Both the position numbers and the translations under genes were made by a program. This document shows, one piece after another, positions 1 through 64,000 of a stretch of 64,000 bases of DNA; within the stretch, counting starts at the first letter, position 1, and the number at the start of each line of letters is the position of its first letter. Location: the NCBI RefSeq assembly GCF_014644555.1, contig NZ_BMKX01000005.1, positions 62,001-126,000 on the forward strand, given 5' to 3'. Under the pieces are notes generated by a model. It worked only from the letters and a program-made list of their open reading frames with translations. It ran no database searches and had not been told where the DNA came from. This DNA comes from Glutamicibacter ardleyensis. GTDB taxonomy: Bacteria; Actinomycetota; Actinomycetes; Actinomycetales; Micrococcaceae.

Positions 1-1053
1 GCCGGGTTACGTGCCATCGCCGTGGGAAACGTAGGGACCCCCATTTTGGATGCGGTTCGTGAACCGGTGGACTACGACGTATTTGTTGTTGAACTATCGA
101 GCTTCCAGCTTCACTTCACCCACAGCATCTCTCCTTTGGCCTCAGTCGTCTTGAACATCGCCGAAGATCACGTGGACTGGCATGGCGGCTTTGAGGCCTA
201 CCAGGCGGACAAAGCTAAAATCTATGAGCGAACCCAAGTCGCCGCGATCTTTAACGTCGCAGATGCCAAGACGCTTCAAATGGTTGAGAACGCGGATGTC
301 ATCGAAGGATGCCGCGCCATCGGCTTCTCCACCGACAGCCCAGCCGTTTCCACCGTAGGGATCGTTGAAAGCCTATTGGTGGACCGCGCATTTATCGAAG
401 AGCGCCGGAGCAATGCCTTAGAACTGGTGGCGCTGAGCGATATCGGCGAAATCGTTCCGAAGCATACCGCAGCCAACGCCGCCGCGGCCGCTACTTTGGC
501 CCGCGCGTATGGGGTTGAAGCCGAGGCAATAGCCAAGGGTCTGAGCGGTTTTGATTCTGGTGCTCACCGTATTCAAGCCGTCGCGCGACGCAATGACATC
601 TTGTGGATCAATGATTCAAAAGCCACCAACCCGCACGCGGCTAACGCCTCACTTGCGGCATTTAGCTCGGTGGTGTGGATTGCAGGCGGACTGTCTAAGG
701 GTGTGGACTACACCGAGCTGATTAGAACTCATGCACAGCGTTTACGCGCCGTACTGCTGATTGGTACCGATAACGACTCACTGCGTGCGGCACTGGCCGA
801 ACACGCTAGTGACGTCGAGCTGGTAGACATCACCGCGCTGGGACAAGCTGCCACGGACATGGCCCCGACAGGCTCGCAGGTGATGACCCAAGCAGTGCGC
901 AAGGCTGCAGAACTTGCGCAGGCCGGGGATACAGTATTGATGGCACCGGCAGCTGCCTCGATGGACCAATTCAGTTCCTACGCCCAGCGTGGCAACGCAT
1001 TTATCAGCGCTGTCAGTGATCTCATGGATGAGGGAACCGCAGGAACTAAGTAA
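1..1053 (+). CDS. murD: UDP-N-acetylmuramoylalanine--D-glutamate ligase, C-terminal part
   Basis: This cytoplasmic Mur ligase adds D-glutamate to UDP-MurNAc-L-Ala in peptidoglycan precursor synthesis. The frame is open from base 1, so the N-terminus and ATP-binding P-loop lie outside the window; about 350 C-terminal residues of a usual 450-500 are present. Visible are the Mur-ligase central motif NIAEDHVDWHG and the C-terminal domain motifs HRIQAV and NDSKATNPHAA, followed by GGLSKGVDY. The last two are typical of MurD rather than MurC, MurE or MurF. It is followed 26 bases later by ftsW in a same-strand dcw cluster. Nothing looks damaged. The truncation is only the window edge. Confidence 0.95.
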   Translation, partial: AGLRAIAVGNVGTPILDAVREPVDYDVFVVELSSFQLHFTHSISPLASVVLNIAEDHVDWHGGFEAYQADKAKIYERTQVAAIFNVADAKTLQMVENADVIEGCRAIGFSTDSPAVSTVGIVESLLVDRAFIEERRSNALELVALSDIGEIVPKHTAANAAAAATLARAYGVEAEAIAKGLSGFDSGAHRIQAVARRNDILWINDSKATNPHAANASLAAFSSVVWIAGGLSKGVDYTELIRTHAQRLRAVLLIGTDNDSLRAALAEHASDVELVDITALGQAATDMAPTGSQVMTQAVRKAAELAQAGDTVLMAPAAASMDQFSSYAQRGNAFISAVSDLMDEGTAGTK

Positions 1054-1079
1054 GCAATCTGACCGGACGGGAGGCAATG

Positions 1080-2321
1080 ATGGCAACAGCACGTGGCAAA
1101 AAAACCAAGAATAGAAAGCCAAAGTTCTCCCCGGTCGGTCGGCTCATCGGCAACATCGAATCCGGCAGTGCACGCACCGCTTCGATCGACTACATGCTGG
1201 TGTTCGTCACCTCGATTGCCTTGGCAATATTTGGTGTGCTGATGGTGCAGTCCTCGGCGTCCGTTGAGGCTATTGCTCGCGGAAATGATGGCTTCACCGT
1301 GGCATTATCCCAAGCGATGTTTGCCGGATTAGGCATTGTCGCGATGATAGCGATGCAGTTTTTCAAACCTGCAACGTTGAAAAGGCTGGCCTGGCCAGCC
1401 GCACTCGTGGCGGTACTACTGTTGTTCCTCGTGGCGTTCACTCCGCTCGGCCATGAGGTTCTGGGTAACCGAAACTGGATCCGTATCACCAGCACCATCG
1501 GCCTGCAGCCCAGTGAGTTTGCCAAGTTAGCGTTGGCAGTTTTTGCTGCATTTATGCTTGAAAAAAAGCAAAACATGCTCCACGACTACAAGCACCTATT
1601 TGTACCGATCGTCCTTCCAATCGGCGGCGCCATTCTTTTGCTGGTGTTAGCCGGAAAAGACGTAGGTACCGCGCTGGTATTGATCTTGATCATCGCCACC
1701 GCGCTTTTTCTTGGCGGGCTGAAGATGAAGTGGCTGGCGCTGGCAGGCATTACAGGCTTTGCCATGCTCGCGGTGCTGGTATTCGCGTCCTCTAACCGTC
1801 GTGCTCGTGTGTTGGCATGGTTGAAAATTGACTGCGGAGTCGATGACAGAATCTGTTACCAGTCCAGCATGGGACTGCACGCATTCGCCTCCGGCGGTTG
1901 GTTCGGCGTCGGGGCTGGTCAATCACGACTAAAGTGGTCCTACGTTCCCGAAGCGCAAAACGACTTCATCTTCTCAATTCTTGGCGAAGAATTCGGATTT
2001 GTCGGTGTCCTCTTTGTCCTTTGCATGTTTGCACTGCTGGCCTTGGCCATGTTCCGTATCGCGATGCGCGCCAATGACTTGTACACCAAGGTATTGATGG
2101 GTTGCATTTCCACCTGGATCATCGGACAAACCTTCATCAATCTTGGTACGGTCAGTGGATTGCTACCGGTCATCGGTGTGCCGCTACCTTTCATTTCTTC
2201 CGGTGGTTCGGCGATGCTTGCGGTAATGCTAGCTATGGGCTTCGTGCTTTGTTCGGCACGTGCTCAAAAACTCGCAGCCATAGCGAACTTTGCTACGGAC
2301 ACCGGAAAGTCGCCAAAGTAA
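1080..2321 (+). CDS. ftsW: Septal peptidoglycan polymerase FtsW (SEDS family)
   Basis: This polytopic membrane protein polymerises lipid II at the division septum. About ten hydrophobic segments run from residue 25 to 400. The SEDS signatures include LQPSEFAKLA in the middle and PLPFISSGGSAML near the C-terminus. The length of 413 residues is normal. Two consecutive ATGs occur at 1077 and 1080. GGAGG at 1070-1074 is only 2 bases from the first and 5 from the second, so 1080 is preferred. FtsW is chosen over RodA because the gene lies between murD and murG. A charged cytoplasmic N-terminus of about 40 residues precedes the first membrane segment. Confidence 0.95.
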   Translation: MATARGKKTKNRKPKFSPVGRLIGNIESGSARTASIDYMLVFVTSIALAIFGVLMVQSSASVEAIARGNDGFTVALSQAMFAGLGIVAMIAMQFFKPATLKRLAWPAALVAVLLLFLVAFTPLGHEVLGNRNWIRITSTIGLQPSEFAKLALAVFAAFMLEKKQNMLHDYKHLFVPIVLPIGGAILLLVLAGKDVGTALVLILIIATALFLGGLKMKWLALAGITGFAMLAVLVFASSNRRARVLAWLKIDCGVDDRICYQSSMGLHAFASGGWFGVGAGQSRLKWSYVPEAQNDFIFSILGEEFGFVGVLFVLCMFALLALAMFRIAMRANDLYTKVLMGCISTWIIGQTFINLGTVSGLLPVIGVPLPFISSGGSAMLAVMLAMGFVLCSARAQKLAAIANFATDTGKSPK

Positions 2322-2376
2322 GTTTTACGTTGATTGTGCCTAATCGCTGGTCTTGGACCCGAGGAGTATAAAAGCC

Positions 2377-3501
2377 ATGAGTGATCCGATCCGTCTGGTC
2401 GTTGCCGGAGGCGGAACCGCCGGCCATATTTCGCCAATGCTGGCCATCGCAGATGCAGTGCGTCAGCAAGATACACAGGCAAACATCGTTGCACTGGGTT
2501 CCCCCGGCGGGCTTGAAACTAAGCTGGTTCCCGAAGCCGGGTATCGGTTAGCGCTAATCCCCAAAGCGCCTATGCCACGAAGCATCAACCTTGATCTGCT
2601 CAAGTTTCCTTTCCGGTTCCTCAAAGCAATCAATGAAGCAAAGAAGATACTCCGGGAAACCAAAGCCGAAGCATTGCTCGGAGTCGGGGGATACGTCTGC
2701 ACTCCGGCTTACCTAGCGGCTAAAAAGCTTGGCATCCCAACTTTTGTTCACGAAGCAAATTCGGTTGCAGGCATGGCCAATAAGCTGGGTGCAAAACACG
2801 CGGTGGGTGTCGGAACTACATTCGCTAACACCGGATTACCAAACGCACGTCAGGTCGGCATGCCGATGAGATCTAACGTTGCGCTGATGGATCGGTCCAC
2901 GATTCGTGACGAGGCTCGTGCGTACTTTGGCCTCGCCGATCAGTCGCCGGTGCTGGTGGTCACCGGTGGGTCTTCCGGTGCGCAGAGCATTAACGAGACT
3001 ATTGTTGCTTCGCTTGACCAGCTGGACGCTGCAGGAGTGCACGTAGTGCATATCACCGGTCGCGGGAAGCAAATTACCGATGCCCAAGGTAACCATCTGG
3101 AACATGCCGGTTATACGCAACGCGAGTACGTGGACCGAATGGAGTTCGCTTACGCCGCGGCAGACCTGATGATCTGCCGTTCCGGCGCGGGTACCGTGTG
3201 CGAGCTGGCGGTGGCTGGAACCGCTTCAGTTCTCGTTCCATTGCCAATTGGCAACGGTGAACAGAAACTAAATGCGAGCGAGCTGGTTGTAGCCGGAGGC
3301 GCATTATTGGTTTCGAACTCGGACTTTACTCCCGGCTATGTCACCGACACGGTCCTGAACTTGATCACCGATCAGCATAAACTTGAACAGATGTCGCAAG
3401 CTGCTGCTTCGCTGGGACAACGAGACGCTGCCGAACAGATGGCAGCAATGATTATCGACGAAGTTTCATCCCGACGTTCCGCGTCGGGTCAGAAAGGCTA
3501 A
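2377..3501 (+). CDS. murG: UDP-GlcNAc:lipid I N-acetylglucosaminyltransferase
   Basis: MurG makes lipid II by transferring GlcNAc to lipid I on the inner face of the membrane. The N-terminal motif GGGTAGHISP is the MurG G-loop. VHEANSVAGMANK and the C-terminal region with CRSGAGTVCELAVAG (sugar-nucleotide site) are family signatures. The length is 374 residues, close to the usual 360-380. The open frame extends upstream to a TTG at 2353, but GAGGAG at 2361-2366 lies 10 bases before the ATG at 2377, which gives the standard N-terminus MSDPIRLVVAGGG. The stop is 3 bases before the murC start, so the two are probably translationally coupled. Confidence 0.95.
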   Translation: MSDPIRLVVAGGGTAGHISPMLAIADAVRQQDTQANIVALGSPGGLETKLVPEAGYRLALIPKAPMPRSINLDLLKFPFRFLKAINEAKKILRETKAEALLGVGGYVCTPAYLAAKKLGIPTFVHEANSVAGMANKLGAKHAVGVGTTFANTGLPNARQVGMPMRSNVALMDRSTIRDEARAYFGLADQSPVLVVTGGSSGAQSINETIVASLDQLDAAGVHVVHITGRGKQITDAQGNHLEHAGYTQREYVDRMEFAYAAADLMICRSGAGTVCELAVAGTASVLVPLPIGNGEQKLNASELVVAGGALLVSNSDFTPGYVTDTVLNLITDQHKLEQMSQAAASLGQRDAAEQMAAMIIDEVSSRRSASGQKG

Positions 3502-3504
3502 ATT

Positions 3505-4908
3505 ATGGCACCGCAGCCAGGCAACCACATCGCCGAATTAGGCAAGGTACATCTGATGGGCGTTGGCGGCGTCGGCGTCTCAGCCGTAGCCCGACTGCTC
3601 CTGGACTACGGGGTAGCAGTCTCTGGTTCAGACGCCAAGGATTTGCCGGTCCTTGAAGGCCTTCGTGAACGTGGCGCTCGGATCCATATCGGCTACGACC
3701 CACAAAACTTGGGTGATGCGGACACCGTGGTCATCTCCTCGATCATCAAACCAGGCAACGCGGAATACGATGAAGCATTGCGCCGTGGACTGAAAATCAT
3801 GCACCGTTCCGAGGGACTCGAAGCGACTATGCGTGGACACCAACAGGTGGTGACTATCGCCGGTACCCACGGAAAAACTACGACTACCTCGTTGACCGCC
3901 CACATGCTCAAAACCGCATCGGCTGCGCCATCCTTCGCCGTGGGAGCAAACATTCCAAGTCTTGGTACGAATGCGGAATTGGGCCGTGGAGAGATCTTCG
4001 TGGCGGAAGCAGACGAGTCTGATGCCTCGTTCCTAAACTACCGACCAAATGTCATTGTCGTCACCAATATTGAGGCGGATCATCTGGATCACTACGGCAC
4101 CGCCGAAGCGGTCCACCAAGCCTTCGTAGAATTCGCTCGCTTGCTACCCGAAGACGGTCTGCTCATCTGTTGTGCCGATGACCAAGGTGCTAATGATCTT
4201 GCGCGGAAGATGCGTGCGGAACGACCCGAATTGAGGATTCAGACCTACGGCTTTGCCGATCACGCGGATCGCCGACTTAGTAACGCCCGGGCCTTGGACA
4301 ATGGCCGATTCGAGGCCACCATCGAGTGGGGTAGCGGTCAGAGTCATATTCTGAATCTCGCGGTGCCCGGGGAGCACAATTTGCTCAACGCCGCAGCGGC
4401 ACTAGCTGTAGGCATGGACGCGGGACTGGAAATTGAAGAAGCGTTAGTGGCGCTGGGAAGCTTTGCTGGTGCCGCTCGTCGCTTTGAATTTAAAGGCTCA
4501 GGCAATGGCGTTCGAGTCTATGACGATTACGCTCACCACCCCACCGAGGTTGATGCCGCGTTGAAGGCCGGCCGAGCGGTGGCAGGCAACGGAAAGTTGC
4601 ACGTCATCTTCCAGCCACACCTCTTTAGCCGGACCCAGGAATTCTACCGTCAGTTTGCCCAGGCCTTGTCTTTGGCAGATAGCGTGCGGGTGTTAGAAAT
4701 TTACCCTGCCCGCGAAGAGCCGATCCCTGGGGTTACCAGCGAGCTCATTGCCCAGCGCATTGAAGTACCTAGCGAAGTTCTCACTCCGCTAGCTGCAGTA
4801 GCCCATGCGGTGGAGTACGCCGAGCCTGGTGACGTGGTGATGACCATCGGCGCCGGTGATGTAACCGAACTGGGCGAGCAAATCGTTGCTGCATTGTCCT
4901 TCGACTAA
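3505..4908 (+). CDS. murC: UDP-N-acetylmuramate--L-alanine ligase
   Basis: MurC adds L-alanine to UDP-MurNAc, the first amino acid of the stem peptide. Visible features are the N-terminal Rossmann motif GVGGVGVSAVA, the ATP-binding P-loop TIAGTHGKTTTTSL near residue 118, the central motif VVTNIEADHLDHYG, and the C-terminal YDDYAHHPTEV that is diagnostic of MurC. The length is 467 residues, as expected. It begins 3 bases after murG and is followed by ftsQ after 17 bases, consistent with one dcw transcript. Confidence 0.96.
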   Translation: MAPQPGNHIAELGKVHLMGVGGVGVSAVARLLLDYGVAVSGSDAKDLPVLEGLRERGARIHIGYDPQNLGDADTVVISSIIKPGNAEYDEALRRGLKIMHRSEGLEATMRGHQQVVTIAGTHGKTTTTSLTAHMLKTASAAPSFAVGANIPSLGTNAELGRGEIFVAEADESDASFLNYRPNVIVVTNIEADHLDHYGTAEAVHQAFVEFARLLPEDGLLICCADDQGANDLARKMRAERPELRIQTYGFADHADRRLSNARALDNGRFEATIEWGSGQSHILNLAVPGEHNLLNAAAALAVGMDAGLEIEEALVALGSFAGAARRFEFKGSGNGVRVYDDYAHHPTEVDAALKAGRAVAGNGKLHVIFQPHLFSRTQEFYRQFAQALSLADSVRVLEIYPAREEPIPGVTSELIAQRIEVPSEVLTPLAAVAHAVEYAEPGDVVMTIGAGDVTELGEQIVAALSFD

Positions 4909-4925
4909 AGCTGGAGGTTAATGTG

Positions 4926-5657
4926 ATGGAAAATTCCAAGGTAGTCGAGCTTCCGGCAAGTCCGGAGAAAAAGCGTCGCAAGCTGCTACTCATTATTGCC
5001 GCGAGCATTGTGGCTTTGAGCGTTACCGCCGTGCTGGTGCTGAGTTTTTCTCCGTTGCTTGCGGCGAAAAAAATCGAAGTGACCGGCAGCAAACTGGTCA
5101 GCGAGAAAAAGCTACTTGAGGCGTTGGCCCCGTTGCAGGGGGTTCCACTGCCACGCATCTCAGAGTCGCGCGTAGCGGAACTCATCGGTGATGAACCGGC
5201 CGTAGATGAAATCGTTGTCCGAGCAAAGATGCCAGATACTCTCGTAGTTGAGGTCGTTGAAGCTGAACCTGTAGCGATCTTAGTGGACGGCAAGAACTCA
5301 TTTATTGTTTCCTCCACCGGCGAGAAGCTGAAGAAGATTGGTGAGAAAGATAAAACCAAGCTTCCTCGCGTCAAAGCGTCAGATGAAACGAAAGATCCCG
5401 AGAAATTTCAACTGTTGACGGGAATTTTGAGTACCGTGGAGCCAAAGGTGCTCAAACAGGTGTCAACGGCGACCCTCACCCAGGCTGGCTTCATGGAGCT
5501 AGCCTTGCCGAACAAGCGAACTCTGATCTGGGGAGACGGAGATAAAGCCGCACTTAAAAACGAAGTGGCTAATATTTTCCTGAAACAGCTCAAAGAAAAT
5601 AAGGCCAAGGCTAAAGTCATCGACGTAACCAATCCAGAAAACCCGGTGACGTATTAA
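4926..5657 (+). CDS. ftsQ: Cell division protein FtsQ/DivIB
   Basis: FtsQ is a bitopic divisome protein linking early and late division proteins. It has a lysine/arginine-rich cytoplasmic N-terminus (to about residue 23) and one membrane segment at about 24-46. A POTRA-type domain follows (AAKKIEVTGSKLVSEKKLLEAL), then an extracytoplasmic FtsQ/DivIB domain. The length is 243 residues. GTG at 4923 and ATG at 4926 are adjacent. GGAGG at 4913-4917 is 8 bases from the ATG, so the ATG is favoured, but the choice changes one residue only. It is the last gene before a 218-base gap that holds the ftsZ promoter region. Confidence 0.9.
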   Translation: MENSKVVELPASPEKKRRKLLLIIAASIVALSVTAVLVLSFSPLLAAKKIEVTGSKLVSEKKLLEALAPLQGVPLPRISESRVAELIGDEPAVDEIVVRAKMPDTLVVEVVEAEPVAILVDGKNSFIVSSTGEKLKKIGEKDKTKLPRVKASDETKDPEKFQLLTGILSTVEPKVLKQVSTATLTQAGFMELALPNKRTLIWGDGDKAALKNEVANIFLKQLKENKAKAKVIDVTNPENPVTY

Positions 5658-5787
5658 GTCGTTCGCCACGGGCGAGGGATGAACATTCTCAAGGGAAATT
5701 CTGGAAAGATAGGTTTCAAGAGACGACACGCCCCAGCGGTCGTTGCAGAAAGCCAGCATGGCTCATAGCGTTCTTAATAGCGATAGC

Positions 5788-5816
5788 TTGACAGAATCTT
5801 AACCTTAAGGTTAAGA
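5788..5816 (+). promoter_or_regulatory. ftsZ upstream promoter element with perfect 20-bp palindrome
   Basis: A consensus -35 box TTGACA (5788-5793) is followed after 3 bases by the perfect palindrome TCTTAACCTTAAGGTTAAGA (5797-5816). The palindrome occupies the spacer and the place where a -10 box would be expected, about 60 bases before the ftsZ GTG. No good TAnnnT hexamer stands at 17-18 bases from the TTGACA, so the exact promoter is uncertain. The symmetry suggests a dimeric regulator site (inference). Confidence 0.55.
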
Positions 5817-5875
5817 GTCAAGGTTCTACGCATGAATCGTGAAATATGTAGCACATCTAACAAGGGAAGCGGGAC

Positions 5876-7048
5876 GTGGCAGCTCCACAGAATTACCTCG
5901 CGGTCATTAAAGTCGTCGGAATCGGCGGTGGCGGTGTAAACGCAGTCAATCGAATGATCGAAGTCGGTCTCAAGGGCGTTGAGTTCATCGCCATCAATAC
6001 CGATGCGCAGGCTCTACTCATGAGTGATGCCGACGTAAAGCTAGACGTGGGACGCGAACTTACGCGTGGCCTCGGTGCTGGTGCTAACCCTGATGTGGGA
6101 CGCCAGGCAGCCGAAGACCACGTAGAAGAGATCGAAGACGTTCTACGCGGCGCCGATATGGTCTTCGTGACCGCCGGCGAAGGTGGCGGCACCGGTACCG
6201 GTGGCGCACCTGTCGTGGCACGTATCGCCCGCGGATTGGGTGCACTGACCATCGGTGTCGTAACCCGTCCATTCACCTTCGAAGGTCGTCGTCGTGCTAA
6301 CTCTGCCGAAAACGGCATTGAAGCATTGCGCGATGAGGTCGACACGCTGATCGTTATTCCTAACGATCGCCTGCTGTCCATCTCTGACCGTAACGTGTCG
6401 GTGCTCGACGCATTCCGTCAGGCAGACCAGGTCTTGCTTTCCGGCGTTCAGGGCATCACCGACCTAATCACCACCTCAGGGCTGATCAACCTCGACTTCG
6501 CGGACGTCAAGTCCGTGATGCAGGGTGCTGGTTCGGCATTGATGGGCATCGGCTCGGCCCGAGGCGAAGATCGCGCGGTTAAGGCCGCCGAACTAGCAAT
6601 CGCTTCGCCACTGCTGGAAGCTTCCATCGACGGCGCACACGGCGTGCTTCTTTCCATCCAGGGCGGTTCGGATCTCGGCTTGTTCGAGATCAACGAGGCT
6701 GCTCGACTGGTGCAGGAAGTCGCACACCCAGAGGCAAACATCATCTTCGGTGCCGTCATTGACGACGCCTTGGGCGACGAAGCGCGTGTCACGGTGATTG
6801 CAGCAGGCTTTGACGAGCCAGATGTCACCAGCAAGCCAATGGCACCGTTGGTCTCCAAGCCAGCAGCGAACCGTCCAGCGCAAGAGCAGCCTGTTCCACA
6901 GGCTGCACCGGCAGAAGCGGCGCCAGCGCCGGAAGCGAAGCCGGTTGCTGCAGAGCAGAACAACTCCTTCCAGGATCTTCCTGATGTCGTCGATTCAGAC
7001 CTTAACGGTTCGAACGATGATCTGGACGTTCCTGACTTCCTGAAGTAA
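5876..7048 (+). CDS. ftsZ: Cell division GTPase FtsZ
   Basis: FtsZ is the tubulin-like GTPase that forms the cytokinetic ring. The N-terminal GTPase domain contains [15 protein letters not shown] and the tubulin signature [13 protein letters not shown] at about residues 101-113. A Pro/Ala/Glu-rich linker from about residue 325 leads to the conserved C-terminal tail [10 protein letters not shown], the docking peptide for partners such as SepF and FtsW. The length is 390 residues. The start is GTG with AAGGGA at 5862-5867, 8 bases upstream. It is separated from ftsQ by a 218-base regulatory region and followed by pgeF after 19 bases. Confidence 0.97.
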
Positions 7049-7067
7049 ACCAGCGATTAGCTGAGCA

Positions 7068-7790
7068 GTGCTACATTTCGCGTCGAACCTCGATTCGAGT
7101 ATCCACCTGGCGTTTACCACGCAAGCCGAGGGAAACCTTGCCTTGCATGTGAACGATGATCCCCACCTAGTGGGGGAACATCGAGCCAGATTGGAAGACT
7201 CGATCGGGGTTCGACGTTTTTCTTTGCACTTCATGAACCAGATTCATTCCACCGAGGTTGTGCACATAGCCTCACAGCGGCGCACCTCGTGGACAGAGCC
7301 AGAAGCGCCAACCTGCGACGCACTGGTGGACCCCACCGGACGCGAAGCGTTGGCAGTAATGGTTGCTGATTGTCTGCCGGTGCTGTTCGTCGCAAAGGAC
7401 GCTACCCAGAAGCAAACGTTCACCGCCGCAGCTCACGCGGGTCGACGCGGACTGCTGGACGGAATATTGACTCGTACAGTGGGTGAACTTCAAGCAGTGG
7501 GGGCCACCCACATCGAGGCCGTTATTGGCCCAGCAATCTGCGGCCGATGCTATGAGGTCCCAGAATCAATGGCCGCCGAATCCGAGGAATCTCGTCCCGG
7601 AATACGAAGCAATACTAGCTGGGGAACGGCGGCTCTCGATTTGCCGGCATCCGCGCAAAAGGAACTGTCAGATCTCGGAGTAAGCGTGCAGCAAAGCGGT
7701 GTCTGCACCCTAGAAGATGAGAGATTCTTCTCCTACCGAAGAAGTTCACGGTCGGGCCGACTGGCGGGGCTGATTTGGCCGAAAACATAG
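7068..7790 (+). CDS. pgeF: Multicopper polyphenol oxidase / purine nucleoside phosphorylase family (YfiH/YlmD)
   Basis: This DUF152/YfiH family protein is known as PgeF, a peptidoglycan-editing factor in E. coli; homologues act on purine nucleosides with a zinc-bound Cys/His site. Zinc-ligand motifs are visible: NQIHSTEVV (His), ADCLPVLF (Cys) and AAHAGRRGL (His), with GPAICGRCYEVP near residue 150. The length is 240 residues, normal. The GTG start at 7068 follows ftsZ closely, the usual actinobacterial position. In many relatives a YggS-type PLP protein gene stands next; here the next gene is sepF. Confidence 0.88.
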   Translation: MLHFASNLDSSIHLAFTTQAEGNLALHVNDDPHLVGEHRARLEDSIGVRRFSLHFMNQIHSTEVVHIASQRRTSWTEPEAPTCDALVDPTGREALAVMVADCLPVLFVAKDATQKQTFTAAAHAGRRGLLDGILTRTVGELQAVGATHIEAVIGPAICGRCYEVPESMAAESEESRPGIRSNTSWGTAALDLPASAQKELSDLGVSVQQSGVCTLEDERFFSYRRSSRSGRLAGLIWPKT

Positions 7791-7915
7791 GCCCGCGCGA
7801 CACACCGCGCAAAAAAATCGAATGAGCAATGCCAGTCGTTTGGCGTGCGGTAGCGTCAGAGTAGCGGAATCATGCACCTGGGGTTGCATGCACGGGACAA
7901 CTGAGGAGAAAAAAC

Positions 7916-8467
7916 GTGGCTGACGGACTACGCAAGGCAATGGTCTATCTCGGCTTGGCGGATGCCGTTGAGCAGAGTGAGGTCGAAACGGACAACTCAG
8001 AACCGAGGACCCAGGTACGGGCCGTCGATGATGTTGCAACGCAACGTCCAGTCGAGGCCCCGCGCCCGCAGCCGGTTGTTAAATCGGTTGCACCGCATTC
8101 AGTAGCCAAAGAACCAGAGAACGAATACCGTGCTCCGGTCACACCCATTAAGCGTGCCCCTTCAGTACGGGATGAGGATTCCGAATTGCGTCAAATTACT
8201 ACCGTGCACCCACGTTCTTACAACGATGCCAAAATCATCGGTGAGAACTTCCGTGACGGAATCCCGGTGATCATGAATGTCACCGACATGGGAGAAACAG
8301 ATGCCAAGCGTTTAGTCGATTTTTCGGCTGGCCTGGTTTTCGCTCTCCACGGCTCGATTGAACGAGTAACTAACAAGGTCTTCTTGCTGTCCCCAGCCAC
8401 TGTTGAAGTACTGGGTGAAGACCGCAAGCAGTCCGAAGCCCAGGCGACCTTCTTTAACCAGAGCTAA
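7916..8467 (+). CDS. sepF: Cell division protein SepF
   Basis: SepF anchors FtsZ filaments to the membrane and shapes the ring in Gram-positive bacteria lacking FtsA. The N-terminal amphipathic stretch [16 protein letters not shown] is the membrane-binding helix. A variable linker (about 20-95) leads to the SepF core domain (about 100-175) with [20 protein letters not shown] and [16 protein letters not shown]. The length is 183 residues. The start is GTG with GAGGAG at 7902-7907. It lies 125 bases after pgeF. That leader contains an inverted repeat CATGCA/TGCATG at 7871-7890 of unknown meaning. Confidence 0.95.
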
Positions 8468-8491
8468 GTTGCCAGGAGCGAGCGCGTAAAA

Positions 8492-8788
8492 ATGGTGTTC
8501 GGGATAATTTATCTCTTGTTAGCTGTCCTACAAATTCTGCTAATAATGCGAATTGTGTTGGATATAACTGAAAGTTTCGCTCGGCACTGGCACCCTAAGG
8601 GGATTGCTCTGGTCGCTGCGACAACAATCGTCACGATAACTGACCCTCCACTCCGGTGGCTGCGTCGCAAGATCAAACCTCTGGATATCGGTGGAATCCG
8701 GCTTGACTTGTCATTTTTGATCCTGTTTATCGTCGTAATGATTGTCAAATCGATCGTAAGTGGCGTAGGTTACAACCTAGGGAACTGA
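8492..8788 (+). CDS. YggT family membrane protein
   Basis: This is a small integral membrane protein of 98 residues with two hydrophobic hairpins (about 2-22 and 70-95), belonging to the YggT/Ycf19 family. The central PPLRWLRRKIKPLDIGGIRLDLS is the conserved loop typical of YggT (proline, then basic residues, then GG.DLS). It sits between sepF and divIVA, as in other actinobacteria, and is thought to be linked with cell envelope or division functions. The biochemical role is unknown. Confidence 0.85.
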   Translation: MVFGIIYLLLAVLQILLIMRIVLDITESFARHWHPKGIALVAATTIVTITDPPLRWLRRKIKPLDIGGIRLDLSFLILFIVVMIVKSIVSGVGYNLGN

Positions 8789-9013
8789 TTAGGCATTTCG
8801 TAGAAGAATACGAGGTTCTAAAGAGCTCCTGAAGGGCGAAAAACAGTAAAATTGAGTTGAACCGGCAGTTCGGTTTCGTAATTAGTGTCCGAATCGTTAT
8901 ATCCTTTAGGAAATGGTGCTCCGACTTCACCGGTCGCGACACTGAATGAACGGTAAGTGTTTCGCAAGACAGCAACTGTCGGGCGGAAATGATCCCAGTA
9001 TTGAGGTGACCCA

Positions 9014-9751
9014 ATGGCTTTGACGCCAGAAGACGTAGTCAATAAGCGGTTTCAGCCGACCAAGTTCCGAGAAGGCTACGACCAAGACGAGGTAGATGAC
9101 TTCCTCGACGAGATCGTTGTGGAATTACGTCGCCTGACCGGTGAGAACGAAGAGTTGCGCCGCCGCTTGGCAGGGCAGGGTGGAGACACTAACGTCTCGG
9201 CCAAGGAACAGTCAGTTCCTGCTCCAGTTGCCGCCGCTCCAGCTGCTAAGCCAGCTGAAGAGAAGAAGGTCGAAACCAAGACCGAAGAGCCTAAGAAGGT
9301 CGAGACTCCAGTTGCTGCTCCAGCCGCTGAGGTCAAGAAGACCGAAGCTCCGGTTGCTGCAGCTAAGGTCGAGGACAAGAAGGACGCGGCTCCTGGAGCC
9401 AACGCTGTTCCTGCTGCTGCCCCTCGCACCGAGTCCGCAGAATCCGCAGCTAACGTGCTTGCCATGGCACAGCGTCTGCACGATGAATATGTCGCCTCCG
9501 GTGTTGAGCAGCGCGACAAGATCATCTCGGAAGCTAAGACCGAGGCAAACTCGCTGGTTACCACCGCAGAAGAAAAGAGCCGTAAGACTCTCTCTGCACT
9601 GGAGCAGCAGAAGTCGGTACTTGAGCGTAAGCTTGAGCAGCTTCGCGGCTTCGAGCGTGACTACCGTGCACGTCTGAAGACTTACATCGAAGGACAGCTC
9701 CGCGACCTTGAGTCGCAGGGATCCATTGATAACGCAGGGAAGACCAACTAA
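9014..9751 (+). CDS. divIVA: Polar growth / cell division scaffold DivIVA (Wag31)
   Basis: This coiled-coil polar scaffold marks curved membranes and directs tip growth. The N-terminal signature MALTPEDVVNKRFQPTKFREGYDQDEVDDFLDE spans the DivIVA lipid-binding domain (about 1-60). A Lys/Ala/Pro/Glu-rich linker (about 70-135) is low-complexity. A second coiled coil (about 145-235) begins at AANVLAMAQRLHDEYV. The length is 245 residues. GAGGTGA at 9003-9009 is a good ribosome site. A 225-base gap separates it from the yggT-like gene, so it probably has its own promoter. I could not pick a convincing -35/-10 pair there. Confidence 0.95.
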   Translation: MALTPEDVVNKRFQPTKFREGYDQDEVDDFLDEIVVELRRLTGENEELRRRLAGQGGDTNVSAKEQSVPAPVAAAPAAKPAEEKKVETKTEEPKKVETPVAAPAAEVKKTEAPVAAAKVEDKKDAAPGANAVPAAAPRTESAESAANVLAMAQRLHDEYVASGVEQRDKIISEAKTEANSLVTTAEEKSRKTLSALEQQKSVLERKLEQLRGFERDYRARLKTYIEGQLRDLESQGSIDNAGKTN

Positions 9752-9796
9752 TCCTTATCGGGTTTGATGGCTTGAACTAAATATAAGTACAATTAA

Positions 9797-9827
9797 CGGT
9801 GGTGCTCGGATTGATCCGGCACCATCG
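9797..9827 (+). terminator. Probable terminator after divIVA
   Basis: An imperfect hairpin is formed by CGGTGGTGCTCGG (9797-9809) and CCGGCACCATCG (9816-9827), with one bulge, followed by TTGTTGTTT. It lies between divIVA and lspA. Confidence 0.6.
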
Positions 9828-9847
9828 TTGTTGTTTAAAGGGAATTA

Positions 9848-10432
9848 ATGGGTAACAGTGTGAGTGCTTCACCATCTAGGAGTGCTGCCGCGGCTAAGCG
9901 CTTCACAGGTCTTGGCCTGATCATCGCCTTAGTAGCGCTAGTTCTTGATCAAGCCGTCAAGATTCTCGTTGAGAGAACAATGAAACTCGGAGAATCAATT
10001 GAAGTGATTCCGAATTTCTTGGATATCCACTACATTCTCAACCCGGGTGCAGCCTTTTCCATCGGCGAAGATTTCACCATCATTTTCGCCATTCTGCAGG
10101 CTGCGGTAGCCGTATACGTGATTTATCTGCTGTTGCGCAAAGTGGGCACACGCGGCTGGGCGATCGTCTTGGGTTCTTTGCTCGGGGGAGTGCTAGGAAA
10201 TCTGACCGACCGCTTGTTCCGCGAACCGGCCTTTGGCTTCGGCCACGTTGTCGACATGTTTTCAGTCCAACACTTCGCAATTTTCAACGTTGCAGACTCA
10301 TTTATTGTTTGTTCGATGATCGTCGTGGCCCTGATGCTGATACGCGGACGCAACCTCGATGGAACCATTGGTGATCCGCCCAAAAACAACAAGACTGACG
10401 CTGACGATGAGAAGACGGAGCCCACAGCATGA
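9848..10432 (+). CDS. lspA: Lipoprotein signal peptidase (signal peptidase II)
   Basis: LspA is a membrane aspartic protease that removes signal peptides from prolipoproteins. Four hydrophobic segments are visible. Catalytic-region motifs are NPGAAFS (about residue 65) and the two-aspartate segment GNLTDRLFREPAFGFGHVVDM with FNVADSFI near 140-155. The length is 194 residues, with a soluble charged tail. AAAGGGAATTA precedes the ATG. The stop overlaps the rluD start by 4 bases (ATGA), a coupling usual for lspA-rluD. Confidence 0.94.
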   Translation: MGNSVSASPSRSAAAAKRFTGLGLIIALVALVLDQAVKILVERTMKLGESIEVIPNFLDIHYILNPGAAFSIGEDFTIIFAILQAAVAVYVIYLLLRKVGTRGWAIVLGSLLGGVLGNLTDRLFREPAFGFGHVVDMFSVQHFAIFNVADSFIVCSMIVVALMLIRGRNLDGTIGDPPKNNKTDADDEKTEPTA

Positions 10433-11376
10433 GCACTACTGGGGGAACTCAGATCCATGAACTGCTCGTGGCTGACGAGGATGCCGGACAACGGCTGGAC
10501 TCGTATCTTGCCAAGGTGTTGGAGATCCCTAGAGTTTTAGCGAAGACGCTGTTCAAAGACTCCATGGTTGAAGTTAATGGACGTGTAGTAACGAAGCCGC
10601 TGAAGGTTAGAGCGGGCGACGCATTGCGCGTAAGTATTCCACCGCAGTCCGACCCACTAGAAATTAGAGTAATTGCCGTGGAAGATTTGAAGATCATTGC
10701 CGACGAAGACGACTACGTTGTCATCGATAAGCCGGTCGGAGTCGCCGCACATCCTTCTCCTGGATGGGTCGGGCCTACTGTCGTAGGTGCGCTAATGGCC
10801 GAAGGCTACAATATTTCTACCTCTGGTGCCGCCGAGCGTCAGGGCATTGTCCACCGCCTCGACGTGGGAACGAGCGGACTCATGGTGGTAGCCAAATCTG
10901 AGCGTGCCTACACGGGTCTGAAGCGCGCGTTTAAGGAACGCACCCCCAAAAAGGTTTATCATGCGGTAGTTCAAGGGCTACCTGATCCTCTTGAAGGCAC
11001 CATCGATGCACCGATCGGCCGGCACCCAGGTCATGACTGGAAGTTCGCTGTCCTGGAAGGTGGACGCGACTCCGTCACGCACTATGAGATGCTCGAAGCC
11101 TTCGGCCGAGCAAGTCTGGTAGAAGTGCATCTAGAAACCGGACGCACCCATCAGATTCGTGTGCACTTCTCCGCCTTTGGGCACCCCTGCGTTGGCGACC
11201 AGACCTATGGGGCCGACCCTAACCTAGGTGCCGCGTTGGGGTTGACGCGCCAGTGGCTACATGCCAAACGGCTGGGATTTAATCACCCGGTCACCGGAGA
11301 ATGGGTTGAATATGAGAGCGAATACCCGCATGACCTCGCCGGTGCGCTAGAACTGTTGCGCGAAGGTGGCTACTAG
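10429..11376 (+). CDS. rluD: RluA-family 23S rRNA pseudouridine synthase (RluD-like)
   Basis: This enzyme isomerises uridines in RNA, probably 23S rRNA. An N-terminal S4 RNA-binding domain (about 10-85, ending KVRAGDALRVSIPP) precedes the catalytic domain. The signature IVHRLDVGTSGLMVVAK carries the catalytic Asp at about residue 144. The motif ETGRTHQIRVHFSAFGHP is also typical. The length is 315 residues. It overlaps lspA by 4 bases. The precise target (RluD, RluA or RluC type) cannot be settled from sequence alone; RluD-like is the usual call in this neighbourhood. Confidence 0.9.
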   Translation: MSTTGGTQIHELLVADEDAGQRLDSYLAKVLEIPRVLAKTLFKDSMVEVNGRVVTKPLKVRAGDALRVSIPPQSDPLEIRVIAVEDLKIIADEDDYVVIDKPVGVAAHPSPGWVGPTVVGALMAEGYNISTSGAAERQGIVHRLDVGTSGLMVVAKSERAYTGLKRAFKERTPKKVYHAVVQGLPDPLEGTIDAPIGRHPGHDWKFAVLEGGRDSVTHYEMLEAFGRASLVEVHLETGRTHQIRVHFSAFGHPCVGDQTYGADPNLGAALGLTRQWLHAKRLGFNHPVTGEWVEYESEYPHDLAGALELLREGGY

Positions 11377-11385
11377 TCCTATGGC

Positions 11386-11418
11386 CCACCGGCTATGAGA
11401 GCTCCCACAGCCGGTGGC
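11386..11418 (+). terminator. Hairpin after rluD
   Basis: Inverted repeat CCACCGGCT (11386-11394) with AGCCGGTGG (11409-11417) between rluD and the dnaE promoter. There is no run of T after it. Confidence 0.55.
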
Positions 11419-11447
11419 AGGTGGACGATATTCGTGGCGTAAATCGT

Positions 11448-11453
11448 TAGACT
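11448..11453 (+). promoter_or_regulatory. -10 box for leaderless dnaE
   Basis: TAGACT ends 6 bases before the dnaE GTG, and no purine-rich ribosome site is present. This predicts transcription starting at the first base of the start codon. Confidence 0.6.
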
Positions 11454-11459
11454 GGTTCA

Positions 11460-14400
11460 GTGAGCGCGACACGTGACGGATTTGTCCATCTGCATACCCA
11501 TACCGAATACTCCATGTTGGACGGGGCAGCCCGGCTTTCGGAGCTTTTTGAAGAAGCTAACCGACAAGGCATGGAAGCCATGGCGATTACCGACCATGGA
11601 TACCTTTTTGGTGCCTTCGACTTCTGGAAGCGGGCTACCGATGCCGGAGTAAAACCAATCATCGGCGTCGAAGCCTATGTAACTCCTGGCACGGCGAGAA
11701 ACGATAAGACTCGTGTGAAGTGGCGCACCGACGAATCCCAAAAGGGTGACGACGTCTCCGGTGGTGGCCTGTATAACCATATGACCTTGTTGTCTTACAA
11801 CAACAAGGGTATGGATAACCTCTTCAAGGGATCCTCCCGGGCATCGCTTGACTCAGTCTTTGGCAAATACCCACGCTGGGACCGCGAACTGCTCAACGAG
11901 CACTCCGAAGGCCTGATCGCCACGACAGGTTGCCCCTCAGGTGAAGTCCAGACCAAGTTACGTCTAGGCCAGTATGACGCGGCCAAGGCTGCGGCAGCCG
12001 AACTTCAAGACTTGTTCGGCAAAGAAAATTATTTCTGCGAGATCATGGACCACGGTCTAGAGATTGAACGCAGAATCACCAAAGATCTTCTGCGCCTGGC
12101 CCGCGAACTAGACATCCCGCTCGTTGCCACCAACGATCTTCACTACACCCATGAAGCCGATTCGAAGGCCCATGAGGCGCTACTGGCAATCAACTCCGGT
12201 TCCACTCTCGACGAGCCGACCTATGACCAGGGCGGCAGCCGTTTCGCATTCTCTGGATCTGGCTATTACCTAAAGAGTGCACGCGAAATGCGTGAGTTGT
12301 TCAAAGAACACCCCGAGGCATGCGACAACACCCTTGAAATCGCTGACCGTGTTGATCTTTCTTTCGACACCAACGCAAACTACATGCCTAAGTTCCCTTG
12401 CCCGCCGGGAGAAGACGAAACCAGCTGGCTCATTAAAGAAGTAGACAAGGGACTGCACTACAGGTACCCCAATGGCATCCCCGAAGACTCACGCAGGCAG
12501 GCCGACTACGAGCTTGATGTCATCATCAAGATGGGATTCCCCGGCTACTTCCTAGTCGTCGCCGACTTTATTAACTGGTCAAAGAGCAATGGCATCCGCG
12601 TGGGTCCAGGACGTGGTTCCGGTGCCGGTTCAATGGTTGCCTACGCGATGCGTATTACCGACCTGGACCCATTGGTACACGGGTTGATCTTTGAACGTTT
12701 CTTGAACCCGGAACGTGTTTCCATGCCCGACTTCGACGTGGACTTCGATGATAGGCGCCGCTCGGAGGTCATCAAGTATGTGACCGAAAAGTATGGCGAC
12801 GAACGTGTTTCAATGATCGTCACCTATGGTTCCATCAAGACCAAGCAGGCATTGAAGGACTCCTCTCGTGTGCTGGGCTACCCATTTAGCATGGGTGAAA
12901 CCTTGACCAAGGCCCTGCCACCGGCAGTGATGGCTAAAGATATCCCACTGAACGATATTGATAACCCAGATTCAAAGCGTTATTCAGAAGCCGGAGATTT
13001 CCGTAATCTGGTGGCCAACGACCCAGAAGCTGCACGTGTTTTCGAAACGGCCAAGGGCATTGAAGGGCTCAAGCGTCAGTGGGGCGTACACGCCGCCGGC
13101 GTGATCATGAGCTCGGATCCGATCATCGACGTCATCCCGATCATGCGTCGTATCCAAGACGGCCAGGTTATTACCCAGTTCGACTACCCGACCTGTGAAG
13201 GCTTGGGTTTGATCAAGATGGACTTCTTGGGGTTGCGTAACCTCACCATCATTTCCGACGCGTTGGAAAACATCACGTACAACACGGGGGATGAGCTAGA
13301 CCTCGAGGTACTGACGCTCGAAGACACCGAAGCCTATAACCTGCTAGCTCGTGGTGACACCCTTGGTGTGTTCCAGCTCGATGGTGGGCCAATGCGCTCA
13401 CTGTTGAAGATGATGCGCCCGGATAACTTCGAAGATATCTCCGCTGTGATCGCCTTGTACCGACCAGGTCCCATGGGCGCTAACTCGCATACAAACTATG
13501 CGTTGCGTAAAACCGGGTTGCAGGATGTCACCCCGATCCACCCGGAGCTCGCAGAACCACTAGCCGACATTCTCGGCGGAACCTACGGCCTGATTGTGTA
13601 TCAGGAGCAGGTTATGGCGATCGCGCAGAAGCTTGCCGGCTACTCGCTGGGCCAGGCAGATATTCTGCGCCGTGCCATGGGTAAAAAGAAGAAGTCAGAA
13701 CTGGATAAGCAGTTCGCCGGCTTCAAACAGGGTATGAACGACAACGGATATTCAGACGCAGCGGTGAAAACCCTGTGGGACATTCTGCTGCCGTTCTCCG
13801 ACTACGCGTTCAACAAAGCCCACTCAGCTGCCTACGGGGTGGTGTCCTACTGGACCGCATACCTCAAGGCGCACTACCCGGCCGAATACATGGCAGCATT
13901 GCTCACCTCGGTCGGCGATGACAAGGACAAGCTGGCGCTGTACCTAAACGAATGCCGGCACATCGGCATCACCGTACTTCCGCCAGATGTTAATGAATCA
14001 GCACTGAACTTCACCCCTGTGGGTAAAGACATCCGCTTCGGCATGGGTGCTATCCGTAACGTCGGTGCTAACGCGGTGGCCGGCATGGTTGAAGCGCGAA
14101 CTGAAAAGGGCGCGTACCGGGATTTCAGCGACTTTTTGAGCAAGGTCCCTGCAGTGGTCTGCAACAAGCGCACCATTGAGTCCTTGATCAAGGCCGGCGC
14201 CTTCGACTCGCTGAAGCACCCGCGCCGGGCTCTGGTGGCCATTCACGAAGAGGCCGTCGACTCGGTCATTCAGCTCAAGCGCAATGAAGCGGCGAACCAG
14301 TTTGATCTGTTTAGTGCACTGGATACCTCCGATGTCTCAGATGCGATGACGGTAGCAATTCCTGATCTTCCCGACTGGGAGAAGAAGGAAAAGCTTGCCT

Positions 14401-15023
14401 ACGAACGAGATATGCTCGGTCTCTACGTCTCGGATCACCCGCTGCAAGGTTTGGGCTCCGCCCTTGACCAGTACGCGGACATGCCGGTGACGAGCGTGTT
14501 GTCCGATGAAGGACCAGCCGACGGACATGTCATTTCGATAGCAGGAATGATCAGCGGGCTGCAGCGACGTATTGCCAAAAAATCTGGCAACCCCTACGCA
14601 CGCAGTGAAATTGAGGACCTTTCCGGTTCCATGGAAGTGATGTTCTTCGGTCAGGCCTACCAGCCAATCGCCGAGATCCTGGCCGATGACTTGATTGTCG
14701 TGATCAAGGGACGTGTACAACGCCGCGACGATGGATCGATCACACTTAACGCCCAAGAGATGATGATCCCCGAACTCTCCGATACCTCAGGTACCGGACC
14801 GGTAGTTATCGGTATACCTACGCATAAAGCTACCGAGACGCTAATCCAGAAACTCGGAGATGTGCTGCGCACCCATAGCGGAAACACCGAGGTGCGGGTA
14901 AAGCTCAGCGGAAGCCGTGGTACCTCCTTGATGAGACTAGGCATGAATTTCAGGGTTAATCCGAACCCTGCTCTGTTCGGAGATTTGAAGGTACTGCTCG
15001 GCCCGGCCTGCCTGGACGTGTAG
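11460..15023 (+). CDS. dnaE: DNA polymerase III subunit alpha
   Basis: This is the catalytic subunit of the replicative polymerase (DnaE1 type). The PHP domain at the N-terminus shows HLHTHTEYSMLDGA. The polymerase palm motif PDFDVDFDDRRR (about 423-434) carries the metal-binding aspartates. GPGRGSGAGSMVAYAM and the thumb/fingers region AFNKAHSAAYG follow. A C-terminal OB-fold region (about 1010-1100) and tail end the 1187-residue protein, normal for actinobacteria. The GTG start has a -10 box 6 bases upstream and no Shine-Dalgarno sequence, suggesting leaderless translation. A terminator-like hairpin follows at 15040-15076. Confidence 0.97.
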   Translation: MSATRDGFVHLHTHTEYSMLDGAARLSELFEEANRQGMEAMAITDHGYLFGAFDFWKRATDAGVKPIIGVEAYVTPGTARNDKTRVKWRTDESQKGDDVSGGGLYNHMTLLSYNNKGMDNLFKGSSRASLDSVFGKYPRWDRELLNEHSEGLIATTGCPSGEVQTKLRLGQYDAAKAAAAELQDLFGKENYFCEIMDHGLEIERRITKDLLRLARELDIPLVATNDLHYTHEADSKAHEALLAINSGSTLDEPTYDQGGSRFAFSGSGYYLKSAREMRELFKEHPEACDNTLEIADRVDLSFDTNANYMPKFPCPPGEDETSWLIKEVDKGLHYRYPNGIPEDSRRQADYELDVIIKMGFPGYFLVVADFINWSKSNGIRVGPGRGSGAGSMVAYAMRITDLDPLVHGLIFERFLNPERVSMPDFDVDFDDRRRSEVIKYVTEKYGDERVSMIVTYGSIKTKQALKDSSRVLGYPFSMGETLTKALPPAVMAKDIPLNDIDNPDSKRYSEAGDFRNLVANDPEAARVFETAKGIEGLKRQWGVHAAGVIMSSDPIIDVIPIMRRIQDGQVITQFDYPTCEGLGLIKMDFLGLRNLTIISDALENITYNTGDELDLEVLTLEDTEAYNLLARGDTLGVFQLDGGPMRSLLKMMRPDNFEDISAVIALYRPGPMGANSHTNYALRKTGLQDVTPIHPELAEPLADILGGTYGLIVYQEQVMAIAQKLAGYSLGQADILRRAMGKKKKSELDKQFAGFKQGMNDNGYSDAAVKTLWDILLPFSDYAFNKAHSAAYGVVSYWTAYLKAHYPAEYMAALLTSVGDDKDKLALYLNECRHIGITVLPPDVNESALNFTPVGKDIRFGMGAIRNVGANAVAGMVEARTEKGAYRDFSDFLSKVPAVVCNKRTIESLIKAGAFDSLKHPRRALVAIHEEAVDSVIQLKRNEAANQFDLFSALDTSDVSDAMTVAIPDLPDWEKKEKLAYERDMLGLYVSDHPLQGLGSALDQYADMPVTSVLSDEGPADGHVISIAGMISGLQRRIAKKSGNPYARSEIEDLSGSMEVMFFGQAYQPIAEILADDLIVVIKGRVQRRDDGSITLNAQEMMIPELSDTSGTGPVVIGIPTHKATETLIQKLGDVLRTHSGNTEVRVKLSGSRGTSLMRLGMNFRVNPNPALFGDLKVLLGPACLDV

Positions 15024-15039
15024 CAATCGCATAATGTAT

Positions 15040-15076
15040 GACCGGATGGGGTAACTTATGGGAACCCAATCCGGTC
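15040..15076 (+). terminator. Terminator-like hairpin after dnaE
   Basis: GACCGGATGGGGT (15040-15052) pairs with ACCCAATCCGGTC (15064-15076) at 12 of 13 positions, between dnaE and the hisD promoter. Confidence 0.65.
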
Positions 15077-15084
15077 TTACACGT

Positions 15085-15090
15085 TAAACT
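15085..15090 (+). promoter_or_regulatory. -10 box for leaderless hisD
   Basis: TAAACT ends 3 bases before GTG 15094 and 6 bases before GTG 15097. The usual spacing favours 15097 as both transcription and translation start. Confidence 0.55.
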
Positions 15091-15096
15091 GGGGTG

Positions 15097-16449
15097 GTGA
15101 CCTTAAACCCAGATACCGATTTTTCCGAACTCGCGACCATTGATTGGCGTGGAGCGAAACTCAACCGTGCTCAGCTCAAAGCCAAATTGCCTCGACCTGA
15201 AATGAATTCGCAGACGGCCGCAGAGGTTGTCCAGCAAATCATCAACGACGTGCGTGAACATGGTATGGAAACGCTCAAGGACCTCGCCAAGCGGTTCGAT
15301 AAGGTTGAACTGGAACATACTCGGGTCCCGCAAGCAGAATTAGATCGAGCCTTGAACGAGCTTGATCCGCAGGTCCGCTTGGCTTTAGAAGAGTCCATCA
15401 AGCGTGCCCGCTCCTTTGCTCAAGCTCAGTTGCCGCAGGACGTCACCGTTGAATATGGCCACGGTGGAACCGTGACGCAGCGCTGGGTTCCAGTGCGACG
15501 CGTTGGTCTCTATGTCCCGGGCGGATTGGCTGTTTACCCTTCCTCGGTCATCATGAACACCATTCCGGCGCAGGCTGCAGGGGTCACCTCGCTCGCGCTG
15601 GCAAGCCCACCGCAGGCGGATTTTGGCGGTCTGCCACACCCGACGATCCTGGCTGCAGCGAAGCTGTTAGGAATTACCGAGGTACACGCAATGGGCGGGG
15701 CCCAGGCCGTGGCGGCTTTCGCCTACGGGGTGCAGGTCCCGAACGATCAGCGTGGAGATATTGAACCGGTAGATGTTATTTCCGGTCCGGGCAATGTTTT
15801 TGTGGCCACAGCGAAGCGTCTGGTGAAAGGCGTCGTCGGTATCGACGCGGAGGCCGGACCCACCGAAATTGCGATTTTGGCCGATGAAACTGCCAACGCA
15901 TCATTCGTCGCGGCAGATATGATCTCGCAAGCCGAACACGACGCTAATGCGGCTGCCGTGCTGGTGACCGATTCGCCGGCTCTCGCCACCGCTGTGCGCG
16001 CCGAACTTAGCACGCAGGTAGCGGCCACGAAACACACCGAACGCGTCCAGCAAGCCCTGTCCGGAAGACAGTCGGCAATCATCCTGGTTGATGATCTCGA
16101 TCAGGGCGTCGAAGTGTGTAATGCTTACGCGGCTGAGCACTTGGAAATCCTCACCATAAACGCGGCGGAGGTGGCCGCACGGATCAACGCTGCCGGGGCG
16201 ATTTTTGTCGGAGAATTTGCTCCGGTGTCCCTAGGAGATTATTGCGCAGGCTCAAACCATGTGCTGCCAACCAGTGGTACCGCACTGCACGCCTCGGGGC
16301 TGAACGTGAACACGTTCCTCAAAGCCATCCAGGTGATCAACTACGACAAGAGCGCGCTTGCTGAGGTGGCCACTCACGTGATCAATCTTGCCAATGCCGA
16401 GGACCTCCCAGCACACGGTGACGCGGTCGCGGTGCGTCAAGCCCATTAG
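15097..16449 (+). CDS. hisD: Histidinol dehydrogenase
   Basis: HisD oxidises L-histidinol to L-histidine in two NAD-dependent steps, the end of histidine biosynthesis. Family motifs are visible: [59 protein letters not shown] with the zinc/base His, and the C-terminal [13 protein letters not shown]. The length is 450 residues. Two GTGs at 15094 and 15097 are possible; the second fits the -10 spacing. The other his genes are not in this window. Confidence 0.96.
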
Positions 16450-16453
16450 ACGC

Positions 16454-16459
16454 TAAACT
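16454..16459 (+). promoter_or_regulatory. -10 box upstream of nrdR leader
   Basis: TAAACT lies just downstream of the hisD stop. The predicted transcript begins near 16465, about 70 bases before the nrdR ATG, and coincides with a GTG. Confidence 0.5.
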
Positions 16460-16464
16460 GTTAG

Positions 16465-16563
16465 GTGACGTGTGTGAATTTCTATACGCCGACGGCGTTG
16501 GTTAGCACCACGATCGCAAAAAGTTGGAGGTGTCATGAATTGCCCTTATTGTCGCAACGCTGA
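16465..16563 (+). CDS. Possible 32-codon leaderless leader peptide overlapping nrdR start
   Basis: A GTG placed 5 bases after the -10 hexamer TAAACT opens a 32-codon frame (Met-Thr-Cys-Val-Asn-Phe-Tyr...). It runs through the nrdR ribosome site and stops at 16561-16563, 26 bases inside nrdR in another frame. The placement matches the leaderless genes of this window, so ribosomes could initiate here and influence nrdR initiation. The peptide has no recognisable domain. There are two cysteines but no obvious attenuator run of one amino acid. It may be a chance frame. Confidence 0.35.
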
Positions 16564-17023
16564 TTCGCGTGTGGTCGATAGCAGAGTCGCCGATGATGGC
16601 GTATCAATTCGACGTCGTCGTCAGTGCACCGAATGTTCGCGCCGTTTTACCACCACTGAAACTGCTGCGTTGAACGTGTTGAAGCAGTCTGGCGCGGTAG
16701 AACCTTTCTCGCGCCACAAGGTCATTAATGGCGTGCGTAAGGCATGCCAAGGACGCCCGGTAACTGATCACGATTTGGCCATCCTTGCCCAAGAAGTTGA
16801 AGAAACGGTCCGTACTTCAGGTGCAGCGGAAATTCCCGCGCATCAGGTCGGACTGGCCATCCTTGAGCCGTTGTCACGTCTGGACGAGGTTGCGTACCTA
16901 AGATTTGCCAGCGTCTATCACAATTTCCAGTCGCTCACCGATTTTGAAACTGCGATGGCGAAGTTGCGTGATCGCCGTTCCACAACGCCACAGGGCAACC
17001 AACGCCCACTAACCGCAAACTAA
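16535..17023 (+). CDS. nrdR: Transcriptional repressor NrdR
   Basis: NrdR is an ATP/dATP-sensing repressor of ribonucleotide reductase genes. The N-terminal zinc ribbon shows [15 protein letters not shown] and CTECSRRF (two CxxC pairs at about residues 3-6 and 31-34). The ATP-cone domain (about 49-139) follows with [14 protein letters not shown]. The length is 162 residues. TTGGAGG at 16524-16530 gives a good ribosome site for the ATG. It is convergent with map, sharing a strong hairpin at 17051-17101. Confidence 0.95.
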
Positions 17024-17050
17024 CTTTGCACGCCAATGATGGCGACAGAT

Positions 17051-17101
17051 ACAGCGCAGGCCGAGTCCCACCCTTACGGTGTGGGACTCGGCCTGCGCTG
17101 T
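17051..17101. terminator. Bidirectional 21-bp hairpin between nrdR and map
   Basis: A perfect 21-bp inverted repeat (17051-17071 with 17081-17101, 9-base loop) lies between convergent nrdR and map. It begins ACAGCGCAGGCC. Only TTT follows on the plus strand, so it is U-poor. Confidence 0.8.
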
Positions 17102-17126
17102 TTCACGATGTTGTAGCGCTTAGCAA

Positions 17127-18002
17127 TTATGGGAGCGTAAGGATCTCAGCGCCCTCGTTGGTCACCAATAGCGTGTGTTCAAACTGTGCGGTGCGCTTTT
17201 TATCGCGGGTAGTGACCGTCCAGTCGTCTTCCCACATATCCCATTCGGTGGTGCCTAGGGTGAGCATCGGTTCGATTGTGAACACCATGCCGGGTTCGAT
17301 GATGGTGTTATAGGCCGGTGCCGCATCGTAATGCGGAATGATCAGGCCGGTATGGAAAGCCTCACCGACGCCGTGTCCGGTGAAATCGCGGACCACGCCG
17401 TAGCCGAAACGCTTCGCATAGCTTTCAATGATGCGCCCGATGACATTAATTTCCCGGCCGGGCATTACCGATTTAATAGCGCGCTTCAGCGACATTTCGG
17501 TACGTTCAACGAGTAACCGGGATTCTTCGTCAACGTCCCCAACGAGGAATGTTGCGTTGTTATCCCCATGCACTCCACCAATGTAGGCGGTGATATCAAT
17601 ATTGATGATGTCGCCATCTTGGACCACGGTGCTGTCTGGGATGCCGTGGCAAATAACTTCATTGAGTGATGAGCATAAAGACTTTGGGAAACCGCGGTAT
17701 CCCAGGGTGGAAGGATAGGCCTTGTGGTCCATGAGGAACTCGTGTCCCAGGCGGTCAAGCTCATCGGTGGTTATTCCTGGCTGGCAGGCTTTGCCTACTT
17801 CGGCCAATGCCTGAGCGGCAATGCGCGAAGCAATACGTATTCTTTCAATAACTTCAGGGCTTTTCACCTCTGAGGCAGTATTTTCCGCCGGGGCCTTCTT
17901 GCCCACATATTCGGGGCGTTCAATATCGGCCGGGACACTAAGTTCGGGAAAGATTGTGCCGGGAGTCAAGGTTCCAAGAGGTGCAGTTGCGACAGTAGCC
18001 AT
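17127..18002 (-). CDS. map: Type I methionine aminopeptidase
   Basis: This enzyme removes the initiator methionine from nascent proteins and uses two metal ions. Ligand motifs are present: [19 protein letters not shown] (two Asp), GHGVGEAFH (His), FTIEPML (Glu) and QFEHTLLVT (Glu). The length is 291 residues. The first 45 or so residues form a proline-rich extension seen in actinobacterial MapB-type enzymes. The ATG at 18002 has TAGAAT ending 6 bases upstream on the minus strand (18014-18009), so the mRNA is probably leaderless. Confidence 0.95.
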
Positions 18003-18008
18003 ATAAAC

Positions 18009-18014
18009 ATTCTA
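18009..18014 (-). promoter_or_regulatory. -10 box for leaderless map
   Basis: On the minus strand TAGAAT is followed by GTTTAT and then the map ATG. Confidence 0.6.
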
Positions 18015-18114
18015 ACTACGCAATGAGCACAACATACGCTTTGAAGATCAACCGAACTGCGTGAGATTGAGCTAGCGTTGAGTCATCAAGATCCAACGAC
18101 CCGAGGAGCTTACG

Positions 18115-18309
18115 GTGAGCGAGACTTCCATTTCAGAAGAAGGCAAGTATTGGTACAACGTATCAACGGGAAGTATTGAGAAGGGTCCACAGTCCGATTG
18201 GACGAAACTTTTAGGCCCCTACGATACTGAAGAGGCGGCACGCAACGCGATGAGCAAGGTGCAGGCTCGTAACGAAGCATGGGATGCCGAGGACGAAGAA
18301 GAAGCCTAA
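18115..18309 (+). CDS. Small SPOR-like protein
   Basis: This is a 64-residue acidic protein containing KYWYNVSTGSIEKGPQSDWTKLLGPYDTEEAARNA. The pattern (W-Y/F-N at the start, then LGPYDTEEAA) matches small actinobacterial proteins annotated as SPOR-domain-like. It has no signal peptide or membrane segment. The start is GTG with GAGGAG at 18103-18108, 6 bases upstream. It is divergent from map and convergent with panB, with a shared hairpin at 18316-18353. The function is unknown. It is small but well supported by its ribosome site and the recognisable pattern. Confidence 0.75.
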   Translation: MSETSISEEGKYWYNVSTGSIEKGPQSDWTKLLGPYDTEEAARNAMSKVQARNEAWDAEDEEEA

Positions 18310-18315
18310 ATATGC

Positions 18316-18353
18316 AGAACCCGCGTAGGGGAGTATTTCCATACGCGGGTTCT
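18316..18353. terminator. Bidirectional terminator between the small SPOR-like gene and panB
   Basis: AGAACCCGCGTA (18316-18327) pairs perfectly with TACGCGGGTTCT (18342-18353) between two convergent genes. Confidence 0.75.
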
Positions 18354-18373
18354 TCGTTTAAGCGCCAAGTCGC

Positions 18374-19210
18374 TTATTCTTTGAATTCGTAGTCGGCAGA
18401 TGGGAAAGCACCGCTGACGACTTCCTGATGATATTGGCTTACCGCCGACGAAATCACCGAACGAAGATCAGCATATTTTTTGACAAAACGTGGCGTGCGG
18501 TTCGCTCCTAAGCCCAGCAAATCCTGCCACACCAAAACCTGGCCGGTGGTCGCGTTGCCCGCACCAATACCAATGGTTGGTACCGTCAACACTTCATCAA
18601 CCTTCGCCGCGACAGGGCTCGGAACCATTTCCATGAGGATGGTGAAAGCGCCTGCGCGCTCTAGAGCTTTGGCGTCGGCGATCATGCTTTCGGCCGCGTC
18701 TCCACGACCTTGGATCCGGTACCCACCCAAAGCATGTTCAGACTGCGGGGTGAAACCGATATGTCCGATCACTGGCACTCCAGCTAGCACCATGGCACGG
18801 ACGTGTTCAGCGAACTCGTGGCCACCTTCGATCTTCACCGCCTGCGCGCCACCTTCTTTCATCAGTCGCACAGCAGTGGCGACAGCCTGTTGGGCAGACT
18901 GCTCATAAGAGCCAAAGGGAAGATCTGCGACAACCAAAGCACGCTTGGTACCGTTTGAAACTGCCTTAGTGAAGACGATCATTTCGTCCACGGTAATTGG
19001 CAGGGTCGAATCGTAACCGATCACGGTATTCGCCGCTGAATCACCGACAAGTAGGATTTCGATCCCGGCTTGGTCGAAAATTTCCGCCATCATGACGTCA
19101 TATGCAGTTAACATGGCAAACTTTTCGCCGCGTTCTTTTGCCTGCTGTAGATGGTGAACCCGAATGCGCGATGGGCCTTTGTCGGGGTCAGAAAGATATG
19201 GTTGTGGCAT
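18374..19210 (-). CDS. panB: 3-methyl-2-oxobutanoate hydroxymethyltransferase
   Basis: PanB transfers a hydroxymethyl group from 5,10-methylene-THF to ketoisovalerate, the first step of pantothenate and CoA synthesis. Visible motifs are MLTAYDVMMAEIFDQAG, LLVGDSAANTVIGYDSTLPIT (metal-binding Asp), VKIEGG, GHIGFTPQS and TIGIGAG. The length is 278 residues. An AAGG ribosome site precedes the ATG. The other pan genes are not adjacent. In M. tuberculosis panB also lies near glnE and glnA2, so this is conserved synteny. Confidence 0.95.
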   Translation of the reverse strand: MPQPYLSDPDKGPSRIRVHHLQQAKERGEKFAMLTAYDVMMAEIFDQAGIEILLVGDSAANTVIGYDSTLPITVDEMIVFTKAVSNGTKRALVVADLPFGSYEQSAQQAVATAVRLMKEGGAQAVKIEGGHEFAEHVRAMVLAGVPVIGHIGFTPQSEHALGGYRIQGRGDAAESMIADAKALERAGAFTILMEMVPSPVAAKVDEVLTVPTIGIGAGNATTGQVLVWQDLLGLGANRTPRFVKKYADLRSVISSAVSQYHQEVVSGAFPSADYEFKE

Positions 19211-19347
19211 AGAAAAACCTTATCGCACTTATACCCAGCGATGCGGGGGGCGAGATCGGGGCTTAAAACGTATAGTCTTGCAACAAGTTGTTTAACTCCC
19301 TGCCGTGATCAGCGCGGGAATCAAAGATTTTTATAAGGCGGTGAATT

Positions 19348-20688
19348 ATGGATCGTCAGCAAGAATTCGTGCTGCGCACCATTGAAGAACGAGACGTTCG
19401 ATTTGTGCGTATGTGGTTTACCGACGTGGTCGGTTCCTTGAAGTCTGTTGCACTGGCTCCGGCTGAAGTAGAAGACGCTTTTGAAGAGGGACTAGGTTTT
19501 GACGGCTCCTCGATCGACGGGCTGTCGCGCATCTCCGAGTCGGACATGCTGTTGCAACCGGATCCTGCGACCTTCCAGATCTTGCCGTGGCGCGGTGAAG
19601 TAGAACCCACCAGTCGCATGTTCTGTGACATCCTCACCCCCGAAGGTCAGCCATCTAACGCGGATCCACGTCAAGTGCTCAAGCGTCAGCTGACCGAAGC
19701 CGCTGATATGGGCTTTACCTGCTACACACATCCAGAGATCGAGTTCTACCTGCTAGAAAGTAGCAAACTGGACGCGCAAGGACGCCCGCAGCCAATTGAT
19801 AACGGCGGCTATTTTGATCATGTGCCCGACGGAGTTGGGCAAGATTTCCGTCGCGCCTCGGTCACGACCTTGGAAGCTCTGGGAATCTCGGTAGAGTTCT
19901 CCCACCATGAGACCGGTCCTGGCCAGAATGAAATTGATTTGCGCTACGCGGACGCGTTACAGACCGCGGACAACATCATGACCTTCCGTACGGTGATCAA
20001 AGAAATGGCGATGCAGAAGGGCATTCATGCAACCTTCATGCCCAAGCCGTTTTCGGATCAGCCAGGCAGCGGCATGCACACTCATTTCTCGCTCTTCGAA
20101 GGCGATTCAAATGCGTTCTTTGAAGCCGGCCGTGAGTACCAATTATCTGATGTCGCCCGATCATTTATCGCAGGCATACTGCACCATGCGCCAGAAATGA
20201 CGGCAATCACGAACCAGTTCGTGAATTCCTATAAACGACTTTGGGGCGGCGGCGAAGCTCCAAGTTACCGTTCCTGGGGCCATAACAACCGTTCAGCTTT
20301 GGTGCGCGTGCCACTGTATAAGCCGGGTAAAGGCCAAAGCGCACGAGTGGAATATCGCGGTATCGATTCGGCAGCGAACCCTTACTTAGCGTATGCAACA
20401 CTGCTTGGCGCCGGGCTGAAGGGGATTCGCGAGAATTACGAGCTAGAGGAACCAACCGAAGACGACGTGTGGGCATTGTCCACCGCCGAACGGCGCGCTT
20501 CGGGCCACGTTCCGCTACCGGGTACCTTGCATGACGCGCTGAAGGCTATGGAAGAATCCGAATTCATGGCCGAGGTACTTGGCGAACAGGTCTTCAACTC
20601 ATTCTTAGCGAATAAGCGAGCAGAATGGGAAGAATACCGTCAGGTAATCACCCCTTTTGAGCTCAACAAGTATTTGGGAATCCTCTAA
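19348..20688 (+). CDS. glnA2: Glutamine synthetase, second type I paralogue (GlnA2-like)
   Basis: This is a type I glutamine synthetase (ATP + glutamate + ammonia to glutamine) of 446 residues. Motifs include GFDGSSIDGLSRISESDM, EFSHHETGPGQNEIDLRYADA, FMPKPFSDQPGSGMHTHFS and NSYKRLWGGGEAPSYRSWG. The region that carries the adenylylated tyrosine in GSI-beta enzymes reads DVWALSTAER here, with tryptophan in place of tyrosine. It therefore should not be a GlnE substrate, as in other GlnA2/GSI-alpha proteins. AAGGCGGTG precedes the ATG. The neighbour glnE is 50 bases downstream, as in mycobacteria. Confidence 0.92.
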   Translation: MDRQQEFVLRTIEERDVRFVRMWFTDVVGSLKSVALAPAEVEDAFEEGLGFDGSSIDGLSRISESDMLLQPDPATFQILPWRGEVEPTSRMFCDILTPEGQPSNADPRQVLKRQLTEAADMGFTCYTHPEIEFYLLESSKLDAQGRPQPIDNGGYFDHVPDGVGQDFRRASVTTLEALGISVEFSHHETGPGQNEIDLRYADALQTADNIMTFRTVIKEMAMQKGIHATFMPKPFSDQPGSGMHTHFSLFEGDSNAFFEAGREYQLSDVARSFIAGILHHAPEMTAITNQFVNSYKRLWGGGEAPSYRSWGHNNRSALVRVPLYKPGKGQSARVEYRGIDSAANPYLAYATLLGAGLKGIRENYELEEPTEDDVWALSTAERRASGHVPLPGTLHDALKAMEESEFMAEVLGEQVFNSFLANKRAEWEEYRQVITPFELNKYLGIL

Positions 20689-20738
20689 AACGCACGTCAC
20701 GCGCACCTTGTGGCGGCAGCAGGAGACACACGAAAAAC

Positions 20739-23700
20739 ATGGCAGAAGTATCCTCACGTGCACTGATCAACGCTGGCTTCAGCGATACCGAACGCGCGAA
20801 GAAATTCCTTGAATCAGAGGAACTAGCGCAAATTGACCCGGTGCTTATTGTGAGGATGATGGCGCACGCGCCGGACCCAGACCAAGCACTGTTACTGGCC
20901 TTGCGTTTGGTAGACCGCCATCCGGAAGCTGCAAGTATTTTCCGCGAGCCTGAGAATTGCCTCGCATTGGTCCGTCTGCTTGGCGGGTCTTCGGCTCTGG
21001 GAGAGTTTCTCATCCGGTGTCCTGAAGCATTGGACATTGTGCGTGAGGCTCCGAGCAAAACCTTTAAACCGGTCAGCTTGGAAACTATGCGTAGCGCCAT
21101 GCTGGAGTCTGTCGGGGCAACCCGAACGGCCAATAATCATTGGATTTCCTCCAGCATCGGTGCTGATGCGCGGCAAAAACTCCGTGCAAGTTATCGTAAG
21201 GCCCTGCTGTCCTTGGCATACCGTGACCTTGGAGCTGCAGACCCGCAAGAAATTCTTCCGCTGGTTGCCGCAGAACTGGCAGATATGGCTGGCGCAGTGC
21301 TTGAAGGCGCATTGGCGATTGCACGCGCTGAAGCCTCCGAGCAATACAGTCCGGAGGACGTTGACTGCGTCAAGCTTTCTATTATTGGCATGGGTAAATG
21401 TGGCGCCCGGGAACTGAACTATATTTCAGATGTTGATGTCATTTACGTGCATGGAAGCACTCCTCACGTAGATGAGGATCTGGCGGCGGCCATTGCCACG
21501 GTTCTTTGTGGCAACACGGCACGGGTCATCATGACTCCGGGCCCGGAACCGATGCTTTGGGAAGTTGACGCAAATCTGCGCCCCGAGGGTAAAGACGGTG
21601 CGCTGACGCGGACCTTGTCGTCGCACGAGGCGTATTACAAACGCTGGGCACATTCTTGGGAGTTCCAAGCCTTGCTCAAAGCACGTGCCATCGCCGGAGA
21701 TACCGAGCTGGGCCGCTCTTATGAGCGCATGGTCTCACCGATGGTGTGGTCGAGTTCGGAACGCGAAGGTTTTGTGGAATCCGTTCAAGCGATGCGCCGC
21801 CGGGTGACAGATCATATCGACAAGGAAGAAATTCCTTGGCAGATTAAGCTCGGTCCAGGTGGGCTACGTGATGTGGAATTCACCGTGCAGTTACTGCAGC
21901 TGGTCCACGGACGAGTTGAACCGTCCATTCAGGTTCCAACGACCACGCTAGCGATTCGGGCCATGAGCGAAACCGGCTATATCAGTCGTGAAGACGCCAA
22001 AAACTTCGACGAGTCCTACCGGTATTTACGCCTGCTAGAGCACCGTATCCAGTTGAGCCAGCTTCGGCGAACCCACCTGATGCCACGCGTCGAGGGCGCC
22101 CAGCGCGTCCTTGCCCGTGCGGTGCGCGGGGTCGGCGATTTACAAGCCACCAATCCCGAGCGGTTACTGCGCCGCTGGAATGAGACCAAACGTTTGGTCC
22201 GTTCCCTGCATGAGCGTATTTTCTACCGGCCACTGCTGGTCACTAGCTCAAACCTTTCTGCAGACCATGTCCGGTTGACTCCAGAATCGGCTCAGGCACG
22301 ATTGCGAGCCTTGGGCTATTTGGATCCGAAGGCTGCAATGCGCCATATCGAAGCGCTCACCGGGGGAGTATCGCGCCGTTCTTCACTGCAACGACAGTTG
22401 TTGCCCGTGTTGTTAGATTGGTTCGCTCACGGTGTAGACCCGGATGCCGGGCTACTGGGGTTTCGCCGATTGAGTGAGGCCCTGGGCAAATCGCCTTGGT
22501 TCTTAGGGATGCTACGCGATACCAACGCGGCCGCCGAGCGGCTGAGTCATCTGTTGTCCAACACTCGCTTCCTTACCGACCTGTTGGCTAATGAGCCTGC
22601 TGCGGCGGCTTGGCTGGGTTCTAACGCAGCCTTGATACCGCAGTCCTATCAGAGCCTGCAACAGCAGAACGCCTCCATCATCCATCGGACTAAGCAGCCA
22701 GAAGCGGCAATTCGACAAATTCGCCTGGTACGCCGACGCGAATTCTTGCGGGTAGCGCTTGCCGACGGGGCTGGACTGTTGAATGTCTCGCAAGTTGGAG
22801 AGGCACTTTCGAATATCGACGGAAATATGATCGATGGTGTGCTGAAGGTATTGCTCAATGCTGATCAACAAAAGCATGGTGAGCATGCGGTGATTACCGT
22901 GATTGCCATGGGCCGGCAAGGCGGTGCAGAAATCGGTTATGGTTCGGACGCTGACGTGCTCTTTGTCCAACGGCCCATGCCCGGCGCGAGCGCACAAGAA
23001 TCGCAGGAACAGGCACTACGAGTGGTCACGGAGCTGATTTCTTGGTGTGTGAAACCGCTGAAGCCAGCGATCCCCGCCGAAGTAAAGCTCAAAGTTGATT
23101 CGGATCTACGCCCCGAAGGTCGCGCCGGGATGCTTGTTCGCTCGCTTGACGGATACGCAAAATACTACGAGCGGTGGGTGGAAGTTTGGGAACGGCAGGC
23201 GTTACAGCGTGCCCGTCCTTTTGCCGGTGACACACAGCTTGCCGAAGACTTCATTAAACTTATTGAGCCAGTTCGCTACGGTAAGGGACTTGAAGAGTCT
23301 GAGATGAAAGACATCCGTAAGATCAAGGCACGTGTGGAGTCCGAAAGGCTTCCACGCGGAGCGGATCCTAACCGGCATCTTAAACTTGGTCGGGGGTCAC
23401 TATCTGACATTGAGTGGTTGGTGCAGTTTTACCAGCTTCAGTACGCCTGGAAACATGCCTCCTTGCGCACACCAGCGACCCGCAAAGCACTTGATGCGAT
23501 GGCCGGACTAGAACTGATCAGCGAAGAAGATGCCGAACTTTTGGACTACACCTGGTCAATGGCTACCCGTATTCGCAGTGCCGAGATCATCACTTCGGGA
23601 CGCTCCAGCGATGTGCTTCCACGGTCCGCCCGCGATATGGAGGCAGTAGCGCGTTGGTGTGGTTACGAAGCAAATCAGGGATCTGCTCTGGAAGAAGATT

Positions 23701-23765
23701 ATCTGCGAGCTACGAGACATTCTCGGGCGATTTTTGAACAACTCTTCTACGGCTTCGAAGACTAG
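20739..23765 (+). CDS. glnE: Bifunctional glutamine synthetase adenylyltransferase/deadenylase
   Basis: GlnE adds and removes AMP on the regulatory tyrosine of GlnA in response to nitrogen status. The protein has two nucleotidyltransferase halves. The first has GMGKCGARELNYISDVDVI (about 217-235). The second has AMGRQGGAEIGYGSDADVLF (about 722-741). Each is followed by its helical PII-uridylyl-like domain (KLGPGGLRDVEF and KLGRGSLSDIEW). The length is 1008 residues, as expected. It lies between the GlnA2-like gene and a DUF1990 gene. Its likely substrate is the GlnA encoded at 25360-26784. Confidence 0.96.
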   Translation: MAEVSSRALINAGFSDTERAKKFLESEELAQIDPVLIVRMMAHAPDPDQALLLALRLVDRHPEAASIFREPENCLALVRLLGGSSALGEFLIRCPEALDIVREAPSKTFKPVSLETMRSAMLESVGATRTANNHWISSSIGADARQKLRASYRKALLSLAYRDLGAADPQEILPLVAAELADMAGAVLEGALAIARAEASEQYSPEDVDCVKLSIIGMGKCGARELNYISDVDVIYVHGSTPHVDEDLAAAIATVLCGNTARVIMTPGPEPMLWEVDANLRPEGKDGALTRTLSSHEAYYKRWAHSWEFQALLKARAIAGDTELGRSYERMVSPMVWSSSEREGFVESVQAMRRRVTDHIDKEEIPWQIKLGPGGLRDVEFTVQLLQLVHGRVEPSIQVPTTTLAIRAMSETGYISREDAKNFDESYRYLRLLEHRIQLSQLRRTHLMPRVEGAQRVLARAVRGVGDLQATNPERLLRRWNETKRLVRSLHERIFYRPLLVTSSNLSADHVRLTPESAQARLRALGYLDPKAAMRHIEALTGGVSRRSSLQRQLLPVLLDWFAHGVDPDAGLLGFRRLSEALGKSPWFLGMLRDTNAAAERLSHLLSNTRFLTDLLANEPAAAAWLGSNAALIPQSYQSLQQQNASIIHRTKQPEAAIRQIRLVRRREFLRVALADGAGLLNVSQVGEALSNIDGNMIDGVLKVLLNADQQKHGEHAVITVIAMGRQGGAEIGYGSDADVLFVQRPMPGASAQESQEQALRVVTELISWCVKPLKPAIPAEVKLKVDSDLRPEGRAGMLVRSLDGYAKYYERWVEVWERQALQRARPFAGDTQLAEDFIKLIEPVRYGKGLEESEMKDIRKIKARVESERLPRGADPNRHLKLGRGSLSDIEWLVQFYQLQYAWKHASLRTPATRKALDAMAGLELISEEDAELLDYTWSMATRIRSAEIITSGRSSDVLPRSARDMEAVARWCGYEANQGSALEEDYLRATRHSRAIFEQLFYGFED

Positions 23766-23773
23766 GTCAGACC

Positions 23774-24280
23774 TTGAAAAACCAGAACAAAACGTCGTTG
23801 ACCGAACCGTCGAACAGTAGCTGGGCACCAAGCACGGAAGGGTATGCGTGCTGGGCAAAGAGCATCTACATCGGCCAAGGCGTTGAGCAGTGGCGGTGGG
23901 CCTGCTCTCAGTTGCTGAGCTGGGGAATCAAAACGCGCAGTGGTTTTCGGGTGACTCCCGCCGTGCCGGTAGTACCCGGACAAGAACCAACGATCAGCGT
24001 GCACGCCCTAGGGCTGACGGTACTAGAACCGGTTCGGGTGATAGCGGTAGTGAACACCGAATACCGCGTGGGTTTCGCTTATCAAACACTTCCCGGACAT
24101 CCGGTCTGCGGGGAAGAAGCATTTATTCTAGAACGCCGTGATGAGAATATTTTCCTCACCATCAGGTCATTGACCAAACCTTCATCTGCTATGCCGTGGC
24201 GAGTGCTGTATCCGTTGTTACGTGTAGCGCAAGTTCTGGCTCGGTGGCGGTACTTTCGTGCGTTGAAGCTCAAAAGCTAA
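23774..24280 (+). CDS. DUF1990 family protein
   Basis: This 168-residue protein matches the DUF1990 pattern. It has a GIKTRSGFRVTP region, then VRVIAVVNTEYRVGFAYQTLPGHPVCGEEAFILER, which is the most conserved block. A C-terminal helix ends LRVAQVLARWRYFRALK. No signal peptide or membrane segment is seen. The frame opens 8 bases after glnE with TTG codons at 23774 or 23798 as the only plausible early starts, so the exact start is uncertain. Homologues are widespread in actinobacteria. The function is unknown; the fold may be a START/ligand-binding type, which I cannot verify here. Confidence 0.75.
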   Translation: MKNQNKTSLTEPSNSSWAPSTEGYACWAKSIYIGQGVEQWRWACSQLLSWGIKTRSGFRVTPAVPVVPGQEPTISVHALGLTVLEPVRVIAVVNTEYRVGFAYQTLPGHPVCGEEAFILERRDENIFLTIRSLTKPSSAMPWRVLYPLLRVAQVLARWRYFRALKLKS

Positions 24281-24401
24281 TAAATAACTCATCAACGAGA
24301 CTCCCCGTTTATCGGAGATTTTGCCTAGACTAGCGTCAGGCCTCAGGGTCAGCTGAGCACCAAGTATTATTCCTACAACAGAGTATGGAACGGTAGAAGA
24401 A

Positions 24402-24869
24402 ATGGACGAGCGATTCATGCGTGAGGCCGTGGAGATGTCTCGTCGCGGTATGCAAGCAAATCAGGGCGGCCCTTTCGGCGCAGTGGTTGTGAGGGCCGGC
24501 GAAATCATCGCTACGGGCACCAACCAGGTTACCGGATCCAATGATCCTACCGCCCATGCCGAAGTGGTCGCGATACGTAACGCCGGCACAAAACTGGCCA
24601 CCTTTGATCTTTCAGATTGCGAACTCTACACAAGCTGCGAGCCCTGCCCGATGTGTCTGGGCGCAATCTATTGGTCGCGTTTTAGGCACGTCTACTACGC
24701 CAATACCCGGGTTGACGCCGCGGGCATCGGTTTTGATGATGAGCTGATTTATACCGAGCTCGACAAGCCAATGGGGGAGCGGCTTATCCCATTCACGCAT
24801 GCGCCCCTTGAAGCGGCCGCGGAGGTCTTTACCGAGTGGACCATGAAAGAAGAAAAAACCCGCTACTAA
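24402..24869 (+). CDS. Nucleoside deaminase (guanine deaminase-like)
   Basis: This zinc-dependent cytidine/deoxycytidylate-type deaminase has 155 residues. The zinc site is complete: TAHAEVVAI (His and catalytic Glu at about 51-53) and SCEPCPMCLGA (two Cys). The N-terminal pattern REAVEMSRRGMQANQGGPFGAVVV and the C-terminal FDDELIYTEL match the guanine deaminase (GuaD) group more than TadA, which would be expected to act on tRNA. Its stop overlaps by 3 bases with the convergent gene on the other strand. It may serve purine salvage or nitrogen supply, fitting the glutamine neighbourhood (inference). Confidence 0.85.
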   Translation: MDERFMREAVEMSRRGMQANQGGPFGAVVVRAGEIIATGTNQVTGSNDPTAHAEVVAIRNAGTKLATFDLSDCELYTSCEPCPMCLGAIYWSRFRHVYYANTRVDAAGIGFDDELIYTELDKPMGERLIPFTHAPLEAAAEVFTEWTMKEEKTRY

Positions 24870-25234
24870 CCGCCCCGGTATGGGGTAAGCCTTGACTCGA
24901 CATCTGGCCATGGCACGATGATTCGCTCTGTGGGCGCCAATGCTTTGGTCAGTAAGGCGTCGGCGACTACGATGCCATGAGCCGAGACCTCAATGATGGC
25001 TAATGGCACCTTTTCACTGGGGTCCACGACATGTAATGCCCATTGGTTGGCAAGCTCGCCGATTCCACGCTCTAAAAGCAGCTCTTCGCCGTCCATATAG
25101 TCGCATGCAACGAGTACCGGGTGGCCAAGGACTGAGCGCGGGCACACCTTGTCGTAGGCTTCGTCCAGCGGCTCCAGATAGCCCACGATTTCGTTGTCGT
25201 CGCGTTTGACCGCTAGCCATGTACTGATGTCCAT
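24866..25234 (-). CDS. Hypothetical protein, 122 residues
   Basis: I do not recognise a family. The protein is soluble and acidic, without a signal peptide. It begins MDISTWLAVKRDDNEIVGYLEPLDEAYDKVCPRSVLG. The segment DEEIVGYLEP-like plus GHPVLVACDYMDGEELLLERG suggests a beta-rich fold. The ATG at 25234 has TAGCGT (25246-25241) ending 6 bases upstream on the minus strand, the leaderless pattern used by its neighbours, which supports it as real. Its stop overlaps the stop of the convergent deaminase gene. No function can be inferred. Confidence 0.7.
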   Translation of the reverse strand: MDISTWLAVKRDDNEIVGYLEPLDEAYDKVCPRSVLGHPVLVACDYMDGEELLLERGIGELANQWALHVVDPSEKVPLAIIEVSAHGIVVADALLTKALAPTERIIVPWPDVESRLTPYRGG

Positions 25235-25240
25235 GACTCC

Positions 25241-25246
25241 ACGCTA
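25241..25246 (-). promoter_or_regulatory. -10 box for leaderless hypothetical gene
   Basis: On the minus strand TAGCGT is followed by GGAGTC and then the ATG at 25234. Confidence 0.5.
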
Positions 25247-25300
25247 TGTCAGACAAGCTCCACGTGCTAAGTCTTATGGCTTATTTGATTCGTTAACGCA

Positions 25301-25329
25301 GAAGGCCTGTCCCAGCGGGACAGGCCTTC
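25301..25329. terminator. Terminator after glnA
   Basis: Perfect 13-bp stem GAAGGCCTGTCCC (25301-25313) with GGGACAGGCCTTC (25317-25329) and a 3-base loop, 30 bases past the glnA stop. Confidence 0.8.
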
Positions 25330-25359
25330 AGTTAGCGGTTGGCTAGCAGGTGTGAAGAA

Positions 25360-26784
25360 TTAGCAACCGTAGTAGAGCTCGAACTCGTATGGGTTCGGGC
25401 GCAGGCTCAGTGGCTTGATTTCGTTTTCACGCTTGTACTCGACCCAGGTGCGGACCAGGTCCTCGGTGAACACGCCGCCTTCGAGCAAGAACTCGTAGTC
25501 GGCTTCTAGAGCCTTCAACGCGTCTTCTAAGCTCTCTGGAGCGCGCTGGATGTCCTTGGCTTCCTCGGCAGGAAGCTCGTAGAGATCTTTGTCGATTGGG
25601 TCCGAAGGCTCGATGCGGTTCTTGATGCCGTCCAAGCCAGCCATGAGCTGTGCTGCGAAGGCCAAGTATGGGTTCGAGGATGCATCAGGTGCACGGAACT
25701 CAATACGCTTTGCCTTAGGGTTCGAACCGGTCACTGGGATACGGATACCTGCGGAGCGGTTGCCCTGCGAATAGACCATGTTCACTGGAGCTTCGTAGCC
25801 CTTGACCAGACGACGGTAGGAGTTCACCGTTGGGTTGGTGAATGCCAGCACCGCCGAAGCGTGCTTCAGCAGGCCACCGATGTACCAGCGAGCGGTATCG
25901 GAGAGTCCTGCGTAGCCCTTTTCGTCGTAGAACAGTGGCTCGCCCTTGGCCCACAGCGACTGGTGCACGTGCATGCCCGAGCCGTTATCGCCGAAGACTG
26001 GCTTTGGCATGAAGGTTGCTGACTTGCCCCAGGCATCGGCGACGTTCTTCACAACGTACTTGAAGAGCATCAGTTCGTCGGCTGCGTGAACCATGGTGTT
26101 GAACTTGTAGTTGATCTCAGCCTGGCCGGCTGCGCCGACCTCGTGGTGGCTGCGTTCAACTTCGAGACCCACGTTGTCCAACTCGACACAGATGGCGTCG
26201 CGCAGATCTGCCTGCTTGTCGGTTGGCGACACTGGGAAGTAGCCACCCTTGTAAGGGGTCTTGTAACCCTGGTTGCCGCCCTCTTCCTTGCGGCCGGTGT
26301 TCCAAGGCGCTTCGTCAGAGTCGATCTTGTAGAAGGCGCCCTGGGGGGTGGACTCGTAGCGGACGTCTTCGAAGATGAAGAATTCTGCTTCTGGAGCAAA
26401 AACTGCCGTGTCTGCGATACCGGTTGACTCTAGGTAGGCTTCGGCACGCTCTGCAACGCCACGTGGGTCGCGGTGGTAAGGCTCACCGGTGCGTGGGTTG
26501 ATGATGGAGAAGTTGAATGCCAAGGTCTTCTCGATGCGGAACGGATCAACGAAGCCGGTGGTGACATCCGGGATCAGCTGCATGTCGGAGTCGGAGACTC
26601 CAGCGAAACCGCGGATGGAGGAACCGTCAAAGAGCTGACCGTTGACGAAGAAGTCTGCGTCCACGGATTTTGCCGGGACGTTGAAGTGCTGCTGAACGCC
26701 TGGTAGATCGGTGAAGCGGACGTCGAGGAACTTGACTTCTTCCTCGGCAATGTAGGCCAAGACTTCTTCTGGACTGGTAAACAT
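25360..26784 (-). CDS. glnA: Glutamine synthetase type I, adenylylatable (GlnA1-like)
   Basis: This is the main glutamine synthetase for ammonia assimilation, with 474 residues. Motifs include [53 protein letters not shown] and the C-terminal [11 protein letters not shown]. The tyrosine in DLYELPAEE sits where GSI-beta enzymes are adenylylated, so GlnE should act on it. An open frame extends 18 codons upstream, but ATG 26784 gives the standard [12 protein letters not shown] start, with GGGAGT upstream. A GlnR-type box lies before the promoter (26888-26925). Confidence 0.96.
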
Positions 26785-26871
26785 GTGCAGGTTACTCCCT
26801 GTTGAGATATTGGTTTGGTAAACGGAACGATCACACAAGTGAATGTGACCGGTTCTCTTGCTTACCTAGTA

Positions 26872-26877
26872 ATCTTA
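26872..26877 (-). promoter_or_regulatory. Candidate -10 box of glnA
   Basis: On the minus strand TAAGAT stands about 90 bases before the glnA ATG and 10 bases downstream of the GlnR-type box. Confidence 0.4.
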
Positions 26878-26887
26878 CCTAGAATCC

Positions 26888-26925
26888 GTTTCACAATGGT
26901 GTCTCGATTGTTTCGGCCACGTTAC
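26888..26925 (-). promoter_or_regulatory. GlnR-type nitrogen-regulation box upstream of glnA
   Basis: Read on the minus strand the site is GTAAC-6-GAAAC-6-GACAC-6-GAAAC. The plus-strand blocks are GTTAC 26921-26925, GTTTC 26910-26914, GTGTC 26899-26903 and GTTTC 26888-26892. This matches the known actinobacterial GlnR consensus (gTnAC-n6-GaAAC repeated) except for one base in the third block. All four blocks have the exact 11-bp period. It lies just upstream of the likely glnA -10 box. Confidence 0.7.
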
Positions 26926-27012
26926 ATAGGAATAGTTTGGGCGCGTCGTGCCCCGTCAGTGGGTGCAATGTGACTCGTAACAAACTGATGAGATTCACAC
27001 AGTTGCCCCCGA

Positions 27013-27018
27013 TACACT
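27013..27018 (+). promoter_or_regulatory. -10 box for leaderless RDD gene
   Basis: TACACT ends 6 bases before the GTG at 27025. An out-of-frame ATG at 27023 is not used. Confidence 0.55.
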
Positions 27019-27024
27019 AGGTAT

Positions 27025-27462
27025 GTGGAACGTAAAGACTTTAGCTCGTGGCTTGAAGGCCCCCCGCAATTAAACTCCCAAGAATGGCCGGGGCAACGAT
27101 TAGGCCGTCCCGAAAAGGGCGCCGGATCGATTGGACGCTTTCCCCGAAGAGTCGGTGCACTCTGCCTAGACTGGGGACTGTGCATGTTGCTCAGCTGGTG
27201 GCTATTTGATTTTAGAGATCTGGCGACCTTGTTGCTATTCCTTGCCGGGCAGATGATTGCCGTAGGTTTCACCGGTCACAGTATTGGGCATCGTACCTTT
27301 GGGCTTCAAGTTCAGTCGATGGACGGAACCGCGGTGAAGCCGCTGGCCGGAGTGATTCGATCGGTTCTGCTGTGTTTAGTAATTCCTGTGTTCTTCTCAG
27401 ACACAGACCAGCGAGGATTCCACGATCGAGCCGCCAAGAGCGTTCTAGTGAATATCCGCTAG
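27025..27462 (+). CDS. RDD family membrane protein
   Basis: This 145-residue membrane protein belongs to the RDD family. The N-terminal half is soluble and charged. Hydrophobic segments lie at about 42-60, 65-85 and 108-125. The typical residues are visible: RRVGALCLDWGLC (Arg and Asp of the first segment), GHSIGHRTFGLQV, and a C-terminal RGFHDRAAKSVLV (the RxxHDxxAxT/SxVV ending). The start is GTG in a leaderless arrangement. It is divergent from glnA and convergent with the DUF4191 gene, the same set as in mycobacteria. The transport or other role is unknown. Confidence 0.85.
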   Translation: MERKDFSSWLEGPPQLNSQEWPGQRLGRPEKGAGSIGRFPRRVGALCLDWGLCMLLSWWLFDFRDLATLLLFLAGQMIAVGFTGHSIGHRTFGLQVQSMDGTAVKPLAGVIRSVLLCLVIPVFFSDTDQRGFHDRAAKSVLVNIR

Positions 27463-27486
27463 AGAATTTGATGTAGTTCAGACACA

Positions 27487-27521
27487 GAAAAACCGCACTA
27501 GAAATTCTAGTGCGGTTTTTC
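27487..27521. terminator. Bidirectional terminator between RDD and DUF4191 genes
   Basis: A 17-base inverted repeat (27487-27503 with 27505-27521), arm GAAAAACCGCACTAGAA, carries T-runs on both strands. It is a classical intrinsic terminator for both convergent genes. Confidence 0.9.
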
Positions 27522-27533
27522 TTTTGACCGAGA

Positions 27534-28277
27534 TTAGCGAGCGCGACGGTTAGGTCGTGCACGATTCGGGTCGATGCCCTTAGGGATCGGCAAGCGGTTT
27601 GCGGTCAAGGTAGTCAGTCGCTTATCAACTGCGCTGATTTCCAGTTTGGTAATCGATTTAGGAAGCTTCTTCATCTTCTTGCTCACGTCAACCAGATCAG
27701 TCTGGTCTTCGCTCTGGCCAGCGTTGATCACATGAATCGGAACGTTTGGCAGCACGCGAGAAATACGCTTACGCTCGGAAGTCACCAAATCGCGAACGCG
27801 GTTGGTTGGACCTTCGGTAACAAGTACGACGCCTGGGCGTCCGACTGCCAAGAACACTAAGTCCTGGTGACGGTTAAACGCTACTGGCTCATCCTTCAAA
27901 ATCCAGCCTCGACGTAGCACGCTCATTGCTGCTCCGGCGGCGCCTGGACGGCCTATAAGCTGTGCGAACGCAGCTTTCTCGGCCCGTCGGGACAAGATGA
28001 ACAGGGCGGCAAGTAAGCCGAGCGGGATCGCGATAATCAGCAAGGTGATCCAGTTCTGGATCAGAATGCCGATGATCAGACCTACAACAATGACACCAAG
28101 GAATGCCAGAAGCATCCACCAAACGACCATCGGGTCATTACGGCGGGTCATCTGGAAGACCTGGCCCATTTGCTTTAGGCGACCGGGCTCTTTATTTTGT
28201 TTTTCAGCTTTGGGTTTACGCGAAAACAAACCACGCTTCTGCTGCGCGGCCGCATCGTTATCGGAGTTTTTGGCCAT
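27534..28277 (-). CDS. DUF4191 family membrane protein
   Basis: This 247-residue protein has a basic N-terminal tail, two close hydrophobic segments (about 52-72 and 74-95), and a cytoplasmic C-terminal domain. The latter contains GRPGAAGAAMSVLRRGWILKDEPVAFNRHQDLVFLAVGRPGVVLV. This matches the actinobacterial DUF4191 family, which is encoded next to lipA in most members of the phylum. The conserved linkage with lipA/lipB and glnA is the only clue to function. On the minus strand TAGAAT (28292-28287) lies 9 bases before the ATG, giving at most a 2-3 base leader. Confidence 0.85.
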   Translation of the reverse strand: MAKNSDNDAAAQQKRGLFSRKPKAEKQNKEPGRLKQMGQVFQMTRRNDPMVVWWMLLAFLGVIVVGLIIGILIQNWITLLIIAIPLGLLAALFILSRRAEKAAFAQLIGRPGAAGAAMSVLRRGWILKDEPVAFNRHQDLVFLAVGRPGVVLVTEGPTNRVRDLVTSERKRISRVLPNVPIHVINAGQSEDQTDLVDVSKKMKKLPKSITKLEISAVDKRLTTLTANRLPIPKGIDPNRARPNRRAR

Positions 28278-28370
28278 AGTGCTTCAATTCTACGCGATCT
28301 AACTGGCTTATTTTTCTGCAGGGCTCTTTACAAGAGAATTTACTTGGTTTTGGCACTGTACGCGACAAAG

Positions 28371-28413
28371 CGTCGGACCCAACAGCCGATTTTTGCGGCT
28401 GTTGGGTCCGACG
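28371..28413. terminator. Terminator after lipA
   Basis: A perfect 18-bp stem (28371-28388 with 28396-28413, 7-base loop), arm starting CGTCGGACCCAACAG, stands 20 bases past the lipA stop. The T-run is in the loop, not after the stem. Confidence 0.75.
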
Positions 28414-28433
28414 AAATAAAACTCTCGTGTTGC

Positions 28434-29435
28434 TTAGCGACTAAGTAGCGAAGCGGCTTCCTGTCGGGTAGTACCCGAAGATTCAATGTTGGACAATGCT
28501 TCAGGGATCTCGCGACCCTTCTTGCGCATTGCACCGGCCCAGAGTCGGCCAGCACGATACGAAGAACGTACTAATGGACCGGACATTACACCGGAGAATC
28601 CGAGTTCTTCGGCTTCTTGTTGCAGTTCGAGGAATTCTTGTGGCTTCACCCAGCGGTCCACTGGCAGGTGGCGCTCGGTAGGGCGCAGGTACTGGGTAAT
28701 GGTCAGGAGATCGCAACCGGCTTCGTGCAGGTCACGCATGGCTTCGGAGATTTCTTCACGAGTTTCGCCCATACCCAAAATCAGGTTCGACTTAGTAATC
28801 AAGCCTCGCTTCCGGCCATGGGTGATGACATCCATGGAACGTTCGTAGCGGAAGGCCGGACGAATACGCTTGAAAATACGTGGAACGGTCTCGACGTTGT
28901 GGGCGTAGACCTCAGGTTCGGAATCGCAAATGGCATCCAAATTATCTGGTTTACCCGAGAAATCTGGGATCAACAGTTCCACACCGGTGGTGGGGTTCAT
29001 CTTGTGTACCTGGCGTACGGTCTCGGCGTAGAGCCAGACACCCTCGTCTTCGAGATCATCGCGAGCTACGCCGGTGATCGAAGCGTAACGAAGGTCCATT
29101 TTCTTGACGCTCATGGCCACCTTGAATGGCTCTGAACGATCAAGTGCGGCAGGCTTGCCAGTGTCAATCTGACAGAAGTCACAGCGACGGGTGCATTCTG
29201 AGCCACCGATAAGGAAGGACGCTTCGCGATCTTCCCAGCATTCGAAAATATTTGGGCAACCGGCCTCTTCGCACACCGTGTGTAGGCCTTCGGACTGCAC
29301 GAGATTTTTTAGCCCGACGTATTCGGGGCCGATTTTCAGTTCTGCGCGAATCCACTCTGGCTTGCGCTCTACAGGAGTCTGGGCGTTGCGTTTTTCGACG
29401 CGCAGCAGTCGTCGGCCTTCAGGTTCAATGCTCAT
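28434..29435 (-). CDS. lipA: Lipoyl synthase (radical SAM)
   Basis: LipA inserts two sulfurs into the octanoyl group on lipoyl domains. Both iron-sulfur clusters are supported: the auxiliary-cluster motif [12 protein letters not shown] (three Cys) and the radical-SAM motif CTRRCDFC. The C-terminal segment [11 protein letters not shown] carries the serine that ligates the auxiliary cluster. The length is 333 residues. AAGGACC precedes the ATG. It lies 32 bases downstream of lipB, so the two form an operon. The likely lipoylated target in the window is the E2 protein at 32262-34016. Confidence 0.97.
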
Positions 29436-29467
29436 TAAAGGGTCCTTCTACGTTTGAAATCTTGTGC

Positions 29468-30115
29468 TTAGACGACTTGTGGAGTGAGCAGACGCTCAAG
29501 TTCCTCTTGTACCCGATCAACGACGTCGTTGGGGGAAACCGTCTGGCCTAGTTCTTGGGAAATTGTGGTGACGCCAGCATCGGTGATGCCGCAGGGGATG
29601 ATCTGGTCATATGCAGTGAGATTATTCGAACAGTTGAGCGCAAACCCGTGCATCGTGACTCCACGGTTGATGCGGATACCAATAGCGGCGATCTTTCGGT
29701 CTTGCTCGCCGTTAACTCCTGGTACCCAAACGCCTGAGCGACCTTTAACCTGTACGGTCGGGATTCCTATTTCATCGATAACGTTAATTAACGCCTCTTC
29801 TAAAGTCTCAACGTATAGACGAATCGCGCTGATCTTCTTGAGTTTTACGATCGGATATCCGATGAGCTGGCCCGGGCCATGCCAGGTTAGCTTTCCTCCA
29901 CGATCAACGTCGACAACGGGGGTGCCATCAAGTGGTAAATCTTCAGGTTCGGTCCTCTTGCCGGCGGTATACACCGCCTCATGCTCAAGAAATAGGACTC
30001 TTGGGGTCTGTTCATCGGCTGCTACAGCATCGTGCAAATTTTGCTGATAATCCCATGCTTGCATATATGGAATTAGTTCCGTGCCGAGTCCGACTCGTTC
30101 GAATTCGATCGCCAT
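29468..30115 (-). CDS. lipB: Octanoyl-[ACP]:protein N-octanoyltransferase
   Basis: LipB transfers octanoate from acyl carrier protein to the lipoyl-domain lysine, the first step before LipA. The signature RGGKLTWHGPGQLIGYPIV, then KIAAIGIRINRGVTMHGFALNCSNN and IIPCGITDAGVTT with the active-site cysteine, are all present. The length is 215 residues. The ATG at 30115 has TAGGGT (30128-30123) 7 bases upstream on the minus strand and no clear ribosome site, so a leaderless start is likely. It is divergent from the kinase gene. Confidence 0.96.
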   Translation of the reverse strand: MAIEFERVGLGTELIPYMQAWDYQQNLHDAVAADEQTPRVLFLEHEAVYTAGKRTEPEDLPLDGTPVVDVDRGGKLTWHGPGQLIGYPIVKLKKISAIRLYVETLEEALINVIDEIGIPTVQVKGRSGVWVPGVNGEQDRKIAAIGIRINRGVTMHGFALNCSNNLTAYDQIIPCGITDAGVTTISQELGQTVSPNDVVDRVQEELERLLTPQVV

Positions 30116-30122
30116 ATTGGCA

Positions 30123-30128
30123 ACCCTA
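30123..30128 (-). promoter_or_regulatory. -10 box for leaderless lipB
   Basis: On the minus strand TAGGGT is followed by 7 bases and then the lipB ATG. Confidence 0.5.
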
Positions 30129-30208
30129 CGCCTTTTGGAACATTGCCTGCTAATTGGCTGGCGAGGGCTTCGCTGTGGATAACTTCAACGCCTTTTTCGA
30201 TTTTGCGT

Positions 30209-30214
30209 TAGAAC
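30209..30214 (+). promoter_or_regulatory. Possible -10 box for the kinase gene
   Basis: TAGAAC ends 6 bases before the ATG at 30221. The last base departs from TAnnnT, so support is weaker than for the other leaderless genes. Confidence 0.35.
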
Positions 30215-30220
30215 TGAATC

Positions 30221-31732
30221 ATGAGTGATTCAAACAATTTACTGGCGTGGCCGACCTGTCCGGGGTACGTGACGGTGCGACCGCTAAATGCCAAGTCACC
30301 ATGCAAAGTTTGGTTAATGCGTCGTGACTCAGATCAGAGTTACATGGTGTTGAAGATTTCCTCTGAGGCAGAACGTATTTGTTCCTTGCGGCAGAAACAG
30401 GTTGAATCAGCAAGGAAATATGTCGTCGATTTTTACGGTACTCTCACGACACAATTAGGCGCCGGTATTCTCATGGAGTATTGCCCGGGCGGTAGCCTGG
30501 CTCAGCTTCTAGAAGAGCGCGCCCCATTTTCGTTGGGGGAGTGCGTCACTGCCTTGGCCCCGATTGCCCAAACCCTCTCCGCACTACATGCCAGTGGACA
30601 GGTGCATGGGGATGTATCAGCGAGCAATGTGCTGCTCACGGCCGAGGGTATGCCAAAGCTGGGGGACTTCCAAGAGGCTCGAATTGCTAGCGACCAGAGC
30701 GTAGGTTCGGGCACACCTGGATTTATGGCACCAGAAGTAGCCGCATGCCAAATCGAATCTCGCGTAGGTGAGCAGGATGTTTACTCACTCGGAGCTTGCC
30801 TCTGGTTTCTACTCGAAGGTACCGCGCCGCCAGAGCCAGGGCAACGTCCTCCCATTACGGTGATCTTCCCCCAAATACCGACACTCATACACGAATTGAT
30901 GCTGGATTCTTTACATCTAGATCCTCGTCAGCGCCCAACAGCCGAACAGTTTGCTAGAACATTGTTTGCAGCTGCACAGGCCGAACCAATTGATTGGCAA
31001 CATTGCACGCCGACGGACTCGACTCATTTGATGGCAACCGTTCACCCCGAAGTGAAATCGAAACATGCGCGGGTCAAGCTACGGAAGGTGAAAGGTCCCA
31101 AAAAACCATCCTCAGCTGCGCAGTCCCACTGGCAAGAGCACGAGCTACATCAAACCCCAGGACGCAGCAAGGTGTATTTGACTGTCGTCGGCGGAATCTC
31201 GCTTATCGTCGTCAGTATCCTGGGTGTGAATCTCATGGGGGATCAGCGGAATAGCACCAAAGCAGAGAACACGGAACCGGCTGTACCGGTTGAAGACTGC
31301 CGGATACAAGACGCTGCGGTGGTCCCGGCCTGTGCGTTTTCAGCGGATGTCGTCATTGCCAACTTCCTGAAACTGTCCGGCGAACGAGACGCAGCTTTGG
31401 AAGCTAAAAACATCAAGGCTTTAGCGAGGATCTATCCGCCTGCCTCGGAGCAGTTGGAACGCGACAAGCAAATGCTCGACAGCTTGGCAGAGTTGGAGCT
31501 AGGGCTCAGTGGGTTGAATACGACGCTGGAAGACATTTCAATCATGGCTCGTGCACATCCTGACACCGTGATACTTAGCGCAACCTCGACGCAAGAAGCC
31601 TATGACTATATCAATGCAAAGGACCAAGTGGTTCATCGTGCGGCGAGCGGAGCACATGAACGTATCCAGGTGGAACTCAAACTCGTTGAAGGGCAATGGA
31701 AAATTGGTAAATTACTTGGCCGTGGGGCATGA
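30221..31732 (+). CDS. Atypical membrane-anchored Ser/Thr protein kinase-like protein
   Basis: This 503-residue protein has a kinase-like domain (about 10-250), a basic linker, one membrane segment (about 318-338), and an outside domain of about 160 residues with two cysteines (Cys360 and Cys371). The ATP-lysine is in YMVLKIS (Lys45). The catalytic loop reads VHGDVSASNVLL (Asp131, Asn136), so the usual lysine after HxD is serine. The magnesium motif is DFQ rather than DFG (149-151), while MAPE is kept. The glycine-rich loop is not recognisable. It could be a weak kinase or a pseudokinase. The C-terminal end resembles an NTF2-like fold, which is only an impression. No substrate or partner is adjacent. 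Confidence 0.8.
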   Translation: MSDSNNLLAWPTCPGYVTVRPLNAKSPCKVWLMRRDSDQSYMVLKISSEAERICSLRQKQVESARKYVVDFYGTLTTQLGAGILMEYCPGGSLAQLLEERAPFSLGECVTALAPIAQTLSALHASGQVHGDVSASNVLLTAEGMPKLGDFQEARIASDQSVGSGTPGFMAPEVAACQIESRVGEQDVYSLGACLWFLLEGTAPPEPGQRPPITVIFPQIPTLIHELMLDSLHLDPRQRPTAEQFARTLFAAAQAEPIDWQHCTPTDSTHLMATVHPEVKSKHARVKLRKVKGPKKPSSAAQSHWQEHELHQTPGRSKVYLTVVGGISLIVVSILGVNLMGDQRNSTKAENTEPAVPVEDCRIQDAAVVPACAFSADVVIANFLKLSGERDAALEAKNIKALARIYPPASEQLERDKQMLDSLAELELGLSGLNTTLEDISIMARAHPDTVILSATSTQEAYDYINAKDQVVHRAASGAHERIQVELKLVEGQWKIGKLLGRGA

Positions 31733-31775
31733 CAAAGGCGAGGCATCCGTGAAACGTCGGAATACCTCGCCTTTG
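31733..31775. terminator. Bidirectional terminator after kinase gene
   Basis: CAAAGGCGAGG (31733-31743) pairs with CCTCGCCTTTG (31765-31775). It starts directly after the kinase stop codon and faces the convergent membrane-protein gene. Confidence 0.65.
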
Positions 31776-31801
31776 ACTAAGACCAGGGGCTTGCGTTGGG
31801 G

Positions 31802-32152
31802 TTAGACCCAGAGCACGGCGATCGCGATATTGATCAGAGCCATGCCGCCTGTGGCGTGAGCAAGTCCGGTAGGAACTTCCTCGCCGGCCTTGATCTTCTT
31901 GCGACCCAAGAATGCAGCAACGGCGATGATGATCGCGATAACGACCTTAACGCCGATCTTGACGTGGTTCACATCCCCATCGTTAGCCTCTGCCATACCC
32001 ACCAAAGCTAGGCCGGTGACGAGCTGGGCAATCGCGCCATACCACTGCCAAACGTTGACGGTTGGAGTCTTGAAGTTAGCCAGCCAGCCGCCAAAGATCG
32101 CTGCTGCGCCGAGAATATGCAGAAAAACTAGAAAGAGAGTTAAGAAGGTCAT
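31802..32152 (-). CDS. Small integral membrane protein, 116 residues
   Basis: Four hydrophobic segments (about 3-24, 37-53, 66-82 and 98-115) make up nearly the whole protein. It begins MTFLTLFLVFLHILGAAAIFGGW, a pattern shared by small actinobacterial membrane proteins of unknown function. A short soluble loop KKIKAGEEVPTG precedes the last helix. The ATG at 32152 has TAGGCT (32164-32159) ending 6 bases upstream on the minus strand, again the leaderless arrangement. No function can be assigned. Confidence 0.75.
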   Translation of the reverse strand: MTFLTLFLVFLHILGAAAIFGGWLANFKTPTVNVWQWYGAIAQLVTGLALVGMAEANDGDVNHVKIGVKVVIAIIIAVAAFLGRKKIKAGEEVPTGLAHATGGMALINIAIAVLWV

Positions 32153-32158
32153 GACTCT

Positions 32159-32164
32159 AGCCTA
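32159..32164 (-). promoter_or_regulatory. -10 box for leaderless small membrane gene
   Basis: On the minus strand TAGGCT is followed by AGAGTC and then the ATG at 32152. Confidence 0.45.
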
Positions 32165-32191
32165 ATTGATTTTCGACGAATTGTAGAAACG

Positions 32192-32229
32192 ACGATCGCC
32201 CCTCCCGAAGTATCGGAAGGGGCGATCGT
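32192..32229. terminator. Terminator after sucB
   Basis: A 17-base stem with one mismatch (32192-32208 with 32213-32229, 4-base loop), arm ACGATCGCCCCT, stands 33 bases past the sucB stop. Confidence 0.75.
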
Positions 32230-32261
32230 TGAGCTAGCTATTCTAAGCCGATTTGGGAGCT

Positions 32262-34016
32262 TTACAGACCCAAGTCGCCTTCGAAAGCGCCACCCTCAAG
32301 GCGAGCCTTGAGAGTCTGCAGGAAACGACCTGCATCGGCGCCGTCAACTAGACGGTGATCGTAAGTCAGGCACAGGTACATCATGTGGCGGATGGCAATC
32401 GAATCGTTGCCGTCTGCGTCCGTGATAACCATTGGACGCTTCACGATCGCACCGGTACCCAGGATTGCGACCTGTGGCTGGTTGATGATCGGGGTGTCAA
32501 ATAGTGCGCCAACCGAACCAATGTTGGTGATCGAGAAAGTGCCACCGGAAAGCTCATCCGGACCAATCTTGTTGGTACGGGTGCGCTCTGCAACGTCGGC
32601 AATGCGCGAAGCCATACCGGCGAGGTTCAGATCGCCCGCGTTCGAAACGACAGGAACCAGCAGGCCCTTGTCGGTGTCGACAGCAAATGCCAGGTGCTCG
32701 GCATTGTGGTAAGTGATCTGCTGAGTCTCTTCGTCGTACTCGGCATTCAGCTTCGGGTGTGCCTTCAATGCTTCGGCAACTGCCTTAGCAATGAATGGCA
32801 GGTAGGTGAGGTTGACGCCGTTGACTGCCTTGAAATCGGTCTTGGCAGAAGCACGCAGCTTGACCACGCGGGTCATATCAATCTCGTGAACCTGAGTCAG
32901 CTGAGTGGAGACCTCAAGGGACTCGCGCATACGACGGGCGATAACCTGACGGATGCGTGGGGCCTTCGCGGAGGTACCGCGCAACGATGAAGCTTCGACA
33001 GCCGGTGCGGCTGCTGGCTTGGTTGCTGCTGGAGCTGGAGCTGAAGCAGCTGGTGCTGCAGCTTCCTTGGCGGCCACTGCGTCGAGAACGTCCTGCTTAC
33101 GGATGCGTCCACCAACGCCGGTGCCCTTGACCGAGGCGATGTCGATGCTGTGCTGGTTAGCCAAGCGACGTACCAATGGAGTTACATAGCCAGCGTCGGA
33201 GTTGTTCTCAGCTGCTGGCGCTGCAGGAGCTTCGGCCTTAGCGGCTGGAGCTGGTGCAGCAGGAGCGGCTGGAGCCTCTGTCTTTGCTGGTGCTTCTTCC
33301 TTGGCAGCTGGTGCTGGAGCGGCCGGAGCCTCTTCCTTGGCAGCTGGTGCTGGAGCGGCCGGAGCCTCTTCCTTGGCTGCCGGAGCAGCGCCGGCGGCAC
33401 CGATGATTGCAAGGACGGCACCAATTTCGGCGGTGTCATCTTCGGCTACGCGGATTTCCAGCAAGGTGCCAGCAACTGGCGATGGAACCTCGGTGTCAAC
33501 CTTGTCGGTGGAAACCTCAAGTAGTGGCTCGTCGACGGCTACTTCTTCGCCAACTTCCTTCAACCAGCGGGTGACGGTACCTTCGGTAACCGATTCGCCC
33601 AAAGCTGGGAGGGTGACTTCGGTGCCGGTGCCGGTGCCGGAAGCTGCTGGAGCCTCTTCCTTAGCAGCCGGAGCTTCCTCTTCCTTGGCGGCTGGTGCTT
33701 CTGCTTCTGCAGGAGCTTCCTCAGCAGCGGGTGCCTCTTCTGCGGCAGGAGCCTCAGGAGCTGCTTCGCCGGAGCCAGAGCCATCGCCAATACGAACTAG
33801 AGGTGCGCCAACTTCGGCTTCCTCATCTTCGGCGACAAAAATTTCTTCGATAACGCCAGCAACAGGTGATGGAACCTCGGTGTCGACCTTGTCGGTGGAA
33901 ACTTCCACCAATGGCTCGTCAACCTCTACGCGGTCGCCGACCTGCTTCAGCCAGCGGGTTACCGTACCTTCGGTAACGCTTTCACCCAGTGCGGGTAGGT
34001 TTACGGTCTCAGACAT
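32262..34016 (-). CDS. sucB: Dihydrolipoamide acyltransferase (E2) with two lipoyl domains
   Basis: This is the E2 core of a 2-oxoacid dehydrogenase, 584 residues. Two near-identical lipoyl domains (about 1-78 and 132-208) each hold [12 protein letters not shown] with the lipoyl lysines at Lys43 and Lys172. Ala/Pro/Glu/Lys-rich linkers follow. A peripheral-subunit-binding domain lies at about 277-315 ([21 protein letters not shown]). The catalytic domain ends with [16 protein letters not shown] (active His). The ATG at 34016 is chosen over an upstream in-frame start because it gives the standard [14 protein letters not shown]. It could serve succinyl (sucB) or pyruvate (dlaT) complexes; actinobacteria often share one E2. 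The E1 genes are not here. Confidence 0.92.
33279..33386 (-). repeat. Tandem 36-bp repeats coding the E2 linker
   Basis: About three tandem copies of a 36-base unit encode the 12-residue unit [12 protein letters not shown] (residues about 211-246 of the E2). The first two copies are identical at nucleotide level over the unit. Similar AAKEE repeats occur in the first linker. Confidence 0.75.
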
Positions 34017-34121
34017 CTTCCCGTATCTCCTCTTAAATAAAGCTTGAAGTGTGGTTTGGGTGGGCAACTAGTTACTTGTGCACACCCACAAACCGATGAA
34101 TGGAGGCGTTGCCTCCGAGCT

Positions 34122-34165
34122 TAGTACACCGGGTAGCGCGTGTGAACGTGCTACCCGGTGAACTA
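34122..34165. terminator. Terminator after lpdA
   Basis: The core stem CACCGGGTAGC (34127-34137) with GCTACCCGGTG (34150-34160) extends to 16 bases with one mismatch. It separates lpdA from sucB, so sucB probably has its own promoter in 34017-34121. Confidence 0.7.
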
Positions 34166-34174
34166 TCAGCGAAA

Positions 34175-35554
34175 TTAGCCGTGTAGTGGCTTGCCAGCCA
34201 GAGCCATTGCGGCCTCGCCTAGCGCTTCGTTCTGCGTTGGGTGTGCGTGGATGAGCTGTGCAACATCCTCTGGGTATGCTTCCCAGTTCACGATCAGCTG
34301 TGCTTCACCGATCTGCTCGCCAATGCGACCGCCAATGCCGTGAACGCCCACGATTGGACCGTTCTTGACGCGAACCATCTTGATCAGGCCGGAGGTGCCC
34401 AGGATCGAGGACTTGCCGTTGCCAGCCAAGTTGTACTCGGTGGTTTCGATCTGGTCCTCGCCGAACTTCTCCTTAGCCTTAGGCTCGGAGTAACCAACCG
34501 AAGCGATTTCTGGCTCGCAGAAAGTTACCTTCGGGATGTTGATGTCTTCAACGATGGTTGGGTTCTGTCCGGCGATTTCCTCGGCTACGAAGATGCCGTG
34601 CTGGTAACCGCGGTGGGCCAACTGTACGCCTGGGACGACGTCGCCAATTGCGTAGATGTTGCCAACGCCAGTGTGCAGACGTTCGTTTGGAATGATGAAG
34701 CCGCGATCCAGGGTGATGCCCTGCTCTTCGAAGCCCATGTTCTCGGTGACCGGGCCGCGACCCACTGCAACAAGAACGATTTCTGCTTCCAGAACCTTGC
34801 CGTCAGCCAGCGAGACCTTCACACCGTTATCGTCCTGCTCTACCTTCTCGAAGAAGACACCGGTGTTGAACTTGATGCCACGCTTCTTGAACGAACGCTC
34901 AAGGGTCTTGATAATGGCTGGGTCTTCGTTTGGTACCAGTGAAGGCAGACCTTCAACGATGGTGACGTCGACGCCGAAGGACTTCCATACCGAAGCGAAC
35001 TCGACACCGATGACGCCGCCACCGAGCACGATTGCGCTCTTTGGCATGTCAACCATGTTCAGCGCTTCGGTGCTGGTCAGTACGCGGCCACCGATTTCCA
35101 GACCGAAGGTCTTGGAAGTCGAACCGGTAGCAAGAACGATGTTCTTCCCCTTGTACGCGACACCATCTACGTCAATGGTGTCCTTGGAGACTAGGCGTCC
35201 GTTACCTTCGATAACGTTGACCTTCTTCATCTTCAATAGACCCTGAAGACCCTTGTGCTTGCCGGCGACGATGCCGTCCTTGTACTTGCGTACGCCACCG
35301 AGGTCAATTGACTCAAGCGACGAGTTGATGCCGTATTTGGCACCTTCGCGAGCATTCTCGGCGAGTTCTGCTGCATGCAGGTACGCCTTAGTCGGGATAC
35401 AGCCGGTGTGCAAGCAAGTGCCACCGACCTTTTCCTTCTCAATCAGTCCGACGGTGAAGCCCAACTGGATGGCGCGCAATGCGACCGAGTATCCAGCGGA
35501 ACCGCCGCCGAGGATGAGGACATCAAATTCTTGCGTTGCTGCCGAATCGGCCAC
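34175..35554 (-). CDS. lpdA: Dihydrolipoyl dehydrogenase (E3)
   Basis: This flavoprotein reoxidises dihydrolipoamide on E2 and passes electrons to NAD+. The FAD-binding GGGSAGYSVALRA, the redox disulfide GGTCLHTGCIPTK (Cys residues at about 46 and 51), the NAD-binding GGGVIGVEFASVW and the C-terminal active-site base region HAHPTQNEALGEA are all present. The length is 459 residues. The start is GTG with GAGGGAG 7 bases upstream. It is in the same direction as sucB, but a hairpin lies between the two genes. Confidence 0.96.
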   Translation of the reverse strand: MADSAATQEFDVLILGGGSAGYSVALRAIQLGFTVGLIEKEKVGGTCLHTGCIPTKAYLHAAELAENAREGAKYGINSSLESIDLGGVRKYKDGIVAGKHKGLQGLLKMKKVNVIEGNGRLVSKDTIDVDGVAYKGKNIVLATGSTSKTFGLEIGGRVLTSTEALNMVDMPKSAIVLGGGVIGVEFASVWKSFGVDVTIVEGLPSLVPNEDPAIIKTLERSFKKRGIKFNTGVFFEKVEQDDNGVKVSLADGKVLEAEIVLVAVGRGPVTENMGFEEQGITLDRGFIIPNERLHTGVGNIYAIGDVVPGVQLAHRGYQHGIFVAEEIAGQNPTIVEDINIPKVTFCEPEIASVGYSEPKAKEKFGEDQIETTEYNLAGNGKSSILGTSGLIKMVRVKNGPIVGVHGIGGRIGEQIGEAQLIVNWEAYPEDVAQLIHAHPTQNEALGEAAMALAGKPLHG

Positions 35555-35749
35555 GTGAACGCTCCCTCGTAATAGCTAAGTGAGGTCGGCCATGGCCGAC
35601 CAGGGGATCGGGTGGTGAACATATTCGCCCACGTCCGAGGGCGCGAGTAAAAATTCACCGGTGATGTTTCAAAACTTACTTTAGTACCGTCAATGCACCA
35701 GAGTCATCTTGAGTTGGCTAAAAGTCGGCCATATCTCGTATTTTGGCAC

Positions 35750-35792
35750 ACATTCCGGTGCGGGCTATGACATCGCCCGCACCAGAATGTGT
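35750..35792. terminator. Terminator after pepA
   Basis: CACATTCCGGTGCGGGC (35750-35766) pairs with GCCCGCACCAGAATGTG (35776-35792) with one mismatch, 15 bases past the pepA stop. Confidence 0.75.
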
Positions 35793-35806
35793 TCTAAAAG
35801 GCATTT

Positions 35807-37321
35807 TTAGCGGGTGCCAGACATCTTCTCGGCAAATGCCACGAGAGTGCGCACCTGCGATCCGGTGCCGTTTTTCGGGGTGTAACCCCACGCGGAGCCT
35901 TCGTTGAAGGCGGGACCTGCGAAGTCAATGTGCGCCCAAGGGATCTTCTGTCCATTGGTTTCACCCACAAATTCTTCCAAGAACACCGCGGCGGTCATCA
36001 TGCCACCCATACGCTCGCCAATATTTGCCAAGTCGGCAACCTGAGAGTCGATGGTCGGACGAAGTTCCTCTGGCAGTGGCATGGCCCAAGCGAGCTCGCC
36101 GACGGCGTCCGAAGCGGCTACCAAATCGTCACGAACTTGCTCATTGCCCATAATGCCTGCGGTGCGCAAGCCTAGGGCAAGCATCTGTGCTCCGGTCAAC
36201 GTTGCAATGTCAATGAGTACGTCTGGTTTCTCGAGACTTGCAGCAGCAAGGCCATCGGCCATCACTAAACGACCTTCGGCATCCGTATTGAGTACCTCTA
36301 CGGTCTTGCCACCAAACATGGTCAGCACGTCGCCGGGACGGGTGGACGCTCCACCTGGCATGTTTTCGGCCAAGCAAAGCCACGCGGTGACCTTCAGATC
36401 CAAGCCAAGTTCTGCCACGGCCGCGATGGTGTTGTATACGGCGGCGGCGCCGGACATATCGGATTTCATCGCGTGCATTCCGGCGGCTGGTTTGATCGAG
36501 ATGCCACCGGTGTCAAAAGTGATGCCCTTACCAATCAGAGCCAAATGTTTGGCCGCCTTGGACGGCGAGTACTCAACCTTGACCATGCGAGGCTGACGGA
36601 CCGAACCGCCACCGACGCCCATTAGACCGCCGAAGCCTTCCTTGGTTAGTCGCTTCTCATCAAAGACGGTGACCTTCAACGGCAAAGATTTGGAATGATC
36701 CTTCACCGCGCTGGCAAACGACTCTGGGTACAGGATGTTGGCCGGAGCGTTGATCAGGTCTCGGGTCCCACGCACGGCGCGGCCGATGACCGCGGCACGC
36801 TTGAGCAAGCTCGGCAGGTCCTTGGAGGTAGCCACCGCTGTAGCGATGAATGCCTCGGTGAGCACTGGCTTGTCGTTCTTCTTCGAACGGAAATTCTCGT
36901 AACGGTATGAGCCCAAGGCCACGCCCTCGGCCACTGCGGCGACCTGTTCAATGCTGTCGGCTGGCAAAGCAAAGATTGCGGTCTTCGCGTTGGAAAGCTG
37001 TCGCGCTGCCGAACCGGCTGCGCGGCGTAGTTTCTCATCGGTCAGTTCACCTAGGTCCTTCACACCCAGCCCGATGAAGAGGATCGTCTTGACCTTGGTG
37101 CCGTCAACAGCGGGAAGCAGAGTTACCTCGTCGGCTGAGCCTGCGACGTTGAGTGTGAGCAGCGACTGCTCCAAAGCTGCGGTGGTCTCGGCAGCAAGTG
37201 GAGAAGCGGCAATGGATACCTTGTCGTCCTTTTTTAGGACACCCAAGATGAGCGTGTCGGCGTTTTTCCGTTTGATGTCTGCACCAATGGCGGTCAACGT
37301 GAGATCACTGGAGTTGATCAC
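35807..37321 (-). CDS. pepA: Leucyl aminopeptidase (M17 family)
   Basis: This cytoplasmic two-metal aminopeptidase has 504 residues. The C-terminal catalytic domain contains GKGITFDTGGISIKP (metal-binding Lys and Asp), KSDMSGAAAV, and the M17 signature NTDAEGRLVMADGL. The N-terminal half is the usual macro-like domain. The start is GTG at 37321 with AAGGAA 8 bases upstream. It is placed near lpdA and the E2 gene, matching the pepB-dlaT neighbourhood of M. tuberculosis. It is divergent from the PAC2 gene across a 230-base gap that should hold both promoters. Confidence 0.95.
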   Translation of the reverse strand: MINSSDLTLTAIGADIKRKNADTLILGVLKKDDKVSIAASPLAAETTAALEQSLLTLNVAGSADEVTLLPAVDGTKVKTILFIGLGVKDLGELTDEKLRRAAGSAARQLSNAKTAIFALPADSIEQVAAVAEGVALGSYRYENFRSKKNDKPVLTEAFIATAVATSKDLPSLLKRAAVIGRAVRGTRDLINAPANILYPESFASAVKDHSKSLPLKVTVFDEKRLTKEGFGGLMGVGGGSVRQPRMVKVEYSPSKAAKHLALIGKGITFDTGGISIKPAAGMHAMKSDMSGAAAVYNTIAAVAELGLDLKVTAWLCLAENMPGGASTRPGDVLTMFGGKTVEVLNTDAEGRLVMADGLAAASLEKPDVLIDIATLTGAQMLALGLRTAGIMGNEQVRDDLVAASDAVGELAWAMPLPEELRPTIDSQVADLANIGERMGGMMTAAVFLEEFVGETNGQKIPWAHIDFAGPAFNEGSAWGYTPKNGTGSQVRTLVAFAEKMSGTR

Positions 37322-37551
37322 AAAATCATTCCTTCTATGCCTTTGTAGGGTCTAAGGATGGTTCAGCCCATGAGGATAACCGGTAGATGGAGCCGGTGAG
37401 CTGAGTATTTCCTACACACGATGTTAGCCGAAGGTTGCACTTCGGCGTGCCTCACTTCACAGCGAGCGAAAGGGCAAACAGCTAGGATGGTTCCTTGAGC
37501 TGCAAGATTTTGTGGCCGTAGAGGCAGTAACCGGAAACAATTGAGGTGTGA

Positions 37552-38526
37552 ATGTCCAAGGAACCGTTGATGACTCTGGTCAGCACCAACCTGGACGATC
37601 CCAGCTTGCAGGGTTTGGGCATGTACGTTTCTTTGCGAGGCGCCTCCGACGCTGGGCACGCCCACGATTTAGTCTGCAACGAGCTTTTTGCGCACCTCAA
37701 ATCCGAGCTATACGCGCGCTTCGACGCCGACGAACTGGTGGTTTACAGTACTCAACGTCCACGAGTGACGTTCATCGGTGACCACTTCGCAGGCTATCAA
37801 GAGCCGCGTTTGGAAATTTATCTGATGACCGATGAGCTGGACCGTAAGTTCTGGTTTTTTGCCGGCGTCGAACCGGATCTGCGCTGGGAGCGAACCATCG
37901 CAGAACTACTAAACTTTATTCAAGCTTTCAACGTGAATCTGGTGATTGGTACCGCATCCTTACCGATGCCTGTGCCGCATACCCGTCCGGTCGGGGTGAC
38001 CGCTCACGGAAATCGCAAAGACCTCATCGAAAATATATCTACGTGGAGCCCGACGGCTGAAACTCCCTCTGGCCTCACCTCCTTATTGGAAATTCGGCTC
38101 AACGATGCCGGTCGTGACGTGGTCGGCTATTCGCTCCACACACCGCACTATCTGGCCGAAGCTGAATATCCTGCCGCAGCTGTAGCGGCATTAGAGCACG
38201 TCGGAGCGGCTTTAAAATTGGCGCTTCCGACCGAAAAACTGCGTGAAGCTGGCCGACTGATCGAGTCTCAATTGGCGGAACAACTCGAAGGCAGCAACGA
38301 CGTTAAACAAATGGTTCTCGGTTTCGAGAAGCGATTTGACGCGCACGCTCAGGAACACGATCGGCGTTCGCTGTTGTTGGACGAAGACGAAAGAATCCCG
38401 GACGCCGATGAGCTTGGTGCAAGTGTTGAAAATTTCCTTGCCACCATCGAAGACAACGCACAGTGGCTAGATGCCAACCGAGAGCCCCGGGATAACGACT
38501 CCACATCGGATGACCCCGACCAGTGA
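37552..38526 (+). CDS. PAC2 family protein
   Basis: This 324-residue soluble protein is of the PAC2 (proteasome assembly chaperone 2-like) family, common in actinobacteria. Visible conserved parts include GWGDAG-like GASDAGHAHD near residue 30, then the beta-rich core with VVYSTQRPRVTFIGDHF and FFAGVEPDLRWERT. VGVTAHG is near residue 150. The C-terminal 90 residues are charged and helical. Its ATG follows TGAGGTG. The stop overlaps the start of the MFS gene (GTGA), so the two are probably cotranscribed. The bacterial function is unknown. Confidence 0.85.
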   Translation: MSKEPLMTLVSTNLDDPSLQGLGMYVSLRGASDAGHAHDLVCNELFAHLKSELYARFDADELVVYSTQRPRVTFIGDHFAGYQEPRLEIYLMTDELDRKFWFFAGVEPDLRWERTIAELLNFIQAFNVNLVIGTASLPMPVPHTRPVGVTAHGNRKDLIENISTWSPTAETPSGLTSLLEIRLNDAGRDVVGYSLHTPHYLAEAEYPAAAVAALEHVGAALKLALPTEKLREAGRLIESQLAEQLEGSNDVKQMVLGFEKRFDAHAQEHDRRSLLLDEDERIPDADELGASVENFLATIEDNAQWLDANREPRDNDSTSDDPDQ

Positions 38527-39794
38527 TTCAGACGCATCTAAATTCGACGCGCTCATGGATCATTTTCTGTGCTGGAATTTTTGCCTATATGGCAGCGGTC
38601 TCTCAACGCACAAGCTTCGGTGTAGCGGGTTTGCAGGCTACCGAAAGATTTGATGCAACAGCGCAGATTTTGGCCTCATTTTCGGTGGTGCAACTTGTCG
38701 TTTATGCCGGAGCACAGGTGCCCATCGGTTTACTGCTGGACAAAGTGGGCCCTCGAATCTTGATCATCAGCGGGTCGGTGTTGATGGCGATGGGGCAGGC
38801 ATTCCTAGCTATCTCTACCAACGTACCGATGGGACTCGTTGGGAGAATCCTTGTTGGCTCGGGCGACGCCATGGTGTTTGTCTCCGTACTGAAGCTGCTG
38901 CCCCTATGGTTTTCAGGCTCTAGAATTCCGGTACTGACCCAGCTTGTTGGAACCTTTGGCCAAATGGGCCAGCTTGTCAGTCTTTTTCCGTTTCACTTGC
39001 TTCTTGTTCAATTCGGATGGACACCTGCTTTTTCGGTGATGTCAGGTTTAGCCCTAGCAAGCTTGCTCATTGCCGTGTCATTGATACGGAACGCTCCTGG
39101 ATGGGCGCACCTGAGCACCAGTGCGCCAATGCGAACCCGGGATCGGCTGAGCGCAGCTTGGAAACAACCAGGCACACGTTTGGGTTTTTGGACTCACTTC
39201 ACCACCTCATTTATGCTCAACGTCTTCCTTCTTTCCTGGGGATACCCGTTCCTCGTACAGGGTCAAGGACTCGATGGCGACTTCGCCTCTGCCCTGATGT
39301 CGATTTTTGTGGTTGTTGCCATTTTGTATGGGCCATTTCTTGGCGCGCTGACCGCTAGATACCCGGACAAACGTTCCAACTTTGCTCTTGGTGTGATTGC
39401 AGCGATGACCCTCATGTGGGCCGTAGTACTGTTCTGGCCGGGTGCCGCACCGTTATGGGTGCTGATTCTTTTACTTGTTGCTGTCGCAGCAGGCGGACCG
39501 TCCTCAGTCATCGCCTTCGACTTCGCGCGCACTTTTAACCCGCCTCATCTTATGGGTACGGCCGTGGGGTTGGTAAACACCGGCGGTTTCTTTGGAGGCT
39601 TCGTCACGATCTACTTGGTCGGTGCGATCATGGACTGGCAGTATGTCGCGAACGGTTCAAACGGTGAATTGTATAATTTGCCAGCATTCCGAATCGCCCT
39701 CTTGGTGCAGTTTGTCATGGCATTTATTGGAGTCACTTTCATGCTGATTGAACGCGGCAAAGCACGCCGACAAGGCACAAAAATTCCGGCTTAA
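38523..39794 (+). CDS. Major facilitator superfamily transporter
   Basis: This 423-residue membrane protein has about twelve hydrophobic segments. The A-like motif GLLLDKVGPRILI between segments 2 and 3 is typical of MFS carriers, and a duplicate-type motif ARYPDKRSNFALG occurs in the second half. The substrate cannot be inferred. The broad resemblance is to uncharacterised nitrate/oxalate-like or multidrug-like MFS members. The GTG start overlaps the stop of the PAC2 gene by 4 bases, indicating translational coupling. Confidence 0.85.
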   Translation: MIQTHLNSTRSWIIFCAGIFAYMAAVSQRTSFGVAGLQATERFDATAQILASFSVVQLVVYAGAQVPIGLLLDKVGPRILIISGSVLMAMGQAFLAISTNVPMGLVGRILVGSGDAMVFVSVLKLLPLWFSGSRIPVLTQLVGTFGQMGQLVSLFPFHLLLVQFGWTPAFSVMSGLALASLLIAVSLIRNAPGWAHLSTSAPMRTRDRLSAAWKQPGTRLGFWTHFTTSFMLNVFLLSWGYPFLVQGQGLDGDFASALMSIFVVVAILYGPFLGALTARYPDKRSNFALGVIAAMTLMWAVVLFWPGAAPLWVLILLLVAVAAGGPSSVIAFDFARTFNPPHLMGTAVGLVNTGGFFGGFVTIYLVGAIMDWQYVANGSNGELYNLPAFRIALLVQFVMAFIGVTFMLIERGKARRQGTKIPA

Positions 39795-39858
39795 ATAGTT
39801 CTCCACAGCACGTGCCGAAGTCATGATGCAGCGACGCCTTCAGGCGCATTGTGGGGAT

Positions 39859-40962
39859 ATGACTACAACACCAGAACGCCAGCCCCTCTCGCTCTCTGAT
39901 TGCGATGACGTGCTGGCTTACATACCCCATGCACTTGGATTTCATCCGCAAAATTCATTAGTGCTCCTGCTCATTGTTGGGCAAAGACTTGAAGCGACGC
40001 TTCGTGTCGATTTGCCGGGCGAAAGCCATCCGGAAGATCGTGAGGCGTGGCTGGGGCAAGTGCTCAATTTGTTACATCGTTTGCCTCAGGTGCGTAGCCT
40101 CGTGGCCGTTGTGTACGCGCCGGATAGTTCCCGCAATCCCCGTAATGTTCCATACCGGCAAGTCATCGGTGAACTTGACGAAGCCCTCGAATACACCGAC
40201 ATTGATCTGCGTCAGGCATGGTGTCTGTCTGGCGATCAGGTCTGGGACTACGCCGATGACGATGTAAAAATAACTTTTCCGCGTCCAAACGTTGCCTTAG
40301 GAAACACGAACCTTTCGCTGGTGCTTGCAGGATCGGCACCATTAGACCGTCCGTGGGACGGAACCGGGATCGAAGAATGGGGCAACGCTGAAGAGATTCG
40401 ACTACTTGCGAAGTCTCTTGCTCTAGACGTACTGGAAAGCCTTGAGCAATGGGCTGACGTCCTAGATATGGATGAAATGCGAGCAAGAGCATTCCTTCAT
40501 TCATCGAAGTCGGGAGCAGCTCGCATGCTTGTAGGCCTCCACAAAAGAATCGTTCGCGACGTTCTGCCCTATCTTGCTGGCGTCGGTGCCGAACAAACCA
40601 TCATCATGGCAGAACAACTATGCCTCAATTCTGGAAAAGACCAAGCTAAACCTTTGGCAGATTTTCTTTTGGGACGAGGATGGCAAGGCCCAGACTGGAG
40701 ACGCATAGAACGGCTTTGGTCTATTTCTCGAGATTTATTGGGAGTCGCTCGTGCTGAAGAACGTCACGCCTTGTTATGTATCTTGGCGTGGATCGAATGG
40801 GCGCGCGGGCGCGGCTCGATGGCGATCATGTTGTTAGACAGAGTTCTGGATGAGCAGGGCGACTATCGTCTGGCCCAGTTGCTTCGTGAATTGATGAATA
40901 GGGGAGCCATGCCCGAATGGGCAACGGATGAACTTCGCGCCTGGAGAGCCCGGATGGGGTAG
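39859..40962 (+). CDS. DUF4192 family protein
   Basis: This 367-residue protein is of the actinobacterial DUF4192 family. Its start PLSLSDCDDVLAYIPHALGFHPQNSLVLLLI is the family hallmark. The C-terminal third with HALLCILAWIEWARGRGSMAIMLLDR is the other conserved part. No signal peptide or membrane helix is certain. Start at ATG 39859 with GTGGGG upstream; an in-frame ATG at 39823 is possible. The family is often encoded beside the principal sigma factor gene, as here. The function is unknown. Confidence 0.8.
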   Translation: MTTTPERQPLSLSDCDDVLAYIPHALGFHPQNSLVLLLIVGQRLEATLRVDLPGESHPEDREAWLGQVLNLLHRLPQVRSLVAVVYAPDSSRNPRNVPYRQVIGELDEALEYTDIDLRQAWCLSGDQVWDYADDDVKITFPRPNVALGNTNLSLVLAGSAPLDRPWDGTGIEEWGNAEEIRLLAKSLALDVLESLEQWADVLDMDEMRARAFLHSSKSGAARMLVGLHKRIVRDVLPYLAGVGAEQTIIMAEQLCLNSGKDQAKPLADFLLGRGWQGPDWRRIERLWSISRDLLGVARAEERHALLCILAWIEWARGRGSMAIMLLDRVLDEQGDYRLAQLLRELMNRGAMPEWATDELRAWRARMG

Positions 40963-41214
40963 TAGACGCGCGGGAAACTTGCCCAAGTGGTGTCTGTGGG
41001 CGAATTAGTGGATAATGAAAAAACAGACCCGGTTAGGTTCGAGATGTCTAAGTTCGAAAAACATAGTTTTGGGAACATTAGACGTGGTTGGTGCGTTGAT
41101 AACAATGTACCCACCGTCGCGTTGAGTCACTGATTACAACGCATTCGGACTTGACAGGGTCATAGTGGTGTTACCGGCAGGTGCATCCGGAACGCATCGT
41201 TAGAAAGGTTATTC

Positions 41215-42435
41215 GTGTCATCTTCTGAGACGAACGCTAATCGTATGGCAACTGAGGCAGAGACCGAGGAATCGGTAAAGACCCCTGTCGCGAAAAAGCG
41301 CGCTACCCGTGCGAAGGCTACGCCTCGCACCAAGAAGACTGCAGCTACCGAAGAACCGGTAGAGAACGAGCAGGGTTCTGAAGAGTCCGAAGACGATTCT
41401 GAGTCGGGTGCTTCTGACGCAACTGGCGCCAAGGACGGCTCGGCAAAGGAAGAGGAATCCAAGGGATTCACTTTGTCTTCAGCCGATGATGATGCTCCTC
41501 AGCAGCAGGTCATGGTGGCCGGCGCAACCGCCGACCCGGTCAAGGACTACCTAAAGCAGATCGGTAAAGTCGCTCTGCTAAACGCTGAGCAGGAAGTTGA
41601 TTTGGCTCTGCGTATTGAAGCGGGCCTTTTCGCTACCGACAAGATCAACAAGGATGATGGTTCGATGGATCAGCGCTTGCGCTGGGACTACGAGCAGATC
41701 ATCCACGACGGCAAGATCGCCAAAAATCACCTTCTAGAAGCAAACCTTCGACTGGTAGTTTCGCTTGCGAAGCGTTATACCGGCCGTGGCATGCTTTTCT
41801 TGGACTTGATCCAGGAAGGTAACTTGGGTCTGATCCGTGCGGTGGAGAAGTTCGACTACACCAAGGGCTTTAAGTTCTCGACTTACGCGACCTGGTGGAT
41901 CCGTCAGGCCATCACCCGTGCCATGGCCGACCAAGCACGTACGATTCGTATCCCTGTGCACATGGTTGAAGTCATCAACAAGCTGGCTCGCGTCCAGCGC
42001 CAAATGCTTCAGGATCTCGGTCGCGAACCGACTCCAGAAGAATTGGCTAAGGAACTGGACATGACCCCTGAAAAGGTTGTCGAAGTTCAGAAGTATGGTC
42101 GTGAACCAATTTCCTTGCACACCCCACTGGGTGAAGATGGAGACTCTGAGTTCGGTGACTTGATCGAAGACTCTGAAGCGGTCGTTCCAGCTGACGCGGT
42201 GTCCTTCACCTTGCTACAGGAACAGCTGCATTCGGTTTTGGATACGCTGTCCGAACGTGAAGCCGGCGTTGTCGCCATGCGCTTCGGACTGACCGATGGC
42301 CAGCCGAAGACCTTAGACGAGATTGGCAAGGTTTACGGTGTTACCCGTGAACGTATTCGTCAGATCGAATCGAAGACCATGTCGAAGTTGCGTCACCCAT
42401 CGCGTTCACAGGTTCTGCGCGATTACCTAGACTAA
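41215..42435 (+). CDS. sigA: Principal RNA polymerase sigma factor
   Basis: This is the primary sigma-70 factor (SigA/HrdB/RpoD). The acidic and basic low-complexity N-terminal tail runs to about residue 95. Region 1.2 has [22 protein letters not shown]. Region 2 has [31 protein letters not shown] and [17 protein letters not shown]. Region 3 follows. Region 4 ends in [31 protein letters not shown]. The length is 406 residues. The start is GTG. The 252 bases upstream contain no other gene. A TTGACA at 41151-41156 is present but I cannot pair it with a good -10 box. Confidence 0.96.
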
Positions 42436-42447
42436 ACATTTTGAAGC

Positions 42448-42489
42448 AATGCGGTCTCCCAACCTTTTCTAAGGCTGGGAGACCGCATT
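42448..42489. terminator. Terminator after sigA
   Basis: Perfect 14-bp stem AATGCGGTCTCCCA (42448-42461) with TGGGAGACCGCATT (42476-42489), followed by ACTTTT. Confidence 0.8.
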
Positions 42490-42532
42490 ACTTTTAACTA
42501 GTCGAGCCAACGAGTGATTCATTAAAGCAATA

Positions 42533-42565
42533 AAGGGTGACCCAGCGCTTGGCTGGATCACCCTT
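42533..42565. terminator. Terminator after the zinc-ribbon gene
   Basis: AAGGGTGACCCAGC (42533-42546) with GCTGGATCACCCTT (42552-42565), one mismatch, between sigA and the convergent small gene. Confidence 0.7.
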
Positions 42566-42592
42566 CTGCTCATCGGATGAGTACCCGATCAG

Positions 42593-42817
42593 TTAGTCGT
42601 TTATGTCGACCTTTGACTTTTCGTACAGTCGTGCGGACTCGTCCTGCCAGACTGAAGTGATAGGGCGTAGCTTGGATTCTACGGAGCGTGCATGGTGAGC
42701 ACAGAAGAGTAATTCTCCGCTGGTAGAAGCCAGCACTGCCCGGACGTAGGCCTGTGCGCCGCATCGGTCGCACCGGTCCAGGGCGTTTAGTTCACGACTA
42801 GTGGTAGTAGTAGTCAT
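42593..42817 (-). CDS. DUF7455-type small zinc-ribbon protein
   Basis: This 74-residue protein has a likely zinc site formed by DRCDRCGAQAYVRAV (CxxC) and LFCAHHARSVE (CxxH). The pattern matches the small actinobacterial family now called DUF7455, found next to the principal sigma factor gene. An upstream in-frame ATG would add 12 residues, but AAGGAGG stands directly before the ATG at 42817. It might be an RNA polymerase- or ribosome-associated factor by analogy with DksA-like ribbons, which is speculation. It is convergent with sigA. Confidence 0.8.
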   Translation of the reverse strand: MTTTTTSRELNALDRCDRCGAQAYVRAVLASTSGELLFCAHHARSVESKLRPITSVWQDESARLYEKSKVDIND

Positions 42818-42988
42818 TGCCAGCCTCCTTAAATCGATGTTCACTCTATACAACCAGCTATGACCCTGACTTTATGCCTAAAACGTCTCCCTTTCGCTCA
42901 CCGCGTAGCGAGTGTGGATAAGTTTGGTTGAATTTTTGGCGAATTACCGGCGAGATGCAGTAGCACCAAGTTCGAACACATAAACGAG

Positions 42989-42994
42989 TAGAAT
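42989..42994 (+). promoter_or_regulatory. -10 box of parE
   Basis: TAGAAT stands so that transcription should start near 43001. The in-frame ATG at 42993 overlaps this box and cannot be in the mRNA, which supports GTG 43041 as the start. Confidence 0.55.
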
Positions 42995-43040
42995 GGTACT
43001 AGTTCATTATTTTCCCGCGTCAGTAGGAGATTGCAGCCCC

Positions 43041-45149
43041 GTGGCCTCAACCGATAATTACAACGCCCGTCATCTCTCCGTTCTCGAGGGTCTCGAAGCG
43101 GTACGCAAGCGACCCGGCATGTATATCGGTTCTACCGATTCCCGCGGTCTTATGCACTGCCTTTGGGAGATTATTGATAACTCGGTTGATGAAGCGCTCG
43201 GTGGCTTCGGCCAGGCCATAAACGTCATCCTGCATTCAGATGGATCCGTCGAAGTACATGACGATGGTCGTGGCATTCCCGTGGACGTGGAGCCTAAGAC
43301 AGGGCTAAGCGGCTTGGAAGTTGTATTCACTAAGTTGCACGCAGGTGGCAAATTTGGTGGCGGTTCCTACAGCGCTTCTGGCGGTCTGCACGGCGTGGGA
43401 GCCTCCGTGGTAAATGCTCTGTCAGCGCGTTTGGACGTTGAAGTGGATCGTGGCGGAAAAACCTATTCTTTGCAGTTCCGCCGTGGTGAACCAGGAAAGT
43501 TTAGCGACCGTGGCAAGCCAAAGTCGGACGCGCCATTTACCGCCCACGAAAAAGCAACCACTCCGGAAGTCATCGGTAAAGCAAAGCGGGGGGTTACTGG
43601 TACTCGAATTCGTTATTGGGCGGATGACCACATCTTCACCCCTGACGCAAAGTTTTCCTACGAGGAACTTCAGAACCGTGCGCGTCAAACCTCATTCCTG
43701 GTTCCTGGCCTACGTATTACGTTGCGTGATGATCGTGGCCTGCCCGGAACAGAAGGCGCCGAAGGCCCCTACGAAGAGGTATTTCAACATGACGGTGGAA
43801 TCAGTGAATTCGTTGAATACCTAAGCAGTGATTCTGCAGTCACCGATGTCTGGCGCGTGCATGGCAGTGGCTCCTTCCATGAGAAGGTTCCAGTAATCGA
43901 TGAAAATGGCCGCAGCCATATGCAAGACGTCCAGCGAGTTTGCGAAGTTGACGTAGCGTTGCGCTGGGGGATCGGCTATGACACCTCGATGCGTAGCTTT
44001 GTAAATATCATTGCCACTCCCAAGGGTGGAACGCACATTGCAGGGTTTGAACAGGCATTACTGAAATCATTCCGTAAGAACATCGAGTCCAATGCTCGCA
44101 AGCTCAAGTTCGGGCAAAAAGACAAAATCGAAAAAGACGACATCATGGCCGGCCTGACAGCGGTATTAACCGTGCGCCTTGCTGAACCACAATTTGAGGG
44201 GCAGACCAAGGAAATCCTTGGCACGTCGCAAGTACGCCAGATCGTGACCAAGGTTGTCGAAAAGGCGCTCAATGAACGTCTTTCATCGACTAAACGCGGT
44301 GAAAAGGCCGAGGCGGCCACGTTGCTTGAAAAGGTTGTCAACGAGATGAAGTCTCGTATTTCAGCCCGAATGCATAAGGAGACCCAGCGGCGTAAAACTG
44401 CGCTCGAGTCCTCTTCGCTTCCTACTAAGCTACTTGATTGTCGTAGCAAAGAAGTTGGACGCTCGGAATTATTTATCGTTGAGGGCGATAGCGCGTTGGG
44501 TACCGCACGTGTAGCGCGTTCTAGTGAATTCCAAGCCCTACTTCCTATCCGAGGCAAGATTCTCAATGTGCAGAAAGCCTCCATATCGGACATGCTCTCT
44601 AACGTAGAGTGTGCGGCAATGATTCAGGTCATCGGCGCAGGATCAGGTCGTAGCTTCGATATTGAACAAGCGCGATACGGCAAGATCATCCTGATGACAG
44701 ATGCTGACGTGGACGGCGCGCATATTCGAACGTTACTCTTGACGCTGTTCTATCGATATATGCGTCCCATGATTGAGCATGGACGGGTATACGCTGCTGT
44801 GCCTCCACTGCACAGGATCGAAGTAATCAACGCCGGCTCTAAGGCCAACGAGGTTGTTTACACCTACTCGGAGGCCGAGATGACGCGTCTGCTGTCGAAG
44901 CTGGAAACCGAGGGGAAGAAGTATAAAGAGCCAATTCAGCGGTACAAGGGATTGGGCGAGATGGACGCAGATCAGTTGGCAGAAACAACAATGGACCCAC
45001 GCCATCGTATGCTCCGCCGTGTGGGGATCGAACATGCCCAGGCGGCAGAGGAAGTCTTCGACCTGCTAATGGGTTCAGACGTCGCGCCACGAAAGAATTT
45101 CATTATCGCGGGCGCTGAGAATCTTGAAAGAGACCGTATCGACGTCTAA
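43041..45149 (+). CDS. parE: DNA topoisomerase IV subunit B
   Basis: This is the ATPase subunit of a type IIA topoisomerase, 702 residues from the GTG at 43041 (AGGAGA at 43025-43030). The GHKL ATPase domain has LEGLEAVRKRPGMYIGST, EIIDNSVDEAL and DDGRGIPVD. The TOPRIM domain has EGDSALGTARVARSSEFQALLP and LMTDADVDGAHIRTLLL. The C-terminus has PIQRYKGLGEMDADQLAETTMDP. Its partner ParC is at 52999-55632. It is called ParE rather than GyrB because of the genomic setting and the ParC-like partner; GyrB would be expected near dnaA. Confidence 0.9.
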   Translation: MASTDNYNARHLSVLEGLEAVRKRPGMYIGSTDSRGLMHCLWEIIDNSVDEALGGFGQAINVILHSDGSVEVHDDGRGIPVDVEPKTGLSGLEVVFTKLHAGGKFGGGSYSASGGLHGVGASVVNALSARLDVEVDRGGKTYSLQFRRGEPGKFSDRGKPKSDAPFTAHEKATTPEVIGKAKRGVTGTRIRYWADDHIFTPDAKFSYEELQNRARQTSFLVPGLRITLRDDRGLPGTEGAEGPYEEVFQHDGGISEFVEYLSSDSAVTDVWRVHGSGSFHEKVPVIDENGRSHMQDVQRVCEVDVALRWGIGYDTSMRSFVNIIATPKGGTHIAGFEQALLKSFRKNIESNARKLKFGQKDKIEKDDIMAGLTAVLTVRLAEPQFEGQTKEILGTSQVRQIVTKVVEKALNERLSSTKRGEKAEAATLLEKVVNEMKSRISARMHKETQRRKTALESSSLPTKLLDCRSKEVGRSELFIVEGDSALGTARVARSSEFQALLPIRGKILNVQKASISDMLSNVECAAMIQVIGAGSGRSFDIEQARYGKIILMTDADVDGAHIRTLLLTLFYRYMRPMIEHGRVYAAVPPLHRIEVINAGSKANEVVYTYSEAEMTRLLSKLETEGKKYKEPIQRYKGLGEMDADQLAETTMDPRHRMLRRVGIEHAQAAEEVFDLLMGSDVAPRKNFIIAGAENLERDRIDV

Positions 45150-45169
45150 CCAGACTTTGTGCTGAGAGC

Positions 45170-45216
45170 TATAGCCCTGCCATTGATCGACTCAAACGAT
45201 CAATGGCAGGGCTATA
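45170..45216. terminator. Terminator after parE
   Basis: Perfect 20-bp stem (45170-45189 with 45197-45216, 7-base loop), arm TATAGCCCTGCC, followed by AATTTT. It also faces the convergent M56 gene. Confidence 0.85.
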
Positions 45217-45259
45217 AATTTTAACGATGTTTAGGTCGCCGAACGCTTCGTAACGCGGA

Positions 45260-46225
45260 TTACCAGGAGAGCAGACGCGGGGCGATAAGAAGAATCGTCG
45301 GGCACACCAGCAACAGGACAGTACATGAGAGAACCACGAAGTTTTGGAACCCACTCAACGGTGCCACTGGAGACAGCAGACGCTGCAAACGACGTGACGT
45401 GACCTCTCCACCCGGCATGCCTACAATTTCACCTGCTAATCCCTTAGCGTCGTCCTGACTGGTCTTCGCTGGTGTAATAGAGGAGGCTACCCCGACGATA
45501 GCTCTAAGAAGTACCGGACGGGTAACGACCTCTAGTGCTTTATCATCAGCGAGCATTTCAATTAACTGGCGCACTGCTTCCAGGGACAAGCGAGAAGTCG
45601 GCAACCACGGTAACGCCTCATGCCACGCGGTGAACGCCAAGATGAGAAAATCATGACGTTGATCTAGGTGTGAACTCTCGTGGGCAATGACACCACGCTG
45701 CTCTTCGGCGGAAAGCTGGGTTAGTAGCCCTCGCGATAGCACCGTAACGGATCCATTAAACCCAGGTACACAATAAGCCACGGGCAAATCATGGTCGAGG
45801 ACCAGTGTGTTAGGTCGTGTCTGTGAAGGGTTGCTCAGTAGCCGTAACAGCTGGCGGTGTTTGGCTCGTTGTCTTGTGGTGCGCCATGAAGCCCGCACTA
45901 GGGTCAACACTAGGTGGAACGCAAACAAGAACGCAGTGCTGAGCGCAAACAGGTGGATCACCCCGGGGGAGTTCACGCTAGGATCCCCGGTGACCAAAAG
46001 CCAACCGGCATGGAGAGCGGAAATGAGGTCATTGCCTAAGGGGGTTAGTCCCCAAACCAGCATTGACCCAATCATGGATAAGCCGCCGCCCAAGGCGATA
46101 GCTTGCCACAGCAGGACAGCAGCGACAGGAGCGCGTGCCGTCCATTTTGCTTTCGACAAAGCCAACGGCGTCGGCCACGCCAAGACGATAGCCAACGCCG
46201 CTAGGAAATATGAGGTGAGAAGCAC
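45260..46225 (-). CDS. M56 family membrane metalloprotease (BlaR1/MecR1-like)
   Basis: This 321-residue membrane protein has hydrophobic segments at about 1-20, 32-62, 88-111 and 295-318. The zinc-protease motif AHESSHLDQRHD (HExxH at 182-186) and the downstream QLIEMLADDKALE with the third ligand Glu (about 223) are intact. Unlike staphylococcal BlaR1 it has no extracellular penicillin-binding sensor domain; only a C-terminal membrane anchor follows the protease. It lies 23 bases downstream of a BlaI-family repressor gene, the standard pair in which the protease cleaves the repressor. The signal it senses is unknown. The divergent cyd operon suggests a respiratory or redox cue (inference). 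Confidence 0.9.
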   Translation of the reverse strand: MLLTSYFLAALAIVLAWPTPLALSKAKWTARAPVAAVLLWQAIALGGGLSMIGSMLVWGLTPLGNDLISALHAGWLLVTGDPSVNSPGVIHLFALSTAFLFAFHLVLTLVRASWRTTRQRAKHRQLLRLLSNPSQTRPNTLVLDHDLPVAYCVPGFNGSVTVLSRGLLTQLSAEEQRGVIAHESSHLDQRHDFLILAFTAWHEALPWLPTSRLSLEAVRQLIEMLADDKALEVVTRPVLLRAIVGVASSITPAKTSQDDAKGLAGEIVGMPGGEVTSRRLQRLLSPVAPLSGFQNFVVLSCTVLLLVCPTILLIAPRLLSW

Positions 46226-46248
46226 CCAGTCCCCGAAATTCGTGTTAC

Positions 46249-46620
46249 TTAGACAGTCTTTACAGAATCCAAGATAGCACGTAGGGACACTGCTTCTTCA
46301 GCCGAGATTCCTCCGATAAATCGGGCAAGGACGGCTTCGCGATCTTGGGCGGTGCCCAAAGCATCATTTAGCAGTCCCACAGTATGGTCCTCACGGGAAG
46401 AGGACGCGGTATAACGATGCGGACGAGTAGAGCGTTCCCGCGCTACGAGTCCCTTCTTCTCCAGTCGCGCCAACACGGTTAATACCGTGGTTACTGCGAG
46501 TTCTTTCGCATCAGTACCGCATGCAGCCAGGGCATCACGAAGATCATTAGCGGTAAGCGGTTCTGCGGAATCCCACAGTAGGTCCATGACGGAGCGTTCC
46601 AGATCGCCAAGGCTGGCCAC
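46249..46620 (-). CDS. BlaI/MecI/CopY family transcriptional repressor
   Basis: This 123-residue winged-helix repressor begins LGDLERSVMDLLWDSAEPLTANDLRDAL, with the recognition helix region AVTTVLTVLARLEKKGLV. The dimerisation domain includes REAVLARFIGGISAEE. The Arg-Phe at about 100-101 lies where BlaI is cleaved by BlaR1 between Asn101 and Phe102, so proteolytic control is plausible. The start is GTG with GAGG 9 bases upstream. It is in an operon with the M56 protease and divergent from cydA. Three matching 19-bp inverted repeats lie in the intergenic region. Confidence 0.92.
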   Translation of the reverse strand: MASLGDLERSVMDLLWDSAEPLTANDLRDALAACGTDAKELAVTTVLTVLARLEKKGLVARERSTRPHRYTASSSREDHTVGLLNDALGTAQDREAVLARFIGGISAEEAVSLRAILDSVKTV

Positions 46621-46702
46621 CAGGTCTTACCTCACTTGCTTTAGTGCTGATGCAGTGTTGTCGCACGTTATAAGGAGTGAAAACAATCTGCTTGGATATT
46701 TC

Positions 46703-46708
46703 ATTGTA
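46703..46708 (-). promoter_or_regulatory. -10 box of the blaI-like gene
   Basis: On the minus strand TACAAT lies 17 bases downstream of a -35-like TAGAAA (46731-46726), and that -35 lies within operator O1. Confidence 0.5.
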
Positions 46709-46725
46709 TAGGCGTTCGGCCGATA

Positions 46726-46744
46726 TTTCTACATGACGTAAAAG
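46726..46744. promoter_or_regulatory. Operator O1 (BlaI-type)
   Basis: TTTCTACATGACGTAAAAG is an imperfect inverted repeat. It covers the -35 position of the blaI promoter, as expected for autorepression. Confidence 0.55.
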
Positions 46745-46913
46745 TATCGGGTGATTTGCGGGTTTGTCAGTAACCGCATTTAGTCACTCAGAAGTAAGAG
46801 CCGCATTGTGCTGACTTGGGTTTTTTTATTTCAGAAACTGCAGCCTGTGTCAATGCTGGGAATCTAGATTTTTTAGTGTGGCGACTGATGGTGAATAAGC
46901 CGAATCGAGCCGA

Positions 46914-46932
46914 TTTCTACAAGCTGTCGAAA
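46914..46932. promoter_or_regulatory. Operator O2 (BlaI-type)
   Basis: TTTCTACAAGCTGTCGAAA has 8-base arms with one mismatch. It covers the -35 region of the cydA promoter. Confidence 0.6.
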
Positions 46933-46938
46933 TTGGTC

Positions 46939-46944
46939 TATAGT
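46939..46944 (+). promoter_or_regulatory. -10 box of cydA
   Basis: TATAGT predicts a transcription start near 46951, about 60 bases before the cydA ATG. Confidence 0.5.
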
Positions 46945-46957
46945 GACCGTAAGAACT

Positions 46958-46976
46958 TTTCTACGCAACGTAGAAA
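46958..46976. promoter_or_regulatory. Operator O3 (BlaI-type)
   Basis: TTTCTACGCAACGTAGAAA is a perfect 8-base inverted repeat with a 3-base centre. It lies just downstream of the predicted cydA transcription start. Its centre is 44 bases from that of O2, about four helical turns. Confidence 0.65.
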
Positions 46977-47012
46977 TAGATGTGCTGCGAACTCGTGACA
47001 AATGAGGAATCC

Positions 47013-48599
47013 ATGGATGTACTAGAGATTGCTCGGTGGCAATTTGGGATCACCACCGTTTACCACTTCTTGATGGTGCCACTAACCATTGGGCTGGGAC
47101 TGACCGTAGCAGTGATGCAAACCGTTTGGCATCGAACAGGCAACGAACAGTGGCTAAGAATGACCAAGTTCTGGGGCAAGCTGTTCCTCATCAACTTCAT
47201 TATGGGAGTGGCCACCGGTATTGTCCAAGAATTCCAATTTGGCATGGCGTGGAGCGAATATAGCCGATACGTCGGTGATGTCTTCGGAGCACCCTTGGCA
47301 ATGGAGGCACTACTAGCGTTCTTCGTCGAATCCACTTTCCTTGGCCTATGGATCTTCGGGTGGAAAAAGCTACCTCGACGCATCCATTTGGCCACCATCT
47401 GGTGCGCGTCGCTGGCAGCTATCCTCTCGGCATACTTCATTTTGGTTGCCAATTCGTGGATGCAGCACCCAGTAGGCACCGAACTGATCAATGGTCGTGC
47501 GGTGATGACGGATGCCTGGGCCGTATTTACGAACAACACCGCACTGGTCACCTTCCCGCATACAATCTTCGGTGCCTTTGCCGTCGCCGGAGGGTTTCTC
47601 CTCGGGATTTCCTGGTTCCATCTATACCGACGCCGTAAAGAAGGTATCGACACGATCGACGCGAATGGGCGTGTAGTGGTCGGCGAAGATCTGTCCAAGG
47701 GCCGAGTGCGCGACCGTACCGACCATAAGGTCTGGCTTACCTCGTTGCGTATTGGCGCGGTCATCGCCACAATCTCGTTCTTCGGTGTCGCATTGTCTGG
47801 CCATGAGCAGGCCAAACTGATGTTTGAACAGCAACCAATGAAAATGGCTGCCGCCGAAGCAGCCTGTCACGACGGCACCGGATTCTCGGTCCTGACCTTG
47901 GGGAAGCTGGATACCGAAGGGGCCACCACCTGTGACGACGTCGTGGCAGTTTTTGAATTACCTGGCCTGCTGTCCTTCTTAGCCAATGGCGACTTTGAGA
48001 CGCCGGTCAAAGGCGTGAACACACTCATTCCCGAGTATCAGGAAAAATATGGCAGTCATTACCCAGATGACCCAGCATTCGGACAATACGCGGGAGAAGA
48101 AATCAGCTACCTGCCGGTTATGGAGGTTACCTACTGGGGATTCCGTCTGATGATCACCCTCGGCGGGTTGTCCGCAGTGGCTGCTGCGCTCGCATTGTGG
48201 ATCACCCGAAAAGGTACCGTTCCACAAAGTAAGTGGCTATCGCGTCTGGTACTTCTTGGCATTGCCGCACCATTTGGAGCGAACTCCGCAGGCTGGATTT
48301 TCACCGAAATGGGGCGACAGCCATTTACCGTGGCCCCGAACCCGCAAATGGGTGGAGTGGACCAAGTATTCATGTATACCGCGGCATCGGTTTCACCAAC
48401 GGTGAGCGCCGGGGAGATGCTCTTCTCCCTGATCACCTTGACCTTGGTATATGGGGTGCTCCTTGTTGTTGAGCTGGTGCTACTTACCCGTTATATCCGC
48501 GGTGGAACCGGATCTGCCATGCCCGAACTACTAGAACCCGAGCAAACCTCGGGCAAGGACCCCAGCGACGACGGCGACGTGCTCGCCTTCGCATATTAG
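47013..48599 (+). CDS. cydA: Cytochrome bd ubiquinol/menaquinol oxidase subunit I
   Basis: CydA is the quinol-oxidising subunit of the high-affinity bd oxidase, with nine or so membrane helices. The start LEIARWQFGITTVYHFLMVPLTIGL has the haem ligand His at about residue 18. GHEQAKLMFEQQPMKMAAAEA, the short quinol loop region, and EMGRQPFTVAPN (GRQP motif, about residue 433) are typical. The length is 528 residues. ATG 47013 with GAGGA upstream gives the standard N-terminus; the open frame extends 11 codons further up. It heads the operon cydA-cydB-cydDC and is divergent from the BlaI/M56 pair. Confidence 0.95.
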   Translation: MDVLEIARWQFGITTVYHFLMVPLTIGLGLTVAVMQTVWHRTGNEQWLRMTKFWGKLFLINFIMGVATGIVQEFQFGMAWSEYSRYVGDVFGAPLAMEALLAFFVESTFLGLWIFGWKKLPRRIHLATIWCASLAAILSAYFILVANSWMQHPVGTELINGRAVMTDAWAVFTNNTALVTFPHTIFGAFAVAGGFLLGISWFHLYRRRKEGIDTIDANGRVVVGEDLSKGRVRDRTDHKVWLTSLRIGAVIATISFFGVALSGHEQAKLMFEQQPMKMAAAEAACHDGTGFSVLTLGKLDTEGATTCDDVVAVFELPGLLSFLANGDFETPVKGVNTLIPEYQEKYGSHYPDDPAFGQYAGEEISYLPVMEVTYWGFRLMITLGGLSAVAAALALWITRKGTVPQSKWLSRLVLLGIAAPFGANSAGWIFTEMGRQPFTVAPNPQMGGVDQVFMYTAASVSPTVSAGEMLFSLITLTLVYGVLLVVELVLLTRYIRGGTGSAMPELLEPEQTSGKDPSDDGDVLAFAY

Positions 48600-48613
48600 A
48601 CAGGCGGAAAGTA

Positions 48614-49639
48614 ATGGATTGGCTTCCAACTCTCTGGTTTATTCTCATCGCACTACTATGGACCGGTTATCTCTTTCTCGAGGGCTTCGACCTGGGTATC
48701 GGCATGCAAATCGGGCTGGGACGGGGCGGAGAGAAACACAAACGTGTACTGCTCAACACCATCGGTCCAGTCTGGGACGGAAATGAAGTCTGGTTGCTGA
48801 CTGCAGGTGGTGCCACCTTCGCAGCCTTCCCCTACTGGTACGCCTCGCTGTTCTCCGCTCTGTACATTCCACTAACTTTGGTGTTGGTGGCACTAATCTT
48901 CCGTGCGGTAGCCATCGAATACCGTGGCAAGGCACAAAATGCTACAACACGTGGGCTCTGGGATTTGGCTTTGGGCTGGGGATCGCTGATCGCCGCGTTC
49001 GGGGTGGGCGCGATGCTTGCCTTGACCACCTTAGGGCTGCCTCTAAACGAAAACGGTGACCGGGTAGGTGGCCCATTCGCGTGGTTCACTTGGCATGCCG
49101 TGCTCGGTGGTGTCGCGGTCGTGGCATTTAGCTGGATACACTCCGTGGCTTTCCTACGATTAAAAACCGAAGGTCCGATACGTGTGAGCTCGGGTCAGCG
49201 GTTTATTCGATGGATGCCATGGTGTGTTGTGCCATTGTTGCTGTGGTCTGCAGTCGTGGTGCTGGCAGGTACATCGCTTGCCGCCTGGACGCTGCTCGTC
49301 TTGGCAGTGGTTGCTGCGTTCTTCGCTTGGTTTAGCGCCCGTGCAGGCCACGAGGGCCGCTCATTTATTGCCTTGGGCATCATGCTCGTCGGAGCTGTCG
49401 CTGCGATCTTCGTTGCGGCCTTCCCTGTAGTGCTCCCTTCAACCATCAACTCGACATTTGATCTGACCATATATAACGCGTCGAGTTCCCCATACACGCT
49501 GAAACTGATGAGCATCGTCGCTGCATTCGGCGTGCCGCTGGTCCTTGCATACCAGTCATGGAGCTACTGGGTCTTTCGTAAGCGCATCGGTGAGAAGCAT
49601 ATTCCCGAAGACCATCTCGTGACCTCAGCCGTGAAGTAG
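48614..49639 (+). CDS. cydB: Cytochrome bd oxidase subunit II
   Basis: CydB is the second membrane subunit of bd oxidase, with 341 residues and about eight or nine hydrophobic helices. The family start TLWFILIALLWTGYLFLEGFDLG and the following RVLLNTIGPVWDGNEVWLLTAGGA (conserved charged residues in the first loop) are clear. The C-terminal segments YNASSSPYTLKLMSIVA and VLAYQSWSYWVFRKRI also match. It begins 14 bases after cydA and is followed by the cydDC fusion after 27 bases. Confidence 0.96.
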   Translation: MDWLPTLWFILIALLWTGYLFLEGFDLGIGMQIGLGRGGEKHKRVLLNTIGPVWDGNEVWLLTAGGATFAAFPYWYASLFSALYIPLTLVLVALIFRAVAIEYRGKAQNATTRGLWDLALGWGSLIAAFGVGAMLALTTLGLPLNENGDRVGGPFAWFTWHAVLGGVAVVAFSWIHSVAFLRLKTEGPIRVSSGQRFIRWMPWCVVPLLLWSAVVVLAGTSLAAWTLLVLAVVAAFFAWFSARAGHEGRSFIALGIMLVGAVAAIFVAAFPVVLPSTINSTFDLTIYNASSSPYTLKLMSIVAAFGVPLVLAYQSWSYWVFRKRIGEKHIPEDHLVTSAVK

Positions 49640-49666
49640 TTCTAGCCAGTCTGAAAGGTATAACAG

Positions 49667-52600
49667 ATGTCTGCGCCACGCTTTTTGCCACGTGCTCTTC
49701 TCAAACGCCAACAAATCGCTTTCCTGGCGCTTTTTTCGGCTCTCAAATCCATCGGGTTAATTCTTGTAGCCTATGCGCTAGCTACATGGATTGCACAGAT
49801 GTCGGTGGGTCAAGAATACTCACCGACGTTACTGTGGATGGCCTTGGGCGGGGCAGTGCTTCGTACGGTCGGGGTCTGGGCACTGAATGCTGGGGCTCGA
49901 CGTGTAGGAGCCGGCGCTAAAGAAAAGATGCGTTCTAATCTTGTCGCCACCGTGGCGGCCCGTCCCGGAATCGTTGGACATCCGAGCCATGACCAGACGG
50001 TGGCGCAGACTGCCACACTTGCCAGCCACGGTGTGGAAAAGCTCGACGACTACTTCACCAAATTCATCCCAGCGCTCATTGGCGCCGCGCTAATCCCGTT
50101 GCTCTTAGGCATATATATTCTGAGCATTGACTGGCTCAGCGCGCTGATCTTGCTGTTGACGATTCCCCTGATACCGATATTCATGGCGCTCATTGGGATG
50201 CACACACAAGACACCATTGCACAGTCCCAAAACAAACTTGATGCGCTGGCTAATCAGCTCTTCGAACTTGCCCAAGGGCTACCCGCGTTGTTAGGACTAG
50301 GCCGAGCACAATCGCAGGGGCACGCCATCAGGCAGGTCAGCGAACGCTACCGGGTGGCGACCATGGCCAACCTGAAAACAGTATTCATGTCCAGCTTCTG
50401 GCTCGAGTTGATTTCTACGTTGTCCGTCGCAGTACTCGCGGTAGTAATCGGCGTGCGACTGGTCGGCGGGAATATGGATTTGGCCGCCGGACTGACTATC
50501 TTGATTCTTGCTCCGGAACTGTTCGTTGCGCTTCGCGAGGTGGGTTCGGCCTACCATGCGGCAGACGATGGGTTAGCAGCCTTTGCCCGGTACGAAAAAC
50601 AGATCCAAGCGACACCCAAAAAGCAGCTACAAAAAGCAGTCTGCACGGCCCCCGCTGGGCATGTCCTAGAAATTGAAAACCTGAGCCTGCAATATCAGCA
50701 CACAAACTATATTTATCAGGATTTCAATCTCACCTTGCAGGCCGGTGAACGAAAGATTCTGAGCAATGCCAGTGGTACCGGAAAAACGAGCCTACTGAAA
50801 CTTATTGCCGAAACCCACACCAGTAACAATGAATTTGCCAGCGAGCTGGTTAGCGGCACAATTCACGTCTGCGCAGAACTCGCAATGATCAGTCAGCATC
50901 CCCGGTTCAATGAGGCGACCGGTGCCGCGCAACTCGCACAAGATGTTCCTCAGGCCTCCACCTCGTTCGTACAATCCATGGCGACTGAACTAAACCTCCT
51001 TGAGATGTTGCCACGGTCCATCGGGGAGTACTCGCCCGGTGAGCTACGCAGGTTAGAAGTTCTGCGTGCGCTAGTACGGGTACACAGCGTTCCCGAATGT
51101 AATCTCTTACTGGCAGATGAACCCACCGCTCATCTAGACGAAGACAATGCCGACAGTGTGCGGCGGCTGCTTACCGAAGTACCAGCGCGGTGCGCAATAC
51201 TCATTGCCAGCCATGATCCGCTAATCGACCACAGCATTCCGCGGCAGAGCGTGCACGACGTTAGCTCCACAGCGGACATCACTAGCCAGCAATTCGCCGC
51301 TCCGACCGACGATGATTTGCAAGCTGCCGCACTCAATCCGCGTGATTGGAACCCACGCCGCGAGGTTGTTGGACGCTACACTTCGGCCCGCAAGGCCCTT
51401 TGCTACGGGGTGCTGGCCATACTCTGCGCGGTGGCGCTCGCCGGATTGAGCGGATGGTTGATCGTCGAGTCCAGCTACCAGCCTGCCATCTTGCATCTGA
51501 CCGTTGCCTTCGTGATGGTTCGAACTCTAGGTATCGGCCGAGCGGTCTTTAGATACCTGGAACAACTGGCCATCCACGACGCAGTACTCAGCTACGCCGG
51601 AGCTCTGCGTGAAAAATTGTGGAATGCCATGGTCGCTAACCCCACGCAATGGGGAGTGATGAGCCGGTCCTCACTGGTTCTGCGCTACCTGCTGGCCGAA
51701 GTTGATGAGCTACGAGACGGCATCGCCCGGGTACTCTTTCCACCCCTGCAGGCAACGTTGGTCTGGGTTACCGCCACCGTGGTGCTGTATCTCATTCAGA
51801 CAGAATTCGGATACCTCGCCCTGACCGCAGGGCTACTATTGCTTTTCCCCGTCCGGTGGCTGGTGAAAACCGTGGAGGGACGCCACCTGGCTATGCAACT
51901 GCAGCATCGCTTACAGGTGAACCAACTGGTTCTCTCGATCTTGCGACATAAAGAAGCCCTACGCGCCTTCGAAGCGTTGGACAGGCTGCTACACAAGCTC
52001 ACCGGAGCCGAGCAACACAACACCGAACGAATTCGACGCCACGCCTATGGGCAGGGCACCGCGCCGGCCCTAGCAACATTGATAACAGTCCTGCTGTCGG
52101 TGGTCCTAGTTCTAGTCTCAGACGTAAGCGCTTCGTACACGGCCCTGGCGGTCTTATTGGCTCTCTCCCTAGGCGAGCCGGCGTCCAACGCCCTGAACGC
52201 GGTTCAACAAGGTCGGGCGCTGAACGAGCTGACCGGGCAACTCGCCCGTAGGGGGATCGACCAACCCGAACAACTTACCGAAGCCGCTAACAACGACGAG
52301 CCAAATTTCACCGTCCACGGGTATCGGCTCAAGGATTTAGCACTAGGCTACGTACCGGGTGTCGCGGTGCTCTCCGGTCTGGATGCCGAGATTCGGCCCG
52401 GTCAATGGACCGCACTGACCGGATCCTCGGGGTCGGGAAAATCAACACTCATGACAGCACTGCTTGGCGCGCTACCTGCCAGCGCCGGAACGCTAGAGGC
52501 AATTGACGAGCACGGGAACTACCGGCCAATGCGACAAGGTTCCATTGGCTCGGTTGCCTGGTGTCCACAAGAGGCGCACCTCTTTGACTCGACACTGCGT

Positions 52601-53002
52601 CGAAACCTCAACCTTGCGGTGCCCACCGACCTGGCAGCCTCTGATGAACAGCTCATCGAAGTGTTGCACCATGTAGGGCTTGGTCGCTGGTATGCCGATG
52701 AACCCGATGGATTAGATACCCGCATCGGTAGCGGGGGACACCGGCTTTCCGGAGGACAACGCTGCAAACTGGCGGTGGCTCGCGCTCTAATTGGGGGACA
52801 CCACACGATCCTGCTCGATGAACCCACCGCACACCTCGGCGTGGATGAAAGCACAGAGCTAATCCACACGCTCCGTGCAGCGCTCGCCGGTCGGACGGTC
52901 GTACTGATCACCCATGACACGAGACTTGCACAAATGTGTGAGGGTTCGATCAATTTGACCGAACCCTCACACCAGCTGACTAACTTATTGCCAAGGAGTT
53001 AG
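49667..53002 (+). CDS. cydDC: Fused CydD-CydC thiol-exporting ABC transporter
   Basis: CydDC exports cysteine or glutathione-type thiols and is needed for bd oxidase assembly. One 1111-residue chain joins two half-transporters, each with a membrane domain (about 10-300 and 578-860) and an ATPase domain. The second ATPase is normal: GSSGSGKST (about 918-926), LSGGQ (about 1026), [10 protein letters not shown]. The first is degenerate: [10 protein letters not shown] lacks the first Walker A glycine and the signature is YSPGE (455-459), while [12 protein letters not shown] and ASHD remain. The last codons contain a strong hairpin, and the stop overlaps the stop of convergent parC by 4 bases. Such fusions occur in related actinobacteria. 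Confidence 0.93.
52936..52972. terminator. Hairpin inside the 3' end of cydDC, near the parC stop
   Basis: GTGTGAGGGTTCG (52936-52948) pairs perfectly with CGAACCCTCACAC (52960-52972). The hairpin lies within the cydDC coding sequence, 27 bases downstream of the parC stop on the minus strand. It could terminate parC transcripts. Confidence 0.5.
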
Positions 53003-55632
53003 AGCAGTACACCGCCGTCAGAGAACGGCAACGTGTCCTCACCGGGATGCAGCTCAGGCTTTGCGCGCGGCTTAGTCACTGGTGCGACGCTAGGGCTAGG
53101 TGGGGTTGGTTCCTCGGGCAGGCCTTGGGCCGCAGCGCCGGCGACTGGTGATTGGCGAACAAGGGTGCCACCAAGAATGTTGATCGTTTGCGCCAACGGG
53201 GCACCGGTCCCGTCTCGCTTGGCGAACTCGGTGGGCAAGGCACGAACCACCCCGGCGGTTGAGCTTGCGCGGGCTGGACCATGGCCGGCGTAACCCAATA
53301 CCAAGTAGTCCTCGCCCTTGGCGAAGCGGTGTGCCCTGACGCCTGCGGTAGCACGCCCCTTGGCCGGGAACTCGCTAAAGAGACTGATCTTCACCGACTG
53401 GCCAGAAGTGCCGGGTAAGGTTTGTGAGCCGGCCGCGATGGTGGCCACCACGGCGTCATCATTTGCCTCGCCCACCACACCGAAGTGAATGACCTGATCC
53501 TCTGCGGAGAGTTTGATGCCCGCCATACCCGACGCGGTGCGTCCCTGCGGGCGAACTGCACTGGTAGCAAAACGTAGAAGTTGTGCCTGCCGGGTGACAA
53601 AAACCAGCTCATCATTGTCACCGGCTGGTGCTGCAGCAACGACCGAATCGCCCTCCTTCAACGTGATGACCTCAAATTCATCGCGGTTCAGCGGATAGTC
53701 CGGAGTAACTCGCTTGACCACACCGTTCTTAGTGCCCAAGGCGAAGACTTGATTCAATGGCAGCAACGCCACCACTCGTTCACGCTTTTCGAGTTTGAGG
53801 AACTCATCAACCGGAACACCATTTGCCAGCTGCGGGAATCCATGAGTTTCGGGCAGCACGGGGACATCGATCAAGGAGATTCGAATCATTCGCCCATGAG
53901 TCGTCAACGCACCAATTTCACCGCGTGCGGTGGAAGGCACTTGTGATGAAAGTACGTCATGTTTGATTCGGGCGGAGGCGAAGTCAAGGGGTGCTCGGTC
54001 ATGGGTGCGGGCGATTTGCCCGGTAGCCGAGAGCAAAACGAAGCAAGGAGAATCTGAGACTTCCAAAGCGAGCTTCGCTGTTTTCCCGGTGCCTACCGCC
54101 TCTGGAAGAGCGGTGCCCTTCAACGGTTCCAAGGCGGAGGACTTGTTCAGCTTGGTACGTCGTGGAGTGCCGAAGGTCTCTGCTATCTGGCCGAGTTCCT
54201 CGGAGACAAGCGCTCGCAGGATCTTGTCGTCGCCCAGAATTTTACGTAATTCTTCGATTTCGGCGCGTAGCTGTTCGGCTTCGGCCTCTAGCTCGATGCG
54301 TGAGTATTTAGTTAGTTGACGCAGACGCAGTTCAAGGATGTGGCTTGCTTGGGGCTCGCTTAGATCAAAGACTGTCATCAGTCGTTCACGGGCTTCGGCG
54401 GTCTGCTCTGAGGAGCGGATAATCGCGATCACGTCATCAATATCGACAATCGCAACCAGCAAACCTTCAACCAGGTGCAAACGATCTTCGCGTTTAGCCA
54501 GGCGGTGCGCGGTACGTCGGCGCACCACGTCGATGCGGTGATCTACATATACGCTCAACAATTCGCGCAGACCCAAGGTGCGTGGCTGCCCCTCAACCAA
54601 CGTCACATTGTTGATGCCGAAGGAGTCTTCCAGTGGCGTGTATTTGTACAAAGCCGCCAACACGGCGTTCGGATTAAAACCGTTCTTCAACTCAATAACG
54701 AGTTTTAGTCCGTGATGACGATCGGTGAGGTCAACGACGTCGGAGACGCCGACAATTTTCTTGTTGTTAACGCCGTCTTTGATCTTTTCAATGACCTTCT
54801 CCGGGCCCACCGTGTACGGCAGTTCGGTGAAGACCAATGCTGACTTGCGTGCGGAAATCTGTTCCAAGGCAACGGTGGCACGGGTACGGAACGCGCCACG
54901 GCCGGTACGGTAGGCATCCTTCACCCCGTCGAGCCCCACGATCGTTCCGCCGGAGGGCAGATCCGGGCCTGGAACGATTTTCATGAGTTCTTCGACCGTA
55001 GCATCCGGATTTTCGATCAAATGCTGAGTTGCCGCAATCACTTCACCCAGATTATGCGGTGCCATATTTGTGGCCATGCCCACCGCGATACCGGTAGTGC
55101 CGTTGACCAAAAGGTTCGGGAATGCGGCGGGAAGCACCTCGGGCTGCATGAACTGATTGTCATAGTTCGGGACGAAGTTCACCACGTCTTCGTCGAGGTT
55201 GGCGGTCATGGCTACCGCGGAAGCAGCCAGTCGGGCCTCGGTATAACGTGCCGCTGCCGGGCCATCATCAAGGGAGCCGAAATTTCCGTGGCCGTCAATC
55301 AGTGGCAAACGCAGTGAAAAGTCTTGGGACAGTCGGACCATGGCATCATAGATCGCAGTGTCGCCGTGTGGGTGTAGTTTACCCATCACTTCACCGACCA
55401 CGCGAGCGGACTTTACATGGCCTTTTTCTGGGCGCAAACCCATTTGAGACATTTGGAAAAGTATCCGTCGTTGCACCGGCTTCAAACCATCTCGGGCATC
55501 AGGGAGCGCGCGTGAGTAGATCACCGAGTAGGCGTACTCCAAGAAGGAGGATTCCATTTCGCTGGTGACATCAATATCGACGATGTTCTCGACGAAATCC
55601 TCTGGGATCTCAGGGGTTTTTTTGCGAGCCAT
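52999..55632 (-). CDS. parC: DNA topoisomerase IV subunit A
   Basis: This is the breakage-reunion subunit of topoisomerase IV, 877 residues. The N-terminus [28 protein letters not shown], the quinolone-region [17 protein letters not shown] and the active tyrosine in [10 protein letters not shown] are present. A coiled coil (about 440-480) and a six-bladed C-terminal beta-propeller (from about 520) follow. The propeller lacks a clear GyrA-box (QRRGGKG), which supports ParC over GyrA. Start choice is uncertain: ATG 55632 gives [13 protein letters not shown], while the frame opens at GTG 55665 with another ATG at 55653. It pairs with ParE at 43041-45149. Confidence 0.92.
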
Positions 55633-55732
55633 TACTCTGTCTACGCCCTTCATCTGCTGCTTCACGGCCTAAAATGTTCTACTTTCGTGTTGCGTCTGGG
55701 CGCAAACACGAAAGCGCGACTATTCTAAGCCT

Positions 55733-58393
55733 ATGGTGGATCGTAAACTTTCAGCGGCATATCCAGCCCACTGGGAAGCAGATGTTGTTCTTCGCGATGG
55801 CACGACCGCGCATCTAAGGCCAATTACGCCCAAAGATGCTCAAGCCTTGCAAGAAATGCATAAACAGCAATCTGAAACTTCGGTTTACCTACGCTATTTT
55901 ACGTACAAGTCATCGCTGACTCCTAAAGAACTCGACCGCTTCACCAATGTAGATCATCACAACCGGGTGGCGTTTACCGTGGTTCGCGGTTCAAAAATCA
56001 TCGGGGTTGGCCGTTATGACCGTTTGGATGATCCCACCGAAGCCGAAGTGGCGTTTAACGTTTCTGACGAATATCAAGGCACTGGTATTGGATCCATCCT
56101 GCTCGAACACCTTGCGGCAGCAGGGCGTGAAAACGGCATAGAGAAATTTACAGCTGAGATTTTGCCGGAAAATCGAAAGATGCTCACTGTTTTCTCAGAT
56201 GCAGGTTACGCCGTGGCACGGCACTTTGAAGATGGCGTAATCATGCTTGAATTCCCCATCAACCCCACCGATAAATCTCGTGAAGTGACCGAAGCCCGCG
56301 AACACCGTGCCGAAGCAAGTAGTGTGGCAGCGATTCTGGCACCCACTGCGGTCGCTGTCATTGGTGCTAGCCGGTCTTGGGGGAGTATTGGGCACGATGT
56401 GCTTGATCGACTGGTCGAAGGCCGTTTCTCTGGAACCGTCTATGCGGTAAATGAGCAGGCCTTCGAAGTGGGCGGCTTGACCAGCTACGGAAAAATTACC
56501 GAGGTGCCCGGCCCGGTAGATCTGGCTATTATTTGTGTGCCTCGCGAACGTGTACTGGAAACCATTACGGAGTGCGGCGCCCACGGAGTTAAAAGCCTGA
56601 TTATTATGACTGCCGGCTACGAATCGGTGGAGGGACTCCTGGCGCAACGCGAACTTGTGGCTCTGGCCCGCGCCAATGGCATGCGTGTGGTCGGTCCTGC
56701 CTCATTGGGCGTGCTGAACACAGACCCGGCTATCCGGCTCAACGCCTCGCTGGCTAGGGAATTACCAATTGCTGGCAAGGTTGGCCTGTTTAGCCAGTCG
56801 GCTGCCATGGGCATCGTCCTGCAAGGCGCGGCAATGCAACGAGGGGTGGGCCAGAGCAGCGCCATCTCGGCCGGCCTACGCGCAGATGTATCTGGCAATG
56901 ATGCGATGCAGTATTTTGAAGATGACGAACGAACCGCGGTACTCGCCATGCATCTTGAGTCTTTCGGTAATCCACGTAAATTCTCGCGCATCGCTCGCCG
57001 TCTGGCACGCAGCAAGCCCGTGATCGTGGCGAAATCAGATCTACTCGGGCGCCGACTTCCACCGGGGCATTCGGTACGTTTAGGCGAAGCTCCGCCTGAG
57101 GCGTTGAACGCGATGCTCCGCCAATCCGGGGTAATTCGAGTCAGATCTATCGAAGAGTTGATGGACGTCGCTTCGTTGCTCTCCGTTTTCCCTGCTCCGG
57201 CCGGACCGCAAGTTGCGGTGCTCTCCAACTCTTTGACGTTAGCTGAAGTCGTTTGTGATGTCAGCGAAGGACGGAATTTGTTCGCTACCGCGCAACGAGA
57301 AGAGCTTGATTATTCGCAGGGGCAATCGCGCTCCACGGCGATACTACGAGCCCGGGTCAGGGATCTGGTTCAGGACCCGCAGGTGCACGCCGTGGTGGTG
57401 GCCCATTTGCCGGATCTGGGCATGGACGTCAAGTCGGTCATTAAAGTGCTCTCCGAATTTAGCGGACAAGACAAACCAGTTATTGCATTGATGACTGGAC
57501 TGACCGATGCGAAGTTCCGCGAGGGGGTACATCATTCAATTCCCGTGTTTACCTCGCCGACCGAAACGATTGGTGCTCTGGCTAAGGCCTACGGTTACAG
57601 CCAGTGGATGAACATCCCTTACGAACCCTTACCTGAATTTTCGGACGTTGATGCGTCCGCCGCCCACGAATACTTGGAAGAGTTAGTCAACGGCATTTCT
57701 GGGACCGAACTTCAAGAACTTACTCATAAACAGTCAGCCAAACTCCTCGGGTTTTATGGCATCAAGGTTTTTGACTCGAAGGTAGTCAACAGCGCGCAAG
57801 AGGCTGTGGCTGCGGCAAATCGACTTGGCTGGCCAGTGGCGCTCAAAGCTAATGACCCGGATCTGCGCCAGCGCCTAGACCTTGGAGGGGTGCGTCTAAA
57901 TATTCCTGACGCGCAGAGTTTAGAAGCTAACTTCGAACATATGAGCATGTTGATGGCCGAATACAACGTTCACTCCCTCGAAGTGCAAACTATGGCACCG
58001 GCAGGACAAGCGTGCGTGATCAAGGCGGTCGAAGATCCGCTCCTTGGACCGGTGATTTCCTTTGGCCTGAGTGGAGATCCCGTCAATCTGCTTAATGACT
58101 GGTCTCATGCCGTGGCGCCGCTGACCATCGAGGATCTTGATACCTTAATCCGCCGGCCGCGTAGCAGTGTGCGCCTTTTCGGATATCAGGGCTTGCCTGC
58201 AGTGGATCTGACGTCGTTGAAAGACTTCATTGCACGTGTCTCGCTACTCAAAGATCACCATCCCTCGATCACCATTATGAGCTTCACTCCGGTGAGTGTG
58301 GCCCAGGAATCATTGAGTGTGTTGGGTGTCAGCATAAAAATAGGTGATGCCGAACAGCGCACCGACAGTGTCAGGCGAGCGCTGCGAAGTTGA
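55733..58393 (+). CDS. GNAT acetyltransferase fused to an acyl-CoA synthetase (NDP-forming)-like protein
   Basis: This 886-residue protein has an N-terminal GNAT domain (about 15-175; acetyl-CoA motif EYQGTGIGSILLEHL). A CoA-binding domain follows (about 205-300; VAVIGASRSWGSIGHDV), then a succinyl-CoA-ligase-like region (about 320-480; VGLFSQSAAMGI) and a C-terminal ATP-grasp-like domain (about 650-880). The order GNAT-first is the opposite of E. coli Pat/PatZ. In the ATP-grasp part the usual HKSDVGGV reads QRLDLGGV (about 713-720), so the second catalytic His and Lys are missing. It is probably a regulated protein lysine acetyltransferase rather than an ADP-forming acetate enzyme (inference). 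It is divergent from parC. Confidence 0.85.
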   Translation: MVDRKLSAAYPAHWEADVVLRDGTTAHLRPITPKDAQALQEMHKQQSETSVYLRYFTYKSSLTPKELDRFTNVDHHNRVAFTVVRGSKIIGVGRYDRLDDPTEAEVAFNVSDEYQGTGIGSILLEHLAAAGRENGIEKFTAEILPENRKMLTVFSDAGYAVARHFEDGVIMLEFPINPTDKSREVTEAREHRAEASSVAAILAPTAVAVIGASRSWGSIGHDVLDRLVEGRFSGTVYAVNEQAFEVGGLTSYGKITEVPGPVDLAIICVPRERVLETITECGAHGVKSLIIMTAGYESVEGLLAQRELVALARANGMRVVGPASLGVLNTDPAIRLNASLARELPIAGKVGLFSQSAAMGIVLQGAAMQRGVGQSSAISAGLRADVSGNDAMQYFEDDERTAVLAMHLESFGNPRKFSRIARRLARSKPVIVAKSDLLGRRLPPGHSVRLGEAPPEALNAMLRQSGVIRVRSIEELMDVASLLSVFPAPAGPQVAVLSNSLTLAEVVCDVSEGRNLFATAQREELDYSQGQSRSTAILRARVRDLVQDPQVHAVVVAHLPDLGMDVKSVIKVLSEFSGQDKPVIALMTGLTDAKFREGVHHSIPVFTSPTETIGALAKAYGYSQWMNIPYEPLPEFSDVDASAAHEYLEELVNGISGTELQELTHKQSAKLLGFYGIKVFDSKVVNSAQEAVAAANRLGWPVALKANDPDLRQRLDLGGVRLNIPDAQSLEANFEHMSMLMAEYNVHSLEVQTMAPAGQACVIKAVEDPLLGPVISFGLSGDPVNLLNDWSHAVAPLTIEDLDTLIRRPRSSVRLFGYQGLPAVDLTSLKDFIARVSLLKDHHPSITIMSFTPVSVAQESLSVLGVSIKIGDAEQRTDSVRRALRS

Positions 58394-58433
58394 GCTGAGG
58401 GCTGGCTTGGATGATTTGGTCGGTAGTACTCGG

Positions 58434-58439
58434 TAGAAT
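58434..58439 (+). promoter_or_regulatory. -10 box for leaderless DUF5998 gene
   Basis: TAGAAT is followed by TGGGTT and then the ATG at 58446. Confidence 0.6.
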
Positions 58440-58445
58440 TGGGTT

Positions 58446-59030
58446 ATGAACTCACCAACGTATTCCACTACCGCTGGTGCTGAATTGCAGCACGATCTGG
58501 TCAGGGCAGGTTTTTACCCGCAGATGGTGCAGGATGTCTTAGCTGAAGCGATGATGTCCCAACCGGTACTTGACCACTATGTTCATCTTGAGACACACTT
58601 TGATCACAACGAAGTGCATCGCCATATTACGGTGATGGTGCTCAGTGAAAAAGTTCTTTACATCATCCACGTTGATGATCAGCAACTTGATGATCACGGT
58701 AAAGACGTCATGGCTCAGGTTTCGACCGAAATGATCGCATTGCACCGAATTGCGTCAGTGGCTACCAACTATGTGTATCACCAGCCACAGCACTACCGCA
58801 CCGGTGATGAAGTGCGAGAATTGACGTTTGGAATGTCTTGGAATGGCACTCGTCGCATTGATTTGGAACCTGCCTCTTGTGCAGATCCGCAATGTGACGC
58901 GGACCATGGACTGAGCGGAACCGCGCAGCCAGAGGACCTGGTAATTCGCGTGAGCGCTGAAGCCGACGGACAACGTGCAGTAAATAAAGCGCGTGAGTTC
59001 GCGGTCCGTCTTCGCCACGAAACTATCTGA
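58446..59030 (+). CDS. DUF5998 family protein
   Basis: This 194-residue soluble protein is of an actinobacterial conserved family. The N-terminal ELQHDLVRAGFYPQMVQDVLAEAM and the middle ETHFDHNEVHRHITVMVLSEKVLYIIHVDD are the recognisable parts. A later segment, CADPQCDADHG, carries two Cys and a His. There is no membrane segment. The ATG lies 6 bases after TAGAAT, so it is probably leaderless. It is followed after 6 bases by the phosphodiesterase gene, and the pair is commonly found together. The function is unknown. Confidence 0.8.
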   Translation: MNSPTYSTTAGAELQHDLVRAGFYPQMVQDVLAEAMMSQPVLDHYVHLETHFDHNEVHRHITVMVLSEKVLYIIHVDDQQLDDHGKDVMAQVSTEMIALHRIASVATNYVYHQPQHYRTGDEVRELTFGMSWNGTRRIDLEPASCADPQCDADHGLSGTAQPEDLVIRVSAEADGQRAVNKAREFAVRLRHETI

Positions 59031-59036
59031 CTAGCT

Positions 59037-60221
59037 ATGAGCCAAGAAATCAGCAATCCGACGTTGCCGACGCCGCCGCAAGCCCTGCCGGTTGCTCCGG
59101 CTTACGGGCAGTCAACGTTATCGGAGATTCTTCCGTCGGCTGCCACGGCACTCGGCGTTCCCGGGTATCTGAACCCGTTAGGGCTACAAACCACTAAACG
59201 GGTTGCCTTGATCATGGTTGATGGCTTGGGCTGGAATCAATTCAAATCTCATATCGCCCATGCGCCATTTTTACGTTCGCTCTTTGAACGGGCACAAAAA
59301 TTAGGTACTGGTTTTCCTTCGACCACTGCGACAAGTTTGAGTAGCTTGGCGATCGGCGTGACGCCGGGGGAGCATGGCATGCTTGGCTACGATGTCGTCG
59401 ATCCTGAGCGCCGCCGCGTTGTCAACCAGTTGGGTGGGTGGCCTGCAGATCTGAGCCCCGATGGTTGGCAAACCCTTCCCACGATCTTTGAGGCAACGCG
59501 TAACCACGGAATTCATGTGGCCTCTGTATCCTTACCATTGTTCGAAAAGTCGGCATTAACTCGTGCCTCTTTGCGTGGACCAAAATTTTTCGCCGCCAGG
59601 CAGACCAGTGCGCGGGCCAGAGCCACCCACGAGATTTTTGCCAAGAATCGTAATGCTCTGGTGTACACGTACTTCAACGAGCTGGACAAGGCTGGCCATA
59701 AGTTTGGCGTGGACTCTAGCCAGTGGCGAGATTCCCTCGAAGAAATCGACTACGTCATTAAAACGTTAGTTTCCCGTTTGCCTGAGGAAACCACGGTACT
59801 CATCACCGGCGACCACGGAATGGTGGATGTTCCCAGTTCGCAGCGCATTGACTATAGCCTGGAACCGGAACTTATAGATGGTGTAGAACTGACCAGTGGT
59901 GAACCACGTGGTGTGCAGCTGAGCTTTGCAGCTGAGACTAGCGCGACCCAGCGCCAGCACGTGCGTGAGGCGTGGCAGCGTGCGTACGGCGCTAAAGCTT
60001 GGGTGCTCAGTCGTGAGGAAGCGATTGATCTAGGCTACTTCGGTAAAATTTCAGAAGAACACGCAGCACGCTTGGGTGACCTGATGATTCTGGCTGCCGA
60101 GCCAATTGCATTTTATGATGGCCGCAGAGTCTCTCCCACAGCTTTTGAGATGGTCGGCCAACATGGTTCGTTGACAGCAGGGGAACGATTTGTGCCGTTA
60201 TTTACGCTCCGCACTAAATAA
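59037..60221 (+). CDS. Alkaline phosphatase / nucleotide pyrophosphatase family enzyme
   Basis: This 394-residue protein of the alkaline-phosphatase superfamily resembles type I phosphodiesterase/nucleotide pyrophosphatases. Metal-site residues are visible: VDGLGW (Asp62), the nucleophile region GFPSTTATSLSSLAIG (Thr near 96), ELDKAGHKFG (Asp and His), ITGDHGMVDVP (Asp-His) and GQHGSLTAGE (His). No signal peptide is present, so it appears cytoplasmic. The ATG follows the DUF5998 stop by 6 bases with no clear ribosome site, suggesting coupled translation. The substrate is unknown. A strong terminator follows at 60254-60296. Confidence 0.88.
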   Translation: MSQEISNPTLPTPPQALPVAPAYGQSTLSEILPSAATALGVPGYLNPLGLQTTKRVALIMVDGLGWNQFKSHIAHAPFLRSLFERAQKLGTGFPSTTATSLSSLAIGVTPGEHGMLGYDVVDPERRRVVNQLGGWPADLSPDGWQTLPTIFEATRNHGIHVASVSLPLFEKSALTRASLRGPKFFAARQTSARARATHEIFAKNRNALVYTYFNELDKAGHKFGVDSSQWRDSLEEIDYVIKTLVSRLPEETTVLITGDHGMVDVPSSQRIDYSLEPELIDGVELTSGEPRGVQLSFAAETSATQRQHVREAWQRAYGAKAWVLSREEAIDLGYFGKISEEHAARLGDLMILAAEPIAFYDGRRVSPTAFEMVGQHGSLTAGERFVPLFTLRTK

Positions 60222-60253
60222 TTTACTTGCGTGCTAATGCGCACACATTAAAC

Positions 60254-60296
60254 GTGAGAGGCACCGTGCAAAGAATATTTGCACGGTGCCTCTCAC
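60254..60296. terminator. Bidirectional terminator between phosphodiesterase gene and sepH
   Basis: A perfect 19-bp stem (60254-60272 with 60278-60296, 5-base loop), arm GTGAGAGGCACCGTG, is followed by TTTT on the plus strand. Confidence 0.9.
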
Positions 60297-60315
60297 TTTT
60301 CGCGGATCCGACTAT

Positions 60316-61368
60316 TTAAGAATCGGTGTCCTTTTTACGCTTTCCAAACATAATGTCATCCCAGCTGGGAACAGAAGACCGCTTTGGTTTGCGCGGAGCG
60401 TTCTCCTCCGCTGAAGCGCCATCGTCATGGGTGGCATCTTCAGAATCTTCCTTATCGGTGACTACTACCAGCTGTGAGGTCCTTGAAGACACACCCTGTG
60501 ATAGATGAGGGAATGAATCTTCCTCATCATTGTCATACTTACTCATGCTGCGTTCAATGATTTCGTTCAACCGGTCATCCTTTGCGGGATCCCCGGGAGC
60601 TCGCTGACCGCGACGTGCGTTGAGTAGGCTGACAAGTTCCTCGGAGTCGTTGTTCTCCGCGGCCGGAGCCGGGGCTGAGGGAGCCTCAGCTTGTCCTACG
60701 GCTGCGATCGGTCGAAAGTACTCAGGTGCCTGCTGCTCGCTCAAGGTTTGCGCCCAGCGGTTCAGGTTCTTCAAAGATTTACGCGAGGGAGTGAAAGCCC
60801 ACTTTGCGATATTTTCTTTGTCCTCGTTCGAACCGTTGTCCAATGACTCAACATTTTCAGAGTGTAACGGTGAGTCAAACTGGACCGTGACAATCCACTG
60901 CCCTTCTGGATCTTTCCAAGAATTCCAGCGAGCGTGCTCGGCATCAATGTTCAACTGGTGCAGACGATGCACCACCATTGTTCCAAGATCCGCTGGCTCT
61001 TCACCGAAGACCTCTCGGTATTCGGCGTCGGTTTGTGGTCCTGAGACCTCAACGCGACGAGCTAACTCTGCGATATGCTCGCGTTCTGCGAGAACGGGGC
61101 CCTCATACTTGATGATTTGCTCTACCGGAACATCCCACTCAAGTGAAAGATCATAGGCAGACGCACCGGCACGTACACGCGCCTGAATCTCACGTGGCGA
61201 ATGAACCGAAGCCTCATCTCGGTTCCGTGGCGCCCGCGAGCGGGCGATTTCGGCCATTGCACTGCGCAGCGCATCGTCGACAGGAAGTTCAAAACTCATC
61301 CCATCGTCGCTGCTGACCTGCAGGCTGGAACCATTTTCATGAATTCCTACCAGTCTCAGCTGACGCAT
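60316..61368 (-). CDS. sepH: Septation protein SepH (DUF3071)
   Basis: SepH is an actinobacterial FtsZ-binding protein that promotes ring assembly. The N-terminal DUF3071 region has RQLRLVGIHENGSSLQVSSDDG. A helix-turn-helix-like segment REIQARVRAGASAYDLSLEWDVPVEQIIKYEGPVLAERE follows, then TMVVHRL and a long acidic linker. The conserved C-terminal motif RSSVPSWDDIMFGKRKK closes the 350-residue protein. ATG 61368 with GGAGGG upstream is preferred over an in-frame start 5 codons earlier. It is separate from the dcw cluster but functionally connects to FtsZ at 5876-7048. Confidence 0.92.
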   Translation of the reverse strand: MRQLRLVGIHENGSSLQVSSDDGMSFELPVDDALRSAMAEIARSRAPRNRDEASVHSPREIQARVRAGASAYDLSLEWDVPVEQIIKYEGPVLAEREHIAELARRVEVSGPQTDAEYREVFGEEPADLGTMVVHRLHQLNIDAEHARWNSWKDPEGQWIVTVQFDSPLHSENVESLDNGSNEDKENIAKWAFTPSRKSLKNLNRWAQTLSEQQAPEYFRPIAAVGQAEAPSAPAPAAENNDSEELVSLLNARRGQRAPGDPAKDDRLNEIIERSMSKYDNDEEDSFPHLSQGVSSRTSQLVVVTDKEDSEDATHDDGASAEENAPRKPKRSSVPSWDDIMFGKRKKDTDS

Positions 61369-61525
61369 TACTACCCTCCACACGGTCTATTTCCTGAGTA
61401 AAACTCTGCCACTGATGGGCTCAATTTCCTACCACCGCCCCGGGTGTGGCGCAAGATTCGTCTCAAGTTCATATCACTTTGGGCCTCTCGTGTCACCGGA
61501 GGGAATGTTGTGCCCTGTTAAACGT

Positions 61526-61531
61526 TATACT
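61526..61531 (+). promoter_or_regulatory. Candidate -10 box of the DUF4193 gene
   Basis: TATACT about 78 bases before the ATG at 61609. No good -35 box was found. Confidence 0.35.
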
Positions 61532-61608
61532 TTTAGGCCGGTACCGTTGTTTGCCAACAGGCTTCCGGTAGCGAGCATTTCGCCAGAAGAAAAGAGTTAA
61601 AAACGATT

Positions 61609-61911
61609 ATGGTCAACAAAAACGTTGCTTCACGCGAGACCAGTCAAGACCGGTCCCGTGCCGAGCAGTTGGCCGCGGCAAAAAAATTAGGCACCGCTGC
61701 AAGCGCGAACCTGATCGATGAGAATGAAGCAGAACTTGCCGAAGCCTTCATCCTGCCAGGTGGAGAAGCCGGTCAGGATGAAGCCAATGTTGACATCGTT
61801 CCGGAGCAAGCCGACGAATTCACTTGTGCCTCATGCTTCATGGTGCGTCACCGTTCCCAGCTGGCGCGTGAAGAGCAGGGGCAAAAATATTGCACCGAGT
61901 GCGAAGGATAA
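61609..61911 (+). CDS. DUF4193 family zinc-binding protein
   Basis: This 100-residue acidic protein matches the actinobacterial DUF4193 family. An acidic, alanine-rich N-terminal half with AELAEAFILPGGE precedes the conserved QADEFTCASCFMVRHRSQLA. A final KYCTECEG completes a likely zinc site of two CxxC pairs. The family is encoded beside dut and a DUF3093 gene in mycobacteria, as here. The function is unknown; the zinc ribbon may contact RNA polymerase or ribosome, which is only an analogy. It is convergent with the DUF3093 gene. Confidence 0.87.
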   Translation: MVNKNVASRETSQDRSRAEQLAAAKKLGTAASANLIDENEAELAEAFILPGGEAGQDEANVDIVPEQADEFTCASCFMVRHRSQLAREEQGQKYCTECEG

Positions 61912-61967
61912 CTTCGCAAGACTCGATGCAATATGTGTGCCATAAGAACGTCTGAATTACTTAGACG

Positions 61968-62522
61968 CTAGTCTTCTCTTGGTTTTTCCGCCGGTGCTTC
62001 ACCCTGTTCTTCAGCGTGGTGAGATGCAGACTCTCGCTGGCCTTCTTCGGTGTATTCATACATCACACCGTTGAGGGCCGCGGTCAGCTCTTCTGGACGA
62101 CGTGTAGAGGTAATCCAGTATGGTGTCTCATCGCGTGGATCAGTCACCTCGATGCAAACCACCGCATCCAGCCATCCGCGCAGGTTCATAAAGGCTAGAC
62201 CGTGGAGCTTCTGGCCACGCTGTTTGAATGCCTCTTCGCCGCGGTAGCCGACCGCTTCGCCAACAAATTTACGCTCGATGGTCGCGCGACCTACGGTGAG
62301 GTTTTCTGCGGTGACTTCCAAGGTGGGAACCTTGAGCAAGAAGATGACCACGATGGCGACTAGGACAATCAGTCCGGTGGCGATACCCCACGGGACACTG
62401 ATCGGTGCGATAGCAACACCCGCGGTGATGGCGATCAATAAAGGCCAAATCCATGTGCCGGCCGATGGCCATAGCTTTTCACGGAATAAAACATTTGAAC
62501 CCTCTGGGCTGGGAGTACTCAT
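61968..62522 (-). CDS. DUF3093 family membrane protein
   Basis: This 184-residue protein has two hydrophobic helices (about 21-40 and 44-62) near the N-terminus and a cytoplasmic PH-like beta domain. It contains LEVTAENLTVGRATIERKFVGEAVGYRGEEAF and WITSTRRPEELTAAL, the usual DUF3093 pattern. The open frame reaches 55 codons further upstream, but ATG 62522 is preferred: TAAACT (62535-62530) ends 7 bases before it on the minus strand, a leaderless start. It is divergent from dut, the same arrangement as in mycobacteria. Confidence 0.87.
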   Translation of the reverse strand: MSTPSPEGSNVLFREKLWPSAGTWIWPLLIAITAGVAIAPISVPWGIATGLIVLVAIVVIFLLKVPTLEVTAENLTVGRATIERKFVGEAVGYRGEEAFKQRGQKLHGLAFMNLRGWLDAVVCIEVTDPRDETPYWITSTRRPEELTAALNGVMYEYTEEGQRESASHHAEEQGEAPAEKPRED

Positions 62523-62529
62523 ACCCTCC

Positions 62530-62535
62530 AGTTTA
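62530..62535 (-). promoter_or_regulatory. -10 box for leaderless DUF3093 gene
   Basis: On the minus strand TAAACT is followed by GGAGGGT and then the ATG at 62522. Confidence 0.6.
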
Positions 62536-62655
62536 GGCACTATTTCGCTGGCTATGAACCGCCGAGAAATCTGACGGACACGTTGAACTGCTCGCGATAG
62601 AGTTGGGCAGGTAGAAAATGACCACACAATCTCCTCGGGGGAATAAGCAAAACCT

Positions 62656-63114
62656 ATGAACGAGCCCACGATTTCAGTAAAGATCAAGATGCTGGACCCA
62701 GACTTGCCGGTGCCAAGCTACGCGCACCCCTCTGACGCCGGAGCTGACCTGCATGCTCGCGAATCGGCAGTGCTCCAACCAGGTGAGCGGGCCTTGATCC
62801 GCACCGGTCTGGCGATCGCACTTCCGCACGGTTACGTGGGTCTAGTTCATCCACGAAGTGGCTTGGCGGCCAAACATGGAATTACAGTGGTCAATGCACC
62901 GGGTACCGTAGATGCAGGTTACCGAGGCGAGATTATGGTCACACTATTAAATACGGATAACACCAACGCATTTGAAGTGAAGCGCGGGGATCGAATCGCG
63001 CAGCTCGTCATCCAGAAAGTAGAACTTGCCCAATTCGAGCAAGTCCAGACACTGGATGACACCGCTCGCGGAACCGGCGGCTTTGGATCAACCGGCGGAT
63101 TTACCGCGAACTAA
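62656..63114 (+). CDS. dut: dUTP diphosphatase
   Basis: The trimeric dUTPase hydrolyses dUTP to dUMP and pyrophosphate, keeping uracil out of DNA. All five motifs are visible: SDAGADLHA (1), [12 protein letters not shown] (2), [14 protein letters not shown] (3), [13 protein letters not shown] (4) and the C-terminal [10 protein letters not shown] (5). The length is 152 residues, standard. It begins an operon-like run dut - DUF3710 - OB-fold gene, as in other actinobacteria. Confidence 0.97.
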
Positions 63115-63152
63115 GTACTCTTGAGGTATAGAGCGCAAAATTTAAGGACATC

Positions 63153-63836
63153 ATGATTTTCAAGCGTAAGAAGTCGGAAGCAACGCCGGTCGAAGAGCCA
63201 ACCGCTGCACCAAGCTCCTCGGAGCCTGAGACTAGTGCCGGGCCCTTCGACATAAGTGACGTGCCGGATACCGACAGCTACCTCGATTTCGGTTCAATTC
63301 TAGTTAAGCCGATTCCAGGTATGAAGGTACGCATGGATATCGAGCAGGCGAATCAGCGAGTTGTTGCTGTCTCACTTGAAATCGCCGAATCACGCGTTCA
63401 GCTGATGGCCTTTGCCTCGTCAAAGTCGGAGTCACTGTGGCCCGGGATCCGCGAGAAAATCACCGGCGATATTCGCGAACAGAATGGAGAAATTTTCTCC
63501 CGCGAAGGCGAACATGGTGAAGAACTGCTAGCCAAGGTTCCACAGCAGCTTCCAGATGGCCGGGCCGGACACGTAGCCTTGCGCTTCGTCGGTGTTGATG
63601 GTCCGCGCTGGTTCCTGCGCGCCGTGGTTGGCGGGGCCGCCATCGGGGACGAGACAGCCACCGAGGTCATCGATGACCTTCTGCGCAGCGTCGTGGTCAA
63701 TCGTGGCGACAAGCCTCTGCCTCCGGCCGAGCTTCTACCGTTGAACGTGCCAAGTAACGCCAATACGCGTGTCGAAACTCCTTCGCCGGAAATCACCCGC
63801 CCGGAACGTGGCCCCGAAATAACTCAGATCGGCTAA
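63153..63836 (+). CDS. DUF3710 family protein
   Basis: This 227-residue soluble protein begins MIFKRKK and then an acidic/proline spacer. The conserved core starts DTDSYLDFGSILVKPIPGMKVRMDIEQ and includes LQLMAF-like VQLMAFASSKSESLWPGIREKI and GHVALRFVGVDGPRWFLRAVVGGAA. This pattern is DUF3710. It lies between dut and an OB-fold gene, the usual order. The function is unknown; the genomic link with dut hints at nucleic-acid or nucleotide metabolism (inference only). Confidence 0.88.
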   Translation: MIFKRKKSEATPVEEPTAAPSSSEPETSAGPFDISDVPDTDSYLDFGSILVKPIPGMKVRMDIEQANQRVVAVSLEIAESRVQLMAFASSKSESLWPGIREKITGDIREQNGEIFSREGEHGEELLAKVPQQLPDGRAGHVALRFVGVDGPRWFLRAVVGGAAIGDETATEVIDDLLRSVVVNRGDKPLPPAELLPLNVPSNANTRVETPSPEITRPERGPEITQIG

Positions 63837-63840
63837 GGAC

Positions 63841-64000
63841 ATGTCCTGCGAGCCTGCACCCTTATCGGCGCAGCTTGATGGCAGAGAATCAAGGCCAGCT
63901 CATCGGCATCTTGACTCGTTGTCCGAGCTGCCCGACAAGGGCCGAATCGAGCACATCGGGTATATCCAATCGGTCAGCTACTCGGCGCCGAATACTCCAC
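63841..64000 (+). CDS. OB-fold nucleic-acid-binding protein, N-terminal part
   Basis: An ATG 4 bases after the DUF3710 stop, with AAGGAC before it, opens a frame that is still open at the window end (53 codons). The segment RIEHIGYIQSVSYSAPNTP resembles the first OB-fold strand of the small actinobacterial OB-fold proteins that follow DUF3710. The position supports the call; the visible sequence is too short for certainty. Confidence 0.6.
   Translation, partial: MSCEPAPLSAQLDGRESRPAHRHLDSLSELPDKGRIEHIGYIQSVSYSAPNTP

Follow-up and report, generated by a model that had tools for sequence, protein, structure and literature searches.

A BlaI-type repressor and an M56-type protease beside the cytochrome bd genes of Glutamicibacter: predicted regulators of respiration

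The window studied here, a stretch of 64 kb from the genome of the soil bacterium Glutamicibacter ardleyensis, contains genes for a BlaI/MecI-type repressor and a membrane metalloprotease that are divergent to the cytochrome bd operon cydABDC across a gap of 392 bp holding three inverted repeats, O1, O2 and O3 (Table 1). The nearest relative of the repressor with a solved structure is 2g9w (E 1.5e-37), labelled 'conserved hypothetical protein', which we take to be a mycobacterial BlaI; Staphylococcus aureus MecI and BlaI come next. All 32 aligned proteins have a phenylalanine at F101, and this residue corresponds to that of the NF pair of MecI, where MecI is cut by its protease. Type II topoisomerase genes flank the blaI-cyd cluster (42993-45149, gyrB/parE type, and 52999-55665, gyrA/parC type), and both persist in three relatives without cyd at this place (L084, L097 and L117).

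Table 1. Genes, operators and predicted promoters of the blaI-cyd locus and of a fourth operator in the same 64-kb window.
Feature	Position	Strand	Description
Small membrane protein	31802..32152	-	116 aa; start 18 nt from the fourth operator; without Pfam match
Fourth operator	32171..32189		TTTCGACGAATTGTAGAAA; 1 mismatch
M56-type membrane metalloprotease	45260..46225	-	321 aa; without extracellular sensor domain (Pfam and predicted structure)
blaI	46249..46620	-	BlaI/MecI-type winged-helix repressor, 123 aa; PF03965, 72.2 bits (cut-off 22.6)
Predicted blaI promoter	46703..46731	-	TAGAAA-17-TACAAT; consensus scan only
O1	46726-46744		Inverted repeat TTTCTACATGACGTAAAAG; over predicted blaI -35; present in 18/18 Glutamicibacter genomes
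O2	46914-46932		Inverted repeat TTTCTACAAGCTGTCGAAA; over predicted cydA -35; present in 18/18 Glutamicibacter genomes
Predicted cydA promoter	46916..46944	+	TCTACA-17-TATAGT; consensus scan only
O3	46958-46976		TTTCTACGCAACGTAGAAA, perfect 8-bp arms; in the cydA leader; present in 18/18 Glutamicibacter genomes
cydA	47013..48599	+	bd oxidase subunit I, 528 aa; PF01654, E 7.5e-151
cydB	48614..49639	+	bd oxidase subunit II; PF02322, E 3.6e-92
cydDC	49667..53002	+	One fused ABC exporter ORF, 1111 aa; two ABC_tran and two ABC_membrane stretches

Judged by its predicted fold, the protease appears to be M56-type, rather than a proven M56 member: its best Pfam score is for PF01435 (M48; 34.5 bits, cut-off 20.3), and that for PF05569 (M56), 28.8, lies just under the cut-off of 31. 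The residues H182, E183 and H186 of the HExxH motif (182-186) and the distal E223 are invariant in 40 of 40 aligned proteins. The structural model (pLDDT 92.1, pTM 0.87), which ends in a terminal helix at 292-319, has S. aureus BlaR1 (8exs) as its best match, with a Z of 11.7, modest for a helical protein, an rmsd of 5.9 over 217 residues and low Foldseek TM-scores (0.36). This match is confined to residues 3-290 of the 556 of BlaR1, corresponding to its membrane and protease part. By the predicted structure and the extent of the match, the extracellular penicillin-binding sensor domain is absent from the 321-residue protein, as the first-pass annotation had rightly maintained, and the protease is therefore not a BlaR1 beta-lactam receptor. 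Residues C152 (conserved in at least 90% of the alignment) and W40-Q41 (invariant) could form part of a sensor.

The three repeats have exactly the coordinates and sequences first given for them. Three sites within two mismatches of TTTCTAC-N5-GTAGAAA occur in the gap, as compared with a mean of 0.002 and a maximum of 1 in 5000 base shuffles of it, a number far beyond chance. A consensus promoter scan places the blaI -35 (TAGAAA, 46731-46726) inside O1, with a -10 TACAAT at 46708-46703, and the cydA -35 (TCTACA, 46916-46921) inside O2, with a -10 TATAGT at 46939-46944. It agrees with the first placement of O1 and O2 over the two -35 elements, and is only suggestive because it returns three promoter-like sites in 431 bp as compared with 0.8 in shuffles. 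Some columns of the predicted cydA -10 region are conserved in 17 or more of the 18 Glutamicibacter genomes. From this -10, transcription of cydA would start at about 46951, with O3 just downstream. The longest cydA ORF begins at ATG 46980; the protein start MDVLEIARWQFG corresponds to ATG 47013, which is preceded by GAGGA and is the start kept in relatives. O3 is thus a leader element that precedes the coding sequence, and its placement inside cydA is rejected. The initial statement that O3 follows the predicted cydA start is right for the transcription start and wrong for the coding start.

Loss of the repeats where the genes adjoin had been named with the first-pass annotation as an outcome that would refute it, and the comparison speaks for the annotation. 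All 18 Glutamicibacter genomes searched encode a close BlaI orthologue and carry O1, O2 and O3 (at most two mismatches) in the same order, in gaps of 273-420 bp. Majority identity over the 18 genomes reaches 0.97 in the operator arms (42 columns), 0.67 in the spacers (15) and 0.61 in the rest of the gap (335); conserved arms within a variable gap are, in such an alignment, the pattern expected of protein-binding sites. Each of 52 further family genomes (from 58 loci, six genomes being represented twice) also has a site before blaI, with the perfect core TTCTAC-N5-GTAGAA in 50 and one core mismatch in L108 and L110. The set of three shared repeats described at the outset is characteristic of Glutamicibacter, and other family genomes have one to three. 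Outside Glutamicibacter, cydA divergently adjoins blaI in 46 of these 52 genomes, and in the remaining six the site before blaI persists though cydA is elsewhere. The named loci examined in Citricoccus, Tersicoccus, Arthrobacter luteolus, Galactobacter and Micrococcus have blaI-M56 divergent to cydA and at least one perfect core, as do, outside the family, three Microbacterium species and two Schumannella. Two Nesterenkonia loci have a one-mismatch site and no cydA beside blaI, and L286 and L289 have neither cydA beside blaI nor an operator site. The same divergent arrangement is found in further families of the order and, beyond it, in further orders of the class. The outer bases are those of TACTAC-N5-GTAGTA in L391 and L392 (other orders) and in L163 and L166 (same order), and TTCTAC in L393, L311, L314 and L315; in the last three, CydA is only 26% identical to that of G. 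ardleyensis. A cydA divergent from blaI is absent in L164 and in 11 of 16 class-level loci, one of which (L398) has cydA on the strand of blaI, and several show no operator site.

Sites of the same type occur away from the blaI-cydA gap. In the 3.94-Mb genome of G. ardleyensis, four sites deviate from the pattern by no more than one mismatch, O2 and O3 included, versus one for the reversed pattern, and the fourth operator is the only further such site in the window; with up to three mismatches, the genome has 85 versus 167 for the reversed control, so that only near-perfect sites are meaningful, and its other sites with two to three mismatches are near or below control level. In the 18 Glutamicibacter genomes, 61 sites with at most one mismatch are found versus 7 for the control. 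Of these, 32 lie away from blaI and cydA, and 31 of the 32 stand just before hmp, a PPOX-fold flavoprotein gene, the small membrane protein gene or hemE; L080 is one of the 32 with no respiratory assignment. The target set varies within the genus, with sites before hmp in 13 of 18 genomes, PPOX in 11, the small membrane protein in 6 and hemE in 1. The hmp site of G. ardleyensis itself, which has a perfect core and two outer mismatches, adds a fourteenth genome of the genus with an hmp site. Its genome also has a perfect-core site before a copC-containing operon. A site at -136 before ctaE-qcrC, with one core mismatch, is present in 18 of 18 genus genomes; identity is 0.99 at the site and 0.80 over the upstream region, and the site is only suggestive because this whole region is conserved. 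At hmp promoters (L148 and relatives), the BlaI operator is followed by a second palindrome, which in our assessment resembles an NsrR box, and an Rrf2-type gene adjoins upstream; both features suggest a two-signal control of NO defence.

The fourth operator of the window precedes a gene whose orthologues have a site with at most one mismatch upstream in 6 of 18 Glutamicibacter genomes, and its relatives in G042, G048 and G036 also have a perfect-core operator. One relative of the 116-residue membrane protein (L217) has a weak Tmemb_14 match (E 0.0042, below cut-off). Human TMEM14C is linked to porphyrin transport, so that, with this weak match, a haem link of the small protein is conceivable. 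An uncharacterised family of small membrane proteins has operators upstream in several genera (L220 2118-2468, L167, L173, L203 and L205), and in G029 a perfect-core site lies between an isocitrate lyase gene and a small membrane protein gene (L322).

In 41 family genomes, the perfect core is found at 188 sites versus 20 for the reversed pattern. The 75 classified sites, which are all those of 13 fully listed genomes, comprise 31 at blaI or cydA (one of the 75, G051 C82, being assigned to blaI from coordinates alone) and 44 elsewhere. Forty of the 44 are within about 120 nt of gene families found more than once: coproheme decarboxylase (chdC; 10), hmp (6), a small transmembrane protein (5), cytochrome c maturation (5), copper (4), an ABC transporter on the SufR side (3), PPOX (3), P0001 (2) and truncated haemoglobin (2). 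Several genomes share a genus and the ten chdC or five maturation matches are thus not all independent; some of the census queries came from the operator loci themselves, so that the evidence is in the recurrence and not in single matches. The cytochrome c maturation sites stand before resA or a phosphatase gene preceding it, followed in L201 by a CcdA-type protein. The other four of the 44 precede qcrC, an operon with DUF1775 (L212), a Crp-type gene and a MarR-type gene at 297 nt; two of the 44 (L207 and L223) have no respiratory assignment. The names truncated haemoglobin (without Pfam match in L210), SufR side and MarR are our own readings of the sequences.

In three more genomes (G025, G029 and G030), all 29 sites were classified, with 5 at blaI or cydA and 24 elsewhere. 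Sites before families of the predicted regulon amount to 6 of 7 in G025, 11 of 14 in G029 and 2 of 3 in G030, counts that include far sites (242 nt for sdhC, and 192 and 130 nt for ctaC and chdC, respectively, of G029); five of the 24 are without respiratory assignment (L320, L322, L329/L351, L343 and L350). G029, which has no cydA beside blaI, has 15 sites, including those at ctaC, ctaB, SURF1, chdC, two copC operons, PPOX, resA, the ABC transporter and sdhC. In G025, sites precede ctaC, hemE, chdC and the ATP synthase (atp) operon, the latter with a perfect core. None of the 16 reversed-pattern loci checked among the 20 precedes any operator-linked gene family, and 14 of the 16 are inside ORFs of at least 100 aa.

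What the genome sequences show directly is the sites and how well they are conserved, the genes that follow them and a co-occurrence with BlaI. Genomes with a BlaI orthologue (E ≤1e-15) have sites in 36 of 36 cases and those without in 0 of 5, the five being fewer than five independent cases because they come from three genera. The cydA genes of four BlaI-less genomes (G052, G074, G114 and G019) have no site with up to two mismatches in 500 bp upstream, a count that leaves out a fragment with a ninth part of cydA (L337, G049). Where cydA is away from blaI, in G021 and G051, it carries two perfect cores, which argues for action in trans. In genus g12, three cydA genes (G028, G057 and G102) have a perfect core about 120 nt upstream, and blaI was not found beside them; BlaI matches are weak in G028 and G057. 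In G102, a perfect core stands before cydA with no BlaI match at E 1e-15, and this is a case against the rule that sites follow BlaI.

Collectively, we favour, with a probability of about 0.8, the reading in which BlaI represses a respiration regulon and is inactivated by the M56-type protease, the pair governing respiratory-chain assembly and the bd by-pass. From what is known of the family, BlaI would bind these sites, repress the genes behind them and be cleaved by its partner. Dimers of BlaI would occupy the TTCTAC-N5-GTAGAA palindromes. On O1, the repressor would cover the blaI -35, so that the pair represses itself; on O2, it would cover the cydA -35, exclude polymerase and keep the bd oxidase operon repressed; and on O3, just after the cydA start point, it would form a second block, acting on polymerase escape. 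Self-repression of both repressor and protease would make the switch self-resetting. Further predicted targets in G. ardleyensis are hmp, the PPOX flavoprotein, the small membrane protein and the copC-type copper operon, perhaps also ctaE-qcrC; in related genera, they would include genes of haem synthesis and cytochrome c maturation, those of aa3 subunits and assembly factors, and ATP synthase. The inducing cue would, as a best guess, be an impairment of haem-copper respiration; the protease would then be switched on and cut BlaI near the conserved F101, with joint release of the bd by-pass, of NO scavenging and of the genes that rebuild the haem-copper chain. The target set fits one need, namely electron flow when the haem-copper chain fails plus the rebuilding of that chain. 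Comparative sequence supports the first-pass annotation in its proposal that BlaI controls itself, the protease and cydABDC, and the respiratory inhibition it put forward as a cue is plausible. Its choice of cyd as a target stands; its regulon was too narrow, since haem, cytochrome c, aa3, ATP synthase, copper and NO-defence genes also have operators.

The chief alternative to a cue of haem-copper impairment is copper itself, in a switch like that of Synechocystis PetRP, which we regard as rather unlikely. Copper would then activate the protease, BlaI, acting on its targets as both repressor and activator, would be degraded in the presence of copper, and the cell would exchange copper-containing for copper-free respiration. 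The copC-type and DUF1775 genes behind operators are compatible with this, and PetRP is a BlaI/BlaR-type pair with a proposed copper-dependent protease (PMC7896320). However, the presence of hmp, truncated haemoglobin and haem genes behind operators suggests a cue of wider scope, and O2 and O3 are at repressor positions of cydA. Under simple derepression by copper, the copper-free oxidase would be made just when copper is abundant.

A local switch that serves cytochrome bd alone would account for the divergent blaI-M56/cydA arrangement that recurs through the family and in other families and orders. It is very improbable: such operators recur upstream of many further respiratory genes, and the six genomes that lack cydA next to blaI still have the blaI site. 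A switch for cyd only was thus rejected. BlaI-type repressors bind TAC...GTA sites, and the geometry of the palindromes fits such binding. That another regulator occupies them and that they merely flank blaI is likewise a slight prospect; in favour of it, BlaI binding is predicted from sequence, the hmp promoters also carry what we would call an NsrR-like box, and G102 keeps its cydA site with no BlaI match at E 1e-15, but the sites track the BlaI orthologue in the numbers given above and stay before blaI where cydA does not adjoin. A beta-lactam-responsive bla system placed next to cyd by chance, to which the family names and the description of M. tuberculosis BlaI as a blaC repressor in two papers (PMC12565901 and PMC5473688) would point, is the least credible, as the protease has no sensor domain and no beta-lactamase was seen among the genes identified behind operators. 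Beta-lactam sensing was rejected for these same two reasons.

How the choice between the haem-copper chain and cytochrome bd is made in many Actinobacteria is only partly known. For a respiratory regulon under BlaI, as favoured here, the closest known system is the M. tuberculosis pair BlaI-BlaR (Rv1846c-Rv1845c), to which the nearest solved relative of the present repressor, 2g9w, presumably belongs. The S. aureus systems are likened through the repressor structures (1sd6, 1okr and 1sd4 for BlaI/MecI), the protease and transmembrane fold of BlaR1/MecR1 (8exs) and the MecI cut-site phenylalanine, which aligns with F101. In contrast to BlaR1/MecR1, the protease has no penicillin-binding sensor domain, and the predicted targets are respiratory rather than beta-lactamase or PBP2a. 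BlaI of M. tuberculosis is reported to bind the cytochrome bd and ATP synthase promoters, and its protease partner also lacks a sensor domain (PMC5473688); a 2025 paper reports repression of the first gene of the atp operon (PMC12565901). Here, operator sites stand before cydA in the window and, in another genome (G025), before the atp operon; given the published reports, control of cyd by a BlaI is not new in principle. Unlike in M. tuberculosis, the pair here is divergent beside cydABDC with three operators of core TTCTAC-N5-GTAGAA, and the predicted regulon is larger, with genes for haem synthesis, cytochrome c maturation, aa3 subunits, copper and NO defence. Synechocystis PetR-PetP also joins a BlaI-type factor to a BlaR-type protease, in a swap of copper and haem electron-transfer proteins; it differs in its photosynthetic carriers, four-protein regulon and copper cue, with no oxidase operon (PMC7896320). 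Among the literature matches listed, from a search that mostly excluded subscription papers, neither a conserved divergent blaI-M56/cyd unit with operators nor a haem, cytochrome c, copper and NO regulon of BlaI is described.

A small repressor-protease pair, of a type usually grouped with beta-lactam resistance, has here an operator that is conserved and easily recognised, and its predicted regulon spans both oxidases and their cofactors; this would help to explain why respiratory targets have been reported for mycobacterial BlaI. It is tempting to go further, tentatively and with the odds somewhat against it, and to propose that BlaI-M56 is a class-wide controller of respiratory biogenesis in Actinomycetes, whose protease would read the haem-copper state directly and couple the bd by-pass to haem, cytochrome c, copper, oxidase assembly and NO defence. 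If so, the beta-lactamase systems would be a later, specialised offshoot of such a switch. Glutamicibacter, Arthrobacter and Nesterenkonia are non-pathogenic models for finding the cue and the membrane sensor. Finally, the genome of G. ardleyensis has a second, divergent BlaI-family gene (C1:470645-470977; L149 4143-4541). The ORFs adjoining it are, by our reading, resolvase- and transposase-like, and they suggest a mobile element with a BlaI-type regulator of its own.
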